Shown: piece after piece, positions 1-64,000 of the stretch
Layout: every line of letters starts with the position of its first letter
Position numbering within the stretch: the first letter of the stretch is position 1
NCBI RefSeq assembly: GCF_003325355.1
Contig: NZ_CP030850.1
Span: 930,001-994,000 of the forward strand
Length of the DNA: 64,000 nucleotides
Direction of reading: 5' to 3'
From: Runella rosea
GTDB lineage: Bacteria; Bacteroidota; Bacteroidia; Cytophagales; Spirosomataceae
Translations under genes and position numbers: made by a program
The notes under the pieces: model-generated
What the model saw: the letters and a program-made list of their open reading frames with translations, nothing else
Databases searched by the model: none
Told to the model about the DNA's origin: nothing

Positions 1-1
1 A

Positions 2-106
2 ATGGCACCCGAAAACTGGACAAATGCCACGTATATGCCCTCAAGCAGGGATATGTCGACGGAGCAATGGCTGCTGTTTTGTAAATGGTTGGAAGAGATT
101 AAATAA
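2..106 (+). CDS. 3' end of an unidentified gene (partial)
   Basis: An open frame enters from the left edge and stops with TAA at 104-106, giving about 34 residues that end in WLLFCKWLEEIK. I do not recognise the family. A second frame is also open from base 1 to a TAA at 82-84 (ending DGAMAAVL), so the true frame is uncertain. The next gene, at 177, is convergent, which agrees with a plus-strand gene ending here. Confidence 0.3.
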   Translation: MAPENWTNATYMPSSRDMSTEQWLLFCKWLEEIK

Positions 107-176
107 CAAAAAACGGTTTTCCCATTCATCCGATAAAATCAGATAACATGAGAAAACCATTTAGGTATTGTAGTCT

Positions 177-1448
177 CTACACTCCCTTCGCAATCTTATC
201 CAATCGCACCACCGACTGTACCATTGAGCGTACATCGTGGTAGTTGATTTTCCAAGAGTGGCTCATGTGCTTCCAGATGGGTTCGCCTTCGCGGGTCATC
301 AGCGGCCACCATTCGCCCAAGGAATGATTTATCATTTTATCAAAAACAAAACGGTGGATGTTTTCGTAGGCTTGCAGGTACTTTTCATCTTTGAGGAAAC
401 GATAGGCATCCAACATCCCGATGAGCATTTCCGCCTGTTGCCAAAACTCCTTTTCTTTATCATATACCTGTCCAGCGTGCGAGCCTTCCACGTATACCCC
501 GCCAAATTCCCAATCGACGCCGTTTTCCACAGCGTGGGTGTACGATTTCGTGATTTGGTCGCGGTAGGTATCATACGGCAATCCTAAAATATCTAAGGCG
601 TGCATCAGAAGCCACGCAAATTCTGAATTGTGCCCATAACTGGTATTGTCTTCGGCGGCTGATTTGAGGCCATCGGGGTTGAATCGGTCCCACCCCCAAA
701 CAATGTCAAACTTGATTTGCGGAGCCACGCTCCAATCTGCCCAAAACTGCGGAATACCCGTTCCATATTCAGGATGCATCACACGATTTACCAGCAACTC
801 AATGGTTTCCAGTAGTTTACGACGATGAATTTCTTTCCCCGTACATTCATACAACGTCGTGTAGGCTTCCATCAAGTGCATGTGTACGTCAAGTGTTTTG
901 CGGTCACCGCCCGCGGCACCTGGCCCTTTGAGCGTCCAATCGCGGTTAAACATCTCAAAATAACCACCGTAGTGGGTATCAACGGCGTATTTTTGGAGCA
1001 AATCAAAGGTTTTTTCGGCGTATTCTTGTCCGCGTGGGTCACCCGTAGCCAAGGTGTATTCACTCAATGAGTAAATGCAAAAACTGAGTCCATAGACAAT
1101 TTTCTGGTCAATGGTCACTTCGCCTTTGCGATTGGTCATCCAATAAAACCCACCGTACTCGTTGTCCCACATGTTGTTGATTAAATAATCCACCCCGTGG
1201 CGCGCCATTTCGGCCAAAACCCCATCCCCATACCCCGCACGGTGGGCTGAAGAGTAGGTAAAAACGGAGCGCGATTGCGCAATCAACGATTTCTCATCTT
1301 CGCCCGAATCGTGCCCAAACTGGTCAAAGTGAGTGAGAAAGCCACCGTTTTCTTTGTCAACGGTGCGGGTAATCCAAAAGGGAAGCAAGCCGCCGGTAAG
1401 ATACGTTGCAATTTCCTGACGGAGAGACGCAATTTTTTCAGAAGTCAT
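177..1448 (-). CDS. N-acylglucosamine/cellobiose 2-epimerase family protein
   Basis: The protein of 423 residues is a full-length AGE-family (alpha/alpha)6-barrel enzyme, which inverts C2 of a reducing-end sugar such as N-acetylglucosamine, mannose or cellobiose. Visible family motifs are KTLDVHMHLMEAYT near residue 184, SYGHNSEFAWLL near 270 with the catalytic-type His, FWQQAE near 338 and KINYHDVR near the end. There is no signal peptide, so it should be cytoplasmic. Length and the KTxxxHxHLxEAY motif favour cellobiose 2-epimerase over GlcNAc 2-epimerase, but the substrate cannot be decided by reading. It follows mogA on the same strand after 145 bases, so it probably has its own promoter. 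Confidence 0.8.
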   Translation of the reverse strand: MTSEKIASLRQEIATYLTGGLLPFWITRTVDKENGGFLTHFDQFGHDSGEDEKSLIAQSRSVFTYSSAHRAGYGDGVLAEMARHGVDYLINNMWDNEYGGFYWMTNRKGEVTIDQKIVYGLSFCIYSLSEYTLATGDPRGQEYAEKTFDLLQKYAVDTHYGGYFEMFNRDWTLKGPGAAGGDRKTLDVHMHLMEAYTTLYECTGKEIHRRKLLETIELLVNRVMHPEYGTGIPQFWADWSVAPQIKFDIVWGWDRFNPDGLKSAAEDNTSYGHNSEFAWLLMHALDILGLPYDTYRDQITKSYTHAVENGVDWEFGGVYVEGSHAGQVYDKEKEFWQQAEMLIGMLDAYRFLKDEKYLQAYENIHRFVFDKMINHSLGEWWPLMTREGEPIWKHMSHSWKINYHDVRSMVQSVVRLDKIAKGV

Positions 1449-1593
1449 AGTTAAAGGTAATGATTGATGTATTTATTGACTCTAAAATGCCAAATAGTGC
1501 ATAAAATACTGATTCAATCTTCATTCAGGCTATTTCTTTGCGTATAACTTTCAACGTCGGCTCCCTCGCTCCTGATGCTGAATTTTCCCCTCA

Positions 1594-2118
1594 TTACGAT
1601 TTCGGCCTGAATACCTTTATGACCGTTTCATTGACTTCCAAATAAGGTCCTCCAATCAAATCAATGCAATACGGAATGGCTGGAAAAACGGCGTCTAAGC
1701 ACTGCCGAATAGCCGATGGTTTGCCGGGAAGGTTCACAATCAGTGCTTTACCACGAATACCCGCCGTTTGGCGCGACAGGATGGCGGTAGGAACGTACTG
1801 CAAACTCACTTGCCGCATCAGCTCACCAAAGCCGGGCATCATTTTATGGCAAACGGCTTCGGTCGCTTCGGGTGTGACATCACGCGGGGCGGGGCCGGTG
1901 CCGCCGCAAGTTACCACTAAACAGCAACCTTCGCGGTCAGCCATTTCTACAAGCGCCTGACTGATAAGATGTTGCTCATCAGGAATAACGCGATACACGG
2001 GCTCCCATTGGCTGGTCAGATATTCGTTAAGGGTAGAGACAATGGCTTTTCCCGGAATGTCCTCGTACACTCCCGCGCTGGCACGGTCAGAAACATTGAT
2101 AATGCCGATTTTTATCAT
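1594..2118 (-). CDS. mogA: Molybdopterin adenylyltransferase MogA/MoaB-like
   Basis: The 174-residue protein adenylylates molybdopterin before molybdenum insertion during molybdenum cofactor synthesis. It begins KIGIINVSDRASAG, carries the nucleotide/pterin site TCGGTGPAPRDVTPEAT at residues 70-86, and has NLPGKP at 129-134, all typical of MogA. Length fits the stand-alone enzyme rather than a MoeA or Cnx1 fusion. No other moa/moe genes are in the window. It is divergent from the Fur-type gene at 2285. Confidence 0.85.
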   Translation of the reverse strand: MIKIGIINVSDRASAGVYEDIPGKAIVSTLNEYLTSQWEPVYRVIPDEQHLISQALVEMADREGCCLVVTCGGTGPAPRDVTPEATEAVCHKMMPGFGELMRQVSLQYVPTAILSRQTAGIRGKALIVNLPGKPSAIRQCLDAVFPAIPYCIDLIGGPYLEVNETVIKVFRPKS

Positions 2119-2155
2119 GAATTCAGAAATTAAACGTGGTAATTTTGATAACTTC

Positions 2156-2176
2156 CCGAAAGTTGAGAACTTTCGG
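2156..2176. repeat. Perfect inverted repeat in the mogA/fur divergent gap
   Basis: CCGAAAGTT, a GAG spacer, then AACTTTCGG form a 9-bp perfect stem. It lies 38 bases upstream of the mogA start and 109 bases upstream of the Fur-type gene. Because both genes point away from it, it is not a terminator for either. It could be an operator or a dispersed palindromic element; see findings. Confidence 0.6.
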
Positions 2177-2284
2177 AGGGTTTAAATTAGTTTAACTGTA
2201 ACAAGGCTGGCGTTGGAAAGTTTATCGATATAAATTTCCCAATCCCAAAACAGCCACCAACAACTGGTTAAGGGATTCCTTCCT

Positions 2285-2701
2285 ATGAATACATTCGCCA
2301 AAGATACATTACGTTTACACGAATTGCGCCATACGGGCTGCCGTGAAGATATTTTAGATATACTACACAACCGTGATTCGGCACTATCGCACGGAGATTT
2401 GGAAAACGGCTTGCAGGACCGCTACGACCGTGTAACGATTTATCGTACTCTAAAAACGTTTGTTGATAAAGGCATCATTCACAAGGTATTAGACGAGGAC
2501 GGCCTCCGCTACGCGCTTTGCAAAGAAGTATGTCATGACCACGATCACCACCACGACCATGTCCATTTTAAATGTGAACTCTGCGGAAAAACAACCTGCT
2601 TGGACCAAGTGCATATTCCTTCCGTAAAACTTCCGCAGGGATTTGCCACCAAAGAAGTCAACCTGTTGATTCAGGGGGTTTGCCCCATTTGCAGTGCTTA
2701 G
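2285..2701 (+). CDS. Fur-family metal-responsive regulator
   Basis: The 138-residue protein has the Fur fold: an N-terminal winged helix with the recognition stretch YDRVTIYRTLKTFVDKGIIHKV (residues about 47-68, read in two parts), then a dimerisation domain. It has a His-rich metal segment at residues 84-95 (HDHDHHHDHVHF), CELCGKTTC with C97 and C100, and CPIC near the C-terminus with C133 and C136. The four cysteines form the usual structural zinc site. Whether it senses iron, zinc or peroxide cannot be told. It is monocistronic and divergent from mogA. Confidence 0.8.
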   Translation: MNTFAKDTLRLHELRHTGCREDILDILHNRDSALSHGDLENGLQDRYDRVTIYRTLKTFVDKGIIHKVLDEDGLRYALCKEVCHDHDHHHDHVHFKCELCGKTTCLDQVHIPSVKLPQGFATKEVNLLIQGVCPICSA

Positions 2702-2953
2702 GGATGTAATATTTTGCATATTGACAGATCAAACTTTCTGTGCTACAATTGTTTTTCAAACTGCGCCGTCCGTCGTACCATTGGCCGAAGCGTAACTTCT
2801 TAGGTCTCAGCAATATGTTTTCGTCTACGGGGCAAACAATCTTAACCATCGGAATGTTATGGTCTTTAAGGCCGTGTGTTTCACTCAAAAAATAAGCACG
2901 GGTACTGTTTTCTCTTACGTTCTTTCCCCTCATCCTCTTTATAATTTTAAGGC

Positions 2954-3658
2954 ATGATAACTTTCCGCGATTGGCAATTAAACAATGAAAAATGGTTGGA
3001 CCAGGACCATACGTTAATGACAACCGATGAAGGGTGGAAAGAAAGAGGTAAAAAGAAAGATATTACGATTTGGCAACGCCCATTTGCCGATGATAAAAAT
3101 GACTTATTTAGGTGGAGAATCCCCAACGTAGCTGCCAATCACGACGTTGTATTTGATGTATTTGTCAATAAAATGATTGATTATCACCAGTATTGGACTG
3201 CCGAATATACGGGCGGTTTTGTAGTGGAAGAAATCGACGACAACACGAAAATCATTTATCAACAATTCAATCCAAACATCCCGTTTATTTCAAAACGAGA
3301 CCTTCTATATATTCAATGGTCTAGGAAAATAGACGACGAAACAACCCAAACAAGCTTTAAGTCAATTGTCTGGGAAAGTATGCCCGTTCCAACTGGTTTT
3401 GAGAGAATAGACTGGTGGGGAGGCCATCTATTTGAAGCAAATACGGATGGCACAAGTCAATTGGTGCTCATTGACCGAGAAAACCAAGGGGGAAATTTCC
3501 CTTCAATTATCATGAATAAAATCATGCCTCAATACCTCACCCACCAATTTGAAAGTATCATCCATTTTTTTAATAAGGGAGGCACCAAAGCGCATGAAAA
3601 ATTGCCTGATACAAAAAATACTGCTCTTAAAATGAAACACTTATTCATGGCCACTTAG
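2954..3658 (+). CDS. START-domain-like lipid-binding protein
   Basis: The 234-residue protein has no signal peptide and reads like a START/Bet v1-type lipid-binding domain: an early ITIWQRP strand, a mid-protein NPNIPFISKRDLLYIQWSR (the RD motif common in START proteins, near residue 115), WESMPVPTGFERIDWWGG, and a C-terminal amphipathic helix ending in LTHQFESIIHFF. Prokaryotic START proteins are thought to bind lipids or sterols; the ligand here is unknown. It is 42 bases upstream of a polytopic membrane protein, so the two are probably co-transcribed. Its base composition looks more AT-rich than the flanking mogA region, which may hint at acquisition. Confidence 0.6.
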   Translation: MITFRDWQLNNEKWLDQDHTLMTTDEGWKERGKKKDITIWQRPFADDKNDLFRWRIPNVAANHDVVFDVFVNKMIDYHQYWTAEYTGGFVVEEIDDNTKIIYQQFNPNIPFISKRDLLYIQWSRKIDDETTQTSFKSIVWESMPVPTGFERIDWWGGHLFEANTDGTSQLVLIDRENQGGNFPSIIMNKIMPQYLTHQFESIIHFFNKGGTKAHEKLPDTKNTALKMKHLFMAT

Positions 3659-3700
3659 CCGTCTATTCTACGCAAACCCTAAACTACCTAAACCTTCCCC

Positions 3701-4510
3701 ATGATGTCTCTGATTAACCGTTTGTTTGATTTTGAAGCGGTTATTAACCAAATATGGTTGATAACACTTATTGGAATGGCAGTCCTGTATGTTTTATGTA
3801 ACATTCTGCCCGATAGAATTGTGGGCGTTTTTTTGCCCCTGCATAATGTATTTAAGCCCCAAACCAATGTTGATTTAGATTACCAATCCATTGGATACGC
3901 TCTTTTGCATACCACATGGGTTACCCGAATTACCCATTCTACGGTCATAATTGATGCCGTTTTGTGGTTTGTCATTTTTGAGAGTTGGCATTGGAGTGTA
4001 TCATTAATTATACTGCTTATCATGCTCGTACAATCTGTGTTTATTGGGGATAAAAAATTTGGCGTTTTCTTTATTTTAATGGGTATCGCCACTTATATCA
4101 GCGCTATTTATCTCATCCAATTTTTAGGTTTACCCAACGCGGTCTTGTTAGCCAAAGTCGTATTGATGTTGGGCGGTTTAATGCGGATGTTAAGTCATTC
4201 TGCAGAACTTATACCCCCACTTTTGCTCAACAAATCAGACCAATTCCAAAAATTATCGGCTAAAAATATCAACTGGAAAATTCCCCTTTCGTCGGTTATT
4301 GGCTATGTCGGCGAATTCGGGAGCGGCCTTCCGAATCGAATTTTACCCGTTCAGGTGAATTATTTGTATCAAACTGTTTTTGGCATTAAACCCGAAACCA
4401 CACTGGCTTGGAAAGAGGTAGAAGTATCCGCTCAAAAAGTTTTAACAGGAGGTTATTCACAATTAAATTCGTTGAAAAATTACTTCAATAGTGTTGTGAA
4501 TGGCCAATAA
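3701..4510 (+). CDS. Polytopic membrane protein of unknown function
   Basis: The 269-residue protein has about five hydrophobic segments in its first 170 residues (for example near 18-36, 84-104, 106-125, 128-142 and 145-160), then a soluble C-terminal part of about 90 residues. I do not recognise the family. It sits 42 bases after the START-domain gene and is followed by a strong bidirectional terminator, so the pair forms a two-gene unit. A link to lipid handling at the membrane is only an inference from that neighbour. The start could be either of two adjacent ATG codons. Confidence 0.6.
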   Translation: MMSLINRLFDFEAVINQIWLITLIGMAVLYVLCNILPDRIVGVFLPLHNVFKPQTNVDLDYQSIGYALLHTTWVTRITHSTVIIDAVLWFVIFESWHWSVSLIILLIMLVQSVFIGDKKFGVFFILMGIATYISAIYLIQFLGLPNAVLLAKVVLMLGGLMRMLSHSAELIPPLLLNKSDQFQKLSAKNINWKIPLSSVIGYVGEFGSGLPNRILPVQVNYLYQTVFGIKPETTLAWKEVEVSAQKVLTGGYSQLNSLKNYFNSVVNGQ

Positions 4511-4568
4511 ATTACCACTATCATAGCTATCGCTGCATTTTTAGCACAAATTTACCCATGTAGATAAT

Positions 4569-4599
4569 ATAAAACCGCCTCTTACTGAGGCGGTTTTAT
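4569..4599. terminator. Bidirectional rho-independent terminator
   Basis: A 13-bp perfect stem (4569-4581 with 4587-4599, core ACCGCCTC/GAGGCGGT) closes a 5-base loop and is flanked by A and T runs. It lies between the converging 3701-4510 gene and the RhlE gene and can serve both. Confidence 0.85.
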
Positions 4600-4651
4600 G
4601 TTATTTACAATAGAAGAAATATATCCCAATCTTACGAGAAAGGGTAGGTTT

Positions 4652-5944
4652 TTATCGGCTTCTCTTAAACCAAGGCTTCTTATCCCGGTCAGTCGTTGCG
4701 CCTGAAGGTTTGGACTGATTTTGTGAATGCGAATTCGGTCGACTCGGACGATTACCTCGGGCAACATTATGTGGCTTGGGCGCTTCGTTACCGGGCTTCT
4801 GACTTAATGGAAAAGGATGTTCTTCCACCACTGGAATCACCTTGGCAATCAGCTTTTGAATATCTTTCAACGAACCTCTTTCTTCATTATCACAAAACGA
4901 ATAGGCGGTTCCTTTGGCTCCTGCCCTCCCCGTACGTCCAATCCGGTGCACGTAAGTTTCGGGAATCTCGGGAATCTCAAAATTAATCACGTACGCCAAT
5001 TCATCCACATCTATTCCGCGAGCCGCAATATCGGTCGCCACCAACACCCGAGTGGTTTTTTCCTTGAAGTTGTTCAACGCATTTTGACGGGCATTCTGCG
5101 ATTTATTGCCGTGAATTGCTTCCGCCTTAATCTCATGACGTAATAGCACCTTCACCACTTTATCAGCCCCGTGCTTTGTACGGGTAAAAACCAAGGCCGT
5201 TTCAATGGATTTATCCTCCAAAATGTGGAGCAACAACGCATTTTTATTGTCTTTATCAACAAAAAACACGGATTGCTGAATGATATCAACGGTCGAAGAA
5301 ACGGGCGTCACTTCTACTTTTTCGGGTTTAACCAAAATAGTATCGGCCAGCTTTACGATTTCGGGAGGCATCGTTGCCGAAAAGAACAAAGATTGGCGTT
5401 GCGGAGGAATCACGGCAATGATTCTCCGAACATCGTGTACAAAGCCCATATCAAGCATCCGGTCGGCTTCATCCAACACGAAAATTTCAAGGTGCTTTAA
5501 ACTTACAAAACGCTGCGCCATCAGGTCAATCAATCGACCTGGGGTTGCGATTAAAATATCTACGCCATTTTGCAAAGAATCCGTTTGACGTAATTGTTTT
5601 ACCCCACCAAAAATCACGGTATGCTTTAATCCCGTATGACGGCCATAGGCGGCAAAACTTTCACCGATTTGGATGGCTAACTCACGGGTTGGGGTCAAAA
5701 TAAGTGCCTTGATGGTACGCTTTTCGCGGCGAGTAGCGTGCGTTTGGCGCTGCACCAACAACTGAAGAATGGGAATGGCAAAAGCCGCCGTCTTACCAGT
5801 TCCTGTTTGGGCGCATCCCAACAGGTCTTTTCCTTCAAGTACGATCGGAATGGCTTGTTCTTGTATGGGTGTGGGGGTAGTGTAGCCTTCTGTTTTTATT
5901 GACCTCAGAATAGGCTCTATTAAATTTAATGAATCAAATGTCAT
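4652..5944 (-). CDS. rhlE: DEAD-box RNA helicase, RhlE type
   Basis: The chosen ATG at 5944 gives 430 residues starting MTFDSLNLIEPIL; a start 10 codons earlier is possible but adds sequence unlike the family. All helicase motifs are present in order: Q motif with TPTPIQEQAIP, AQTGTGKT (Walker A), PTRELA, GG, TPGRL, DEAD (in VLDEADRML), SAT, then ARGIDV and HRIGRTGRAG. The basic, Ser/Asn/Arg-rich tail (RPSRPNSHSQNQSKPS) is typical of RhlE. It unwinds short RNA duplexes in ribosome assembly or RNA turnover, in the cytoplasm. Confidence 0.9.
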   Translation of the reverse strand: MTFDSLNLIEPILRSIKTEGYTTPTPIQEQAIPIVLEGKDLLGCAQTGTGKTAAFAIPILQLLVQRQTHATRREKRTIKALILTPTRELAIQIGESFAAYGRHTGLKHTVIFGGVKQLRQTDSLQNGVDILIATPGRLIDLMAQRFVSLKHLEIFVLDEADRMLDMGFVHDVRRIIAVIPPQRQSLFFSATMPPEIVKLADTILVKPEKVEVTPVSSTVDIIQQSVFFVDKDNKNALLLHILEDKSIETALVFTRTKHGADKVVKVLLRHEIKAEAIHGNKSQNARQNALNNFKEKTTRVLVATDIAARGIDVDELAYVINFEIPEIPETYVHRIGRTGRAGAKGTAYSFCDNEERGSLKDIQKLIAKVIPVVEEHPFPLSQKPGNEAPKPHNVARGNRPSRPNSHSQNQSKPSGATTDRDKKPWFKRSR

Positions 5945-6133
5945 AAGAATGTGATAAACGACCTGCCAAATCAAAAGTTAGGACGGAGCAGATCAGCATT
6001 AGGTACTGTTTTATAAAAAAAACCTCCCATATCTTACAGGCAAAGTTACCCGGATATGGAAGGTCTTTCTGCGAATTGCGTTCAAAGATAACGCTTTTTG
6101 GGATGAGATAAAAATATCCCGTCCCCTAAAACA

Positions 6134-6754
6134 CTATAACGGCTTAATTACCAAGTTTTTCCAGTTTACTTTTATTCCACCGCCGTCGTGGATTTGGAGC
6201 GCGATTGAGCCATTTCCAGCCCCCAATTTCTCATCTGTCAGATCGACCATCTCGTGTCCGTTGAGCCAGGTTTGTACCCGCGCTCCTTCGGCGCGAATTT
6301 TAAGGGTATTCCACTCGCCGAATTTCAAAAATCCTTCTTTTTCGTCAGGGATTTGAATAATCCAGCCCCGACCGTAGGATTCATAAATACCGCCCGTGTC
6401 GTGGTTTGGCGGCGCCACTTCTACCTGCCATCCGCTAATTTTGGTGCTACCATCGGGGATATTCGAACGGATAAATACACCGCTGTTGCCGTTGGCCCCC
6501 TGCTTGAAATCCACACTCAGCTCAAAGTTTTTGTAGGTCTTTTCAGTCGCCAAATAACCGTAGCCTTTGTCGGGGCCACTTTCGCACACTAGTTCTCCCT
6601 TTTCAACGAACCATTTTTCGGTTCCGTAAATTTTCCAGCCTGTCAAATCCTTGCCGTTAAAAAGCTTTTCCTTCTTTTGTGCCAAGGTTGAAAAAGCGAG
6701 CAAACAGCATGGAACCGTTAACAATAGATAGACGCGTAGTTTAGATAACTTCAT
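6134..6754 (-). CDS. Exported DUF1080 (3-keto-disaccharide hydrolase family) protein
   Basis: The ATG at 6754 gives 206 residues with a clear signal peptide (MKLSKLRVYLLLTVPCCLLA, cleaved near FSTLAQ); an upstream ATG at 6784 would add ten residues before it. The mature part is one DUF1080 beta-sandwich: LFNGKDLTGWKIYG at the start, a GNSGVFIRS strand, GWQVEV, and a C-terminal NWKNLVIKPL. The family includes enzymes that cleave 3-keto-glycosides. It is divergent from an exported beta-propeller gene 60 bases away, and a Tat-exported Gfo/Idh/MocA oxidoreductase lies nearby. Confidence 0.8.
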   Translation of the reverse strand: MKLSKLRVYLLLTVPCCLLAFSTLAQKKEKLFNGKDLTGWKIYGTEKWFVEKGELVCESGPDKGYGYLATEKTYKNFELSVDFKQGANGNSGVFIRSNIPDGSTKISGWQVEVAPPNHDTGGIYESYGRGWIIQIPDEKEGFLKFGEWNTLKIRAEGARVQTWLNGHEMVDLTDEKLGAGNGSIALQIHDGGGIKVNWKNLVIKPL

Positions 6755-6814
6755 TGCTTTTAAAAATAAAGTGTTTAATTTCATAAATTAAGTCACCACT
6801 AAACGTTATTTACC

Positions 6815-7669
6815 GTGAAAACTTACATTTTTATTCTTGGCCTTCTCAGTTTTTGCCTCCTCAGTCCCGCTTTCTCTCAAGACAGCGCCCCCGTCAGTTT
6901 GAATCAACTATGGAAATCTGATACGTTATTGCGAACGCCAGAATCTGTACAATATGACCCACAGGGAAAACGGCTTTTTGTCGCCAACATCAATAAAGTC
7001 AACGTTGAAAACCCTGATGGTGACGGCTTTATTTCGGTTTTAGGCACCGATGGCAAAATCAAAACCCTGCAATGGGCTACGGGACTCAACGACCCGAAAG
7101 GCATGGGGATTCTCAAAAATTCCTTGTTTGTTGCCGACTTGAAAGATTTGGTAGAAATTGACTTAAAAACGGGCAAAATCCTCAATCGGCACGCCGCCGT
7201 TAATTCAGTCATGCTCAACGACGTGAGCGTAAGCCCAAAAGGCGAAGTGTTTGTCAGTGATTCGCGCGGCCATAAACTCTACCGCTACGCCGACGGCAAA
7301 ATGGAACTGTTTTTGGACGACCCCAATTTGCAGGGCCCCAACGGCGTTTTTGCCGAAAAAGACCAGCTCATTGTGGCTTCGGCGGGTTCAGGAAACCTCT
7401 GGAAGATGGATTATGCCACCAAAAAATACACCTCTTGGGCCGTGGCCAACAAAACCGCCGACGGCATCCTTCGCTACGGCGACGATTACCTGATTTCGTG
7501 CTGGCACGGCGAAGTGTATTATGTAAAACCTGATGGTAAAGTCTGGAAACTTATCGATAGCAAAAACCCTCAGGTCAACACCGCCGACTTCGGCTATATT
7601 CCACAGACAAAAACGGTGCTTATTCCCAATTTTTACAAGAATACGGTGACAGCATACGCCATAAAGTAA
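6815..7669 (+). CDS. Exported SMP-30/NHL-type beta-propeller protein
   Basis: A GTG start gives 284 residues with a typical signal peptide (MKTYIFILGLLSFCLLSPAFS, then QDS). The rest consists of repeated propeller blades with phrases such as PESVQYDPQGKRLFVANI, LNDPKGMGI, VSPKGEVFVSDS and LQGPNGVFAEKDQLIVAS, as in SMP-30/gluconolactonase-like proteins. A lactonase activity is possible, but the metal ligands cannot be confirmed by eye. It is followed after 4 bases by the DUF4126 gene, so both are likely in one transcript. Confidence 0.7.
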   Translation: MKTYIFILGLLSFCLLSPAFSQDSAPVSLNQLWKSDTLLRTPESVQYDPQGKRLFVANINKVNVENPDGDGFISVLGTDGKIKTLQWATGLNDPKGMGILKNSLFVADLKDLVEIDLKTGKILNRHAAVNSVMLNDVSVSPKGEVFVSDSRGHKLYRYADGKMELFLDDPNLQGPNGVFAEKDQLIVASAGSGNLWKMDYATKKYTSWAVANKTADGILRYGDDYLISCWHGEVYYVKPDGKVWKLIDSKNPQVNTADFGYIPQTKTVLIPNFYKNTVTAYAIK

Positions 7670-7673
7670 AAGT

Positions 7674-8237
7674 ATGGAAATCTTCCTCAGCCTCTGTTTA
7701 GGCGTTGGTTTAGCTGCCTGTTCGGGATTTCGGGTGTTTGTGCCACTTCTGCTGAGTAGTTTGGCGGTTCACTTCGATTTGGCCAATGTCACCACGGGCT
7801 TTGAGTGGATGGGGACTTGGACCGCCATCGGGATTTTAGCCACCGCAACTGTACTTGAAATTGGGGGATATTACATTCCCTGGGTCGATAATCTACTAGA
7901 TACCATTGCCACACCCGCCGCTTTTGCCGCAGGTACACTGTTGACCACTTCGTTTGTTGAGATTGACAACCCCGTTTTGCATTGGGGGCTCGGGCTCATC
8001 ATGGGCGGTGGCACGGCTGGCTTTATTCAGGCTGGAACAAGCATGGTTCGGCTGGCTTCCACAAAGTTCAGCGGCGGAATGGCCAATCCCGTCGTGGCGA
8101 CGTTTGAGAATATTCTATCCGTTTTGTTTACTTTTTTTACGTTCTGGTTTCCCATCGTTGCGTTTGTGTTAGTCGTTCTATTTATAGGATGGCTTTTACG
8201 GAAAATCATTCATCGAAAAAGTAAGGTAACAACATGA
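7674..8237 (+). CDS. DUF4126 family membrane protein
   Basis: The 187-residue protein begins with the DUF4126 signature LGVGLAACSGFRVFVPLL and has about four to five transmembrane segments, including a C-terminal one (WFPIVAFVLVVLFIGWLL) followed by a basic tail RKIIHRKSK. The molecular function of the family is unknown to me. It sits in the inner membrane, directly behind the beta-propeller gene (4 bases). Confidence 0.75.
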   Translation: MEIFLSLCLGVGLAACSGFRVFVPLLLSSLAVHFDLANVTTGFEWMGTWTAIGILATATVLEIGGYYIPWVDNLLDTIATPAAFAAGTLLTTSFVEIDNPVLHWGLGLIMGGGTAGFIQAGTSMVRLASTKFSGGMANPVVATFENILSVLFTFFTFWFPIVAFVLVVLFIGWLLRKIIHRKSKVTT

Positions 8238-8293
8238 TTGCCTTTTAGTTATTAGCAATTTATTCTTCGTCAACCCTGATTCCCCCATTGAAT

Positions 8294-9637
8294 ATGAAAA
8301 CTGATCGTCGCACCTTCGTCAAACAATTAGGTGCTGTTACTGCCTCAACCGCTGTTCCTCATTTTAATATCATCAAAAGCCTGAACGACAATAAAATCCG
8401 AATCGCTACTATCGGGATGGGAATTCAGGGATTTTCGGATACAAACGCTGCACTGCGCACTGGAATGTGTGAATTGGTAGCCGTGGCCGACTTGTATGAT
8501 GGACGTCTAACCCACGCCAAAGAAGTATTTGGAAATCATGTCGTTACGACCCGCGATTATCGCGAAGTCCTCGAACGAAAAGACGTCGATGCGGTACTTA
8601 TCGTTACACCCGACCATTGGCATGACCGAATTTCGATTGCGGCCCTCAAAAAGGGCAAGCACGTCTATTGTGAAAAACCAATGGTGCAACACATCGAAGA
8701 GGGAGCGGCGGTCATTGCCGCCGCCAAAGCAGCTGGTAAAGTGATGCAAGTAGGCAGTCAACGCATCAGCGGGGCGGCTTTTAAAGAGGCCAAACGACTT
8801 GTTGAAGCGGGCGATATCGGCATGATTAATTTTATTGAATCAACCAACGACCGTTTCAACGCCATTGGTGCTTGGCAATATTCGATTCCCTCCGATGCCT
8901 CACTCAAAACCATTGATTGGGAAACATTTTTGGGAGATGCCCCCAAACGGGCTTTTGACCCCGTACGATTTTTCCGCTGGCGCAACTACCGCGACTACGG
9001 TACGGGCGTAGCGGGCGATTTGTTTATCCACCTCATTACGGGTGTTCACTTCGTAACGGGCTCGTTGGGGCCTAATCGTATTTTTTCGTCAGGTCAACTC
9101 TCCTACTGGAAAGACGGCCGCGACGTGCCCGACGTCATGGTCGCAACCATGGAATATCCCGCTATGGGCAAATTAGATTCCTTTCAGATGGTGCTGAGGG
9201 TCAATTTTGCCAACGCGGGCTCTATCAAAAACGTGACCCGCATTGTTGGTAACGAGGGCGAAATTACCTTTGGCGGAAACTCTCTCACTTTAACCAAACG
9301 CAAACTCGCCACAGCTCCCGGATACGGTAACGGTGAAAGCTTTGGCACGTTTTCTAACGCGCAGCAACAGGAATACCTCGCCGCTTATGATGCCAAGTAC
9401 CCCACCGAAACGCGAACGCCCGAACCCGTAAAAGAAGTGCTTTTTGACGCACCCAAAGAGGATGACGCGCACAAAAACCACTTTGCCAACTTCTTCGAAG
9501 GGATATTAAATAATACACCAGTGGTAGAAGACCCACTTTTTGGATTCCGGGCGGCCGCTCCTGTATTGGCCTGCAACAAAAGCTATTTTGAGAAAAAAGT
9601 GGTGAATTGGGATCCCAAAAACCTCAAATTGACGTAG
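8294..9637 (+). CDS. Tat-exported Gfo/Idh/MocA family oxidoreductase
   Basis: The ATG at 8294 gives 447 residues; a TTG two codons earlier is less likely. The N-terminus MKTDRRTFVKQLGAVTAS is a twin-arginine signal, so the folded, cofactor-loaded enzyme is exported. The Rossmann half begins IRIATIGMGIQGFSDTNAAL, and the family's substrate-side motif is VYCEKPMVQ near residue 127. These enzymes oxidise or isomerise sugars with NAD(P), and some exported members make 3-keto sugars. Placement near DUF1080 suggests a 3-keto-glycoside route. The EamA gene follows after 9 bases. Confidence 0.85.
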   Translation: MKTDRRTFVKQLGAVTASTAVPHFNIIKSLNDNKIRIATIGMGIQGFSDTNAALRTGMCELVAVADLYDGRLTHAKEVFGNHVVTTRDYREVLERKDVDAVLIVTPDHWHDRISIAALKKGKHVYCEKPMVQHIEEGAAVIAAAKAAGKVMQVGSQRISGAAFKEAKRLVEAGDIGMINFIESTNDRFNAIGAWQYSIPSDASLKTIDWETFLGDAPKRAFDPVRFFRWRNYRDYGTGVAGDLFIHLITGVHFVTGSLGPNRIFSSGQLSYWKDGRDVPDVMVATMEYPAMGKLDSFQMVLRVNFANAGSIKNVTRIVGNEGEITFGGNSLTLTKRKLATAPGYGNGESFGTFSNAQQQEYLAAYDAKYPTETRTPEPVKEVLFDAPKEDDAHKNHFANFFEGILNNTPVVEDPLFGFRAAAPVLACNKSYFEKKVVNWDPKNLKLT

Positions 9638-9646
9638 AAAAAGCAA

Positions 9647-10543
9647 ATGCTTTTATTTTTAATATCTACTACCGCCTTGGCGATTGGGGTTAGGATTTTG
9701 GTAAACCCAGTATCTAACGTTTTCCAAAAGTACCTAACCCAGCGCCAAGCCCATCCCCTTTTTGTCGTTACCAGTACCTACGGGATTTTGAGCATCGGTT
9801 GTCTATTTTACCTTTTGCCTGATATACCCAAAAACTTGTCTATTTTATTTTGGTATAACTCTGTCATTTTTAACACGTTAGGCGTAGCTGGCAATTATTT
9901 TCTGGTTAAATCACTCCACCGGGGCGACTTGTCGGTTCTGGGTCCTATCAATGCCTATAAAGCCTTAGTAAGCCTCCTATTTGGGCTATTCTTATTGGGT
10001 GAAATTCCCAATGCATGGGGTATTGTAGGAATGTTATTAATTATTGCTGGCAGTTATTTTGTCATCAACCAACCTTCTTCCACGCAAGGTTTCAGCTGGG
10101 CCATTTTCAAACAAAAGGATGTACAATACCGTTTTTTGGCCTTATTTTTCTCGGCCATCGACGCACTTTATCTCAAAAAAATCATCGTTGCCACCAACGC
10201 CAACCTTGCTTTTGTTTCTTGGTGCATCGGTGGTTTCTTGTTTTCTTTTGTTGCGTTCCTATATACCCAAAAAAACACGTCTTTTCGTCCTCACTTTCGT
10301 ATTCTCAAAGATTATAAGTGGCATTTCTTGGCACTAGGGCTTTCATCGGGATTGATGCAACTTTCAACCAATTATGCTTTTGAGGGAATTCAGGTGAGTT
10401 ACGCCTTGGCGCTGTTTCAAGTATCGGCCTTGGTGAGTGTGTTGTTTGGGGTACAGTTTTTTGAAGAAAAGCAATTAGGACGAAAACTCGCCGGGGCCAC
10501 CATCATGGTGGTCGGGGCAGTTTTGATTATCTTGTTTAAGTAA
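9647..10543 (+). CDS. EamA/DMT-family transporter
   Basis: The 298-residue protein has about ten hydrophobic segments in two repeated halves, as expected for EamA drug/metabolite transporters. A typical half-repeat end is GIVGMLLIIAGSYFVI, mirrored by AGATIMVVGAVLIILF at the C-terminus. Substrate is not predictable. It is 9 bases downstream of the Gfo/Idh/MocA gene, so it could move a sugar or sugar acid from the same pathway, which is an inference from position only. A hairpin terminator follows. Confidence 0.8.
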   Translation: MLLFLISTTALAIGVRILVNPVSNVFQKYLTQRQAHPLFVVTSTYGILSIGCLFYLLPDIPKNLSILFWYNSVIFNTLGVAGNYFLVKSLHRGDLSVLGPINAYKALVSLLFGLFLLGEIPNAWGIVGMLLIIAGSYFVINQPSSTQGFSWAIFKQKDVQYRFLALFFSAIDALYLKKIIVATNANLAFVSWCIGGFLFSFVAFLYTQKNTSFRPHFRILKDYKWHFLALGLSSGLMQLSTNYAFEGIQVSYALALFQVSALVSVLFGVQFFEEKQLGRKLAGATIMVVGAVLIILFK

Positions 10544-10625
10544 AACCCTCGTTCAATTCTCCCCTTTTCAATTCAAAAAATCAGGGCTGAGCCATAAAAA
10601 TAAGATTCGTACATCAAAAACAGGA

Positions 10626-10663
10626 AAAGCACTGACTACAGAAAAATCTGTGGCCAATGCTTT
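10626..10663. terminator. Bidirectional hairpin terminator
   Basis: A 17-bp stem with two mismatches and one G-T pair (10626-10642 with 10647-10663, AAAA loop) is followed by T-rich sequence on both strands. It separates the converging EamA and infC genes. Confidence 0.75.
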
Positions 10664-10737
10664 ATTCGTTTATTATTTTTTCAAAAGATGAAAGTGCACA
10701 AATGCTCTCTTCGATTGAAAATTATATTCGCAAGAGG

Positions 10738-11292
10738 CTATTTTTTTATTGCCTTGGGAGTCAAAATCATGCTCATGCGTTTTCCTTCGAGTTTCGGTTC
10801 AAGTTCTACTTTCCCAATTTCTTCCAATGCTTTGGCAAATCGTTCCAAAAGCTTGTAACCTTGGTCTTTGAACACAATTTCACGACCTGAAAACTGCACG
10901 TAAGCCTTTACTTTAGCCCCTTCTTTCAGAAAGTTAATGGCGTGCTTCAGTTTGAAGTCATAATCGTGATCGTCAGTTGTTGGGCTGAAGCGAATCTCTT
11001 TGATGACCACTTTTTGGGCATTGGCCTTGATTTCTTTCTGCTTTTTCTTTTGCTCGTATTTGAACTTGGAATAGTCAATTACTTTACAAACGGGCGGAAC
11101 TGCATTGGGCGAAATCTCTACCAAATCAAGGTTTTGTTCTTCCGCAAACTTTATAGCTTGTTGAATATCGTATATACCTTGGGGGACATTTTCACCAACT
11201 AAACGAACTTGGGGGACGCGGATACGTTCATTGATGCGGTACGGTTCTTCTTGTCTAACGGGTCGAAAAGGTCTGCGTTGTTGTTGAGCCAT
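10738..11292 (-). CDS. infC: Translation initiation factor IF-3
   Basis: The 184-residue protein has both IF-3 domains: the N-terminal part with [17 protein letters not shown] and [16 protein letters not shown], a Lys-rich linker ([14 protein letters not shown]), and the C-terminal domain with [20 protein letters not shown] and [10 protein letters not shown]. It binds the 30S subunit and polices start-codon selection. The usual neighbours rpmI and rplT are absent: the gene is followed by a terminator and a convergent transporter gene. A good promoter lies just upstream. Confidence 0.95.
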
Positions 11293-11328
11293 TCAGTACT
11301 TAAATTATGATAGTTTTATGTTTGATGC

Positions 11329-11359
11329 GAAAACTAATGAATTGTTGAAAGTTCTACAA
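11329..11359 (-). promoter_or_regulatory. Predicted infC promoter (Bacteroidota type)
   Basis: On the minus strand TTG at 11359-11357 is followed after exactly 20 bases by TAGTTTTC (11336-11329), matching 7 of 8 positions of the TAnnTTTG minus-7 element. It would start transcription about 30 bases before the infC ATG. Confidence 0.5.
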
Positions 11360-11438
11360 GATTTCGCGTAAAAAAGTTTACTTATCTACAAAAATAACGT
11401 TTAAATGTGATTATTAAGGGGTTAGTCCTAAAAAAGTT

Positions 11439-11497
11439 AAGAGTTAATGGATAATAAGTTAAGAATACAGGGCTTAACTCGTTAACCATTAACTCTT
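11439..11497. repeat. Two-tier palindrome upstream of infC
   Basis: An outer 12-bp perfect stem (AAGAGTTAATGG at 11439-11450, CCATTAACTCTT at 11486-11497) encloses an inner 7-bp stem (11457-11463 with 11473-11479). It lies 25 bases after the stop of the minus-strand gene at 11523 and can serve as its terminator, although there is no strong T run. The layered design also resembles dispersed palindromic repeats. Confidence 0.6.
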
Positions 11498-11522
11498 ACG
11501 GCACTATTATTTAACCAAAAGC

Positions 11523-12485
11523 CTATCGAACTTTGAAGGTAGTCGAACCAATTCTAAATCCTTGGCAATACAACTCTATGGTGTGTTCGCCTTTTTTAAG
11601 CGGAATTCCACCACGTGAGTAAATGATAGACCCCTGCGAGCCTTCGTTGCTGTAATTCAAGGTTTGTTTTGCAGTATAGACTGTTTCCCGACCTGAGTAC
11701 ACAAAAGTACCCGAACCAGTAGCCATATCGGCCATCACGGCACCTTCGGGGTCAAGGATACGGAGGTAAACTTCACGCTCTCCGTTGGGGGAAATAGGAT
11801 TGGCAGCAAGGTCAAAATCAACTTTGAGTTTGTCGATACGTTTGGCGCGATAAGCTCCTCCATCACGTTCTTTTCCTTTAGAAGAAACGGCGTTTACCGC
11901 AATCTTTTCAGCTTTCAGCGCCGATGCAATCGTTACTTTCTCCGCCAATTCACGGTTTTTATTACTCAACTGACCAACAGAATCTTCGAAGGTTCTCTGC
12001 AACGAGGCTTTTTCTCCTTCGAGTCCAGTAACTTTCGAGCTAAGTTCTTGGTTTTGAGCCGTTACAATTCCTAATTCCTCCTTCAACTTGGCAATATCTG
12101 AGTCTTTTTGAACCAAGATAGCTTCATAGTTGGCAATTTTCTGTTTGTATTTAGAAATATCTACCGATGCGGCACTTGACGCATTTCTTAAAGCGGCTTT
12201 ATCCTTTTCAAGTTGTTGTTTCAATGATACCAATGAATCAACTTGGCCACCTAACTGCTGAATTTCAGCTATTTTTGCATCCAATTGCGCCGAAATGGAG
12301 TCGAGTTTCATTTTTGCGGCGACCACTTCTTCCGTCTTGGCGGCAATTACCGTTTCTTGTTCTTTGTTCTTTTCCCGTTCTTTGTAAAAGAAATAGATAA
12401 GAACCACGTTTAGAAGGGCTAAAATTGCCAATGCAGCTAGAAGTAGGCTTTTACGATCTTTCTTTTGTCCTTGGTTGTAGTCCAT
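11523..12485 (-). CDS. Membrane-anchored coiled-coil protein of unknown function
   Basis: The 320-residue protein has a short basic cytoplasmic start (MDYNQGQKKDRKS), one transmembrane segment at about residues 14-33 (LLLAALAILALLNVVLIYFF), a long coiled coil from about 35 to 200 rich in E, K, A, L and Q, and a C-terminal beta-rich domain of about 110 residues (KLKVDFDLAANPISPNGEREVYL onward, split here). The C-terminal domain is therefore held away from the inner membrane. I recognise no named family. It is divergent from the RluD-type gene 84 bases away. Confidence 0.65.
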   Translation of the reverse strand: MDYNQGQKKDRKSLLLAALAILALLNVVLIYFFYKEREKNKEQETVIAAKTEEVVAAKMKLDSISAQLDAKIAEIQQLGGQVDSLVSLKQQLEKDKAALRNASSAASVDISKYKQKIANYEAILVQKDSDIAKLKEELGIVTAQNQELSSKVTGLEGEKASLQRTFEDSVGQLSNKNRELAEKVTIASALKAEKIAVNAVSSKGKERDGGAYRAKRIDKLKVDFDLAANPISPNGEREVYLRILDPEGAVMADMATGSGTFVYSGRETVYTAKQTLNYSNEGSQGSIIYSRGGIPLKKGEHTIELYCQGFRIGSTTFKVR

Positions 12486-12569
12486 AAGTTAATCAATTAT
12501 TAAGAGTAGTTATCAGCCCAAGAAACGCAATTCTCAGGAAATTATTGCGAAATTTAAAAAAATATTTCA

Positions 12570-13598
12570 ATGACGGAAAATCAATTGCTTACAACCGACG
12601 AAGAAGATGAATTGTATGAACATCACCGAATCGTTGTTGACCGTGGGCAAACCTTGATGAGGATTGATCAATACCTCAAACATCATCTTTCAAACGTTAC
12701 GCGTACCAAGCTCCAAAATGCCATTGAAACTGAATCGGTTAAGGTAAACGATAAAGCGGTAAAATCAAGTTATAAAGTCAAGCCCTTTGACATCATAACG
12801 GTGTCAATGCCGCATCCCCCGCGCGAAACCGATATTGTGGCCGAAAATATACCGCTAAACATTGTGTACGAAGATGATGAAGTATTAGTGCTCAACAAAC
12901 CCGCTGGAATGGTCGTTCACCCCGCTTACGGCAACTGGTCTGGAACGGTAGTCAACGCGCTGGTGTATCATTTTCAACATTTACCCACGGGTAGAAATGG
13001 GGAAGCAAGGCCAGGGTTGATTCACCGCATTGATAAAGATACTTCGGGGCTGTTGGTGATTGCCAAAACTGAATATGCCATGGCGCACATTGCCCGTCAA
13101 TTTTTCGAACATACCACCGAGCGTACTTACGAAGCGTTGGTATGGGGAGAACCCAAAGAAAACGCAGGAACGATCATAGGGCACGTTGGCCGAAGCGCCC
13201 GCGACCGTAAAGTGATGGATGTGTACGAGGATGGAAGTCAGGGGAAACACGCCGTAACGCACTACAAAGTGTTGAAATCTTTTAAATATACTTCGCTGGT
13301 TCAGTGCAATCTGGAAACGGGCCGTACCCACCAAATCAGGGCGCATTTTCAGCACATTGGGCATCCGCTTTTTAGTGATTCTGTCTACGGCGGCGACAAG
13401 ATTTTGCGCGGCACTACGAGCGGTAGCTACCGGGCCTTTGTTGAGAATTGTTTTCAACTCATGCCGCGCCAAGCACTGCATGCCAAATCCCTTGGATTTG
13501 AACACCCCCGCACCAAACAATGGATGCAGTTTGAATCAGAATTACCAGAAGATTTTATGGCCGTTTTGGCAAAATGGGAAAAATTCGCTGCTGAATAA
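12570..13598 (+). CDS. rluD: RluD-family 23S rRNA pseudouridine synthase
   Basis: The 342-residue protein has an N-terminal S4 RNA-binding domain (MRIDQYLKHHLSNVTRTKLQ, about residues 30-75) and a catalytic domain with NKPAGMVVHPAYGNWSGT and HRIDKDTSGLLVIAKT. D155 in the HRIDKDTSG motif is the expected catalytic aspartate. GRTHQIRAH and GHPLFSDSVYGG are also typical. It converts uridine to pseudouridine in rRNA; RluD is the best guess among RluA/C/D paralogues because of the S4 domain and the N-terminal extension. Confidence 0.85.
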   Translation: MTENQLLTTDEEDELYEHHRIVVDRGQTLMRIDQYLKHHLSNVTRTKLQNAIETESVKVNDKAVKSSYKVKPFDIITVSMPHPPRETDIVAENIPLNIVYEDDEVLVLNKPAGMVVHPAYGNWSGTVVNALVYHFQHLPTGRNGEARPGLIHRIDKDTSGLLVIAKTEYAMAHIARQFFEHTTERTYEALVWGEPKENAGTIIGHVGRSARDRKVMDVYEDGSQGKHAVTHYKVLKSFKYTSLVQCNLETGRTHQIRAHFQHIGHPLFSDSVYGGDKILRGTTSGSYRAFVENCFQLMPRQALHAKSLGFEHPRTKQWMQFESELPEDFMAVLAKWEKFAAE

Positions 13599-13615
13599 CG
13601 GAGTTTGGGGAAGGC

Positions 13616-13649
13616 AAAAGGCGCAAATTTGAACAAATTTACGCCTTTT
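13616..13649. terminator. Bidirectional hairpin terminator
   Basis: AAAAGGCG (13616-13623) and CGCCTTTT (13642-13649) pair, with an inner AAATTT/AAATTT pairing and one mismatch between the two, around a GAAC loop. It sits between the converging rluD-type and DUF983 genes. Confidence 0.75.
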
Positions 13650-13668
13650 GACTCATCTTTCTATACTG

Positions 13669-14025
13669 TTATGATTCTATCAAATTAGTAAAAAGATAGA
13701 GCCATATCAGTCGTGCCATTCGGAAATTAAACGGAAAAAGCACCAACACAAGGGCAATACAAACCGCAAGATTTAAGAAATCAAAAGCATCAATACCGAT
13801 TGAGATTAACAAAACGTAGGCCAGCGCCATTTCGAGCGTGGCCAATCCATAACTCACGTACATGGCCCCCCAATAAAAGCCTGGCTCTTTGCTGAAATTT
13901 TGACGGCAATGCGAACACTCTTCCTGCATTTTTGCGGGTCTGAAACTAAATAAGTTTGTGGTACTAAACACTTGCCCTTGGTGGCATTTGGGGCATTTAT
14001 TTTGCATTAAATGAATGAGAGACAT
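13669..14025 (-). CDS. DUF983 family membrane protein
   Basis: The 118-residue protein starts with a zinc-ribbon-like part, CPKCHQGQVF near residue 11 and CSHCRQNF near 37, then EPGFYWGAMYVSYG, the hallmark of DUF983, and two hydrophobic segments. Function is unknown. The four cysteines suggest a bound metal. It is monocistronic, with a terminator at its end. Confidence 0.8.
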   Translation of the reverse strand: MSLIHLMQNKCPKCHQGQVFSTTNLFSFRPAKMQEECSHCRQNFSKEPGFYWGAMYVSYGLATLEMALAYVLLISIGIDAFDFLNLAVCIALVLVLFPFNFRMARLIWLYLFTNLIES

Positions 14026-14129
14026 GGTTGTTGTATTTTTTATAATACAAAATTAAAGCCATTCATTGGTTTTAATGACGCATATTTGTAGCTAAAAACA
14101 GGACTATTCAGACATTTCTCTTTTTTATC

Positions 14130-15011
14130 ATGAAGCAACTGCCCATTTACGGCATTAATGCCTTTTTGGAACCAGGAATGGTCCATTCTTTTTATGCCAA
14201 TGAATTAAAAACCCACCTCGAAAGCCACCAATTTGTCAATACTCCGCACAAACACAGTACATTTATTGCCATCTTATTCACCTCGGGAAGCGGTTTGCAT
14301 AACATTGATTTCAATACCTACGAAGTTCGGGCTGGCAGCGTTTTTTTACTTACACCAGGCCAAGTCCACAGTTGGGAGTTGTCAGAAGATGTGGAGGGTT
14401 ACGTCTTTTTTCATACACAGGCATTTTACAACGACGTATATCTTACTCGAAAGTTAGACCATTTTCCGTTCTTTTATCTTCAAACCAATTACCCCGTGAT
14501 TTATCTCGAAGCGCAGGAGGTATTGCATTTCGAAACGCTATTCAAAGCGATTTTTGAGGAGCATCAAGGAAACTTACCTTACAAGTATGATAAATTGGTT
14601 TCATTGATTGACATAGTCTATATTCAACTTGCGCGTTTATATAAAGAAGAAAGTTTGAAGGTTAACAACCAACACGGCCATTATGTGCGGGTCAAACAGT
14701 TGGAAAAATTGATTGATACACACTATAAAACAAAAAAACTCCCGAACGAATACGCAGATTTGATGCACATGACCACGCGGCATCTAAACCGAATCTGTCA
14801 AGAAACCCTTCATCAAACCACGGGAGATTTGATTCTTAAAAGGGTAATGATAGAAGCGCAAAGAATGCTGATTTACAACGACCTGACCGTATCAGCAGTG
14901 GCGGACCAACTTGGCTACGATGATTATTCGTATTTTATTCGACTCTTCAAAAAATACCTGGGCGAATCTCCGAAAAAATTCCAACAACGAATGAATCAGT
15001 TGTCTTCTTAA
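14130..15011 (+). CDS. AraC-family transcriptional regulator
   Basis: The 293-residue protein has an N-terminal cupin-type sensing domain (HKHSTFIAILFTSGSG, then GSVFLLTPGQVHSWEL) and a C-terminal double helix-turn-helix. The second helix-turn-helix reads LTVSAVADQLGYDDYSYFIRL, with FKKYLGESPKKFQ, the AraC signature, near the end. It should respond to a small ligand bound in the cupin. The NTF2-like lipoprotein gene 157 bases downstream is a possible target, which is only positional inference. Confidence 0.85.
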   Translation: MKQLPIYGINAFLEPGMVHSFYANELKTHLESHQFVNTPHKHSTFIAILFTSGSGLHNIDFNTYEVRAGSVFLLTPGQVHSWELSEDVEGYVFFHTQAFYNDVYLTRKLDHFPFFYLQTNYPVIYLEAQEVLHFETLFKAIFEEHQGNLPYKYDKLVSLIDIVYIQLARLYKEESLKVNNQHGHYVRVKQLEKLIDTHYKTKKLPNEYADLMHMTTRHLNRICQETLHQTTGDLILKRVMIEAQRMLIYNDLTVSAVADQLGYDDYSYFIRLFKKYLGESPKKFQQRMNQLSS

Positions 15012-15168
15012 CAAGAAAAAGGTACTAATTCAAAAATAATTTGTACTTTATTTGGAATTGTTAACAAATTAAAAGATATTCATTGTATCGTCAAACGCCA
15101 ATAAAAAGGCTCTTTGACGGGCGACAAGGGTAAGTGCATAATCTTTACATTTAAAAAAATATGTATTT

Positions 15169-15711
15169 ATGAAAACAACACTTTTTGCCCTGTTAATCAT
15201 TTTTTGTGCTTTGACCGCCTGCAATGATGTCGATAGCAAAACCAATTCTTCCATGACTCCTATTGATGAAGAAAAGGAAACAAAAGCTATCATGCAGACC
15301 ATTGAAAATGAGACCTCGTGCTTTTTCAAGGGTGATTACAACTGCTGGAAAGAAAACTTCGTTCAGGCAAACTATGCGTTCCAAGTTTGGAGTAAAGATG
15401 GCTATTTTGACCCAAAAATCGGGTGGGAAGCAGTTGACAACAAAATTGGACGATATATTGAAGACAACAAGCCAGGGGCTGGAGGAAGCAACAACCCCAA
15501 AGTTGTCCGCAAAGACATGATTGTAAAGTTTTTCAGCAGTGATGTAGCGTACCTCATTTGGAACCAGTACAACAGTGACCAAAAGATGACACACTACACC
15601 CACAGCACGGAAACGCGCATCATGGAAAAGCAGGATGGAAAATGGAAAATTGTAAACGTAACGGCTTTATGGGACCGAAATCAACCCATTCCAATCGAAG
15701 ACCTGAAATAA
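15169..15711 (+). CDS. NTF2-like (SnoaL/DUF4440-type) lipoprotein
   Basis: The 180-residue protein has a lipoprotein signal (MKTTLFALLIIFCALTAC, lipobox LTAC) and an NTF2-like fold: an early helix (IMQTIENETSCFFKGDYNCWKENF, split here), then strands with VWSKDGYFDPKIGWEAV and a typical end WKIVNVTALWDRN. Such domains bind small molecules or act as lyases or cyclases; no specific activity can be given. A strong terminator follows directly. Confidence 0.65.
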   Translation: MKTTLFALLIIFCALTACNDVDSKTNSSMTPIDEEKETKAIMQTIENETSCFFKGDYNCWKENFVQANYAFQVWSKDGYFDPKIGWEAVDNKIGRYIEDNKPGAGGSNNPKVVRKDMIVKFFSSDVAYLIWNQYNSDQKMTHYTHSTETRIMEKQDGKWKIVNVTALWDRNQPIPIEDLK

Positions 15712-15728
15712 GATAAACAACATTGTAG

Positions 15729-15774
15729 ACGGCTGAGTCATCTTGAAAAACAAGCATGACTCAGCCGTTTTTTT
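15729..15774. terminator. Strong rho-independent terminator
   Basis: ACGGCTGAGTCAT (15729-15741) pairs with ATGACTCAGCCGT (15756-15768), extended inward by CTTG/CAAG, and is followed by a run of seven T. It ends the NTF2-like lipoprotein gene and overlaps the end of the converging VOC gene. Confidence 0.85.
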
Positions 15775-16825
15775 AATCTTTCACCTTGCCCCAACCCAGG
15801 GTGGCAACCATCCAATCTGGTAGATGCGTTTGTTTTTTTCGCTTTTTAAGATTCAAATAAATGCCTAATTTTTTAAGAATCGGCACGCGGTGCGTTTCCA
15901 CAAATTCAATGAGCGTGCCGTCAGGGTCTTCGACGTATGAAAAGCGCCCCGCTGCCTCTCCCATGTCGAACGAGTCGGCACTGTCGACTGTAAAGGGGAA
16001 GCCATTGGCTTCGCAACGTGTTTTTAGGGCATTCATGTCAAGGGCGTCAAAACATAAGTGAATAAAACCCGCATCGCCCCAGTCACGGTCTTCAAAGATT
16101 TTACGCGGTGAACGGTCAAGCGCCTGCACCAATTCTATTTCAATACCTCCCAACAGTTTTCCAAAAGCACCCGTTTCTCCAAGGGTTTTACGAAGCAGTA
16201 CTCTTCTAAATTTTTGTTGTTTGGCGTCCACAAAATCAAAATCATCAAATTTTCCCGATTTATCATATACAATCTGGTCAATCTGCAACGTATTGGCATA
16301 AAATTGAATGGCTTTTTCCATGTTACTCACGCCAATCACCGCTCCGCAAACACCACCCGTAAGTGAGCCGTTGGGACGAAACCAAGACTCATTCGGTACA
16401 ATTTGCAACAAGTTGCCACGGCAATCTTTCAGCCAAAAATTCGCCCGTTGTTCAGGCGAGTTCTCTGGAGAAGATTTATATTCAGAATCAGCCAATTGCG
16501 CATAAAACTTGGGTACATCAAGGCATTTGATTTTGATGGCGAAAATCCCTAAATCTCCTAATTCAGGAATAAACGAAGGCTCTACAGGAACTCTATTTTT
16601 ATATTGCCAGATTTCAACTCCACCTCCCCCTGCCATATTTAAGGCCATAATGGCGTGACGGCGGCGTACCTCCCCTGAGGTATAACTCGTCATTAATTTT
16701 GCATCTGCTTCGTCATTAAAAATAGGTACGTTCAATCCCAGCGTTTTCCGATACCATTTCCACACTTCGTTGGCGTTCGGAACGCCAATGCCCACTTGCT
16801 GGATTCCACTAATTAGGTTGTTCAT
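15773..16825 (-). CDS. Two-domain VOC (glyoxalase/extradiol dioxygenase superfamily) protein
   Basis: The 350-residue protein has two VOC modules, one starting IQQVGIGVPNANEVWKWYRKTLGL and the second near residue 160 (VCGAVIGVSNMEKAIQFYANTL), with a late YVEDPDGTLIEFVETHRV, which contains the usual C-terminal Glu metal ligand. HLCFDALDM near residue 255 would supply a His ligand of the second domain. The architecture resembles extradiol dioxygenases or HPPD-like enzymes, but the reaction cannot be assigned. A basic tail of about 40 residues follows the second domain. No pathway neighbours help. Confidence 0.65.
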   Translation of the reverse strand: MNNLISGIQQVGIGVPNANEVWKWYRKTLGLNVPIFNDEADAKLMTSYTSGEVRRRHAIMALNMAGGGGVEIWQYKNRVPVEPSFIPELGDLGIFAIKIKCLDVPKFYAQLADSEYKSSPENSPEQRANFWLKDCRGNLLQIVPNESWFRPNGSLTGGVCGAVIGVSNMEKAIQFYANTLQIDQIVYDKSGKFDDFDFVDAKQQKFRRVLLRKTLGETGAFGKLLGGIEIELVQALDRSPRKIFEDRDWGDAGFIHLCFDALDMNALKTRCEANGFPFTVDSADSFDMGEAAGRFSYVEDPDGTLIEFVETHRVPILKKLGIYLNLKKRKKQTHLPDWMVATLGWGKVKD

Positions 16826-16906
16826 ATTGTTAGAAAAGGAAGTAAGTTATTGCCGGACAATTTACGTTATTTTTTAATACGTCGGTCGAGAATGGGAATG
16901 TTCCCC

Positions 16907-19198
16907 TTAAAAATCAGATGACAACTCAGGCGCCTTACTCCCCCATGTCTCATTTGGCTTCGGACCCATTTTCAACACCAACGTTCCTCCTTTTGTCAGT
17001 TGTTCATGGGTTAAATAAGGCTTTGAAAACGGTTTGCCATTCAACGAAGCCGACTGAATGTAGGCATTTGTAGGTGAATTATCCGTCGCATTTATTTTGA
17101 ACAATTTACCGTTCGGCATCGTCACCGACAGCTCATTAAAACTCGGACTGCCCAAAATATAAACGGGTTTTCCAGGACATACGGGATAAAAACCCATCAT
17201 GCTAAACACCAACCACGATGACATCTGTCCGCCATCTTCATTGCCACTGAGTCCACCTGGGTCGGCAGTGTATTCCTCTTTGATCAACTGACGTACCCAA
17301 CGCTGGGTTTTCCAAGGAGCGCCGCCGTAGGAATACAAATAAGAGGTATGATGGCCTGGCTCGTTGCCATGCCAGTAGTATCCTTTTTCAAACATTGAAT
17401 CCAATTTAGCGATAAAAGGCGCTCGGCCGCCCATGATTTTCATCAATCCACCCACATCATGCGGAACAAACCAAGTATATTGGGCGGGGGAGCCTTCGGT
17501 GATGAACGAAGCTCTCAAGGCAAAAGGGTTAAAATTAGGGCTCCAACGACCGTCGGCATACCTTCCGCGCGCCCAGCCAGTTTGAGGATCAATGACGTTC
17601 CGAAAATTAGCCGCTCTCAACGCCAACGTTTTTTGATCTTCGGTATGGCCTAGCGCCTTGGCAAGGGTACTAAGGCAAAAATCGTCGTAGGAATATTCGA
17701 GGGTACGGGAGGTCTGCTCTCGCTTGTGAAAAGCCTGCCATACAGAATCTTCTAGGGGAATGTAGTTGTATTTTAAATAACTTTCCATACCCCTTCTCCC
17801 CTTCCCTGACTCATAGCTTTTGGGGTCTTTGTTGGCCTCAAAAGCATTCTTACGTAAATACTGATAGGCCGACTGAACATCAAAATTTCTAATTCCTTTG
17901 GCGTAAGCATCGGCCACAACCGAAGCCACATGGTCGCCAATCATGGCGGCGGTGTATTGATTCCAACACGGAAAAATGGGCATCCATCCGCCTTGCTCAG
18001 CCTTTTTGGTCAATGACTGCATCATGTGGCCGGTACGTTTTGGCTCCAACAACACGTGCAGTGGCATGGCCGCCCGGAAGGTATCCCAAAGACTGAAATC
18101 GCAGTAATAATCAAATCCGTTGGCGGTATATATTTGAGTGTCGTCCGCAAAACCCGGATAGCGCCCGTCAACATCCGAAAAAAGACGTGGCGTATGTTTG
18201 GCGTGATACAAAGCGGTATAAAAAACGGTTTTATCTTGCTCAGTTCCTTTCACCTTTACTTTACCCAATTCGAGGTTCCAAGCCTGTTCGGCTTTCTGCT
18301 TGATTTGGTCAAAATTCAGGGTCGAAAGTTCGGCATCAAGATTTCGTCGAGCCCCTTCCAAATCAGTAAATGATGTTCCTACCCGTACATTGACGACGAG
18401 ATTTTCTTCAGACTCAAATTCTACATAAGCCCCTACATTCTCACGCCTCCCATTTCCTTTCGCCTGTCTTTCAGAATGTTGAACACCGTTAGATTTCCAA
18501 GTCCCGTAAGATTTAAAAGATTTTTCGAAAGTGAGCACATAAAACCCACTGAATCCTGCGGGTTGCCCTGCTCCTTGATAAATCCGGTGGACGGGATTGA
18601 AAACCACAATTTCTTTACGCTCTGGAAAAATTTCTACATAGCCCTCTCCTTCGTCGCTGTTGGGTTCAATGACTAAATAAGCGGCTTCTTTTTGACGAAA
18701 GGTAAACCGTAAAAGCCCCGCTCGTTGGGTAGCGGTGAGTTCGGCTTTAATTTTTGATTCAAGGAGTTCAACGGAATAATAAGCGGGTGTAACCACCTCA
18801 TTTGTGTGTGTAAAACTGGCAGCTCTCTCTTCTGCCAAAACCTTCAGTTTTCCAGAAACGGGCATAACAGCCATACTCCCGTAATCCTGTACGCAACTTC
18901 CATTGAGCCAATGCGAAGCCCGGAATCCATTGATTTTAGGGTCGTTGTAATAGTAAGGAGCAATACATTTTGTTTCTGTTGAACGGGTTTGCGGCGTCCA
19001 AGTGGTCATACCATGCGGATGGCCAATCACAGGTGAGATTTGCCCTCGCAATTCACTGGCTCCTTCGCTGTGCCGACGGGCACTTTCAGTAACCGCAGGG
19101 GCTGACCCAATGTAAGGGTTGACGTACTGTATGGGGCTTTTTTGGGCGAAACAAAGAGACGGTAAGAAAAGAATTACGGCTAAATTTAGATAGTTCAT
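16907..19198 (-). CDS. Exported GH92 family alpha-mannosidase
   Basis: The 763-residue protein has a signal peptide (MNYLNLAVILFLPSLCFA) and the whole GH92 body. It begins QYVNPYIGSA, has VIGHPHGMTTWTPQTR and GFRASHWLNGS in the N-terminal domain, then the catalytic barrel with DTFRAAMPLHVLLEP, and GLSGNEDGGQMSSWLVFSMMGFYP, the calcium/acid region of GH92. GH92 enzymes are calcium-dependent exo-mannosidases acting on mannose oligosaccharides or N-glycans. It follows the LytS/LytTR pair on the same strand, but a terminator separates them. There is no SusCD pair nearby. Confidence 0.9.
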   Translation of the reverse strand: MNYLNLAVILFLPSLCFAQKSPIQYVNPYIGSAPAVTESARRHSEGASELRGQISPVIGHPHGMTTWTPQTRSTETKCIAPYYYNDPKINGFRASHWLNGSCVQDYGSMAVMPVSGKLKVLAEERAASFTHTNEVVTPAYYSVELLESKIKAELTATQRAGLLRFTFRQKEAAYLVIEPNSDEGEGYVEIFPERKEIVVFNPVHRIYQGAGQPAGFSGFYVLTFEKSFKSYGTWKSNGVQHSERQAKGNGRRENVGAYVEFESEENLVVNVRVGTSFTDLEGARRNLDAELSTLNFDQIKQKAEQAWNLELGKVKVKGTEQDKTVFYTALYHAKHTPRLFSDVDGRYPGFADDTQIYTANGFDYYCDFSLWDTFRAAMPLHVLLEPKRTGHMMQSLTKKAEQGGWMPIFPCWNQYTAAMIGDHVASVVADAYAKGIRNFDVQSAYQYLRKNAFEANKDPKSYESGKGRRGMESYLKYNYIPLEDSVWQAFHKREQTSRTLEYSYDDFCLSTLAKALGHTEDQKTLALRAANFRNVIDPQTGWARGRYADGRWSPNFNPFALRASFITEGSPAQYTWFVPHDVGGLMKIMGGRAPFIAKLDSMFEKGYYWHGNEPGHHTSYLYSYGGAPWKTQRWVRQLIKEEYTADPGGLSGNEDGGQMSSWLVFSMMGFYPVCPGKPVYILGSPSFNELSVTMPNGKLFKINATDNSPTNAYIQSASLNGKPFSKPYLTHEQLTKGGTLVLKMGPKPNETWGSKAPELSSDF

Positions 19199-19229
19199 AC
19201 GGCAGAATTGATAATAGCCATAAAAAAAG

Positions 19230-19262
19230 ATAAAGGCTTTTTTATACTCAAAAAGCCTTTAT
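19230..19262 (-). terminator. Hairpin terminator after the LytTR gene
   Basis: ATAAAGGCTTTTT (19230-19242) and AAAAAGCCTTTAT (19250-19262) are perfect complements around a 7-base loop. It lies 47 bases beyond the LytTR stop and upstream of the GH92 start, and so separates the two units. Confidence 0.75.
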
Positions 19263-19309
19263 TTCTATGTTTATTCGGGCGATTTATTCCTTCAAAGAAA
19301 CGGAAATAT

Positions 19310-20029
19310 TTAGTTTTCGCCGATAGATTTCATAAACTCTTCCACGTATTGCTCGCCAACGGGTATGATAGCTTCTCCAATGTGAATTTTCAGATTTCTT
19401 ACCGACTGAATTTTATCCAACGAAACAATATAAGATTTATGTACCCGCATAAATTCGTGCGAAGGCAATTTTTGCTCAATCCCTTTCAGAGTCATACGGG
19501 TAATAACGGGATGGCGGGCCGAAGTAAGGTAGATTTTTACGTAATCCTTCAATCCTTCGATGTAGGTGATTTCATCGTAACGAATTTTTACGAGTGCATA
19601 ATTGGCGTTAACAAAAAAATGCGTCGATAATAACTCAGGGGCGGGTGTCTGCTGTCGCAGTTTAAAGAGTTCGAATGCTTTATTGGCAGCCTTCAAAAAC
19701 CGCTCAAACGAAACAGGTTTAAGCAAATAGTCAACCACATCAAGTTCAAATCCTTCCAGCGCATATTGCTCATAGGCCGTGATGAAAATAACCATGGGAG
19801 ACGACGATTGTCCCTGCAACGATTTCAAAAATTGGACACCCGTAATTCCAGGCATTTGGATGTCTAAAAAAATCAAATCTGCATTCTGTTCGTGCAGTAT
19901 ATCCATTGCCTCAAAAGCGTTTTGGCAGCTTGCCACCAATTCCATAAAAGGAATCTGGCGGATATTATCTTCCAAAAGTTCGAGCGCCAAAGGCTCATCA
20001 TCAACGGCAATACAGCGAAGTTTATGCAT
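19310..20029 (-). CDS. LytTR-family response regulator
   Basis: The 239-residue protein has a receiver domain (CIAVDDEPLALELLEDN, phosphoacceptor Asp in LIFLDIQMPG near residue 55, ITAYEQYALEGFELDVVDYLLKP split here) and a C-terminal LytTR DNA-binding domain (ITYIEGLKDYVKIYL, FMRVHKSYIVSLDKI). It is paired with the LytS-type kinase 47 bases upstream on the same strand. The regulated genes are unknown. Confidence 0.9.
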   Translation of the reverse strand: MHKLRCIAVDDEPLALELLEDNIRQIPFMELVASCQNAFEAMDILHEQNADLIFLDIQMPGITGVQFLKSLQGQSSSPMVIFITAYEQYALEGFELDVVDYLLKPVSFERFLKAANKAFELFKLRQQTPAPELLSTHFFVNANYALVKIRYDEITYIEGLKDYVKIYLTSARHPVITRMTLKGIEQKLPSHEFMRVHKSYIVSLDKIQSVRNLKIHIGEAIIPVGEQYVEEFMKSIGEN

Positions 20030-20076
20030 AACTCAGTAGTTAAAATTGATACTAGACACTTCAAAAAGACGGACTA

Positions 20077-21156
20077 TTACTTTAACGTAATTTCCACTTC
20101 CGTAATGAAGATGTCCTTCTCCTTAGATATTTTAAGTGTATGTTGTTCTGGATAAAGCAGTTCCAATCTACGACGAACGTTGGCTAAGCCTATCCCCGAA
20201 CTCCCATCTTTGGATTCTACAAAATCGCTGTTGAATCGGTTTTGTACTCTAAAATGCAGTTTATGTTTGTTGGTTGCCAATGCGATTTGAATGTAGGGTT
20301 CCCGAATAAAACCCGTCCCGTGTTTAAAGGCATTTTCCACAAACGGAATCAATAGCATCGGCTCAAGCGCTAAGCCATTGGTGGGCGTTGCGAAGTCCAT
20401 TTCCACTTTAACTTTATTACCAAAACGCATTTGTTGCAATTCAACGTAGCTCTTGAGGTAATTCATTTCTTTATCCAACGGTATTCTGGCATCGTCAGAG
20501 TCATAGAGCATATATCTGAGCAAATCCGACATTTTGACAATCATTGGTTCCAACAAATCTGACTTCTTACGGGCCAATGCCGCCAAGCTGTTCATCAGAT
20601 TGAACATAAAGTGAGGGCTTATCTGCGACCGCAAAAACGACAATTCAGATTGTAAACGTACTTTTTCCTGCTCATTTTGGAGACGATGCTCGCGTTGGTA
20701 ATCACTTAATAATTGAAAACAGGTACTGACTCCAATAACTGAAATAAGCGAATAAAAAGTTGAATACGTAAACCAAGTCCTTGGCGCAAATCCCATCATC
20801 CAATAACGAAAGAAATAGGTAATCGTCAGAACAACGATAAAAGTGGTCAGAATGATAAGCAAATAAATGCCCAAGCCATGTTTTTTAAAGACTTTGGGAA
20901 GCAATACTTCTGAATTAGCGTAAAATATCAATACCGAAAAAAACTGACTAAAATAGAAAGTCATTTGCCAAATTCGCTCTTTTTCCTCATTTGTTAGCTT
21001 TGAAGGCGTATCAGCAGCGGGTTGCTGAGATTGAATCAAGATGAAAGGTAAAAAGATAAAACATGCCCAAAAGAAAATATGGGTGAAGACAACCAGAAGT
21101 TGCCGCCAGCGTATTTTACCAGGAGGAGCAGGTAAAGTAAGAGTAGGAGCCGACAT
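20077..21156 (-). CDS. LytS-type sensor histidine kinase
   Basis: The 359-residue kinase has four hydrophobic segments in about the first 165 residues and then a His_kinase domain with QISPHFMFNLMNSLAAL (phosphoacceptor His), N-box VENAFKHG, and GIGLANVRRRLELLYP as G-box. All catalytic boxes are canonical, which makes it a useful reference for the degenerate kinase at 48406. It presumably phosphorylates the LytTR regulator encoded just downstream. Confidence 0.9.
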   Translation of the reverse strand: MSAPTLTLPAPPGKIRWRQLLVVFTHIFFWACFIFLPFILIQSQQPAADTPSKLTNEEKERIWQMTFYFSQFFSVLIFYANSEVLLPKVFKKHGLGIYLLIILTTFIVVLTITYFFRYWMMGFAPRTWFTYSTFYSLISVIGVSTCFQLLSDYQREHRLQNEQEKVRLQSELSFLRSQISPHFMFNLMNSLAALARKKSDLLEPMIVKMSDLLRYMLYDSDDARIPLDKEMNYLKSYVELQQMRFGNKVKVEMDFATPTNGLALEPMLLIPFVENAFKHGTGFIREPYIQIALATNKHKLHFRVQNRFNSDFVESKDGSSGIGLANVRRRLELLYPEQHTLKISKEKDIFITEVEITLK

Positions 21157-21342
21157 AACAATACGATTTAATTTCGGAAAAGAGTCGATGAGCCACTAAA
21201 TTTAATAAAATTTTAATCAAGCTCTAGCTGAAAGTTAGCAAATAACGGTTTCTCTATTTAAAGGAAGCGACGTCTAGTAAGAATTTTTAGACGAAATTGC
21301 ATCTGACGGGGATAATCAAGGCATAAAATTATTGGGGTGTCA

Positions 21343-22281
21343 TTAACCCAGTTCTATCACCTTTCCCGAAATGTTCTGTTTCATTTTTTCGGGGATAACA
21401 TTCAGGATTTCGGTTTTCATTGCTTCAATAATGCTCTTTTTGAGGTGATGCCGGAGCATTACCAGACTAACCTCTCGGGTGGGAGTAGGAACGTGAAAAT
21501 GACGAACCTGCAACCGCTGCTTCTCCGTTAAATCCCGCAGTGACAATTCGGGCAAAATCGTTACGCCACCATAATGTTCCACCATCCGTTTGAGGGTTTC
21601 GATACTTCCTGCCTCGTATTCAAAATTTCGCATGTGCGAATTCTGCTTCCGCAACTCACAGATATTCAGGATTTGTCCCCGTATACAATGTCCTTCCTCC
21701 AAAAGCCAAAGGTGATTGGGGTCAATGTCTTCCGAAAGGATAAATTCTTTTTGGTACGCTTTTTCTGATTCTGAAAGGTAAGCCACAAACTCCTCGTAAA
21801 AAAGCGGGTACTCCGTAATTCGATCATCCTGCAAGGGGGTAACCACGATTCCCACGTCGAGCAAATCCTTGTTTAGTTTAGAAATAAGCTGTTCGGTAGT
21901 CAATTCGATTACTTTCAGCTTTACCTGCGGGTATTTTTTTATAAAATTATCCAAAAACAACGGCAAAAGGTACGGCGCCAGCGTTGGGATGATTCCTACC
22001 CGAATCTCCCCTGCTACGGTTCCGCGATGTTCATCAACAATATCCTTAATTTGGGCTGATTCACGCAGCAGAAGCCGCGCTTGTTTAATGACCAACTGGC
22101 CTATTTCAGTCGGGACAACGGGTTGTTTACTGCGGTCAAAAAGTTTTACGCCCAACTCATCTTCCAATTTTTGGACTTGCATACTCAGGGTCGGCTGCGT
22201 GACGCAGCAGTTTTCAGCCGCCATTGCAAAATGCCGATACGTATCCAAGGCAACCAAATATTCAAGTTGTACGAATGTCAT
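21343..22281 (-). CDS. oxyR: OxyR-type LysR peroxide sensor
   Basis: The 312-residue LysR protein has an N-terminal winged helix (LEYLVALDTYRHFAMAAE, TQPTLSMQVQKLEDELG) and an effector domain holding the two redox cysteines, C199 and C208, in EEGHCIRGQILNIC. Their positions and nine-residue spacing equal those of E. coli OxyR. It should form a disulfide on peroxide exposure and activate antioxidant genes. No catalase, ahpC or dps gene is next to it here. Confidence 0.85.
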   Translation of the reverse strand: MTFVQLEYLVALDTYRHFAMAAENCCVTQPTLSMQVQKLEDELGVKLFDRSKQPVVPTEIGQLVIKQARLLLRESAQIKDIVDEHRGTVAGEIRVGIIPTLAPYLLPLFLDNFIKKYPQVKLKVIELTTEQLISKLNKDLLDVGIVVTPLQDDRITEYPLFYEEFVAYLSESEKAYQKEFILSEDIDPNHLWLLEEGHCIRGQILNICELRKQNSHMRNFEYEAGSIETLKRMVEHYGGVTILPELSLRDLTEKQRLQVRHFHVPTPTREVSLVMLRHHLKKSIIEAMKTEILNVIPEKMKQNISGKVIELG

Positions 22282-22484
22282 AGGTTTTATCTATCAAAAC
22301 ATAAATAATATTGATTTGATTCATAAAAGTGATAAAGGTACATTTGTATTCAACAAATGTAGGATTTAACTTCTCAATCTTTTGAGTGTCATTTCTAAAG
22401 GCTTGGGCATAAACGCTGAATCTATAACGTACCCCAAAAACACGCATCAACACTTGCCTAACGTATGAGATAAACAGTAATAAG

Positions 22485-22510
22485 AAGGTCTGGTGTGATT
22501 ACCAGACCTT
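22485..22510. terminator. Hairpin terminator after patB
   Basis: AAGGTCTGGT (22485-22494) and ACCAGACCTT (22501-22510) form a perfect 10-bp stem with a 6-base loop just past the stop of the minus-strand aminotransferase gene. The T run on the minus strand is weak (CTTATTA). Confidence 0.7.
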
Positions 22511-22518
22511 TCTTATTT

Positions 22519-23649
22519 TTACACAAAAACCGTTTTCATTCTCCTCAAAACTTCTTCAAGCGTAGCGCGGGTACAGGCAAAATTGAGTCGAATAAAACCT
22601 GGCTCTCCAAAGATTGCCCCATCATTGATGCCAACACCTGCCTCTTCGAAGCGTTTGGCTACGTCGGTTAAGCCACTATCACGAGTGTCAATCCACGCCA
22701 AATACGTAGCTTCCAATGGCCTCATTTTCAATCCTTTCATTCGATTTACTGCCGCCAAAAGTAAATCATGATTCTCTTTTAAATAATCCAACAACTCCTC
22801 ATGCCACGACGCTCCATCTCGGTAGGCCGCCAACGCGGCTTCGTACGCATACGCCGAAAGCATGGGCATCAATCCTGCTTTGGTATGGACAAATTTGGCG
22901 CGGAGTTCTTCATTGGCAATCACCACCAACGAACAACCCAAGCCCGCCAGATTGAAGGTTTTGCTTGGGGCGAGTAATGTAATGCTGTTTTGAGCAGCTT
23001 CTGGGCTGAGTGTGGCGTAGGAAATGTGTTTTTTAGTATCGTCCAATATCAAATCACAATGGATTTCGTCTGAACAAACAATAATACCATGACGTTGGCA
23101 AATGTCATGCAAGTGTTGCAGCTCATCCCGCGTAAACATTGTACCCACGGGATTGTGGGGATTACAAAGCAAAAACAGTTTGGTGTTTGGCCTAATGGCC
23201 GCTTCAATCGCCTCAAAATCAAGCGTCCAACGCTCCTTTTCTAATTTCAAAGGTACTTTCTGCGATTCACGATCGGCCATTTCGATTTCAATCATAAAAG
23301 GATGATACACCGGCACCGCTGTCATCACCCCTTCACCCACCTGCGTGAACGCCCTAATCGCAAGGCCAATGGCCGGTACTAAACCTCCCAGCCATAGCAT
23401 CCATTTTTTATCAATTTCCCACGCATGACGCATACGAAGACGTTCCATCATAACCTCATTCAGTTCATCAGGACAGCGAGAATAGCCAAAAACGCCATGT
23501 TGAGTAACTCTATTTAACGCTTCAAGTATGGGAGGTGCGGCCTGAAAGTCCATGTCGGCCACCCAAACTGGCAGGACATTCTCGGGATATTTATCCCATT
23601 TATAACTATTGGTGTGGCGACGGTTGATTTCTGTATCGAAAATGCTCAT
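22519..23649 (-). CDS. patB: PatB/MalY-type PLP-dependent C-S lyase/aminotransferase
   Basis: The 376-residue protein starts MSIFDTEINRRHTNSYKWDKY and has VLPVWVADMDFQAAPPI, the classic PatB/MalY opening. The PLP lysine is in LLAPSKTFNLAGLGCS, and LCNPHNPVG and SDEIHCDLIL are the other fold-type I landmarks. It probably cleaves cystathionine or cysteine conjugates (cystathionine beta-lyase), giving homocysteine for methionine synthesis. metE is in the window but 30 kb away. It is monocistronic. Confidence 0.85.
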   Translation of the reverse strand: MSIFDTEINRRHTNSYKWDKYPENVLPVWVADMDFQAAPPILEALNRVTQHGVFGYSRCPDELNEVMMERLRMRHAWEIDKKWMLWLGGLVPAIGLAIRAFTQVGEGVMTAVPVYHPFMIEIEMADRESQKVPLKLEKERWTLDFEAIEAAIRPNTKLFLLCNPHNPVGTMFTRDELQHLHDICQRHGIIVCSDEIHCDLILDDTKKHISYATLSPEAAQNSITLLAPSKTFNLAGLGCSLVVIANEELRAKFVHTKAGLMPMLSAYAYEAALAAYRDGASWHEELLDYLKENHDLLLAAVNRMKGLKMRPLEATYLAWIDTRDSGLTDVAKRFEEAGVGINDGAIFGEPGFIRLNFACTRATLEEVLRRMKTVFV

Positions 23650-23742
23650 TATTTAGAAAAGTAGGGAGTAATAAATAGTAATTTGACGCATTGATTTTGA
23701 CGCTTAAAACACATTTGATTGATATTCAATTCCCAGCCCAAT

Positions 23743-24951
23743 CTAATGGGTTGGTTTATCCTGCGCGGGGGCGGAAGCATGATAATCATGTTGAATCATT
23801 TGGGCGTATTTTTCCATTAATTCAAGCACACGTGCCCGACTTGTGGATTGAACAATGAGCCCCACGTGGTATTCTTCATTCATTCGCCACACAATTTCAG
23901 GGTCATTGAACGGCGATGAATCGGGCCATTGCTGACGGGCTAACGAAATGATAATTCCTGAGTAATCATCTCGAACATCGGGCAAGGTATAACTTTCTCC
24001 CTTGGCCAAGGCATTTTCCACTTTGGCCCATTCCTTCCATAAATTAATACCCGATGACATTTCCACCATTTCGGCCAAGTGTGCCCCTCCTACCCGAGAG
24101 GCCGTTTCCAGAAAATAAAACTCCCCGTCTTCGTGACATTTGATAACTTCCGTGTGCGACGCGCTGTAGTTCATGTTAAATGCTTTCAGCACCTGTTCAT
24201 TCATTTTTTTGAGAGCTTTGGCATCTTTAGAATTAAATTCCACCGTCACGGAGCGAAAGATTCCGCCTCCGTGCGCCACTTCAAACGGTGTATTGAGGTA
24301 CTCACTACTGCGCTGAAATAGCACCTTCCCACCCAGCGTAAGCGCATCGACGTGATAGACGGCCCCCGGTTTAAATTGTTCTATCAAAAACAAGTGCCTT
24401 TCTTCGCCCAAGCTGTGAATGGTCTGCCATGCTTCATCAAAACTATACACTTTTTTTATGCCTGCCGCTGAAGCTTCCGCGCGAGGTTTGATGACCCACG
24501 GTGGAGTGGATGCCCGCAAATAATCCGTAATTTCTACGTCATTAAACAAAGCACTGAACACGGGCACTTTAATTCCCGCATCACGGGCCTGCACCCTCAT
24601 AGCCAGCTTATCACGAAAATAACGAGCCGTGGTTTGACCCATGCCCGGAATCCGAAAATGCTCCCGTACCGTAGCCGCTTTTTCCACGTCAAAATCATCC
24701 AAGGCCACCACCCGGTCTATTTTTCGGGTCCGCATCACGTAGGCCATTCCTTTAATCATGTTCTCAAAGTTGGAAAGCGAATTGGAATCATCTTCCAAAT
24801 AAAAAATCTCATCGATAGATTCGTGGGGCCAGGCTTTGCCTTCGGTTCTTTTGGCCGTCAGCAAATAGACCGTGTTGCCGGCTTCCTTGCAGGCCCGCAA
24901 AAAATCCCCTCCTTTAAAGTAACAGGTGATACAGAGAAACGTAAGGCTCAT
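23743..24951 (-). CDS. ATP-grasp family ligase-like protein
   Basis: The 402-residue protein has a pre-ATP-grasp domain (LTFLCITCYFKGGDFLRA) and an ATP-grasp domain from about residue 110, with WVIKPRAEASAAGIKKV as the nucleotide-binding lysine strand and FLETASRVGGAHLAEMVE as the metal-binding end. These enzymes join a carboxylate to an amine or thiol by an acyl-phosphate. Substrates cannot be told. It is alone and divergent from the permease gene at 25093, with no peptide or siderophore synthesis genes beside it. Confidence 0.75.
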   Translation of the reverse strand: MSLTFLCITCYFKGGDFLRACKEAGNTVYLLTAKRTEGKAWPHESIDEIFYLEDDSNSLSNFENMIKGMAYVMRTRKIDRVVALDDFDVEKAATVREHFRIPGMGQTTARYFRDKLAMRVQARDAGIKVPVFSALFNDVEITDYLRASTPPWVIKPRAEASAAGIKKVYSFDEAWQTIHSLGEERHLFLIEQFKPGAVYHVDALTLGGKVLFQRSSEYLNTPFEVAHGGGIFRSVTVEFNSKDAKALKKMNEQVLKAFNMNYSASHTEVIKCHEDGEFYFLETASRVGGAHLAEMVEMSSGINLWKEWAKVENALAKGESYTLPDVRDDYSGIIISLARQQWPDSSPFNDPEIVWRMNEEYHVGLIVQSTSRARVLELMEKYAQMIQHDYHASAPAQDKPTH

Positions 24952-25092
24952 AGGTTTTCAAAGTTTGTGTTTTAGGACAATTGATGACCACCCCCGACTA
25001 GGCGTAAGACTAGGTTGATTAAAAAGAATGTGTTTCCTTTGCAGGGACTTTTCAAACATACAAACTATCAATCTTTCAACCAAACGCAGGCT

Positions 25093-26313
25093 GTGAATTT
25101 CCCCGTTTTCGTGGCTCGTCGCATACGTCAGCCCCAGCAAGCCACTTTCTCGGCTACTGTTTCCCGAGTAGGCATTGCCTCCATCTCCTTAGGGGTTGCT
25201 GTGGGCATTGTGGCCCTGTCGGTCTTATTTGGGTTTAAAGACACGATTTATCAAAAGGTTTTTCTTTTTGGCTCTCATATTCAGGTCTCCAAACTATCGC
25301 TCAACCAATCATTTGAAGAATCACCGATTTTGCTCCATACGCCCGTCTATGATCAATGGCAAAAAATCCCGGGGATTCGCCACCGACAGGCCGTTGCGCA
25401 CAAGGCGGGTATTCTCAAAACGCCTGACGAACTCCAAGGGGCCGTCATTAAGGGAGTGGGCCGTGATTACGACTGGGATTTGTTGAAAGAAAGTTTGGTT
25501 GAAGGCCGCCCCATTCAATTTTCAGATACTTCTTACGCCGAAGAAATCATTCTGAGTCGGGTCATTGCCCAAAAATTAAACTTAAAAGTAGGTGATAACG
25601 TCGTGATGTATTTTGTCCAAAATCCACCGCGCGTCCGCAAACTCAACATTGTAGGCATTTACGAAACCAATCTCGAAGAGTTTGATAATCAGCTGGTTTT
25701 AGGAGACATTGGCTTGGTACAGCGTCTCAACGGCTGGGGACCAGATTCGGTCGGAGCGTATGAATATTTTGTCAATGATTTTGACCAATTGGAGTCATCG
25801 GCCAAAACCTTATACGGCCAACTCCCTGCCGATATGCGCATGGAACGGGTCACGGACCGGTTCAGACCTTTGTTTGAGTGGCTCCAATTATTGGACCAAA
25901 ACACGAGTGTTTTATTGGTCTTGGTGCTGTTTGTTACGTGTTTCAACATTGCTTCAGTTTTGCTCGTCATGATGATGGAACGGACACCGATGGTGGGCCT
26001 CCTCAAAACGCTCGGCAGTCCCAATGCACAAATACGACGCATCTTTTTTTTCGTAGGTATTCAACTGTCTGTCAAAGGTTTACTTATTGGCAACCTCATT
26101 GGCATTGGCCTCTGTTGGGTTCAATCCCGTTTTAAACTTATTCCCCTCGACGCCACTAATTATTTTATGAATACGGTTCCAATCGTGTTTGATTGGAAAG
26201 CAATTCTGTTGCTCAATGCGGGCATCATTTTGCTCATTGCGCTCATTTTACTCCTACCCACCATGATTATCAGTCGAATCAGGCCCGTACAAGCACTGGT
26301 GTTTAAAAAGTAA
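25093..26313 (+). CDS. FtsX/LolE-like ABC transporter permease
   Basis: I choose the GTG at 25093, because from there the protein (406 residues) begins MNFPVFVARRIRQPQ, the usual opening of this Bacteroidota family; the frame is open 26 codons further up. There are four transmembrane segments: one near residue 30 (ISLGVAVGIVALSVLFGF), then three in the C-terminal third with a large periplasmic part between. This is the MacB/FtsX-LolC/E layout, often used to extract lipoproteins. No LolD-like ATPase gene is adjacent, so the partner is elsewhere. Confidence 0.8.
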   Translation: MNFPVFVARRIRQPQQATFSATVSRVGIASISLGVAVGIVALSVLFGFKDTIYQKVFLFGSHIQVSKLSLNQSFEESPILLHTPVYDQWQKIPGIRHRQAVAHKAGILKTPDELQGAVIKGVGRDYDWDLLKESLVEGRPIQFSDTSYAEEIILSRVIAQKLNLKVGDNVVMYFVQNPPRVRKLNIVGIYETNLEEFDNQLVLGDIGLVQRLNGWGPDSVGAYEYFVNDFDQLESSAKTLYGQLPADMRMERVTDRFRPLFEWLQLLDQNTSVLLVLVLFVTCFNIASVLLVMMMERTPMVGLLKTLGSPNAQIRRIFFFVGIQLSVKGLLIGNLIGIGLCWVQSRFKLIPLDATNYFMNTVPIVFDWKAILLLNAGIILLIALILLLPTMIISRIRPVQALVFKK

Positions 26314-26432
26314 GCTAACCGTCCAATAGAGTCATTCCTGCAAAGAACGTTTAATAAATCAGGAAGAAAATCGGGCCGACACATAAGTGAAATCATTAAT
26401 TTGGTTGTTTGATTTGAAACAGCCATTTAACA

Positions 26433-27446
26433 ATGAAATTCACCCACGCCATTCTCGTCGCGCAGGCTACTGCGTGCCTTGCTTTTATCGGTTGCAAAAG
26501 CCCACATGCCCGCATTGGAGCACCCGAACAATTAACCATAAACATTACTCCTGAACGCATTCAACGCGGCGAATACTTGGCCAACCACGTAGCTGTCTGT
26601 ATGGATTGCCACTCCCGACGCGATTATTCGCAATTTGCTGGTCCCATGATAACAGGCACTAAAGGCGCAGGTGGCGAGGTTTTTGACCATAAAATGGGCC
26701 TCCCAGGTACTTTTTACGGGAAAAATCTAACGCCTGCCGCTTTAAAAGAATGGACCGACGGAGAACTCTACCGAGCTATTACAACGGGCGTTTCTAAAGA
26801 CGGAACCGCTTTATTGCCGATGATGCCTTACCAAAATTACGGCAAAATGGACCGCGAAGACATTTTATCCATCATTGCTTACTTGCGGAGCATTCCTCCT
26901 ATCGAAAATACTGTTCCTACCTCTAAACCAGATTTTTGGTTAAAACCTATCCTCAAAAAAATGCCGCAAAAGGCCGCTTTTCAATCCAAACCCGCCTTGC
27001 AGGATTCTATCGGGTACGGGCGATATTTAGTTACGTTTGCGGGCTGTGCCGATTGCCACACCAAACGGCACATGGGCATTCCCGTTAAAAAGAAGTCACT
27101 TGCGGGAGGAATGTCTTTTCCGTTGCCCAGCGGTACCGTACAGTCGGCCAATCTAACCCCCGACCAGTCCACAGGAATCGGACATTGGACTAAAAAGGCA
27201 TTTATCGCCCGTTTTAAGTCGTTTGACCCTAAAACCTTCCATTCCTTTGCCACACAGGACGGTTTTAATACGCCTATGCCGTGGCTTTTTTACAGCGGAA
27301 TGAGCGAAGAAGACCTCGGGGCCATTTATAGTTATCTCCAATCACTCAAACCCATCAAAAACAAAACGGTAGCATTTACCCCAAAAAAGGCTAAAATCTT
27401 GAGAAAAGATGCCAAAACCGAAACGGTAGGTTTGAAGAAAATTTAA
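26433..27446 (+). CDS. Diheme c-type cytochrome lipoprotein
   Basis: The 337-residue protein has a lipoprotein-like signal (ACLAFIGC, Cys at 21) and two heme sites, CMDCH at 56-60 and CADCH at 205-209, each in a cytochrome c domain of about 110 residues with a following methionine (LLPMMPYQNYG, NTPMPWLFYSGM) as a probable sixth ligand. The phrase GRYLVTFAGCADCHT is typical of dehydrogenase-associated cytochromes. It likely passes electrons in the periplasm; no partner dehydrogenase is adjacent. Confidence 0.85.
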   Translation: MKFTHAILVAQATACLAFIGCKSPHARIGAPEQLTINITPERIQRGEYLANHVAVCMDCHSRRDYSQFAGPMITGTKGAGGEVFDHKMGLPGTFYGKNLTPAALKEWTDGELYRAITTGVSKDGTALLPMMPYQNYGKMDREDILSIIAYLRSIPPIENTVPTSKPDFWLKPILKKMPQKAAFQSKPALQDSIGYGRYLVTFAGCADCHTKRHMGIPVKKKSLAGGMSFPLPSGTVQSANLTPDQSTGIGHWTKKAFIARFKSFDPKTFHSFATQDGFNTPMPWLFYSGMSEEDLGAIYSYLQSLKPIKNKTVAFTPKKAKILRKDAKTETVGLKKI

Positions 27447-27532
27447 TATTTTAAAACCTCTCCTCCTCGATTTTACTCTTTTTTAGAAGAGGTCAAACAG
27501 AACTATTTTTCGCATACATAGGTTCTAATCCT

Positions 27533-27540
27533 TAACTTTG
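27533..27540 (+). promoter_or_regulatory. Predicted minus-7 element of gldC
   Basis: TAACTTTG matches TAnnTTTG exactly and ends 25 bases before the gldC ATG. The region about 20 bases upstream is T-rich but has no exact TTG. Confidence 0.4.
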
Positions 27541-27565
27541 CAGGATTAATAAGGAAACAAAACCA

Positions 27566-27916
27566 ATGGCACAAAAAGAGATAAAATTTACCATAGAGCA
27601 AGACGAGGAGAAAATCCCCGAAAAAATTTATTGGGAAGCGACCGACAACCCCAACGAAGGATTGGAAGAAACCAAAGCGATTGCCGTAGGGGTTTGGGAC
27701 CATTTTCACCGGGGAACGCTCTTCATTCCTTTGTGGTCAAAAGACATGGAAGTGCTTGATATGAAGCGCTTTTGCATCGAAATGCTCGGCTGCGTAGCCG
27801 ACACATTGCGCAATGCCACAGGCGACGAAATCATGGCCGCCGAAATTGACGAAGTAGGCATGGCGTTGAGCAAACGTCTTCAAAAAGAAATGCAGGCCGT
27901 ACAACAAGGGCAATAA
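27566..27916 (+). CDS. gldC: Gliding motility protein GldC
   Basis: The 116-residue protein matches the GldC family: it opens EIKFTIEQDEEKIPEKIYWEA and contains KAIAVGVWD, LWSKDMEVLDMKRF and a late helix with CVADTLRNATGDE. GldC is needed for full gliding motility in Flavobacterium johnsoniae, where it is encoded next to gldB. No gldB is adjacent here. Its presence is one reason for placing the window in gliding-type Bacteroidota. The true biochemical role is not known. Confidence 0.85.
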   Translation: MAQKEIKFTIEQDEEKIPEKIYWEATDNPNEGLEETKAIAVGVWDHFHRGTLFIPLWSKDMEVLDMKRFCIEMLGCVADTLRNATGDEIMAAEIDEVGMALSKRLQKEMQAVQQGQ

Positions 27917-27947
27917 GTTGCTTAGATTTATTTAGTGAAATGTGTTT

Positions 27948-27986
27948 TGGGTTCTTCACGACCCAAACAGGGTTCTTCACAACCCA
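27948..27986. repeat. Tandem pair of short palindromes before argC
   Basis: TGGGTTCTTCACGACCCA (27948-27965) and GGGTTCTTCACAACCCA (27970-27986) are near-identical copies, each with GGGT/ACCC arms. They fill the gap between gldC and argC and end 16 bases before the argC ATG, a place suited to an operator or leader control. Confidence 0.6.
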
Positions 27987-28002
27987 GTGATCAAAAAACA
28001 AA

Positions 28003-28986
28003 ATGACTGAAATAAAAATCGGAATCGTCGGAGCAGCGGGATATACCGGGGGCGAATTATTACGTATTTTAATCAATCACCCGAGCGTTGAAATTGCCTG
28101 GGCGCACTCCAAAAGCCAAGCAGGCAAACCCATTTATGCCACCCATACCGACTTGTTGGGGGATACTGAATTAACTTTCTCGGGGGAAGAAATCGCAGAT
28201 TTATTGGCAATAGAAGGCTTAAACGCTATTTTTCTATGTTCGGGGCATAACGAATCCAAAAAGTTTTTGGAAAACAATCCCGTGCCTTCTTCCGTCAAAA
28301 TCATTGACTTGAGTACTGATTTTCGTGATCAATCCAACGGATTCGTGTACGGTTTGCCAGAATTGCAGCGCGAGCGCATCAAAACTGCCGATAAAATCGC
28401 CAATCCCGGGTGCTTCGCTACCAGTATCGAATTGGCATTGTTGCCTTTGGCCGCCGCAGGTTTATTAACCGACGACGTCCACGTTAGTGCCGTAACAGGC
28501 TCAACGGGTGCAGGTCAGGCGTTGAGCGCCACGACGCACTTTACGTGGCGTAACAATAACATGTCTATTTATAAAGCATTTACGCACCAACACCTCAAAG
28601 AAATCAAGATGAGCCTGACGGCTTTGCAAGCTGATTTTAGCAAAGAGGTGAATTTTATTCCCTATCGTGGAGACTTTACCCGTGGGATTATGGCCAATGT
28701 TTACACCAAATTTTCGGGTACGTTGGAGGAAGCCCTCTCGCTTTACCAAACGTATTATGCAGCGCATCCATTTACGCACGTTAGTACCCAAGATATTGAC
28801 CTGAAACAAGTCGTAAATACCAATAAGTGTCTGATTCAGCTCCAGAAACACGGCAACAACCTCTTGATTACGAGCGAGATAGACAACCTGACCAAAGGTG
28901 CTTCTGGACAAGCGGTACAAAACCTAAACTTACTTTTTGACTTGCCAGAAGATGCAGGACTACGCCTGAAAGCCGCCGCATTTTAG
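28003..28986 (+). CDS. argC: N-acetyl-gamma-glutamyl-phosphate reductase
   Basis: The 327-residue enzyme reduces N-acetylglutamyl phosphate to the semialdehyde in arginine synthesis, using NADPH. It begins IKIGIVGAAGYTGGELLRIL, has DLSTDFR, and the catalytic cysteine in ANPGCFATSIELAL near residue 136; GSTGAGQALSATTHF and HQHLKEI follow. Length suits the short class. No other arg genes are in view; the M15 lipoprotein gene follows after 36 bases. Confidence 0.93.
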   Translation: MTEIKIGIVGAAGYTGGELLRILINHPSVEIAWAHSKSQAGKPIYATHTDLLGDTELTFSGEEIADLLAIEGLNAIFLCSGHNESKKFLENNPVPSSVKIIDLSTDFRDQSNGFVYGLPELQRERIKTADKIANPGCFATSIELALLPLAAAGLLTDDVHVSAVTGSTGAGQALSATTHFTWRNNNMSIYKAFTHQHLKEIKMSLTALQADFSKEVNFIPYRGDFTRGIMANVYTKFSGTLEEALSLYQTYYAAHPFTHVSTQDIDLKQVVNTNKCLIQLQKHGNNLLITSEIDNLTKGASGQAVQNLNLLFDLPEDAGLRLKAAAF

Positions 28987-29022
28987 CGAGAGTCAATCTC
29001 ATTTTTCAACTGTATAAGCAGC

Positions 29023-30120
29023 ATGAGCAAAGTCGTTTTTTGTATCGGCAGTATAGCGCTCGTGCTGCTATCCATTGCCTGCGGTGCAGTTGATGAATTG
29101 AAAGAAAGTTCATGGGAAAAAGAACGTTGCGACACTATTCAGCGCCTCGAATCATTTAGTGTACTTGATTTAGTGCTGCCATTTTCCCAAGCCGATACCC
29201 TCAAGGAAACCCTCACTTCCGTCCCGCAGATTTATGTAACGACCATCAAAAATGGGCAAATCCAGCCTTGGAAAGCCCTCACAGCCCCGTCGTTTCACGG
29301 TAAACCTTATGAACTGAAACTTCCTCAGTCCTCGTTTACAGTCGACACCCTTTCTACCCTCGACCTCAGCTACCTTTGGTCGTTGGCAGATCGCTACGAT
29401 TATCCCTACCTTCGCTACGAGTCAATTTTAAAATCGGTCAGAGATTCTTTTTTGGTAAAACGAGAGGCAATGATGCAGGCCTATTTACGCCAATTCCCCC
29501 AATATCAACTTAGGGTACAGTCGGATTTACGGGGAAGCGGAAAACAAAAACGCCACCTGACCATGGGCAAAAGTGTATCTCCCTTGTCTCAACATCAATT
29601 TGGGTTGGCTTCCGACATTGCCATCCTCAGCAGGGGCAGGCAACTCCAAAATATCAACCATTATAAAACCTTTTTGGGGCAAATAGGCCGCGAATATTCA
29701 CTTACTTGGGGTGGTAATTTTTTAGGTTTTGTTGACCCTAACCACATTCAATTTTTTGCAAACAGCGCTGAACTTCTAACAAATATTCCACCCTTGCGCT
29801 TTGAATATGAAGCGTATGGTCGTTATTTCAAAAATCGTGTGCAGGCGATGACCGCCGTCGGAAAAGCCGCCAAGGTAGAAGACACCAAAGCATTGCTTGC
29901 CGCACTCCATCAATTACACAAAGGCCAAGCCTGCGTTTGTGACACGTTAGCCGAACGCCCCACGTCTCTTTTTATTCGTAATCTTGCGTTGGAAGCCGCA
30001 AAAATAGGTTATCAATCTGGTCGTGATATTTTAATCATCGGCGACCTTGACCAGCATACCACAAGTTTAATCCACCCGACGGGAGTTCAGAAAACGTTTA
30101 GGTTGGGGGTTTGGCAATAA
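29023..30120 (+). CDS. M15-family peptidase-like lipoprotein
   Basis: The 365-residue protein has a lipoprotein signal (VLLSIAC, Cys at 20). The middle contains the zinc-site motifs of M15 LD/DD-carboxypeptidases: SQHQFGLASD (H191, D198) and WGGNFLGFVDPNH (H241). This suggests trimming of peptidoglycan peptides or hydrolysis of a cross-link. The C-terminal 110 residues after the last motif are unassigned. A short M15 region also precedes (LWSLADRYDYPYLRYES). It is tail to tail with the GH113-like gene, only 10 bases apart. Confidence 0.7.
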   Translation: MSKVVFCIGSIALVLLSIACGAVDELKESSWEKERCDTIQRLESFSVLDLVLPFSQADTLKETLTSVPQIYVTTIKNGQIQPWKALTAPSFHGKPYELKLPQSSFTVDTLSTLDLSYLWSLADRYDYPYLRYESILKSVRDSFLVKREAMMQAYLRQFPQYQLRVQSDLRGSGKQKRHLTMGKSVSPLSQHQFGLASDIAILSRGRQLQNINHYKTFLGQIGREYSLTWGGNFLGFVDPNHIQFFANSAELLTNIPPLRFEYEAYGRYFKNRVQAMTAVGKAAKVEDTKALLAALHQLHKGQACVCDTLAERPTSLFIRNLALEAAKIGYQSGRDILIIGDLDQHTTSLIHPTGVQKTFRLGVWQ

Positions 30121-30130
30121 GACAAAAAAG

Positions 30131-31147
30131 CTATTTTTTCCCAAACTCCTCCCTCAATACCGCTTCGGCGGGTTTTTGTTGGGGCGAGAAAGCATCCCGG
30201 TGGCGGTTGGGCGGTTGGTGCAAAAACCATTTCCAAGCAAAAGCCCCCGCCAACCATTTTCGGGGCCACACTTCCTTGAAAAAAGCCCGGTAAGCATCTG
30301 CCTGTAAGTTAGGATTATCGGTTTTGGTATCGTGCGATTCCCAAGGTTTTTCGGTTGCAAAATCAACACTTCGATAGCCAAATTCCGTAAACAAAATGGG
30401 TTTTTGAAGTTTTGCCGCAAATTCTTCCAACTCATCCAAATGGGTTAGCCAACCTTTTTGCAAGGTTTCTACCGAAGGATGTTTTTCGGACGAAAGGGGG
30501 AAATAGGCATCTACACCAATAAAATCCAAGTCTGCCCAGAAGGGATTTCGCGGATAATTATTCCAGTTATCGGCATACGTCAACGGCCCTTTGTAAATTT
30601 CTCGTACTTGCCGAATCATCGAACGCCAAAAAGGAGCACGTTTAAAGGCAAAATTGTCCATTTCGGTCGCAATGCAAAACAAATCTACTTTCATTGAATC
30701 AGCAATGCGAGCGTTGGTAAGGATATAATCGCCAAAATCTTTTTCAAAAGTTTGCCAATCAGCTTCGGTTTTGAGGTCAAAATCTCCCGTATACATCCCT
30801 CTTCCAACCCAAGCATGGGGCTTAAGCATTACTTTAAGGCCACTTTGGTGAGCAAGTTCTATTGTTTTAGCGGTGCCATCTTTGGTTTCTCCCCACCACA
30901 TTTTGTTCATATTGAAATGAAAATGCGGCTCCCCTTCCCGACAAAAACCGTACGGAATGACCGCCACCCATTCGGCATTTACCTGCCGAATAGGACTAAA
31001 GACCGACGAATCAATCTCTTTGGAAGGAGCTACCAAGTTGATACCCCTCATCTTCTGACCTGAGTAGACAGGAGGAGAAGGTCGCGAGCAGGCACTCAGC
31101 AAAATAACCGTGCTCAACGTGCTCAAAATCAACAAGGTAGTTTTCAT
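30131..31147 (-). CDS. GH113-like glycoside hydrolase lipoprotein
   Basis: The ATG at 31147 gives 338 residues with a lipoprotein signal (MKTTLLILSTLSTVILLSAC). The mature protein is a TIM-barrel enzyme with MRGINLVAPSKEI, LKVMLKPHAWVGRG, IATEMDNF (probable acid/base Glu), LDFIGVDAYFPL and ILFTEFGYRS (probable nucleophile Glu), the pattern of GH113 beta-mannanases and related clan GH-A enzymes. Its substrate is likely a beta-mannan or peptidoglycan-like glycan, unproven. It is downstream of nothing obvious and ends next to the M15 gene. Confidence 0.75.
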   Translation of the reverse strand: MKTTLLILSTLSTVILLSACSRPSPPVYSGQKMRGINLVAPSKEIDSSVFSPIRQVNAEWVAVIPYGFCREGEPHFHFNMNKMWWGETKDGTAKTIELAHQSGLKVMLKPHAWVGRGMYTGDFDLKTEADWQTFEKDFGDYILTNARIADSMKVDLFCIATEMDNFAFKRAPFWRSMIRQVREIYKGPLTYADNWNNYPRNPFWADLDFIGVDAYFPLSSEKHPSVETLQKGWLTHLDELEEFAAKLQKPILFTEFGYRSVDFATEKPWESHDTKTDNPNLQADAYRAFFKEVWPRKWLAGAFAWKWFLHQPPNRHRDAFSPQQKPAEAVLREEFGKK

Positions 31148-31245
31148 GGGTTTATCACTTAATTTTAACAAAATGCATCAGTTTTAATCATCCCTAATTG
31201 TGACTAGGAGGTTCACTTTCAGAAACGGTTTCTAAAAATACAAAA

Positions 31246-31268
31246 AAGCCGCCCTAAAAAGGCGGCTT
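31246..31268 (-). terminator. rpoD terminator
   Basis: AAGCCGCC (31246-31253) and GGCGGCTT (31261-31268) pair around a 7-base loop; on the minus strand the stem is followed by a T6 run. It lies 34 bases after the rpoD stop. Confidence 0.9.
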
Positions 31269-31301
31269 CATCTATTATCATCAAAATATTTCAAAGAGAT
31301 C

Positions 31302-32165
31302 TTATCCCAAATACGTCTTCAACGCTTTGCTGCGCGAAGTATGGCGCAAACGACGGATGGCTTTTTCCTTGATTTGACGTACACGTTCACGAGTCAAGTT
31401 GAATTTCTCCCCGATTTCTTCCAGCGTCATAGGATGTTCACCGTTCAGTCCGAAGTACAACGCAATCACATCCGATTCACGTTGGGTCAGGGTAGAGAGT
31501 GCGCGCGCTACTTCTTTGCGAAGCGAATCGTTGATTAGCCCTTGGTCGGGCTTTTCTTCCATGTCGTTTTCTAGTACATCCAAAAGGCTATTTTCTTCCC
31601 CTTGTACGAAAGGCGCATCCATCGACACGTGACGACCGGATATTTTGAGCGTATCCACCACTTCATTGGCCGAAATGTCCAGCACTTCTGCTAATTCTTC
31701 AGGTGAAGGCTCACGCTCAAATTTTTGTTCGAGATCCGAAAATGTTTTTGAAATTTTATTGAGTGACCCTACGCGGTTGAGCGGAAGGCGCACAATACGG
31801 GACTGTTCGGCCAATGCTTGCAAAATGGATTGACGAATCCACCATACAGCATAGGAGATAAATTTAAAACCACGCGTTTCGTCAAAACGTTGCGCAGCTT
31901 TAATTAACCCTAAGTTACCTTCATTGATAAGGTCACCAAGCGATAATCCTTGGTTTTGATATTGTTTAGCCACGGAGACCACAAAGCGCAAGTTTGCTTT
32001 GGTCAATCTCTCCAATGCCTGTTGATCACCTTCCCGAATTCTTTGCGCCAAAGTCACCTCCTCGTCGGGAGTCAGCAAATCTACCTTTCCAATTTCCTGT
32101 AAATACTTATCAAGCGATTGGCTTTCTCGGTTGGTAATCTGCTTACTGATTTTTAGCTGTCTCAT
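31302..32165 (-). CDS. rpoD: Primary RNA polymerase sigma factor (RpoD/SigA)
   Basis: The 287-residue sigma-70 factor contains region 1.2 ([18 protein letters not shown]), region 2 with [27 protein letters not shown] and [13 protein letters not shown], region 3, and region 4 with [18 protein letters not shown]. The short N-terminus without region 1.1 is normal for Bacteroidota, whose sigma reads the unusual TTG/TAnnTTTG promoters seen here. The order rpsO, pnp, rpoD on one strand is a recurring arrangement in the phylum. Confidence 0.95.
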
Positions 32166-32298
32166 TTTATAAACTTTGGTGCTATCTTAATACTATTTGG
32201 TAACGAAAAAAGAGTATCAAAAGTTGATTTTCCTTTCAACTTTAAGTTAAAAAACCGAAATTCTACTGAGTTTCTTGGATTTTTAGTAAAAATTATCA

Positions 32299-32353
32299 AA
32301 AAGGGCCAATTTAGGCGTAGAATCAAATTGATTTTTTCGGCTTTGGCCCTTTT
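32299..32353 (-). terminator. pnp terminator-like hairpin
   Basis: AAAAGGGCCAA (32299-32309) and TTGGCCCTTTT (32343-32353) form an 11-bp stem with a 33-base loop that itself holds an AATCAA/TTGATT pairing. On the minus strand it ends in TTTTTG, directly after the pnp stop. Confidence 0.7.
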
Positions 32354-32365
32354 CAATACTCTTTT

Positions 32366-34591
32366 TTATCGACGGTTATCATCTCTACGACGCTCCCCCC
32401 CTCTGTCATTGCCGCGCTCACGACGGTCACCGCGATCTTCACGCGGGGGTTTTTCAACGTAGCCTTCTGGTTTAGGCAACAATATCTTACGCGAAAGACG
32501 ATATTTACCCGTTTTTTTATCGTGCTCTACCAGTTTTACCTGTATTTCTTCGCCCACTTGCAGCACTCCATCCATGGTTTCAAGTCGCTCCCACGTGATT
32601 TCTGAAATATGCAGTAGGCCATCTTTACCCGGCATGAATTCAACAAACGCGCCAAATGGTTGGATTGTTTTTACGACTCCCGTGTACACTTCGTTTACTT
32701 CTGGAATAGCAACAATGCCCTTGATGCGTTTTACCGCAATGTCCATGCTATTTCCGTTGGTAGCAAAAATGCTGACATAACCCGCACCTTCGCGTTCTTC
32801 GATGGTTACGGTTGCACCCGATACGCGTTGGATTTCTTGAACTACTTTACCACCTGGCCCGATTACGGCACCAATTTGCTCTTGTGCAATCTGAATAACT
32901 ACCGCACGAGGAGCATGAGGTTTAAGGTCTTCGCGACTTTCAACAATCGCTTTCTTCATCTCACCCAAAATGTGCAAACGTCCGCGGCGCGCCTGATCAA
33001 GTGCTTCGGCGAGTACTTCGTACGAAAGTCCGTCTACTTTGAGGTCCATTTGGCAAGCCGTAATTCCCTGTTCAGTACCGGTTACCTTAAAGTCCATGTC
33101 ACCAAGGTGATCTTCATCCCCTAAGATATCTGAAAGCACGGCGTATTTACCAGAATTATCGGTAATCAAACCCATCGCAATACCTGCTACGGGAGCTTTT
33201 ATCTTAATCCCGGCATCCATCAACGCAAGTGTACCTGCACAAACGGTTGCCATTGACGACGAACCATTTGATTCTAAAATATCAGAAACGATACGAATCG
33301 TATATGGATTTTCGTCATCTGGAGGCAATACTTTTTTCAATGACCGGTGAGCCAAGTTACCGTGTCCTACTTCACGACGGCCAGGTCCACGATTAGGCTT
33401 TACTTCACCCGTTGAAAAACCTGGGAAGTTATAGTGCAACATGAAACGGCTGTAACCATAATACATGGTTGTATCAATGATTTGCTCGTCCATTTTAGTA
33501 CCCAAAGTCACGGTTGTAAGCGATTGCGTTTCGCCACGGGTAAACAACGCCGAACCGTGTGGTGATGGCAACAAATCAACCTCACACATAATGGGGCGGA
33601 TTTGGTCCAGTGCACGTCCGTCTAAGCGGCTGCGCTCGTCCAATACCAAACGGCGCGAAGCTTCCCATTCCAAATCATGATAATAGCGCTTGATAAGCCC
33701 TACTTTGGCATCATATTCTTCGGGGTTTTCGGCCTTGTATTGCTCTAAATATTCAGTAATAACGCCTTTGAAACCATCTTTACGGAGTTGCTTATTTGCA
33801 CTTCCTTGACGGGCCACGGCGTAGATTTTATCATAACAAGCTTCACGAACTTTCTGACGAAGTTCTTCGTCGTGAACTACATACTCAAACGTACGTTTTT
33901 CAGTCTTACCCGCTTCGGCTTCAAGTTCTTTCTGAACCGCACATTGCAATTTAATGACTTCGTGGGCGGCTTTGATTGCCTCAATGACATCCTGCTCCGA
34001 CGCCTCACTCATTTCTCCTTCTACCATACAAATATCTTTGGCAGAACCCGCCACGATAAGGTCTAAAGTAGCACTTTTCAGTTGAGAAGAAATGGGATTA
34101 ATGACGTATTCGCCATTGATTTTAGCCACCCGAACTTCCGAAATAGGGCCGTTGAAAGGCACATCGGTCAGCATCAACGCTGATGATGCAGCCAAAGCGG
34201 CCAAGGCATCGGGCAATACTTCGGCATCTGCCGAAATTAAAAATACGTTTACCTGCGTATCTGCGTAGAAATCATCAGGAAACATCGGGCGCAAGGCTCG
34301 GTCGACCAAACGGCTGACCAACACTTCGTGATCCGATAATTTGCCTTCACGTTTCTGAAAGCTCCCGGGAATACGTCCCGCTGACGCGAATTTTTCTTGG
34401 TAATCAACCGACAACGGCAGAAAATCAGTACCGGGCCGGGCATCGGGATTGGAAACAACCGTAGCAAGCAACATGGTGTTACCCATACGCACAACAACAG
34501 ACCCGTGGGCCTGTCTGGCTAGTTTTCCCGTCTCGATTGTGATGGTGCGACCATCAGGAAGTGTAATGGTCTTTGTGATGATGTTAAACAT
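32366..34591 (-). CDS. pnp: Polyribonucleotide nucleotidyltransferase
   Basis: The 741-residue enzyme degrades RNA by phosphorolysis in mRNA turnover. It has two RNase PH-like domains ([16 protein letters not shown] at the start; the second with [25 protein letters not shown] and [16 protein letters not shown]), a KH domain ([16 protein letters not shown]) and an S1 domain ([26 protein letters not shown] split here). The Arg/Asp/Gly-rich tail [19 protein letters not shown] is an extra basic RNA-binding end. It lies downstream of rpsO with a hairpin between. Confidence 0.95.
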
Positions 34592-34772
34592 GAAAGAAGA
34601 ATTAAAACCGCTTTGTGCCTGCGCTTCCGCTTAAGACTGTTATTTTGTTATCTATTAAATGTGAATCGAACAATACGTTTACACTTAACTTCATTAAAAG
34701 ACAACAACGCAAGCTATTTATTGAATAAACCGCAAAAATTTTTGTACTTAATTTTGAAAGGGAGAGAAATGA

Positions 34773-34809
34773 CAAACAGGGAATTCAATTGAATGAAATT
34801 CCCTGTTTG
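34773..34809 (-). terminator. rpsO attenuator/terminator hairpin
   Basis: CAAACAGGGAATT (34773-34785) and AATTCCCTGTTTG (34797-34809) are a perfect 13-bp stem with an 11-base loop just past the rpsO stop. Some readthrough could feed pnp, as in the E. coli rpsO-pnp pair. Confidence 0.8.
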
Positions 34810-34820
34810 AGCGTATCGCG

Positions 34821-35090
34821 TTACTTTCTGATATTCAGTTCGGCGATGATAGTACGATAACGACTGATTTCAGTTCTTTGAAGATAATTCAGCAATCGTC
34901 TGCGCTTACCTACCAATTTCAAAAGACCAAGACGAGTGGCACTGTCGTGTTTGTGCTGCTTCAAGTGCTCGGTCAGGTGGTTGATACGGTGTGTAAATAA
35001 TGCAATTTGTGATTCTGGAGAACCCGTATCGCTTTCAGACTTGCCATACTTTTGAAACAAGTCTTTTTTCACTTCCGATGTTAAATACAT
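34821..35090 (-). CDS. rpsO: 30S ribosomal protein S15
   Basis: The 89-residue protein matches S15: [20 protein letters not shown] near residue 21, [18 protein letters not shown] and [13 protein letters not shown] near the end. It binds 16S rRNA in the central domain. It is the first gene of the rpsO-pnp-rpoD block. A TACCTTTG minus-7 element sits 51 bases upstream. Confidence 0.97.
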
Positions 35091-35140
35091 GATTGTAACC
35101 TCAGATTAATTTAGATGGAACATATATACAAAAACGGCTG

Positions 35141-35148
35141 CAAAGGTA
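35141..35148 (-). promoter_or_regulatory. Predicted minus-7 element of rpsO
   Basis: On the minus strand TACCTTTG matches TAnnTTTG exactly in the gap between the lptF/G-like stop and the rpsO start; no clean TTG is at the expected spacing. Confidence 0.4.
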
Positions 35149-35153
35149 TACAA

Positions 35154-36659
35154 TTAGTTTGAATAAACAGCCTTATTACCGCGCCATTTTTTAAGAATAC
35201 TACTTTGCTGCCACTTTTTCGTCATTCTCTCCCACCAAATGATGTACACATCTTTATCAAACAGGCGAGAATCCTTCAAAGCACGGTCGGCAAAATAGAT
35301 TCCGACAAATATCAGGAGTGTATTGGAAAACCAAGCCCCAAATGGTACCCAAACCAAGCCATCTTTGGCCCACTTGTCGCCCTGCAAGGTAAGTACATAC
35401 GATAAAATAAAGAAAAGAACCGACACCAACACGGGAATACCAAAGCCCCCTTTTTTGATAATGGCGCCCAAGGGCGCTCCCAACAGAAACATCACAAAAC
35501 AAGAAACCGCCTGGGTATATTTATGATGCATTTCCAAATCATACCGATACCAGGTTTTCCCCTTATCTGTCAGGTACGTTTTGTTACTTTGGGCGTACGA
35601 TTTAACATTTTGGGCCTGCGTCAACGCACTTGCGAGTACTTGTTCTTTTTCGGATGGCAACACAACTGGCTTTTTCTTCAACAATGAGTCCACCCATTTG
35701 CCGTATTTGGGGGCCGTTTCTTTGGGGAGCGTTTCGGCCCGAAAAGCATAGCTAAAGTACTGTTTCGACTGTGGAAAAAGACCATCTTTGGTCTTTTTAT
35801 ATTCTTTTTTGAGCGAATCAGCCACTTTTTGCAGCTCTTTCGCATTTTTCATGTACTCGTGGTATTGGAATTGATTCTCATCGGTACGTTTGAGACCGAA
35901 TGACTCCAAGCTTACCACCATTTTATAATGGTCAAAATAAGAGCGTGTAAATTGTCGGTTGTCGCTTGGCGAATAACTCCCCCCTCCTGTTTGGCCATTT
36001 TCGGAATACTGATTTCCTTTATACAATTCAAAAACCAAATAGCTTTGATTATTAATGGTATACATCAGTCCCGAATCGGCTAAAATCACTTCGCGGTTAC
36101 CCGCGTTATAATCGGTAGTTGGGTGTCGATAAATGACCAATCCTTTTAGGCTCTTCTGGTCAGCAAATTTTTTATCTACTTTTATATTATAGCCTGGCAA
36201 ATCGTTGTAGAAAATCCCTTCTTTAATATTGAGGGTTGCTTTGGCCGTTTTGATGTCATATAGAAGGCTGTACCCCTTAAGATTTGCCCACGGGGCTACT
36301 TCATTATTGTACCAAAATGAAAAGAGCGTAATCATCGCCACCATGACCATCACCGACCGCATGGCGCGCCATGTAGAGATTCCCGCGCTTTTGATGGCCG
36401 TTAATTCAAAAAACTCCCCCAAGTTGCCGAAAGTCATCAATGAAGAAAGCAAGACGGCCAAAGGCAAAGCTACTGGAACGGTAATGAGACTAAAAAAGCC
36501 GAGGAGTTTAACATAATTTAAGAAATCAATGTCCTTGCCCACGAGTTCATTCAAGTACTGAGAGATAAGCCGCATTAAAAATATAAAAACGACAATGCAC
36601 AAAGTCAGCACGAACGGGCCTAAGAATGACCGTAATACCAGTTTATCAATTTTTTTCAT
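35154..36659 (-). CDS. LptF/LptG family LPS transport permease
   Basis: The 501-residue protein has the family start KIDKLVLRSFLGPFVLTLCIVV, three N-terminal transmembrane segments, a large periplasmic beta-jellyroll part (about residues 125-390) and three C-terminal membrane segments (FLLGAPLGAIIKKGGFGIP with VLFFILSYVL). It is the YjgP/YjgQ permease type that, with LptB, extracts lipopolysaccharide and feeds it to LptC/A. Only one such gene is present here, so LptF and LptG cannot be told apart. It follows the START-like gene after 10 bases. Confidence 0.85.
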   Translation of the reverse strand: MKKIDKLVLRSFLGPFVLTLCIVVFIFLMRLISQYLNELVGKDIDFLNYVKLLGFFSLITVPVALPLAVLLSSLMTFGNLGEFFELTAIKSAGISTWRAMRSVMVMVAMITLFSFWYNNEVAPWANLKGYSLLYDIKTAKATLNIKEGIFYNDLPGYNIKVDKKFADQKSLKGLVIYRHPTTDYNAGNREVILADSGLMYTINNQSYLVFELYKGNQYSENGQTGGGSYSPSDNRQFTRSYFDHYKMVVSLESFGLKRTDENQFQYHEYMKNAKELQKVADSLKKEYKKTKDGLFPQSKQYFSYAFRAETLPKETAPKYGKWVDSLLKKKPVVLPSEKEQVLASALTQAQNVKSYAQSNKTYLTDKGKTWYRYDLEMHHKYTQAVSCFVMFLLGAPLGAIIKKGGFGIPVLVSVLFFILSYVLTLQGDKWAKDGLVWVPFGAWFSNTLLIFVGIYFADRALKDSRLFDKDVYIIWWERMTKKWQQSSILKKWRGNKAVYSN

Positions 36660-36669
36660 TCGTATTTAC

Positions 36670-37062
36670 TCAACTTCCCACAATTTCCTTGAGACTCTCT
36701 ATTAAACCGTCCCAAAGGTCTTTTAGTTCTTCCACATCGGCGTTGGCGGAGTAGTCCGTAATCCTTAAATACGTTGAGCCAGTCAAGTCACTCACGTCAA
36801 TTTTAAATTCAATATAATTGTTATCCCGATTGTTTTCGCTCGTATTTAAGAACTCAAACTTGACACTTTTGTTGAGACGCAGCGAACTTTGTTCGGCAAT
36901 ATGACTCTCTTTGTCCCAGATAAAATCAAAGTTATGGTCAGGCTTGGTATTGACTTTATCACAAAACCATTCCGAAAGACCTGAGGCGGAACTTATGTAA
37001 GGGAAAAGCATCTTTGGCGAAGCCCTTAGTTCATATTCATTCGAGTATTTGAACTTTTGCAT
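36670..37062 (-). CDS. START-like (SRPBCC fold) protein
   Basis: The 130-residue cytoplasmic protein belongs to the Bacteroidota START-like/Aha1-like group: it opens with KFKYSNEYELRASPKMLFPYISSASGLSEWF and ends in a long C-terminal helix (ELKDLWDGLIESLKEIV). The fold forms a hydrophobic pocket; the ligand is unknown. It lies 10 bases upstream of the LptF/G-like gene, so a shared role in envelope lipids is possible but unproven. Confidence 0.75.
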   Translation of the reverse strand: MQKFKYSNEYELRASPKMLFPYISSASGLSEWFCDKVNTKPDHNFDFIWDKESHIAEQSSLRLNKSVKFEFLNTSENNRDNNYIEFKIDVSDLTGSTYLRITDYSANADVEELKDLWDGLIESLKEIVGS

Positions 37063-37242
37063 AGTGTTTGGCTTGTTTAACTTGTTTAAAAAAGGTCGGT
37101 TGAATTTGCTTTGGTAGGGTAAGCCGTTGTTTTTCCTCTTGAATTTTCAATTTATTTAATCTTTCAATAAATTACTTAATACTGCTAACCCTCTCAACGG
37201 CAACGGCAAAATAGAAACTTCCTTTAATTATTCAAAATCTGT

Positions 37243-37273
37243 TTGCGTAATAAAATTTTTTCTTCTACTTTTG
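37243..37273 (+). promoter_or_regulatory. Predicted tRNA-Met promoter
   Basis: TTG at 37243-37245, a 20-base spacer and TACTTTTG at 37266-37273 match the Bacteroidota consensus exactly. The tRNA begins 16 bases after the minus-7 element. Confidence 0.65.
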
Positions 37274-37288
37274 CACCACCAAAACGAT

Positions 37289-37362
37289 GGCGGGGTAGCT
37301 CAGATGGTTAGAGCGTAGGATTCATAACCCTAAGGTCGGCAGTTCGATCCTGCTCCCCGCTA
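37289..37362 (+). tRNA. tRNA-Met (CAT anticodon), elongator type
   Basis: The 74-base molecule folds as a cloverleaf: acceptor GGCGGGG/CCCCGCT with a G-T first pair, D arm GCTC/GAGC, anticodon loop TTCATAA with CAT at 37323-37325, and T arm GGCAG TTCGATC CTGCT. The 3' CCA is not encoded. It lacks the GGG/CCC anticodon stem pairs of initiator tRNA. A CAT anticodon could also be Ile2 (lysidine), but the body looks like elongator Met of this phylum. Confidence 0.9.
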
Positions 37363-37365
37363 CAA

Positions 37366-37395
37366 AAAAAATCCCGCTCTTGAGTGGGATTTTTT
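37366..37395 (+). terminator. tRNA terminator
   Basis: An A-run plus TCCCGCTC arm pairs with GAGTGGGA plus a T6 run directly after the tRNA, a compact rho-independent terminator. Confidence 0.85.
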
Positions 37396-37477
37396 GTTTG
37401 ATAAATATACCATTCACTTCATTCTACGGTATAAATCTCTTAACTTAGCGCTTGTTAAGGTATAAATTCCAGTTAGT

Positions 37478-37864
37478 ATGAAGGGATTAATGCTATTTAT
37501 TTTAATATCCTTTTTCTCCCCCTTTTCTCTACCACTTGTGGAGGGAAGTGCTCATTCTATATGCTATTTATTTCCTAAATCAGCTTTAGTTTCAGATCTT
37601 ACCCCTGAATACGAGTACTTTAAAGCCTATCCCAATCCTGCTTACGAATTGCTCACTGTTGAAATCGGCATGAAATTACCCGCCCATATCAGCCTCAAAA
37701 TGATTAACTCTGAAGGGGAAATGATACGAACACTTGCCGATGAACTTTTTCCTCCAGGAAGACATTTTTTTGAAACTACCCTCAACAGCGTCCCCTCAGG
37801 TACGTACCTGATTCGTTACGAAAAACAAGATAAGGTATTGGTCAGAAGAGTGGTGGTCAAATAG
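37478..37864 (+). CDS. Stand-alone type IX secretion sorting-domain protein
   Basis: The 128-residue protein has a signal peptide (MKGLMLFILISFFSPFSLPL), about 25 residues of linker, and then nothing but a T9SS type A C-terminal sorting domain: YFKAYPNPAYELLTVEI, ISLKMINSEGEMIRTL, PPGRHFFETTLNSVPSGTYLIRY and a final VRRVVVK. Such domains normally follow a large secreted cargo and are cut off or replaced at the cell surface. Here no cargo is present, so it may be a relic of a longer gene, a surface-attached peptide, or a carrier used by other proteins. Confidence 0.75.
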   Translation: MKGLMLFILISFFSPFSLPLVEGSAHSICYLFPKSALVSDLTPEYEYFKAYPNPAYELLTVEIGMKLPAHISLKMINSEGEMIRTLADELFPPGRHFFETTLNSVPSGTYLIRYEKQDKVLVRRVVVK

Positions 37865-37889
37865 TTTTCGACCACCAAACTAGAAGTGC

Positions 37890-38603
37890 TTATTTTTTAG
37901 GCATCACAAACACACTTTCGTCAATGGTTGGGTTTATTTCCACTTTTGTAATAGTGGTCATGATAACACCCGCCTGAGGATTGGTGATTTCCGTGGTTGT
38001 AGGGAATGAAATCCCGTCAAATACTTTATAGTTCGACATTTTGGTTTCTACTTCTACATCCTGTCCGCCAACATTGACTTTAATGGCCGTTTTGATGATG
38101 TTGAAGTTTTTGGTGTCAATGGAGTGCGTCATGCTCGACCCATCTTTCGAAACCATCTTTACTTTATATACTTCCGTTCCATCAAGGGTTTCTTTCCCTA
38201 AAAACTCAGTTGTAGTACCTGATGATTTGTAGTTAGTAATTCCCGACAAATCAAGTTGGCTTACCGACGCCTTCAATTGTTCTTCGGGCAAAGGTGTGGG
38301 CTCTGGACCAGCCATTGGATTTATCATCCAGCCCTTTTCTCCGTCTATTGCCATGATGATAGACTGCCCCATGGCTTCCATTTCATTTCGCATTCCACGT
38401 CTATGCACAATGACGGATTTTGTCGGGATTTCCATACCCATCACACTGACGGTCCCTTCCATGCGAAGAGATTTGAGGCTATTGAGTTTTTCGGCTCCTC
38501 CCCTCGCCTGAATTGACTTATCCAGAATCTCTTCGGCGCTTTGGGCCATCACTGTCAACGCGGTACTTGCGAGTAGCGCAACCATCACAACTAGTTTTTT
38601 CAT
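37890..38603 (-). CDS. Exported LolA-like/outer membrane lipoprotein-sorting protein
   Basis: The 237-residue protein has a signal peptide (MKKLVVMVALLASTALTVMA) and the body of a LolA/LolB-like beta-sheet protein: AEEILDKSIQARGGAEKLNSL, SLRMEGTVSVMGMEI, GEKGWMINPMAG, and DGISFPTTTEI. Proteins of this type are common in Bacteroidota and often bind lipids or acyl chains in the periplasm; it is not certain to be LolA itself. It is monocistronic, between the sorting-domain gene and trpA. Confidence 0.7.
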   Translation of the reverse strand: MKKLVVMVALLASTALTVMAQSAEEILDKSIQARGGAEKLNSLKSLRMEGTVSVMGMEIPTKSVIVHRRGMRNEMEAMGQSIIMAIDGEKGWMINPMAGPEPTPLPEEQLKASVSQLDLSGITNYKSSGTTTEFLGKETLDGTEVYKVKMVSKDGSSMTHSIDTKNFNIIKTAIKVNVGGQDVEVETKMSNYKVFDGISFPTTTEITNPQAGVIMTTITKVEINPTIDESVFVMPKK

Positions 38604-38717
38604 GTCTTTACAACGGTTAAAATATCAATTTTGGGCGAAAGGTAAAACGAAAATGGCGAGCGAAATTAAGAACTTTAAAAAATAGGATGAACGGTCATTT
38701 CACTCAGTCAGATGGAC

Positions 38718-39497
38718 TTACAAACCTTGCTTTACACTTGAAACATAGGTAGTGATTGCTTCCTCTAAGTTTTCATTTTGTTGAACAACCCGAATAAAAG
38801 CACTCCCGATAATCGCACCAGCGGCGTGCTGACAGGCGGTTACGAAGGTTTCGTGGTCTTTGATACCAAAGCCAATCAAACGAGGATTACGCAAATTCAT
38901 GGCGTTCACCCTGGCAAAATACGCTTCCATGTCGTGCGTAACGCCCGTTTGAGAGCCTGTTACGCTCGCCGATGAAACCATATAAATAAACCCTGCGCTG
39001 TTCTCGTCAATCTGACGAATTCGTTTGTCCGACGTTTGAGGCGTAATTAGGAATATATTTAATATACCATATTGATCAAAAATAGGCTTGTACGTTTCGA
39101 GGTATTCGTCCACTGGCATATCGGGCAAAATCAGTCCATCCACCCCAACCTCAGCGCACTGCTGGCAGAAATTCTCCACCCCAAACTGAAGCACTGGGTT
39201 GATATACCCCATCAGTAATACAGGCAATGTTATCTCTTCGCGCATATTACGAAGTTGGTCAAACAACTTTTTGACACTCATCCCATTTTCCAGCGCTTGC
39301 TGGTTACTGATTTGGATGGTTTCACCGTCGGCAACGGGGTCAGAATAGGGCATTCCGATTTCGACGAGGTCGGCCCCTGCGTCTTGAAGTGACTTTAAAA
39401 TGCGGCGAGTATCTTCCAATTTGGGAAAACCTGCCGTAAAATAAACGTTAAGATTATGGCTCGGATGGTGTTGAAAAAGAGAGACGATGCGATTCAT
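38718..39497 (-). CDS. trpA: Tryptophan synthase alpha subunit
   Basis: The 259-residue enzyme splits indole-3-glycerol phosphate to indole. The catalytic residues are visible: Glu46 in VEIGMPYSDP and Asp57 in DPVADGETIQ, with GFGIKDHETF late in the chain for phosphate binding. Length is normal. No trpB, trpC or trpD gene is adjacent in the window; upstream is the deformylase gene and downstream the LolA-like gene, so it is separated from the usual trp operon. Confidence 0.95.
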   Translation of the reverse strand: MNRIVSLFQHHPSHNLNVYFTAGFPKLEDTRRILKSLQDAGADLVEIGMPYSDPVADGETIQISNQQALENGMSVKKLFDQLRNMREEITLPVLLMGYINPVLQFGVENFCQQCAEVGVDGLILPDMPVDEYLETYKPIFDQYGILNIFLITPQTSDKRIRQIDENSAGFIYMVSSASVTGSQTGVTHDMEAYFARVNAMNLRNPRLIGFGIKDHETFVTACQHAAGAIIGSAFIRVVQQNENLEEAITTYVSSVKQGL

Positions 39498-39652
39498 GGA
39501 GTTCTTAAAATTGGGATTGGTTACTTATCGGCGGGGCATTAGAAAAGTAGCTTTTGTTACTAATCCATACCACGACGGGGCAAAAGTAATTTTTTATACG
39601 CCTATAGCCAAAGTTTAACCAACGTTCTGTTATTTACTTTTTTGGCAAAAAA

Positions 39653-40141
39653 CTACCGCCACCGAAACGATTTATCATCAATGGCCCGCATGGTGCACAA
39701 AACACCATCGAGGTGATCATATTCATGTTGTAACAATTCAGACAGACTGCTATCGTCCATTATCCATTCACAGGGCTGCCAATCTCCATCCAAGTACTTT
39801 ATGGTAAGCGACTTATGGCGTTTCACTTTGACCAACAAGTTGGGAAAGCTCATACAATCGTCCCACAATTCAAACATCTCATCGCTGAGATGGGTCAATT
39901 CAGGATTTATAAAAACCACAGGTTGGTCGATATTCATGTAAATCAGGCGTTTCATGATGCCCAATTGCGGCGCAGCAATGGCCCGACCAAAACCGTATTT
40001 GGCACGTACCTCTTGCATCACATTGTGTAAATCGGCCACCCAGCTTTTTACCAAGGGTTTTTCTTCGGGTAAAATCGGCGAACAGGTTTCGTACAAACGA
40101 GGATCACCCAATAAAAGTAAATCGGCTAAAGTTTTCATCAA
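39653..40141 (-). CDS. def: Divergent peptide deformylase
   Basis: The 162-residue protein has the deformylase layout: motif I at 52-61 (GRAIAAPQLG), motif II at 93-100 (WDDCMSFP, with metal ligand C96), and motif III at 139-146 (HEYDHLDG, H139, E140, H143). Motif II reads DDCMS in place of the usual EGCLS, while the Cys and both His metal ligands and the catalytic Glu remain. It could still be an active enzyme, or a second, specialised copy. It starts next to the divergent gene at 40294. Confidence 0.75.
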   Translation of the reverse strand: MMKTLADLLLLGDPRLYETCSPILPEEKPLVKSWVADLHNVMQEVRAKYGFGRAIAAPQLGIMKRLIYMNIDQPVVFINPELTHLSDEMFELWDDCMSFPNLLVKVKRHKSLTIKYLDGDWQPCEWIMDDSSLSELLQHEYDHLDGVLCTMRAIDDKSFRWR

Positions 40142-40293
40142 TAAATAAAATGCTACATGTTGGGCAATTTACACAAATAGCCACAATCCTATTTAAAAAA
40201 TTGTATTTCTTGCCCACTCTTTATAATAAGTTAAGAGTATATTTTACTGGAATATGTACTTTTAATTTTACAACCTCAAAACCGTTTGTTAAG

Positions 40294-43164
40294 ATGCCAA
40301 ATGCGCCTTTGAAAATCATTGTTGCCATGAGTTTGGTCTCGGTTCTTTCGTTTACAGGAACCAACACCCTCCAAAACGAATACCGCGCAGAATCGCTATC
40401 CGACTCCAATCAAGTGTTTGTACCCGATGATTTAGAGGCCACACTGTGGGCCGAGGCGCCATTGTTTTATAATCCGACCAACATGGACATTGATGCCAAA
40501 GGAAGGGTTTGGATTACGGAGGCGGTCAATTATCGAGAATTCAACAACAAACCCGATAAAAAACTTCACTTTGACCAAGGCGACCGTGTAGTCATTCTGG
40601 AAGATACAGACGGGGATGGCAAAGCCGACAAATCAAAGGTTTTTGTACAGGACAAAGATTTGGTGGCACCGCTCGGCATTGGGGTCATCGGCAATAAAAT
40701 CATTGTAAGCTGCGCACCCAATATCATCATGTACACCGACGAAAACGGCGATGATGTTCCCGATAAAAAAGAAATCTTCTTAACGGGTTTTGGGGGGCTT
40801 GACCACGACCATTCGCTCCACTCCCTTACCGCTGGCCCCGACGGTCGATGGCATTTTAATACGGGCAATGCTGGCCCCCACAACGTAAAAGATAAAAGTG
40901 GCTGGAACCTGCGTTCGGGTAGTATTTATACGGGCGGAACGCCCTACAACGACAAAAATCAGGGAAATCAAAAAAGCGACGACGGGCGCGTGTGGGTAGG
41001 TGGCTTGGCCTTAAGAATGAATCCCGACGGCACAGGACTGAAAGTAATGGCGCATAATTTCCGTAATAGTTATGAAATCGCGATTGATAGCTACGGGAAT
41101 TATTGGCAAAATGACAACGACGACCAAGTGGTTACGTGTCGTACAAGCTGGGTAATGGAAGGGTCGAATGCGGGCTATTTCAGTGCCGATGGTACGCGAA
41201 CTTGGCAGGCAGACCGCCGTCCCGACCAAGATATGTTTACGGCGCATTGGCATCAAGAAGACCCTGGCGTACTGATAGCTGGCGACAACACCGGGGCGGG
41301 CTCTCCTACTGGTATGCTCGTGTACGAAGGGGATGCGTTGGGTGAAAAATACCGGGGCACAGTACTAAGTTGTGAAGCAGGCCGCAACGTGGTGTGGGCG
41401 TATTGGCCACAGCCCAAAGGCGCAGGCTATGACATGAGCAAACGCGTTGATTTCATCAGTTCATTTCCTAAAGTAGAAGCCCATTATGTATGGAACGACA
41501 CGGGCGTGGATAAGCGCAAATGGTTCCGCCCCAGCGATGCCGCTACGGGCCCCGACGGTGCCATCTACGTAGCCGACTGGTATGACCCCATTGTGGGAGG
41601 GCACGCCATGCATGATAAAAAAGGCTACGGACGCATCTACCGCATTACCCCTAAAGGCAAGAAATTGACCACGCCTAAATTCGACCTTTCCACCATTGAT
41701 GGTCAGATTGAGGCGCTCAAAAACCCCGCCATCAACGTCCGTAACCTTGGATTCGTGGCTTTGAAATCGCAGGGAGAAAGGGTTGTTCAGCCCGTAAAAA
41801 TGCTTTTAAAAGACCCAAATCCTTTCATTCAGGCAAGGGCCGTGTGGTTATTGAGCCAGTTGGGCGAAAAAGGGAAAGCCGAGGCCGAAAAGGTGTTGAA
41901 CGAAAGCAAAGATGAAAACCTAAGAATTACGGCGTTTAGGGCCTTAAACTCACCCAATTTTTCTGTTCAAAAAAGCTTAGGGAGTGGTCTTTTACGCGAA
42001 ATTGCCATTTCACTCCGCGATGTTCAATACGAACAATCCAAAGAAAAACTCAACGCATTATTTGCCGCATTTGACGGCGGAGACCGCTACTTTTTGGAAG
42101 CCTTGGGGATTGGGGCCGACGGAAAAGAAGAAGCATTTTACAAGGATATTCGCCCAAGTTGGCCCAAAGACCCTGTCGGTTGGACACCTAAACAAGCAGC
42201 ATTGGCGTGGCGTCTACATCCCAAAGCTGCACTGAACGATTTACGAATTCGGGCCACATCCAAAGCATTATCCGCCGCCGACCGTAAGCAGGCCCTCACC
42301 GCCATTGCGTTTATCAAAGACAAAGCCGCCGCATTAACGATGCTGGAATTGTCTAAAAGCCCGTTAAAAGATGTGTCGGAGCAGGCGTTTTATTGGGTAA
42401 ACTTCCGTAAAACCAACGATTGGCAAGACCTCATCAACTGGCAGCAAGCCACGGCGGCTGTTCTTTCGCCCGTTCAAAAGAAAATGCTTGAATGGCAAAA
42501 GATAATGATGGATACCTCGGTGGCCAAACCAAAACGCGAGATGGCCGCCAAGACCCTCGCCTCCGACCTGTACGGCGGTCAACTTTTGTTGGCAGCGGCA
42601 GGAGAGTCCAAAATCCCCAAAGAATTTAAACCCGTGATTGCGGAAGCTATTTTTAATAACCCCGACCGAAGCATCCGAATGATGGCGGGCGACTATTTCC
42701 CGCGTCCCAGTGGCAAAGGATTGTCGGTCAATTTGGCCGCTAGTCTTCCTGCCGATGCCACCAAAGGCAAGCAATTGTTTCAAACCAACTGCGCTACCTG
42801 TCACCGTTTTGAGACCGACGGCAAAGACATCGGCCCTGATTTGAGCATGATAAATAAGAAGTTTGACAAAAACGGATTACTCGACGCCATTATCAATCCC
42901 AGTGCAGGTCTGGCCTTTGGATATGAGCCGTGGATTATCCAAACCAAAGACAAGAATACATACTACGGCTTTCTCGTAGGGGATGGTGCTACGGTGGTGC
43001 TGAAAGACGCCGCTGGACAAACTACGAGCCTTAAAGCTACCAACATCATTTCACGTAAACAACTCAAAAACAGCCTCATGCCAGAGGCTTCATCATTGGG
43101 TTTGAAAGAAAAGGATTTGTCAGACTTAACTGGCTATCTTTTGAAATTACCAGCGGGAGAGTAA
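40294..43164 (+). CDS. PVC-type membrane-bound dehydrogenase/HEAT/heme-binding protein
   Basis: I choose the ATG at 40294 (956 residues), which gives a signal-like start MPNAPLKIIVAMSLVSVLSF; 48 more codons are open upstream. The N-terminal half is a beta-propeller of the Pirellula-type dehydrogenase family (LYNPTNMDIDAKG-like phrases, FGGLDHDHSLHSL, RRPDQDMFTAHWHQ, GADWYDP-like VADWYDPIVGG). HEAT-like repeats follow (about 550-800), and a C-terminal heme domain with NCATCHRF near residue 830 ends in NSLMPEASSLGLKEKDLSDLTGYL. It likely oxidises a sugar-like substrate outside the cytoplasm and passes electrons to its heme. Confidence 0.8.
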   Translation: MPNAPLKIIVAMSLVSVLSFTGTNTLQNEYRAESLSDSNQVFVPDDLEATLWAEAPLFYNPTNMDIDAKGRVWITEAVNYREFNNKPDKKLHFDQGDRVVILEDTDGDGKADKSKVFVQDKDLVAPLGIGVIGNKIIVSCAPNIIMYTDENGDDVPDKKEIFLTGFGGLDHDHSLHSLTAGPDGRWHFNTGNAGPHNVKDKSGWNLRSGSIYTGGTPYNDKNQGNQKSDDGRVWVGGLALRMNPDGTGLKVMAHNFRNSYEIAIDSYGNYWQNDNDDQVVTCRTSWVMEGSNAGYFSADGTRTWQADRRPDQDMFTAHWHQEDPGVLIAGDNTGAGSPTGMLVYEGDALGEKYRGTVLSCEAGRNVVWAYWPQPKGAGYDMSKRVDFISSFPKVEAHYVWNDTGVDKRKWFRPSDAATGPDGAIYVADWYDPIVGGHAMHDKKGYGRIYRITPKGKKLTTPKFDLSTIDGQIEALKNPAINVRNLGFVALKSQGERVVQPVKMLLKDPNPFIQARAVWLLSQLGEKGKAEAEKVLNESKDENLRITAFRALNSPNFSVQKSLGSGLLREIAISLRDVQYEQSKEKLNALFAAFDGGDRYFLEALGIGADGKEEAFYKDIRPSWPKDPVGWTPKQAALAWRLHPKAALNDLRIRATSKALSAADRKQALTAIAFIKDKAAALTMLELSKSPLKDVSEQAFYWVNFRKTNDWQDLINWQQATAAVLSPVQKKMLEWQKIMMDTSVAKPKREMAAKTLASDLYGGQLLLAAAGESKIPKEFKPVIAEAIFNNPDRSIRMMAGDYFPRPSGKGLSVNLAASLPADATKGKQLFQTNCATCHRFETDGKDIGPDLSMINKKFDKNGLLDAIINPSAGLAFGYEPWIIQTKDKNTYYGFLVGDGATVVLKDAAGQTTSLKATNIISRKQLKNSLMPEASSLGLKEKDLSDLTGYLLKLPAGE

Positions 43165-43192
43165 CATTTCACCCTGTCTGACAAAGCTAACC

Positions 43193-43235
43193 AAACTCTC
43201 CGTCCTACGGTTTGAAACCGTCGGACGGAGAGTTT
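43193..43235. terminator. Long two-part hairpin after the 956-residue gene
   Basis: AAACTCTCCGTCC (43193-43205) and GGACGGAGAGTTT (43223-43235) pair perfectly, with an inner ACGGTTT/AAACCGT stem around one G. It can terminate the upstream gene, but it is long enough to be a dispersed palindrome as well. Confidence 0.75.
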
Positions 43236-43372
43236 TACGGGAATTTTGGCCTAACCAGTCACCTTAAAATTATGACAATTCAAGAATGGTAATCAACCAT
43301 TCACACCGCCTAAATTGGCAACTAAAAGAGCAAAAATGAAATTTTGTGGTGTCAAATCAACCAACAGTCACC

Positions 43373-43951
43373 ATGAAACATTTTTTGCTCTTTTGCTTAT
43401 CAATTGGCCTATTATCCTCACTTTCAGCCCAAAATCAAACACTTGTCGATGTATCAGCGGGTGTTCAGGCCTTTCATGTTCCCCTCAAAGGATTTTCGTA
43501 TAACAATCCTCAACCCGTTGTGATGGCGGGGGTTCACCAGTCATTCAATACGCGTCAAACCCTCGGACTTACTCTGCGCATTGGCTACGCCCGTCACAAG
43601 TACCAAGGCGATGCGCTCTCACTTCAAGCCCTGTTTCAATACACTCCCGTGGTGGCCAATCATCTGGAGCTGGGCATCGGCATTGGCGGCGGGTATCGGT
43701 GGTGGTTTCATCCTTCGCGTTCGGTCCATTGGACAGGCTCGGAGTGGAAAAATGGCCGCGCCTATAAAGGCGTCATTCAGGTGCCGTTGCAGCTTAGCAT
43801 GGGCTATCGGGGTATTTCAACCGTTCAGGGAGAATTTAGACCGTACATTGCCTATCAACTAGGTGCCCATTTTGGGTACACCCCCGACCTTACCCCCATG
43901 CCTACTTCTACCTTTTTAGTAGGGGTAAAATATGCACCCAAACAGCATTAA
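43373..43951 (+). CDS. Small exported beta-rich outer membrane protein
   Basis: The ATG at 43373 gives 192 residues with a signal peptide (MKHFLLFCLSIGLLSSLSA). The rest alternates hydrophobic and polar residues (QTLGLTLRIGYARHKYQGD, HLELGIGIGGGYRWWF, GEFRPYIAYQLGAHFGYTPD), as in a small outer membrane beta-barrel, though no family can be named. It ends 27 bases before the beta-lactamase-like gene and heads the operon that includes LytS and LytTR. Confidence 0.55.
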   Translation: MKHFLLFCLSIGLLSSLSAQNQTLVDVSAGVQAFHVPLKGFSYNNPQPVVMAGVHQSFNTRQTLGLTLRIGYARHKYQGDALSLQALFQYTPVVANHLELGIGIGGGYRWWFHPSRSVHWTGSEWKNGRAYKGVIQVPLQLSMGYRGISTVQGEFRPYIAYQLGAHFGYTPDLTPMPTSTFLVGVKYAPKQH

Positions 43952-43978
43952 TCAGTATTTTTATAAATTCATACAGAC

Positions 43979-45166
43979 ATGAAAAACTACCTAATCGGAT
44001 TTGTTTTCCTCGTAATTACCACAACCGCCTGTCAGAAAAACCTCTATGACGACATGGTGGCAAACATCCCCGGCACCATTGCCGTCAATGCCGCGCATCC
44101 CATGAAAGATTCACTGACGGCCATCGTAAACCGTCACGTAGCCAAGGGAGTTCCAGGTATTCAGGTCATGGTCAAAAGCCCTGCGGGTTGGTACGTTGTC
44201 AACGGCGGCTACGCCCGAATTGAAGATAAAACACCCATGCAAGACAACATGGTGGCTTGGTTGTATAGCCTGACAAAAACCTACACCGCCGCGCTCACCA
44301 TGAAACTAAAAGAACGGGGCTTGGTGGCTTTGGACGACCCCATTACAACCTATTTACCCGCTGACATCACCCAAAACCTCATCAACAGTGACAAAATTAC
44401 GGTGCGAATGCTGCTCAATCACAGCTCCGGTTTTCCCAATTTCACCTCGTTGCCCGAGTTTCAACTACGACAATTTAACAACCCCTTTGACCAACAACCC
44501 CTGTTGGAACAACTGAAAACGGCCTACCACAAAAAACCTCGTTTTGAGCCGGGTACGGATTATTTGTATTCTAACACCAACTATTTATTATTGCAACTGA
44601 TTATCGAAAAACGGTCGGGAAAACCTTACGGACAATTTCTAAAGGAAGAAATTTTGCAACCGTTGGCGTTGAACAAAACGTATTATGGCCTTACGGATCA
44701 ACAAATTCGTTCGTTGGGCTTTCCCAATTATTATTTTGAACGCTACAATAACGGACAATTAGAAAATATCACCCAATGGAACAACGCCATAGGCAAGTCG
44801 ATTGAAGGCTACGGCGGTATTGCCGCCAACGGCACCGATGCCATCCGATTTCTGGAAGCATTAAACGCCGGAAAAGTGGTTAGTAAAACATCGTTGAACG
44901 AAATGCGAATGTGGATAAAAGGGAAAGAATCGACCGTGCCAGACTATGGTTTGGGGTTAGAATACTTTGAATACAACAAAGGAGTACCCACATACGGACA
45001 CGAAGGCGACAATATTGGGGCCACAACTCAATTGATATATGTGCCCGCTACCGATACTTATTTGTTCATTTCCATCAATGCGGGTCGGCAGATTTTTGGG
45101 CAATATTTATTCCGTACTACGGACGCAAAAATTGACCTTTGTCGGTTTGTTTCAAAACTGAATTAG
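43979..45166 (+). CDS. Beta-lactamase-fold serine hydrolase lipoprotein
   Basis: The 395-residue protein has a lipobox (TTTAC, Cys18) and the serine beta-lactamase/class C-like site: S97-L-T-K100 (nucleophile Ser and general-base Lys), Y197-S-N, and H341-E-G in place of the KTG. VRMLLNHSSGFPNF is typical of esterase/EstB/LACTB relatives. It could be a D-aminopeptidase, esterase or penicillin-binding protein-like enzyme; resistance should not be assumed. It is 28 bases upstream of the LytS gene, so the two are in one unit with the barrel protein. Confidence 0.8.
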   Translation: MKNYLIGFVFLVITTTACQKNLYDDMVANIPGTIAVNAAHPMKDSLTAIVNRHVAKGVPGIQVMVKSPAGWYVVNGGYARIEDKTPMQDNMVAWLYSLTKTYTAALTMKLKERGLVALDDPITTYLPADITQNLINSDKITVRMLLNHSSGFPNFTSLPEFQLRQFNNPFDQQPLLEQLKTAYHKKPRFEPGTDYLYSNTNYLLLQLIIEKRSGKPYGQFLKEEILQPLALNKTYYGLTDQQIRSLGFPNYYFERYNNGQLENITQWNNAIGKSIEGYGGIAANGTDAIRFLEALNAGKVVSKTSLNEMRMWIKGKESTVPDYGLGLEYFEYNKGVPTYGHEGDNIGATTQLIYVPATDTYLFISINAGRQIFGQYLFRTTDAKIDLCRFVSKLN

Positions 45167-45194
45167 TCTCGACTTTAAACTCACCAAATCCCTC

Positions 45195-46232
45195 ATGGAT
45201 AGCCCCGACGACCGAAAATTACTCTTACTTGGCCCTTTAGCTCTCTGGACAATTTCGACGATTTTCTTTAATCTAAACATGTTCAACGGGGTCGTGCCTT
45301 CGTTTAAGTTTCTGATTTTCGGGCTACTTTCGGTCTATTTTACTTGGATTTTGGTGCGTTTTTTGGTCTTTCGTGTACGGAGACGTTTTCAGGGTATCCC
45401 CAACACCCGCAAACGAATTTTAACGCTCATTGCGCTGATGTTTCCGGGAACCGTGGTCGCGGTGGGCTGTCGGGTCATTGCCCTCAAGTATTGGGTTTAT
45501 AAGGACACCGCACTCACCGACGCCGACATCGACGTTTTGTTTATGACTGGGCTGAGTTTTTTCAACTTTACCATCATTTATTCCCTCTACGAAAGCCATT
45601 ATTTTTTTCAGCAATGGAACATCGTCAATCGGCAGAAGGAAGAACTGGCCCGTGCCAATTTGGAAATGCAGTTGGACTCCCTGAAAAATCAAGTCAAACC
45701 CCATTTTTTATTCAATAGCCTCAATGCCCTTCAGGCGTTGGTCAAAACCCAACAGACCCAAACGGCCATGAAGTTTATTACCGATTTGTCGCAAGTATAT
45801 CGGTATTTGTTACAAAGCAACGAGCAGACGCTCATTTCGCTCCAAAAAGAACTTGATTTTATGCACGCCTATTTTAGTCTGCTCAAAACCCGGTTTAGCA
45901 AGGGGCTGCATCTGGAAGTGAAAGTCAATCCGCAATGGCACAATTACCAGCTTCCGCCCATGACGTTGCAGCTTTTGGTTGAGAATGCGGTCAAACACAA
46001 CAAGGTGTCAAGCCAAAATCCATTGACCATCAAAATCGAAAGCGTCGAAGAGGCTTATATTCAGGTCTCGAATAATTTACAACGCAAAAACAATGACTCG
46101 CTGCCAACCACCAAAAAAGGCCTTGTCAGTATCAGTGCCAAATACGAATTATTGCAACTTCCGCCCATTGATTTGTACGAGGATACCGAAAATTATATCG
46201 TCAGAATTCCGCTCATTAAACCCCAAGAATAA
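45195..46232 (+). CDS. LytS-type sensor histidine kinase (first of three paralogues)
   Basis: The 345-residue kinase has four hydrophobic segments in the first 140 residues, then NQVKPHFLFNSLNALQ with H170 as the phosphoacceptor, N-box VENAVKHN, a second NN in QVSNNLQRKN and KKGLVSISAKYELL as G-box. It overlaps the LytTR gene by one base (TAATG), so the pair is translationally coupled. It shares the three-residue-block layout with the kinases at 48406 and 49977. It is downstream of the beta-lactamase-fold lipoprotein. Confidence 0.88.
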   Translation: MDSPDDRKLLLLGPLALWTISTIFFNLNMFNGVVPSFKFLIFGLLSVYFTWILVRFLVFRVRRRFQGIPNTRKRILTLIALMFPGTVVAVGCRVIALKYWVYKDTALTDADIDVLFMTGLSFFNFTIIYSLYESHYFFQQWNIVNRQKEELARANLEMQLDSLKNQVKPHFLFNSLNALQALVKTQQTQTAMKFITDLSQVYRYLLQSNEQTLISLQKELDFMHAYFSLLKTRFSKGLHLEVKVNPQWHNYQLPPMTLQLLVENAVKHNKVSSQNPLTIKIESVEEAYIQVSNNLQRKNNDSLPTTKKGLVSISAKYELLQLPPIDLYEDTENYIVRIPLIKPQE

Positions 46233-47008
46233 TGAAAGTCGTCATTATCGAAGATGAAGAATTGGCCGCCGAACACCTCAAAGTCATGGTCACGGAAATT
46301 GACGCCAACATTGAAGTAGTGGCGATGTTGGAGAGTGTCGATAGCAGCGTAGAATGGTTTCGTACGCACCCTGCGCCTGATTTGGCACTCATGGACATTG
46401 AGTTGGCCGACGGACAAAGTTTTGAGATATTCAATCAAATTCAGCTTAAATGTCCCGTCATTTTTACGACAGCCTACGACGAATTTGCCATTCAGGCCTT
46501 TAGAGTAAATAGCATTGATTATTTGCTCAAACCCATCGAAGAAGATATGCTCCGACAAAGTCTTCGGAAATTTCAACACTTACGAAAAACGTTTGGGGCA
46601 CTCGAAAACACCCTAAATTTGGACGAATTAAAAGCAATGCTCACCTCGCAGAAGCAGGTCAGGCCCAATTACCGCGACCGTTTTTTGCTCAAACAAGGGA
46701 CCAAATTGTTACCGCTCCGGGCGGAAGACATTGCTTATTTTGAAAGTAAAGAAGGACTTACGTTTGTTAAAACCCGCGATAAACGTTCTTATTTGATTGA
46801 ATATCCGCTCGAAGAATTGGAAACGATGGTCAATCCTAAGGCATTTTTCAGGGCGACTCGGCAGTATTTGGTGGCGCGGCAATCCATCGACAAAATTCAG
46901 GTTCATCTCAACGGTCGCCTCAAAATCACGCTTAAACCCCTCACCGAAGATGAATTAATTATCAGCCGTTACAAAGCACCTGAGTTTAGGGCGTGGATGG
47001 GAGAATAA
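46232..47008 (+). CDS. LytTR response regulator (first paralogue)
   Basis: The 258-residue regulator has a receiver domain with acidic pocket IIEDEE and phosphoacceptor D55 in ALMDIELADG, then TAYDEFAIQAFRVNSIDYLLKP and a C-terminal LytTR domain (DIAYFESKEGLTFVKT, FFRATRQYLVARQSID). It is coupled to the kinase gene upstream. It resembles the regulator at 51046 closely, with a 23-base identical DNA stretch (46403-46425 and 51217-51239), so the two arose by duplication. Confidence 0.9.
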   Translation: MKVVIIEDEELAAEHLKVMVTEIDANIEVVAMLESVDSSVEWFRTHPAPDLALMDIELADGQSFEIFNQIQLKCPVIFTTAYDEFAIQAFRVNSIDYLLKPIEEDMLRQSLRKFQHLRKTFGALENTLNLDELKAMLTSQKQVRPNYRDRFLLKQGTKLLPLRAEDIAYFESKEGLTFVKTRDKRSYLIEYPLEELETMVNPKAFFRATRQYLVARQSIDKIQVHLNGRLKITLKPLTEDELIISRYKAPEFRAWMGE

Positions 47009-47012
47009 AAAA

Positions 47013-47038
47013 GGAGTGCGCTCAGTTGAGTGCACTCC
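47013..47038. terminator. Bidirectional hairpin terminator
   Basis: GGAGTGC/GCACTCC and CTCA/TGAG pairing, with one mismatch, form a stem over 47013-47038. On the minus strand it is followed by T6, serving the oxidoreductase gene at 47059; it also ends the LytS-LytTR transcript. Confidence 0.8.
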
Positions 47039-47058
47039 TCAAAACTCACTTTTAAAAA

Positions 47059-48141
47059 TTACAATCTTACCACTTCACCCGTACGCACAGATTCGTCGCA
47101 GGCAAACGCAATTTGAAGGCTGTTGACAGCGTCGTTCATGTGATCAGTCAGGTCAACGTCTTCCACAATGGCTTTTAAGAAAAAGCTTTGTTCGCGGTTG
47201 CAAAGTTCCTGGTGGTCTGGCTCGTCGGTCAGGTTTATCCACTCATCTTCTTTGACAAACTGGTTATTTTCGTTCAACTCGGCGTGATGAAAACGCAACG
47301 ATTCAGTCTTGGTATGCGCATCTACATTGTCAGATTTACCGCTGCCACCCGCTTCTTTGGCCACGATAGAAACACAGCCTTTGGGACCAACGACATCTTT
47401 GACGAAGAAGGCGGTTTCGCTCATCATCGGGCCCCATCCTGCTTCGTACCAGCCCACAGAACCATCCTCAAAACGGATTTGCAACTGTCCGTAATTATAA
47501 TTTCCAGCGGGAATTTCTTCGGTCAATCGGGCGCCAATGGCCGATACCCAAACGGGTTTTGAACGAGTCATCTGGCACATCACGTCGATGTAATGAACAC
47601 CGCAGTCCACAATCGGACTCAGGCTTTTCATCAAATTGCGGTGTACATCCCACATGTAGCCGTGGCTTTGCTGGTTGAGGTTCATACGCATGACCAAGGG
47701 CTTACCAAGTTCTTGCGCCAGTTCCACAAATTTTTCCCACGACGGATGGTGCCGTAAAATATAACCCACCACCAGTTTTTTATTGGCCTTCACGGCCGCC
47801 GCTACTACGCGTTTTGCGCCTTCGACCGTATCGGCAACGGGTTTTTCGATAAATACGTGACAGCCGTGCTCGAAGGCCATTACCGCAAACGCCTCGTGGG
47901 TGTCGGGATAGGTCGAGATACAAACCGCGTCAGGGGTTGTAGCCTTCAGGGCTTCGGCATAATCTGAGAAAAGCGAATAGCCGCCGCCCAGTTTTTCATT
48001 CAGGACTTCCTTGCTTTTTCCGGTTGAAACGATTCCGCAGATTTCGAAACCTTCGGCATTATGATACGCCGTTGCGTGGGAGGCTCCCATGTTTCCGCAT
48101 CCTACCACCAGAACGCGCACGGGTTTATTGAGTGTTGACAT
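47059..48141 (-). CDS. Gfo/Idh/MocA family oxidoreductase (cytoplasmic)
   Basis: The ATG at 48141 gives 360 residues starting MSTLNKPVRVLVVGCGNMGASHATAYH, the NAD-binding Rossmann signature; 14 codons upstream are open but add nothing family-like. The lysine motif is VFIEKPVADTVEGA. No signal sequence, unlike the exported paralogue at 8294. It is likely a sugar or inositol dehydrogenase. It is a single gene on the opposite strand between the two LytS/LytTR sets, as if inserted there. Confidence 0.85.
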   Translation of the reverse strand: MSTLNKPVRVLVVGCGNMGASHATAYHNAEGFEICGIVSTGKSKEVLNEKLGGGYSLFSDYAEALKATTPDAVCISTYPDTHEAFAVMAFEHGCHVFIEKPVADTVEGAKRVVAAAVKANKKLVVGYILRHHPSWEKFVELAQELGKPLVMRMNLNQQSHGYMWDVHRNLMKSLSPIVDCGVHYIDVMCQMTRSKPVWVSAIGARLTEEIPAGNYNYGQLQIRFEDGSVGWYEAGWGPMMSETAFFVKDVVGPKGCVSIVAKEAGGSGKSDNVDAHTKTESLRFHHAELNENNQFVKEDEWINLTDEPDHQELCNREQSFFLKAIVEDVDLTDHMNDAVNSLQIAFACDESVRTGEVVRL

Positions 48142-48405
48142 AGATAGTTTGAAAGGAAAATGATTCTTGCCGTAAAAGTACAACTTACTACTTTACCTAC
48201 TACAATTTCTTGGGGGTTTGAATTCCCGACATCCTCAGAGCGAATAGAATCATTGGCTTAGGCCCTCTCACAATTCAAGCGGTGTTTTTCTCAATTCATT
48301 CATAAAAATCTCGAAATAAAGGCCGATGATTTCCTTGTTTAGAAAATTGCCCCTTATCTTCATCCCGCAATGCATTATGGCAACATCATGTAATTTAACC
48401 TAAAC

Positions 48406-49980
48406 GTGTTTCGACCCCGCTTTTTTTCACCTGCTGAGTGGCGCTATCATCTGCTGATGATGCCGTTGCTGTTTACCATCGGCAACTATTTCTTCATCGG
48501 AATGGATTATTTCCGTTCTCGGGATGCTTTTATCGCGGGTACAGTCGTGATTTGCGGGCTTTATTGGTTCTCTATTGTGTTGCTGACCATTGCCATTCGA
48601 AAAGTGCGCGCCATTGTTCCCGAACAGTTTATTCTTAGGCGCATCCTTATTATGATGGCTGTAGTAGGAGTGCTGACTGGATTATTGGCCATTTTTGATG
48701 TATGGGTGTATAGCCTAATTCCGCGTCTTTCTATCCCCTTCAGTTGGGCCAAAGTAAAACCTATTTGGATATTGGGAGCCGTGTTTGACGTTTTTATTTG
48801 CGTTGCCCTGAATTTGTTTTACTCGGAGTCTTGTCGAAAAAAAACACTCCAAACCGTGCGCCCAAACTCGTCGCCTATCAACACTTCTTCAAAAATAGAC
48901 GGCCGCTTAGCGCTTACTTATCAGGGATGGTGGTCGGGAGTGAGTCCGCTTGAATGGGGTTTTCACGGGTTGGTCTTATTGATGTTGGTTCCGTTGACCA
49001 ATTACCTGATTATTGGTCCAAATTATCTATCCGACCCATTGCTGCTTAGCCTTGGCTCAGCGTTGGTCGTGATGCTGTACATGCCTTGCGCCGTTTTATT
49101 GACCTTGTCGGTTCGGCTGGCCATTCGTACTTTTCCGCTTCTTCGTCAAACCCTTTTTCGGGTATTGTTAATGCTTTTACTGACTGGGACGGTTTCTTCT
49201 ACGGCCGTAGTATGCTCGTTGTGGGTCATTAGTGAAATTGACATATTTGGCGTTACATTTTCCATCATGACAGCCAAAGCGTTCATTCTGTTGGGGTTAT
49301 GTTTTGATTTTTTGCTTTGCCTCACCCACGGTTATTTCTACGCTTTATCCATGTGGCAACAAGAACAGGTAGAAAAGGAGACCCTCAAAAATGAAGCACT
49401 CCAAAGACGCTACGACACCCTGAAGGGGCAGGTAAATCCGCATTTTTTATTCAACAGCCTTACCTCTCTTTCATCCTTGATTCAGGAAGACGTAAAACAG
49501 GCCGAAAAGTTTGTGGATGAACTTGCTAAGGTCTACAGGTATTTGCTCCAAACCCACCAAAATCCACTCACCACACTCGAAAAAGAAATCAACTTTATCA
49601 ATTCGTACGTCTTTTTGCTCAAAATACGCTACGGAAATGGCATTTCAGTCACAATTGACGTCGACAATACCGAAAAATCGGGTTATTTGCCGCCACTTAC
49701 CCTGCAAATGCTACTTGAAAATGCCATGAAAAACAATACGATTTCGTCCAAAAAACCACTGAATATACTCATTCGAAGCACCGACGAAGGCCAATTAATG
49801 ATTCAGCACACGATTCAAAAACGAATGGTCAGCATTGCAGACCCGCAAGCTGAATTAACCAATCTAGTTGGTAAATATACCTTCTTGACGGCAGAGCCCG
49901 TTTCCATGTTTGACAACGGCACAACTTTTACGGTACTCCTCCCCTTGTTGCCCAATTTGACCGTCAGCGAAGATAGATGA
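48406..49980 (+). CDS. LytS-like kinase with duplicated membrane module and eroded ATP site
   Basis: A GTG start gives 524 residues, about 180 more than its neighbours. Residues 8-146 and 179-318 are two copies of the same membrane module (SPAEWRYHLLMMPLL against SPLEWGFHGLVLLML). The kinase domain keeps H346 in NPHFLFNSL but the N-box is ENAMKNN (residues 438-444) where the paralogues have ENAVKHN, the second NN is replaced by HT, and the G-box glycine of QIGLSNI is lost (QAELTNL). It overlaps the next kinase gene by four bases, so the two are likely produced together. Catalytic activity is doubtful. Confidence 0.85.
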   Translation: MFRPRFFSPAEWRYHLLMMPLLFTIGNYFFIGMDYFRSRDAFIAGTVVICGLYWFSIVLLTIAIRKVRAIVPEQFILRRILIMMAVVGVLTGLLAIFDVWVYSLIPRLSIPFSWAKVKPIWILGAVFDVFICVALNLFYSESCRKKTLQTVRPNSSPINTSSKIDGRLALTYQGWWSGVSPLEWGFHGLVLLMLVPLTNYLIIGPNYLSDPLLLSLGSALVVMLYMPCAVLLTLSVRLAIRTFPLLRQTLFRVLLMLLLTGTVSSTAVVCSLWVISEIDIFGVTFSIMTAKAFILLGLCFDFLLCLTHGYFYALSMWQQEQVEKETLKNEALQRRYDTLKGQVNPHFLFNSLTSLSSLIQEDVKQAEKFVDELAKVYRYLLQTHQNPLTTLEKEINFINSYVFLLKIRYGNGISVTIDVDNTEKSGYLPPLTLQMLLENAMKNNTISSKKPLNILIRSTDEGQLMIQHTIQKRMVSIADPQAELTNLVGKYTFLTAEPVSMFDNGTTFTVLLPLLPNLTVSEDR

Positions 49981-51065
49981 AATTATCATTGAAGCATATT
50001 CCCCTGCCTGGTTTTCGCATACGACAACAGACCAAACTGCATTTTTTGCTGTTGTTTTCGTGGTTTATTCCATTACTTACCTTTTGGATGGTTGGCCCCG
50101 ACTATCTCAACAAACCCTTTGTTTTCATTGCAGCTACCAGCCTTAATCTTAGCATAGCGGCAACATGCCTCATTACCCTCGACTATTTTACGCAGCAAAT
50201 CATTCAACGATATCCCGACCTCAACCAGACCAAAAAACGGGCAGGGTGGTTGCTCTTTACCTTTATGATTATCACTCCAATATTCATTTTGGGGGGTATT
50301 TTCTTGTACGATTATTTTCATCTGTTTGGCTATCATCACAATCCCCGCATTACCATACAAATTTTCATCTTGAATATCGGCGCAAACCTCCTTTCGGTAG
50401 GAATCGACGAAACGGTGTACTCTATTCATAAATGGCGGGAAAACGCACTTGAAAAAGAGAAATTGCAACAAGAAAACCTACAAAGTCGATTTGATAGCCT
50501 CAAAAGTCAGGTTAATCCACACTTTCTTTTCAACAGCCTAAATTCGCTTTCGTCATTGATTGCCGATGAGCCCGCACAGGCCGAGATTTTTGTGGACGAA
50601 ATGGCCAAAGTATACCGCTATTTACTGCAAACAAATTCGCAGGGAGATCTGACCACTTTGGCCCATGAGCTCAAATTCATTGAATCTTATTTTCACCTGC
50701 TCAAAACCCGCTACCGAAACGGTATTCATTTGGAAGTTAATATTCCAGCGGCTTTTTATTCTTACCAAATTCCACCATTAACCTTACAAATACTGGTCGA
50801 AAATGCGGTAAAGCACAATGTCATTGTGGCAAGTCGCCCTTTACATTTGGAAATAACGGGACTGGACGGTCATTTCTTGCAAGTTAGAAATAACCTCCAA
50901 CGCAAAAATACCCGCGTAGCATCCAATCAAATCGGCCTATCAAACATCATGGCCAAATATCAATTATTAACCCAATCAAAACCCGTTATTACTGACCATG
51001 ATGGGTTTTTCACCGTTGTATTACCCCTAATTGTTGCGACGAAACATGAACGTATTAATCGTTGA
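49977..51065 (+). CDS. LytS-type sensor histidine kinase (canonical)
   Basis: The 362-residue kinase has four to five membrane segments in the first 150 residues, similar to each half-module of the preceding protein (LFSWFIPLLTFWMVGPDYLNKP), and then NPHFLFNSLNSLSSL with H182, N-box VENAVKHN, NNLQRKN and QIGLSNIMAKYQLL. All boxes are intact. The ATGA start overlap with the gene before and a 20-base overlap with the regulator gene after it indicate a tightly coupled three-gene unit. It can phosphorylate the LytTR regulator or support the degenerate partner. Confidence 0.88.
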   Translation: MKLSLKHIPLPGFRIRQQTKLHFLLLFSWFIPLLTFWMVGPDYLNKPFVFIAATSLNLSIAATCLITLDYFTQQIIQRYPDLNQTKKRAGWLLFTFMIITPIFILGGIFLYDYFHLFGYHHNPRITIQIFILNIGANLLSVGIDETVYSIHKWRENALEKEKLQQENLQSRFDSLKSQVNPHFLFNSLNSLSSLIADEPAQAEIFVDEMAKVYRYLLQTNSQGDLTTLAHELKFIESYFHLLKTRYRNGIHLEVNIPAAFYSYQIPPLTLQILVENAVKHNVIVASRPLHLEITGLDGHFLQVRNNLQRKNTRVASNQIGLSNIMAKYQLLTQSKPVITDHDGFFTVVLPLIVATKHERINR

Positions 51066-51819
51066 AGACGAAGAATTGGCCGTAAAAAAACTGCAAAAAT
51101 TAATTGCCGAGGCAGACGCATCGCTCACCGTGGTGGGCATTACGGCCAGTATTGAAGAATCGGTCGATTGGCTCGAAAACCACCCCGCCCCCGACCTGAT
51201 TTTTATGGACATCGAATTGGCCGACGGACAAAGTTTTGAAATTTTTGAACAGGTCGATGTGCAAAGCACTGTTATTTTCACTACCTCTTATGATGAGTAC
51301 GCCTTGCAAGCCTTTAAGGTCAACAGCATTGATTATCTGCTCAAACCGATTCAAAAGGAAGATTTACAAAGAAGCCTGAAAAAATTGCGCGATTTGCGCG
51401 GAAATCAACAGGCAGAGGGCGTGCCGTTTAGCATAGAAAAATTAATCAAAGAATTGCAGTTGCAACAGCAGCCTGTTGAGTTTCGGAAACGATTCTTGGT
51501 ACGACAAGGCCAACGATTGTTGTCTATCGAAACCTCAGAAATTGCGTATTTCTTTACCGATGAACGTTTTAGTTTCTTCAAAACGCACAACAATCAAAAA
51601 TTTCTGGTTGAATATACCCTCGACGAATTGGCGGAAAACCTCGACCCGTACCAATTCTTTCGGATAAGCCGTAGCGTGATTGTTACGCACCAAGCCGTCG
51701 AACAGATTCAGCCTTATTTTGGCAATCGATTGTCCTTAAATTTACACCCGACTTTCGAGAAAGAGGCCATTGTCAGTCGGGAAAAAGTGAGTGATTTTAA
51801 AAAATGGATGGGTAAATAA
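51046..51819 (+). CDS. LytTR response regulator (second paralogue)
   Basis: The ATG at 51046, which lies inside the end of the kinase gene, gives 257 residues starting MNVLIVEDEELAVKKL. The receiver has D55 in FMDIELADG, and TTSYDEYALQAFKVNSIDYLLKP; the C-terminal LytTR domain contains EIAYFFTDERFSFFKT and FFRISRSVIVTHQAVE. It is a duplicate of the regulator at 46232. The target genes are not identifiable from this window. Confidence 0.9.
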   Translation: MNVLIVEDEELAVKKLQKLIAEADASLTVVGITASIEESVDWLENHPAPDLIFMDIELADGQSFEIFEQVDVQSTVIFTTSYDEYALQAFKVNSIDYLLKPIQKEDLQRSLKKLRDLRGNQQAEGVPFSIEKLIKELQLQQQPVEFRKRFLVRQGQRLLSIETSEIAYFFTDERFSFFKTHNNQKFLVEYTLDELAENLDPYQFFRISRSVIVTHQAVEQIQPYFGNRLSLNLHPTFEKEAIVSREKVSDFKKWMGK

Positions 51820-51824
51820 AACCC

Positions 51825-52304
51825 TTAATTGACATTTTTTCCTGCTTTATGGGGACAGAGTTCATCGGTGCAATGCCCGTAAAATACCAGCGAATGTTGT
51901 AAAACTTGCGTTTGAAACCAGTCGCCCACGGTATTTTCGATGGAACCCATGCGCGGGTCACAAAATTCTTTCACGCAGTGACAGTCCAAACAAACCACGT
52001 GGTCGTGCTGCCGACTGCCGAGCGTGCGTTCATAATGCGATGCGGGTGAGTTGCCAAATTGATGTTTTTTTATCAGGCCCGCTTCCGCAAATAGCTCAAG
52101 CGTGTTGTAAACGGTGGCCATACTAAGGTGAAAGCCCTTTTCCAGCAGTATTTCACGCAATTGGTTAGCGTCAAAATGATGATGGTCGTGGTGCGAATAT
52201 ATTTCTTCCAATATCGTATACCGTTCTTGCGTACGACGAAAGCCTTTCAACTCAAGAAACTGGTCCAGTCGCAACGTAGCTGCTCGAAGGTGTGAAGTGT
52301 GCAT
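51825..52304 (-). CDS. Fur-family ferric uptake/peroxide regulator
   Basis: The 159-residue protein begins LRLDQFLELKGFRRTQERYTILEEIY, the Fur winged helix, has the metal-sensing HDHV near residue 100, CLDCHC at 105-110 and a second structural pair in HCTDELCPH at 144-152. This is the standard Fur or PerR arrangement, and the acidic/His metal site is complete. It lies six bases from the converging LytTR gene. It may regulate the iron-type operon at 57-64 kb, which is conjecture. Confidence 0.8.
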   Translation of the reverse strand: MHTSHLRAATLRLDQFLELKGFRRTQERYTILEEIYSHHDHHHFDANQLREILLEKGFHLSMATVYNTLELFAEAGLIKKHQFGNSPASHYERTLGSRQHDHVVCLDCHCVKEFCDPRMGSIENTVGDWFQTQVLQHSLVFYGHCTDELCPHKAGKNVN

Positions 52305-52408
52305 AATCTATAAATAAGAATAGCGGGTGCATCTATGCCACAAATTTACCTTTATTTAGATTAATTACAAACAATAAGCAAAGAAATCTTCTTCTCAAAC
52401 GCAAAGAG

Positions 52409-53146
52409 CTACTTATTTTCAATGATTTTCAAAAAACCAATAACCGTTTGATTAATAATAGATTGCTGTACTTCTCGCGTAATTGTGGCGTTGTCGTCGC
52501 CCAATTGTGAACCGTAGTAACCAAATTGAGCGTGGTTTCCGCCCTTGATTCCAACCCATTGTGTGTTGGAAGGCAATTTCCCTTTATTTTCAAAAACTTC
52601 GGGCAGACTCGCCAAACCGTCATTTGTGGCGTAGAGTTTTACGACTGGCAATATAAACGAAGAAAGGTCAATGTCGCGCGGATGCGAGGTTCCCATCAAG
52701 ATTAATCCCGCGAGTACGTTTTTATTTTCGTACGCAAATTGGGCCGCCATTTTGCCCCCCTGAGAATGCCCCGCCAACACATAGCGCTTGGTGGTATCAG
52801 TCAACGAAAACAAAGTTTTGATTTGTTGATATCCCCGCGTTGCCATACGCCAGGGCATTTTAATGATGTGGCTCTCAAAGCCCGCATCGGCGGCATGGCG
52901 CGCAATGGGTGCGTACGCTGAAGGCTCCACCAAAGCGCCCGGGAAAAACAACAAGACCGTTTTTCTCTTTGTCATGGGGCTAAATGAAATAAGCTGTTTG
53001 GTTACAGTAACGGTTGTCTGCGCAGTTGAAGTAAGCGTGTTTGCAGGCAAGTTTCGGGTTTGATACGAAAGCCAGTTCCAAAGTGTAAACGTGCCAACAA
53101 GGCTAAACCAAACAAGTCTAAACCAGTTTTTCTTCGATATTTTCAT
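52409..53146 (-). CDS. Signal-anchored alpha/beta hydrolase
   Basis: The 245-residue protein has an N-terminal hydrophobic anchor (residues about 8-25, WFRLVWFSLVGTFTLWNWL) and an alpha/beta hydrolase core: LLFFPGALVEPSAYAPIA, nucleophile elbow GHSQGG with the serine near residue 130, and VGIKGGNHAQFGYYG with the catalytic His. It resembles dienelactone-hydrolase-like esterases; the substrate is unknown. It is alone on its strand next to the metE leader. Confidence 0.75.
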   Translation of the reverse strand: MKISKKNWFRLVWFSLVGTFTLWNWLSYQTRNLPANTLTSTAQTTVTVTKQLISFSPMTKRKTVLLFFPGALVEPSAYAPIARHAADAGFESHIIKMPWRMATRGYQQIKTLFSLTDTTKRYVLAGHSQGGKMAAQFAYENKNVLAGLILMGTSHPRDIDLSSFILPVVKLYATNDGLASLPEVFENKGKLPSNTQWVGIKGGNHAQFGYYGSQLGDDNATITREVQQSIINQTVIGFLKIIENK

Positions 53147-53471
53147 GACTTAGAGAACGTCGGCGAGGTAGTAAATGAAAGATACATTCCAAAACCAAAA
53201 CGCCCAATTATTCTACTCTTACCCCCACGCTATTCAGCCACCTATTTTTTTACCCTTGTAAAGTGGGGCTTTTTTTCAAATTCTCAAAAGATAAATATTG
53301 TCATTTTATGAAAAAATAAACTACTTTTAAATTACAATTCAACACTAATATAGATTTTTTATCTATATTAATTTATATTAACAGTTTTTATATCTACATA
53401 CATTTTCTTCTTCTATTTTTGCCAAAGTTCTTTCATACAATTGCCGTTTTGAGGTTTCTGACTTACTTTTT
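53147..53471. other. AT-rich gene-free stretch before the cobalamin riboswitch
   Basis: About 325 bases without a credible gene. Divergent starts of the hydrolase (minus) and metE leader (plus) are here. It holds a perfect 10-bp inverted repeat at 53346-53370 and a TATTTTTG minus-7 element at 53414-53421 that could start the riboswitch transcript. Confidence 0.6.
53346..53370. repeat. Perfect 10-bp inverted repeat upstream of metE
   Basis: TAATATAGAT and ATCTATATTA are perfect complements around a T5 spacer, about 45 bases upstream of the likely minus-7 element of the metE leader. The place and symmetry are those of an operator for a homodimeric regulator, but no such regulator is adjacent. 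Confidence 0.55.
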
Positions 53472-53590
53472 AAAGCATCAGAATTAAAAAGGAATCGTGT
53501 GTAAATCACGAGCTGACGTGCAACCGTAAGCAGCACCCTAGAGCACTGCGAGCCGAGACACTTGCCTCCAAACGTATTGACCGATGCTTT
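53472..53590 (+). ncRNA. Cobalamin riboswitch of metE
   Basis: The segment contains the conserved core in order: GGAATCGTG, a TGTAAAT loop with CACG closing, AGCTGACGTGCAACCGTAAG (the B12 box), GAGCCGAGACACTTGCC, and arms AAAGCATC at 53472 with GATGCTTT at 53583-53590 that close the outer stem. With vitamin B12 bound it should switch off the B12-independent methionine synthase that follows. It ends 83 bases before the metE ATG. Confidence 0.85.
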
Positions 53591-53673
53591 CACGATCTAA
53601 AGCAGTAGTCAAGCAAAAAGGAAGGACAATAAGTTACCCAAAATTTATTGTTTCACTCAACTCCTTTTACGAA

Positions 53674-55980
53674 ATGCTAAAAAACAACCTTGGCTACCCC
53701 CGGATTGGTAGCCATCGCGAGCTCAAAAAAGCCTGTGAATCCTACTGGACAGGCAAAATCTCTCAACAGGAATTGCTCGAAGTGGGCGCGTCGCTGCGCC
53801 GTCAGCATTGGGAGCTGCAACGGGCGGCGGGCATCGACTTGATTCCTTCCAACGATTTTTCGTTGTACGACCATGTGTTAGATCTGAGCCTTACCCTCGA
53901 CGCCGTGCCCGAGCGCTATCAGGCCGTTTTATCGGCCCATCCCCAAAACAACGCCCTCGACATGTATTTTGCCATGGCACGCGGCTACCAAAAAGATGGG
54001 CTCGACATCAAAGCCATGGAAATGACCAAATGGTTTGATACCAATTATCACTACATCGTCCCAGAATTCACCAAAAATCAATCCTTTCGTCTCGCATCTG
54101 ACAAGATTTTCAATGAATTTGAGGAAGCCTTGCAATTGGGTATTTTGACCAAGCCCGTTTTGCTAGGGCCCGTTTCGTATCTGTTGTTAGGCAAAGAAAA
54201 AGAGGAAGGGTTTCATCGGTTAGACCTGCTCCCCAAACTGCTCCCCATTTATTCACAAATACTCGAACGGCTCCACGCCGCTGGGGCCGAGTGGGTTCAA
54301 TTTGACGAGCCTTGTCTGGCGCTGGATTTAACATACAAAGAAAAAGATGCGTTGCGGTTGGCCTACGGAACCATTCGGGCCCAATTTCCAACCCTAAAAA
54401 CGCTGTTGACTACTTATTTTGACGGCTTACGCGACAATATACTGACCGCTTCTCACCTATCTGTCTGTGCGTTACACGTTGATTTGGTTCGTTTTCCGAG
54501 TCAATTTGACGACCTATTGGTTGCCCTGAAAGAGCCCATGTCGCTGTCGCTGGGCATCATCGACGGGCGGAATGTCTGGAAAAATGACTATGCTAAGTCG
54601 TTGCAGTTCATCCAAAAAGCCGTAGCAAAATTGGGGTCAGACCGGGTCATGATTGCACCTTCATGTTCGTTACTGCATTGTCCAGCAGACTTAGCATTGG
54701 AAAAAGACCTGCCCCACGAAATCAAAAACTGGCTGGCCTTTGCCAAACAAAAATTGGACGAAATAACTGATTTATACGACATTTCAGTAAATAACAACGT
54801 GAATGTATTGACAGAAAACCAAGCCGCCCTCATGAGCCGTAGAACTTCGCCGTTGATTCACAAACAACACGTCAAAAAACGAGTAGCGGAGCTTAAAGAG
54901 AAGGATACCCAGCGCAAAAGCCCTTTTGAAGTACGACAAAGCAAGCAAAAATTCCTACTGAATCTTCCGCTTTTTCCCACAACTACCATCGGGTCTTTTC
55001 CGCAAACAGAAGATGTGCGTCAACTCCGAGCTAATTACAAAAAAGGGGAACTGACACCCAAACAATACGACACAGCCATTGAAGAACACATTCAAAAAGC
55101 GGTAATGTGGCAGGAAGAACTCGGATTGGACGTTCTGGTTCACGGGGAGTTTGAACGCAACGATATGGTAGAATATTTCGGAGAACAACTCGAAGGCTAT
55201 GTTTTTACACAAAACGGCTGGGTACAGAGCTACGGCTCACGCTGCGTAAAACCGCCCATTCTTTACGGCGACATAGAGCGTCCCCGACCCATGACGGTTC
55301 GTTGGACGGTATACGCGCAGTCACTTACCCAAAAATACATGAAAGGTATGCTGACGGGCCCAATTACGATATTACAGTGGTCATTTGTTCGCGATGACCA
55401 ACCCCGCAGCGACACCATGATGCAGCTTGCGCTGGCCATTCGGGACGAAGTAACTGATTTGGAAAAAGCGGGCATCAAAATCATTCAAATCGACGAAGCC
55501 GCCATCCGAGAGGGATTACCACTGCGTAAAAGTGACCGCAAAGCCTACCTCGACCACGCTGTAGAGGCGTTTCGTTTATCGGCATCGGTGGTGCGAGACG
55601 AAACCCAGATTCACACGCACATGTGTTATTCGGAGTTCAGTGATATTATTGAAAATATTGCGGCCATGGATGCCGACGTGATCACGATTGAAACATCCCG
55701 CTCGCAGATGGAGCTTTTGGACGACTTTGCTGGTTTTAATTATCCCAACGAAATCGGACCTGGCGTGTACGACATTCACAGCCCCCGCGTGCCTACGGTG
55801 GAAGAAATGATTGGATTATTGAAAAAAGCATTGACGGTATTGCCTGCAGCAAACCTTTGGGTTAATCCCGACTGCGGCCTAAAAACCCGTAAATGGTCCG
55901 AAACCGAAGCCGCCCTCAAAAATATGGTGGAGGCAGCTGGCAGAATACGTAGTTTGGTAGAACAGGAATCTTACTCGTAA
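53674..55980 (+). CDS. metE: Cobalamin-independent methionine synthase
   Basis: The ATG at 53674 gives 768 residues starting MLKNNLGYPRIGSHRELKKA, the usual metE opening. The ORF is open 30 codons further up, but that part overlaps the riboswitch. The N-terminal half-barrel is followed by the catalytic half with TTTIGSFPQTEDVR, IDEAAIREGLPLR, the zinc ligands in HTHMCYSEF and VNPDCGLKTRKW, and EIGPGVYDIHSPRVP. It transfers a methyl from methyltetrahydrofolate to homocysteine. The riboswitch implies that a B12-dependent MetH also exists in the genome. Confidence 0.95.
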   Translation: MLKNNLGYPRIGSHRELKKACESYWTGKISQQELLEVGASLRRQHWELQRAAGIDLIPSNDFSLYDHVLDLSLTLDAVPERYQAVLSAHPQNNALDMYFAMARGYQKDGLDIKAMEMTKWFDTNYHYIVPEFTKNQSFRLASDKIFNEFEEALQLGILTKPVLLGPVSYLLLGKEKEEGFHRLDLLPKLLPIYSQILERLHAAGAEWVQFDEPCLALDLTYKEKDALRLAYGTIRAQFPTLKTLLTTYFDGLRDNILTASHLSVCALHVDLVRFPSQFDDLLVALKEPMSLSLGIIDGRNVWKNDYAKSLQFIQKAVAKLGSDRVMIAPSCSLLHCPADLALEKDLPHEIKNWLAFAKQKLDEITDLYDISVNNNVNVLTENQAALMSRRTSPLIHKQHVKKRVAELKEKDTQRKSPFEVRQSKQKFLLNLPLFPTTTIGSFPQTEDVRQLRANYKKGELTPKQYDTAIEEHIQKAVMWQEELGLDVLVHGEFERNDMVEYFGEQLEGYVFTQNGWVQSYGSRCVKPPILYGDIERPRPMTVRWTVYAQSLTQKYMKGMLTGPITILQWSFVRDDQPRSDTMMQLALAIRDEVTDLEKAGIKIIQIDEAAIREGLPLRKSDRKAYLDHAVEAFRLSASVVRDETQIHTHMCYSEFSDIIENIAAMDADVITIETSRSQMELLDDFAGFNYPNEIGPGVYDIHSPRVPTVEEMIGLLKKALTVLPAANLWVNPDCGLKTRKWSETEAALKNMVEAAGRIRSLVEQESYS

Positions 55981-55987
55981 TGATTAC

Positions 55988-56022
55988 TTTCATTGGCAAA
56001 GTTTTAGGCTTTGCCAATGAAA
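55988..56022 (+). terminator. metE hairpin terminator
   Basis: TTTCATTGGCAAAG (55988-56001) and CTTTGCCAATGAAA (56009-56022) form a perfect 14-bp stem with a 7-base loop eight bases after the metE stop. The T run afterwards is poor. Confidence 0.7.
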
Positions 56023-56058
56023 AGTTTGATAGCACCCTTTGTCCCTTGGTATCAAAAA

Positions 56059-56763
56059 TCAATTCAAATTTCGCTCTAATTCCAACGCCATTGGCACCAG
56101 AACGTGGTCTTCAATGATGGCGTGTTTGCGCAGTTCCATCTCAAAAAGCTCCACCTGATTGAGAAAAATCTTATACGGCAACGGCAGCGCCTGATTGCCC
56201 GAATAGCGCTTGATCAATGTACTTACTTGTTCCAGTTCATCTTCAATGCAGGCATGAGCTTCCATAAAACCACAAATACTGAAGTCGGGGTTTGAGGCCA
56301 ATTTCAGGGTGTTTTGTACCCCCTTGGAGGCCTTGATTAATAGTTGAATGTACGGGAATAAATCCTTTTCTTCAAAGCGAATATGGTCAATCAATTTTGC
56401 TTTATAATTATTAAAAAAGTAAGCCAAACTTGCCAATAATTGATAACTCTCACTGTACTTACTGAAAATATCCACCAACGATTGTTCAATTTCAGGTAGC
56501 TTTTTCGTAAGATAATACCTGTGCGTTGCCTGTAAATAAGTCAAAATTTCCTCAAGTGAAAACTTCTGCATCTTTTCAAAGGGAAAACCGTCTGAATTTG
56601 CATACAAATCCTGAATAACTTCCATTAATTCTGGATTCATACCAATTGTTTGGTGCAGCTCTCCCGACACCATACCAGGTTGATTCGAAGGCTTTACTTC
56701 AAACCGTTCTAATACAAGCTGATGTACCTTTTCAGAATCGATAAACTCGTTTATTGCGGTCAT
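56059..56763 (-). CDS. Hemerythrin HHE-domain protein
   Basis: The 234-residue protein is a four-helix hemerythrin: ATHRYYLTKKLPEIEQ, LIDHIRFEEKDLFPYI, FMEAHACIEDEL and LRKHAIIEDHVLVPMA give the His and Glu ligands for a di-iron site. The N-terminal 90 residues resemble the front part of ScdA/YtfE-like iron-sulfur repair proteins, but the DUF542 Cys motif is not seen. Roles in di-iron storage, oxygen or NO sensing are possible. A TAATTTTG minus-7 element is 23 bases upstream of the start. Confidence 0.75.
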   Translation of the reverse strand: MTAINEFIDSEKVHQLVLERFEVKPSNQPGMVSGELHQTIGMNPELMEVIQDLYANSDGFPFEKMQKFSLEEILTYLQATHRYYLTKKLPEIEQSLVDIFSKYSESYQLLASLAYFFNNYKAKLIDHIRFEEKDLFPYIQLLIKASKGVQNTLKLASNPDFSICGFMEAHACIEDELEQVSTLIKRYSGNQALPLPYKIFLNQVELFEMELRKHAIIEDHVLVPMALELERNLN

Positions 56764-57115
56764 TATTTTGGGGTTTGAGTTTAAACAAAATTAAGAAAAA
56801 ACAACCCAAAAAGTATAATTATATCAATATTTTTTTTAATTTTTCTTTACCTCCTTCCAAATTAGCCACAATCGTCTATTTTACTCCTATTAATTGCTAA
56901 TTATTTGATAACCATTGGCTTTACTATGTTTCAACATATATTTTTTTCCTGCTTACTCACAAAACAACAACCACATAGCGCTTTAGTCAACTATCATCCT
57001 AGGGATATTTTTTGACCAAACTCTTACCCATATACGCTAAGTACCTAAAAGTTGAAATACAAAAAACCCAGTGAACTGGCAAAAACACCAATTCACTGGG
57101 CTGGTTGAAGAAATC
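56764..57115. other. AT-rich intergenic region
   Basis: About 350 bases between the start of the hemerythrin gene and the end of the minus-strand Asp-box gene. It holds the terminator at 57067-57100 and a TAATTTTG element (56786-56793, minus strand) likely used by the hemerythrin gene. I see no ORF worth reporting. Confidence 0.6.
57067..57100 (-). terminator. Operon terminator
   Basis: On the minus strand CCCAGTGAATTGG and CCAGTTCACTGGG pair (one mismatch) around an 8-base loop and are followed by T6, directly after the stop of the Asp-box gene. It closes the TonB operon. Confidence 0.85.
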
Positions 57116-58390
57116 CTAAAGGCGAACGGTACTAACTTTAATCGTATTCATTTTGTTGGCCTGCTTCACCTCATAAGCCACAATGGCCTGATTATCGGTC
57201 ACCAAAACACTGGCATTGGTTCCGTTTTCGGAGTTTTCAACCCAACGTGTTTCAGAAACATTGTTGGGGCTAATTTTCCGAAGTCCAATCAACGTAACTC
57301 CTTCCTCACTTTTTTCCTTGACTTGTTCCCATACCACCACCGAAGCATTGGGTGCGGTCACGAGGTAGGAGTTTTTGGCCGTTGGGTTATCCAAAACAAA
57401 CAGACGCTTCCCTTCGTTGGTCACCACGCGCAAACCCGAAGAATTGGTGGCGGTTCCCGAAAACCAAGAAATCAGCGCACTTTCGCCAAAAACACTGGAA
57501 GTCGCTCCGCTGTGCGGGCACCCTTTCAGTTGCCATTGGTCGTTGAAAAGAATTTGTGATTTTGAAAAAGTAGCGCCGTTATCAGCCGAAGTCATTTTGG
57601 CAATGTCCCGAATATCGTTGTTGTTGTCACGGTAATAAACGTTCAAAATCCCTTTTGAATCAACCAATAGGCTGATATTGCAACAATCGCATACCACGGG
57701 GTCGATGAGTTTTTCTTCCTGAAAAACGCCATTTTTTGTAATCACCATCCGCAAATCTCTTTCTTCGTGTTTGGTGCTGTTTTTTACATCTTTCAGGTAA
57801 GCCACCGCAATTTCGTCATTTGGCAATACCACGGCGTCAAAAAAACCTCTCACCAAAGGCGTTGGGTCACTGTCGACCGAAACTGGCGCCGTCCAAGTGT
57901 TTCCTCCATCTTTTGAAACGGTGTATCTAATTTGCGACTCTCTCTTGGGTCGACCGCCGCTCGCAGGAGCCGTTGTGGGTTTATCATGATTTGCGTGGCT
58001 GCCTTCGTGCGCCGTAGGAGCGGGTTTTTGCTCTCTAGGCGGCGTTGTTCCTCCCGAACGGAAAGAAAAAACTGCCGCCATCGTTCCATCTTTTTTAAAC
58101 AACAATTTCGGACGCGCCAATCGGCCATTGCCCAAACCAGCATCGGCAAAAATCAGCTTCTTGTCTGAAAATGTTTTTCCACCGTCTTTTGACACCGAAA
58201 AGTAAAGATAAACCACGTTTTTATCGTCTTTCTCAGTCCAGTAAAGCACCGCTTCGCCTTTATTATTTTTGGCGAGCGTAGGCAAAGCGTAGGCACGACT
58301 TTCGTCGGCAAAAAGCGGATTATTGGCCCTTGAAGGGACGGTCACTGCGAGCAAGAACAGGGTGGAAACTAACAAAAAGAGACTTTTCAT
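57116..58390 (-). CDS. Exported sialidase-like Asp-box protein with cysteine motifs
   Basis: The 424-residue protein has a signal peptide (MKSLFLLVSTLFLLAVTVPS) and Asp-boxes SVSKDGGKTF (65-74), TVSKDGGNTW (157-166) and SADNGATF (near 268), the mark of a sialidase-type propeller. An insertion around residues 117-148 is rich in Pro, His and Ala. It contains CDCC at 234-237 and GCPHSG at 290-295, which are not part of sialidase catalysis and look metal-binding. The arginine triad of true sialidases is not obvious. Last gene of the metal-uptake operon after a 132-base gap. Confidence 0.75.
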   Translation of the reverse strand: MKSLFLLVSTLFLLAVTVPSRANNPLFADESRAYALPTLAKNNKGEAVLYWTEKDDKNVVYLYFSVSKDGGKTFSDKKLIFADAGLGNGRLARPKLLFKKDGTMAAVFSFRSGGTTPPREQKPAPTAHEGSHANHDKPTTAPASGGRPKRESQIRYTVSKDGGNTWTAPVSVDSDPTPLVRGFFDAVVLPNDEIAVAYLKDVKNSTKHEERDLRMVITKNGVFQEEKLIDPVVCDCCNISLLVDSKGILNVYYRDNNNDIRDIAKMTSADNGATFSKSQILFNDQWQLKGCPHSGATSSVFGESALISWFSGTATNSSGLRVVTNEGKRLFVLDNPTAKNSYLVTAPNASVVVWEQVKEKSEEGVTLIGLRKISPNNVSETRWVENSENGTNASVLVTDNQAIVAYEVKQANKMNTIKVSTVRL

Positions 58391-58522
58391 TGGGTATATT
58401 TAGTTATGAATTAAACGCTAAAAAAGCATTTCATTTAGACTCAGTAGCCGACAAATGTAGTATCTATTTGTAATTATTCCAAATAAATACAAGACCGTCT
58501 TCTCTACTTTTAATTACACAAA

Positions 58523-59845
58523 TCAGAAAATACCGATGTAGTGATTGCCAGCTTTGTTGACCAGTTTTGCGCCTTTCGTCACCGCCCCTGTTTTTTTGTT
58601 AAAGATGTAGATATTTCCGTCTTTGCCTACGGGTGTTACGGCCACAAAAACTTCATCTCCGCTCACCAAAATACCCTGGTATTGTCCAAAATTTAGATCA
58701 GCATCGTATTCAATATTTACTTTTGTAGCGGTCTTAGCGTTCAAGTCCAAACGAGCGATGTAGCCTTGCTCGGTGCCATCGTGGGTATAAAGCGCATAAG
58801 CGATACCGTCGCCCGCATATTTCCAACTGTCAACGTATGCATTTTTAACGCCCAGCGCGGCATCTAAACTAAAGATGTACGAGTTATCATACTCGTTGTT
58901 GGTATTAATTTTAAGGATGTGTGAACCTTTGCTGTCACGCTGAGTAGCTTGGTAGATATTGCCATCTTCGGCCACAAAAGCATTGGGACTACGGTAGCCA
59001 CTGTTATCGCCAAAACTTACGGTTGAAGTGATGACTTTCGGATTTTCGAGTGATGGATAATCCACTACGACTGATTTAGTTCCTAAGCGGTCGAAAGTAC
59101 TTTCGGTAAGACCAGTGGCAGGGTTGTACTTACGCATCCATGTACCGAGAATGAGTTTGTTTTGTGCTTTGTTGAGTAGCGGAGCATCGAAACGAAAAAA
59201 ACAGTGACCGTTTAATTCTTCTTCAGCAGACAAAGGTACTTGATATTGTTTATAACCATTGATCAACACTTTTTGAAGGTCAAGTGAAAGCACAGTAGCT
59301 GTACCTCGATAATATTGAAACGGCTTGGTTTTATCGGTAGCGTTGTTGGCGGCAATGCTTGCAATATTTAATGCAACCCCCGTTTTATCTCCATCCATCA
59401 GTTTTGACCAACGGGGCGTGGTGGTAGCATATTGAGAAATATTTACTGTCACGTCTTCCTGTACAAAACTTCCTGCTCCGCTTACTTTATAGCGGGCAAA
59501 TTCTCCTCCATTATCTCCCGAATAAGCAATATTAAAAAGTGTATTTCCGTCTTCCGATGATTGTAAACGAGCCGTTCTAGTAGATTTTACAGGAAACCCT
59601 TTATCATAAACGCTTATTGACACATTCGGGTTTCTTGCATCTTCTTTACTTACTGAATACACAACCGTTCCGCCGTTTCCGTCGCCTGCGGTGGTTCCCA
59701 TCAATGCACCCGCCACCGTTATCCATCGACTTTGGTTGGTAACGGGGTCAACATCATCGGCTGAATCCGATTTATCACAACTCGTCAAGGTAAATGCCGT
59801 AATAACTGTGGTGTAGCGTAAAAAATTTGTTAACTGTGTTTTCAT
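58523..59845 (-). CDS. DUF4374 lipoprotein, XusB-like
   Basis: The 440-residue protein has a lipobox LTSC with Cys at 23 followed by an acidic stretch (DKSDSADDVD), the type of sequence that sends lipoproteins to the cell surface in Bacteroidota. The body is a DUF4374 seven- to eight-bladed propeller. In Bacteroides thetaiotaomicron the DUF4374 protein XusB binds ferric enterobactin outside the cell and works with the receptor XusA. Here it follows the TonB receptor after 17 bases, so a siderophore- or metal-binding role is likely. Confidence 0.8.
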   Translation of the reverse strand: MKTQLTNFLRYTTVITAFTLTSCDKSDSADDVDPVTNQSRWITVAGALMGTTAGDGNGGTVVYSVSKEDARNPNVSISVYDKGFPVKSTRTARLQSSEDGNTLFNIAYSGDNGGEFARYKVSGAGSFVQEDVTVNISQYATTTPRWSKLMDGDKTGVALNIASIAANNATDKTKPFQYYRGTATVLSLDLQKVLINGYKQYQVPLSAEEELNGHCFFRFDAPLLNKAQNKLILGTWMRKYNPATGLTESTFDRLGTKSVVVDYPSLENPKVITSTVSFGDNSGYRSPNAFVAEDGNIYQATQRDSKGSHILKINTNNEYDNSYIFSLDAALGVKNAYVDSWKYAGDGIAYALYTHDGTEQGYIARLDLNAKTATKVNIEYDADLNFGQYQGILVSGDEVFVAVTPVGKDGNIYIFNKKTGAVTKGAKLVNKAGNHYIGIF

Positions 59846-59862
59846 TTGATATGGATTGATTA

Positions 59863-62271
59863 TTAAAAATTATTGATTAAATAGTTGATTTTCAGATAAA
59901 AAGCTCGCCCAGGCTTCTGAACGGCAAAGTTGTCGTAAGCCTGCCGGTCAAAGAGGTTTTTGGCATCGGCGGTAATGACTAACTTATTGTTGGGAAAAGC
60001 GTAGCTCAAGCCAATGTCCTGAATGTACTGGCGCGGGGTTCGGAAGTCTTCAATTTCGAGCCACGAAGTATAAAACCGCTCAACAAAATGAAAACTGTAG
60101 TAAAGATTCAGGGCGGAATTCTTCAAAAACACATTTTTAAGCGTATACTGAACATTGCTGTTGGCGGTCCAGTACGGTTCGTTGGGAAGCTGCTTGTTGT
60201 AGTAAGGATATTCTCGACCATTCTCGTCGAATTGAACATTGAAAACTGAGTTAAATTTTGACATATTTACCCCCACAATCAGCTTATTATCAAACGTATA
60301 GCGAAAATCTGACTCAAAACCGATGGATTTGTTTTTTCCTATATTTTCATAAGGATTGGTTTGCAGGGCATCGTTAACCCTTGGGTTGATTCTTTGGGTT
60401 ATTTTGTCGCGCGTGTCACGAATAAAGCCCGAAACGGTGAACGAATATTTGTGTTTTCCCGCGTAGAAAGTGCCTGCATTCAGCCCAACGTTTAGATTAT
60501 TGCTCACCTCGGGACGAATGCCAAAGTTTTCTACGATATTTTCTCCTGGGCTTCCAAATACCTCATTTTCAGAAGGCAAACGCACCGCTTTTTCGGCTGA
60601 TGCCAAAATAGTATACTGGGGCGTAATGGCATACGATAGGGCCATCCCGTATCCTTTGGCTGTTTTATGGCTGTTTGTTCGATTTTCTGCGCGTGTACTT
60701 TGTCCATCCACCGTTCGCAGCACAGGATCCATGCGGTCGATTCCCTGCTGATAGTACTTATAAAAGAGATTGTTTTTAAACTTTGCATTGAAAGCCTGTA
60801 ACTCATAAGCCACCGACGTGATGTTTTTTTCCAGATTACGGGTCCCGATAAACTCCCGTTCGATTTCAGAACGCATAAAATCCTGTTCCCTTCGGTCAAT
60901 GGCATAATAGATGTGATTCACCACAAAACGATGATTTTGAGTAAAGTCGTAATTAAAACCCGCTCTGAATGTGCTCACATTTCTGTTAATGTGATTGATG
61001 GTTGGGGCAGCCTGCTGAGCGCCAGTTGGCCTCAAAATTGGGTCGCCATTAAGGCCCACGCTTATTTGTCCGTACCAATTATAATTCCATTTTACGGTAT
61101 CAACCACCACCTGACCACGTTTGCTGTGCATTCCGTTCACGTTGAATTCCAGTCCTTTGACAAGGAAATTTTTCTTGACATAATTTAGGCTGAATACATT
61201 GGACTGCGACTCACTGGTGCGTCCCTTGTAAGGAATAGACATATACGTGCCATGCTGGATTTCTTTATAATCATTAGAGCCATTATAACCAATCAGAAAC
61301 TGGTCCGCCCACTTCACATTCGTAAAACCTACCTGCATCTGCCCACCCGTCGAGCGGTAAGCGTCGTCAAATCTTCGGGCCCTAACGTACTCATAGCGGC
61401 CATTCGGAAGAATATTTCTGACGAATTTGCCCCACACCTCGTAATCATTGTCTGAATAGTTGTGAAACGCCGACGCCCTAACCGTAAACCCCGTTTTTTC
61501 GTCACGGTAAGTACCGTTGAAATTGGTTTGAAAAGTATTGAATGAACCATACGAAACGGATGCCGTTAGGTTATTCATTGACCCTTTTTTGAGGATTACA
61601 TTGATGGCTCCCCCCAGGGCATCATCGGCCAAATGGGCAGGGATAACGCCCTTGTACACTTCGATTCGCTCAATAAGCGCAGGCGGAATGCTATTTAGGC
61701 TAAAAGACTCACCGTAGGTCGAAATTGAAATACCATCAATAAAAACCCGAACTGAGTTGCCCGACATCCCGTTTAGGTTATAATTCACGGCCGAACCCAA
61801 CCCGCCATTTTGACGCACTCTAATGCCTACTGTTCGGTCTAGCAACTCATTGGTTTGTAAATTTCGTTGTGCTACCTCCTTGGTTTCGATGACGTTGACG
61901 GCAAATCCCTTGGTCTCAATCTCCTTTTTCTCCGATTTCTGAATCACTAGGACTTCATTCAAATCAACGTTTTTGGGTTTGACAACGATGGATACGTCAA
62001 TCTGTGACTTATTGACATTCACTTTTATCCTTTGGGTTTCTATCTCAACCGATGAAACAATAAGTTCGTCTTGCCCAAAGGGTACGTTTTTTAAAACAAA
62101 AAATCCGTTATGATCGGTAATGATGGTTTTATTGCTTTGGGTCAACTTTAGGCCCGCGTAGCCTACGCCGCCGTTTTCTATGGAGTACACCTTCCCCCTG
62201 ATGGTAGCTGTTTGTCCCCACCCACTGAGATAAATCAGCGTTAATAATATTGTAATAAAAGCGATTCTCAT
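59863..62271 (-). CDS. TonB-dependent outer membrane receptor, XusA-like
   Basis: The 802-residue receptor has a signal peptide (MRIAFITILLTLIYLSGWG), an N-terminal carboxypeptidase-regulatory-like domain (ATIRGKVYSIENGGVGYAG), the plug (LLDRTVGIRVRQNGGLGSAV, VFIDGISISTYG) and a beta-barrel of 22 strands ending in GRAFYLKINYLINNF with terminal Phe. No SusD-like partner is present. Five bases separate it from the PepSY gene, which gives the PepSY-receptor-DUF4374 order of XusABC, and it should import a metal chelate. Confidence 0.9.
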   Translation of the reverse strand: MRIAFITILLTLIYLSGWGQTATIRGKVYSIENGGVGYAGLKLTQSNKTIITDHNGFFVLKNVPFGQDELIVSSVEIETQRIKVNVNKSQIDVSIVVKPKNVDLNEVLVIQKSEKKEIETKGFAVNVIETKEVAQRNLQTNELLDRTVGIRVRQNGGLGSAVNYNLNGMSGNSVRVFIDGISISTYGESFSLNSIPPALIERIEVYKGVIPAHLADDALGGAINVILKKGSMNNLTASVSYGSFNTFQTNFNGTYRDEKTGFTVRASAFHNYSDNDYEVWGKFVRNILPNGRYEYVRARRFDDAYRSTGGQMQVGFTNVKWADQFLIGYNGSNDYKEIQHGTYMSIPYKGRTSESQSNVFSLNYVKKNFLVKGLEFNVNGMHSKRGQVVVDTVKWNYNWYGQISVGLNGDPILRPTGAQQAAPTINHINRNVSTFRAGFNYDFTQNHRFVVNHIYYAIDRREQDFMRSEIEREFIGTRNLEKNITSVAYELQAFNAKFKNNLFYKYYQQGIDRMDPVLRTVDGQSTRAENRTNSHKTAKGYGMALSYAITPQYTILASAEKAVRLPSENEVFGSPGENIVENFGIRPEVSNNLNVGLNAGTFYAGKHKYSFTVSGFIRDTRDKITQRINPRVNDALQTNPYENIGKNKSIGFESDFRYTFDNKLIVGVNMSKFNSVFNVQFDENGREYPYYNKQLPNEPYWTANSNVQYTLKNVFLKNSALNLYYSFHFVERFYTSWLEIEDFRTPRQYIQDIGLSYAFPNNKLVITADAKNLFDRQAYDNFAVQKPGRAFYLKINYLINNF

Positions 62272-62276
62272 GCTCC

Positions 62277-63455
62277 CTATTTAGTCAAGACCTGTTTCGT
62301 TCCTGTTGTATCGGTTGTCCTCATCACTTTTTTTTGGCGGCCGTTTCCACGGCGGCCCCACCAAATATAAAATCCCGTGATGGGTAAACTCGCCGCAATC
62401 AGGCTGACAAAAAAAGCCAGTATTTTACCCGCCAAACCCCCGATGGCCCCCACATGAATATCATAGTTCATCCGAAAAGTTTTATCGGCCAACGTCGCGT
62501 CTTTGAAGCGTCCGTAAATGTGATTTACGGGCAACTCTTGCAATGAGTATTGGTCAAAATAGCGGTAATCGGTTTTCCAAAAGGTGCCTTCTTCTTCGTT
62601 GATATTCACCGCAATGGAAGAAGAATCTGTTTCAGGAATGTGCACTTCCAACGTTTTGGCGTTGGGGTGTTCTTGTTGCATTTGATGCCAAATCCGATCA
62701 ATGGCGGGGGCTTGTGAGGAAGGCAATACGGGTTGGGTAATGGCAGAAATAGGTTCCTCAAAAAGCAGGGATTTCTCCCCTCCTAGCCTCGTATAGACCG
62801 AACTCGCAAACCACTGAAACCCCCATACCAAGCCCGTAGCGGCCAAAACAAGGATGAAAAAAGCTCCATAAAAACCCAAAATGTTATGCAAATCGTAGTT
62901 TTTGCGCTTCCACTGCATTCCTTTCTTCCACCGAAACCAAACGCGTTGTTTGGCCGCTGCGCGGTTTTTGGGCCACCACAGCACAATCCCCGAAATAAGC
63001 ATCACCACAAAGGCCAGCGTGAAATACGCCACTACGGGTTGGCCAATATTGGGAGGTAGCCACAGATAAAAATGCCCCTGTAACACAATCCTAAAAAAGT
63101 CGGCATCCATATCTTTGACTTTCAGCACCTTTCCCGTGTAAGGGTCGAGGTACACGATGTAATAATACGACGGGTCGAAGTGAAAAAAGATGGCTTGGGC
63201 GGCTTTGGCATTTCCCAAATACATAATGGCATGAAGGTGTTTTTGGGGCAACTCTCGAGTGGCTATCTCCTTCAAAACGGAAGGAGATAGCTGAACAGAA
63301 GCACGCGGCTCAACGTATCGGAAAGATTCGGTTGCATTCAGAATTTCTTCCTGAAAAGCGTACAAACATCCCGTAATGCTGATGACAAACACCACAATCC
63401 CCGACGCCAACCCCAGCCACAGGTGCAGCAGTCCAATGATTTTTTTGAACTTCAT
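62277..63455 (-). CDS. PepSY-domain inner membrane protein, XusC-like
   Basis: The 392-residue protein has the PepSY-associated TM layout: first membrane segment with KIIGLLHLWLGLASGIVVFVISITG, PepSY domain with YVEPRASVQLSPSV and later LDPYTGKVLKVKD, a third segment group with DLHNILGFYGAFFILVLAATGLVWGF and RMNYDIHVGAIGG, and a basic tail. His residues in membrane segments could bind heme. Such proteins often reduce siderophore-bound iron in the periplasm. It follows the truncated FhuA-like receptor after six bases. Confidence 0.85.
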   Translation of the reverse strand: MKFKKIIGLLHLWLGLASGIVVFVISITGCLYAFQEEILNATESFRYVEPRASVQLSPSVLKEIATRELPQKHLHAIMYLGNAKAAQAIFFHFDPSYYYIVYLDPYTGKVLKVKDMDADFFRIVLQGHFYLWLPPNIGQPVVAYFTLAFVVMLISGIVLWWPKNRAAAKQRVWFRWKKGMQWKRKNYDLHNILGFYGAFFILVLAATGLVWGFQWFASSVYTRLGGEKSLLFEEPISAITQPVLPSSQAPAIDRIWHQMQQEHPNAKTLEVHIPETDSSSIAVNINEEEGTFWKTDYRYFDQYSLQELPVNHIYGRFKDATLADKTFRMNYDIHVGAIGGLAGKILAFFVSLIAASLPITGFYIWWGRRGNGRQKKVMRTTDTTGTKQVLTK

Positions 63456-63461
63456 GGTTGA

Positions 63462-64000
63462 TTAAAATTTATAACCAATGCTAAGACGGCTGTTGCGGAG
63501 TGGCTCGGTTTGCCAATAGTACGCGTTCAACCACGTATAGGGCGCGCCCGAAAACAGGTATTCATTCAGTAAGTTGTTGACATTGAGCGCCACCGTCAGG
63601 CGGTTGCTCTGCCACGACACGGCTCCGTCGAGGCGAAAATAATTGGGGAGCGCCTGGTTCGTTCCGTCAAATACGTACCACGACGAACGGTCTACTTGCC
63701 ACTGATAGCCCAGCGAAGCGCCCAATCCTTTCAAGTTGCCATTGCTAACACGGTATGAAAGCCACGCGTTGGTGATGTGCTTTGTTGCCCCCGCTACGGC
63801 CACGCCCACCTTCTTTTCGTCGGTATCTTTGGTCACTTTTGCGTCGGTATAGGCATAATTTAGGGTCAAATCGAGGCCTTGGAGCAGTTGACCGCGCAGG
63901 TCAAACTCAACACCTTTGGTTTTGGTTTGTCCTAATTGAATTGAGAAATTCGGGTTGTTTGGGTCGGCGGTCAGGACGTTATTTTTGGTAATTTGATACA
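63462..64000 (-). CDS. C-terminal part of a FhuA-like siderophore receptor (partial)
   Basis: The frame is open to the right edge of the window, giving about 178 residues of barrel. It reads NVLTADPNNPNFSIQLGQTK, KGVEFDLRG, LDLTLNYAYTDAKVTKD, and it ends LNVNNLLNEYLFSGAPYTWL and SRLSIGYKF, the TonB siderophore receptor signature. The rest lies outside. It is the first visible gene of the operon that continues into PepSY, receptor and DUF4374 genes. Confidence 0.85.
   Translation of the reverse strand, partial: YQITKNNVLTADPNNPNFSIQLGQTKTKGVEFDLRGQLLQGLDLTLNYAYTDAKVTKDTDEKKVGVAVAGATKHITNAWLSYRVSNGNLKGLGASLGYQWQVDRSSWYVFDGTNQALPNYFRLDGAVSWQSNRLTVALNVNNLLNEYLFSGAPYTWLNAYYWQTEPLRNSRLSIGYKF

Follow-up and report, generated by a model that had tools for sequence, protein, structure and literature searches.

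Why should a bacterium maintain a histidine kinase that carries two sensor modules and has lost residues of its ATP site, directly ahead of a second kinase that retains them? The question is raised by a locus in the window, a stretch of 64,000 nucleotides from Runella rosea (contig NZ_CP030850.1, positions 930,001 to 994,000 of the forward strand), in which gene order and motifs place two kinases, one of them degenerate, and one regulator in a single run of genes. The 4-base overlap (49977-49980) between the double-sensor ORF and the gene for the 362-aa sister kinase, already given in a preliminary description of this DNA, was recovered at the same coordinates, and the sister kinase gene in turn overlaps that of the LytTR response regulator (51046-51819). 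The features of this cassette are listed below in window coordinates.

48406..49980, plus strand: degenerate double-sensor LytS-type histidine kinase, 524 aa, GTG start (PF06580, E 1.7e-23)
48427..48843, plus strand: sensor module 1, residues 8-146 (dN/dS 0.13-0.19)
48844..48939, plus strand: inter-module linker, residues 147-178 (dN/dS 0.22-0.45, the fastest-evolving part)
48940..49359, plus strand: sensor module 2, residues 179-318, homologous to module 1 (dN/dS 0.02-0.07)
49360..49665, plus strand: coiled coil and DHp domain, residues 319-420 (dN 0 in three species pairs, dS 0.25-0.29)
49441..49443, plus strand: phospho-acceptor His346 in PHFLFN
49666..49953, plus strand: CA (catalytic/ATP-binding) domain, residues 421-516, degenerate (dN/dS 0.17-0.21 vs 0.03-0.07 in the sister)
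49717..49737, plus strand: N-box ENAMKNN, with E438, N439 and K442 retained and His replaced by N443
49807..49812, plus strand: Asn pair replaced by H468-T469, by comparison with the sisters
49852..49854, plus strand: G-box Gly replaced by E483, by comparison with the sisters
49977..51065, plus strand: intact sister kinase, 362 aa, with ENAVKHN, NN and G all present
51046..51819, plus strand: LytTR response regulator, 257 aa from ATG 51046 (PF00072, PF04397)

That a membrane module is repeated within the protein, as had been claimed, is borne out by alignment: residues 8-142 of module 1 match module 2 with 30% identity over 136 positions and one gap (E 7e-17). By hydropathy at a cut of 1.5, strongly hydrophobic segments number three in module 1 and four in module 2, and about four helices per module appear in a low-confidence full-length model, which at a mean pLDDT of 49.8 was too poor and was excluded from matching. 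The double-sensor kinase matches no Pfam sensor model, 5TMR-LYT among them, at E 1 or better. Relatives of module 1 beyond Runella are mostly single-sensor kinases, and the nearest unfused relative of module 2 is the second kinase gene of genome G073 (42%).

Beyond the sensors the protein scores 83.1 bits against PF06580, for which the curated cut-off is 25.2, and it carries the LytS-type acceptor motif with H346; the complete ATP site of the subfamily (ENAxKHN, NN, GL) is missing. An alignment of the three kinases of the window agrees with the earlier observation that H346 is kept and that three changes set the ATP site apart from those of the sisters at 45195 and 49977. Both sisters retain the N-box His, the Asn pair and the G-box Gly, and relative to them ENAVKHN has become ENAMKNN, NNLQ has become HTIQ, and the GL of the second G-box has become EL. 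The same description had called this ATP site probably dead; the residue losses stand, but "dead" overstates the sequence evidence because E438, N439 and K442 of the N-box persist. The sisters are, to judge from their motifs, themselves non-canonical. Down to E 1, Pfam HATPase models detect none of the three kinases of the window, and on a manual reading the sisters' G1 motif NNLQ falls at the position of DNGVG in GanS, a segment that the HMMER alignment treats in part as an insertion.

GanS of Geobacillus stearothermophilus (6swj, 6swk) is the closest solved DHp-CA structure by two routes: it is the only credible solved match of a profile of sister-type kinases (E 1.7e-33), and it is the best solved match (E 2.7e-9) of a DHp-CA model of the double-sensor kinase (pLDDT 75), which was used for the fold alone and has the histidine-kinase fold. 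Their G-boxes differ, with DNGVG and GIGL in GanS against HTIQK and AELTN in the Runella protein.

One answer to the question would be that the gene is in decay, the remnant of a fusion that is turning into a pseudogene. Its CA domain does evolve faster than that of the sister, with 9 nonsynonymous and 13 synonymous changes between the window and R. aurantiaca against 2 and 18 in the sister (Fisher p 0.035); the corresponding comparison with Runella sp. CRIBMP gives p 0.19, and the excess over the sister's CA domain is modest. Against decay, a survey of relatives for the GTG-start fusion, which had been proposed earlier, finds it again in two more Runella, R. aurantiaca YX9 and CRIBMP (93% identity), as full-length copies with open frames, the same start and the same changed residues. 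The DHp domain shows no nonsynonymous divergence at all, module 1 lies far below neutral (p 4e-7, with the nonsynonymous share assumed to be 0.76), and the same class of gene is present in a third of the sampled family genomes, so that decay is very improbable. Sequencing error was rejected as well: three full copies, that of the window among them, have an uninterrupted frame, and a partial copy from a Runella MAG stays open to the contig end. The double-sensor gene is thus a maintained gene and no recent accident, and it combines a maintained absence of ATP-site residues with selection on the remaining protein, which is one of the features expected of a histidine pseudokinase.

The same type of kinase can be followed through the family if partners of the sister kinase are grouped as a class by similarity of their sensors and not by motif. 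With search thresholds of E 1e-4 and E 1e-7, tallied over 150 family genomes, the module-1-type sensor is found in 50 genomes, three of them (G039, G046, G095) by weak matches alone (E 4e-6 to 5e-5), and the sister-type sensor in 55. Both sensors co-occur in 49 genomes, the sister type stands alone in 6, neither is found in 94, and the sole genome with the partner only is a MAG with a contig end inside the gene. Runella itself has module 1 in 4 of 13 genomes (one a partial MAG) and a full-length sister in 3 of 13. Fused and cut-off cases aside, the module-1 matches of the family lie in open frames of about 345-450 aa. Of the 53 partner genes in the loci read, counting fused ones, 44 are followed on the same strand by a sister-type kinase no more than 400 bp away (in two cases with another kinase between), and the regulator belongs to the same run in 31 of the 53; among the nine partner genes with no sister at that distance, one has it at 517 bp. 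The regulator of the window shares 74-78% identity with its counterparts next to the kinase pairs of G052, G073 and G069, which represent two genera; the stretch of G132 that was read held no close relative of it.

How far the ATP site has changed in this class can be seen from a survey of 145 kinases, taken from ORFs of more than 300 aa in the window, L060, L061, L083-L122 and L133-L152, with identical sequences entered once and near-copies counted apart, and with shorter kinase ORFs (such as 3581 of L099) and L001-L059 left out. The acceptor His is present in all 145, among them 49/49 unfused and 4/4 fused partners. At the N-box Glu, however, 48 of 49 unfused partners have Asp, whereas Glu is kept in 49/51 sister-type and 40/40 other kinases. 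The N-box His is found in 33/49 unfused partners, against 51/51 sister-type kinases and 36/40 others; the first Asn of the pair in 44/49, against 49/51 and 39/40; and the G-box Gly in 27/49, against 51/51 and 40/40. The near-fixation of Asp at the N-box Glu makes it a class feature and not a product of random decay. Asp at this position, and Tyr or Phe at that of the N-box His, occur in active kinases of other families.

The ratio of CA to DHp identity points the same way, being 0.777 (0.73-0.82) in partners and 0.910 (0.88-0.93) in sisters for the 39 of 44 pairs that remained once pairs of at least 95% identity were dropped. The DHp domain of the partners is also less conserved than that of the sisters (mean identity 0.585 vs 0.711), so the faster evolution extends to the partner class in its entirety. 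As a class the partners, fused or unfused, have a relaxed ATP site; L115 and the second kinase of G073 fall in the same core clade as the partners, yet their motifs are intact.

These patterns bear on a second answer, in which the double-sensor protein is still an active kinase, perhaps weak or Mn-dependent, that works as a homodimer, with two kinases feeding one regulator in parallel. The retained E438, N439 and K442, the purifying selection that persists on the CA domain and the histidine-kinase fold of the model are all in its favor, and so is BtsS, a LytS-type kinase that functions despite odd motifs and autophosphorylates better with Mn than with Mg, according to the available portion of PMC10653868. 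The partners and sisters also show no sign of co-evolution, same-operon pairs being no more alike than cross-genome pairs (DHp excess 0.002, p 0.23; CA p 0.43; 27 of 44 pairs kept after those of at least 80% identity were dropped). What speaks against two parallel active kinases is that Runella lost the G-box Gly and both Asn residues identically in three species, that the relaxation extends across the partner class, and that one partner is naturally truncated in its CA domain: L109:5838-6854 in G064 ends before the ATP lid, and no remnant was seen on reading the three forward frames as far as the gene that follows. Taken together, this answer appears unlikely, though it deserves serious consideration.

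A third answer would have the protein act as a regulator that accepts no phosphate: bound either to the sister or to the response regulator, it would adjust kinase or phosphatase activity in the manner of RetS, DivL or the ChrS pseudokinase. Roles of this kind are reported for inactive kinases in the accessible parts of PMC9491836 (and, for DivL, of PMC4211667), and the degenerate CA domain does persist. However, the acceptor His is kept without exception in fused and unfused partners, and a pure scaffold would not need it: scaffolds can function without an acceptor His, since the ChrS pseudokinase did not need its own, as the same portion of PMC9491836 has it. A purely regulatory role is accordingly rather improbable. 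The likeness to ChrS, DivL and RetS/GacS lies in an inactive or atypical kinase steering another kinase; unlike the Runella partner, the ChrS pseudokinase arose from a frameshift in laboratory evolution, and none of the three is described, in the text available for them, as a family-wide partner class with a retained acceptor His.

The explanation that accounts best for these observations, and to which about an even chance might be given, is that the double-sensor gene encodes the degenerate partner in an asymmetric two-kinase system that works with a LytTR regulator, the partner's His being phosphorylated by the intact kinase within a heterodimer. Histidine kinases are homodimers as a rule; here the two kinases would most likely heterodimerize via their DHp domains, and the CA domain of the intact kinase would phosphorylate H346 of the partner, perhaps along with its own His. 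The phosphate would then move to the LytTR regulator, and the partner would thereby contribute one or two sensory inputs. Gene order, conservation, selection, co-occurrence and the relaxed ATP site are observed here; co-transcription, heterodimer formation, trans-phosphorylation and a loss or weakening of ATP use are inferred. In favor of this reading are the co-occurrence and adjacency of the two kinase types, the invariant acceptor His and the wear of the ATP site, together with the truncated partner and the Fas precedent; against it count the negative co-evolution result, the lower conservation of the partners' DHp domain, the N-box residues left in Runella, the example of BtsS, the nine partner genes with no sister at close range and the intact motifs of L115 and the second G073 kinase. 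The preliminary description had likewise proposed a degenerate partner beside an intact sister, with which motifs and gene order agree, and a second sensory input, which stays plausible as its role.

By extension, and with somewhat less assurance, a whole LytS-type lineage of Spirosomataceae might be seen as the obligate CA-degenerate subunit of a heterodimeric kinase, the partner supplying sensing and the acceptor His and the sister supplying ATP and catalysis, with some lineages gaining a second sensor by fusion and so arriving at a three-sensor receptor for one LytTR regulator. The pair of degenerate and intact kinase in about a third of the sampled family genomes provides intact, worn, fused and truncated partners as natural variants, which could show how asymmetry arises in kinase dimers and how several sensors come to feed one regulator.

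A parallel might be struck with FasBCA of group A Streptococcus, where a locus likewise holds two kinase genes and one response regulator. Unlike those of Runella, the FasBCA kinases belong to a different family, being AgrC-like. As in the reading proposed here, one kinase of that system is a proposed pseudokinase whose acceptor His is needed; it also shows a specific two-hybrid interaction: in the available part of PMC12675982, the HATPase domain of FasC is dispensable, its H246 is required, and FasB and FasC interact. FasB/FasC/FasA is the nearest experimental case to the Runella pair; the same portion of that paper describes sensor-kinase heterodimers as rare and makes no mention of a double sensor or of family-wide motif loss. 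The Runella proteins also resemble BtsS/BtsR and YpdA/YpdB (PyrS/PyrR) of E. coli in the LytS-type core, the PHF acceptor motif, the membrane-integral sensor and the LytTR regulator. BtsS is a 7-transmembrane receptor with a 5TMR-LYT domain, and these systems, unlike that of Runella, name one kinase per regulator, with no degenerate partner described, as far as the available portion of PMC10653868 extends. Among the matches listed in the open-licence literature, no description of this kinase pair in Runella or its relatives was seen.

The origin of the double sensor is informed by G073 (L104), where four genes follow one another with successive 4-base overlaps: a kinase with module 1, a kinase with module 2 and intact motifs, a sister-type kinase and the regulator. 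Among 390 genomes of the order, six have a fused double-sensor gene: the three Runella with full copies, G052 (another genus of the same family) and G172 and G187 (another family), each of the latter three being followed by sister and regulator. In a core tree of the 108 rows kept after those of at least 85% identity were dropped, one group (SH-aLRT 99) takes in the partners, the fused kinases and the second G073 kinase, with one sister-labelled row, L087_5039, inside the partner clade, and is separate from 28 sister-type rows (97). More careful trees combined the partners of the core tree with a selection of sister-type rows and five further rows. The module-2 sensors of all six fused genes form one clade (96/83). 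The module-1 sensors of Runella and G172/G187 form another (99/95); the best tree splits the full set of six, though a single clade is not rejected (p-AU 0.386). The kinase cores disagree, grouping G172/G187 with unfused partners and Runella with G052 (96/90), because of which one fusion with later core exchange or two fusions would both fit.

Within the fused lineages, only Runella has changed the N-box His, the first Asn and the Gly, while it has the Thr of the Asn pair in common with G052; some unfused partners carry single changes of the same kind. Fusion followed by erosion, as first proposed for this gene, therefore holds in part: the joining of sensors from two kinase genes fits the unfused tandem genes of G073. 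A recent local fusion with subsequent erosion was rejected, since unfused partners are degenerate too and the fusion is common to G052 and to G172/G187, whose fused copies retain the N-box His and the G-box Gly.

Less canonical kinases are also seen elsewhere in the surveyed stretches. A LytS-type kinase outside the partner class (L086:7407-8471, G015) has lost the N-box Asn (LFEQIISQN), and the tandem kinase pairs L088:6724-8783, L090:2505-4648, L086:13407-15511 and L091:2253-4342 set a less canonical N-box (ENALRLN, ENAIRYN, ENAVRYN and ENAVRHN) beside an ENAVKHN kinase. From these motifs, asymmetry in tandem kinase pairs may be recurrent. G052 has a second tandem pair (L201:5044-7236), one member of which is sister-type; both keep ENAVKHN and the G-box Gly, and NT replaces the Asn pair.

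The cassette itself is flanked by an oxidoreductase gene on one side and, on the other, by a gene that from its sequence we take to be Fur-like. In Runella G003 both flanking genes are direct neighbors, about 200 bp apart, so the cassette is missing there; in G006 they lie 2.2 kb apart with no cassette match between them, and in the G010 stretch the Fur-family gene alone of the two was found. A second kinase and LytTR pair at 45195-47008 of the window ends 1.4 kb before the cassette, and nothing matching it was found near the Fur-like gene in the stretches read from G003, G006 and G010. Neighboring genes gave no functional clue, no family being present in more than 8 of 43 loci compared, and nothing was inferred from them.

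The 100 bases 5' of the GTG start (48306-48405) are 93-98% identical without gaps in four Runella, as expected for close relatives, and no regulatory site was identified in them; a 25-codon upstream reading frame, noted on reading the sequences by eye, was dropped, as a stop interrupts it in MAG C1. Beyond the cassette, a 245-aa hydrolase-like gene occupies 52409-53146 of the window, at a place where two related Runella have shorter ORFs alone (L060:9006-9374 and L061:9006-9377).
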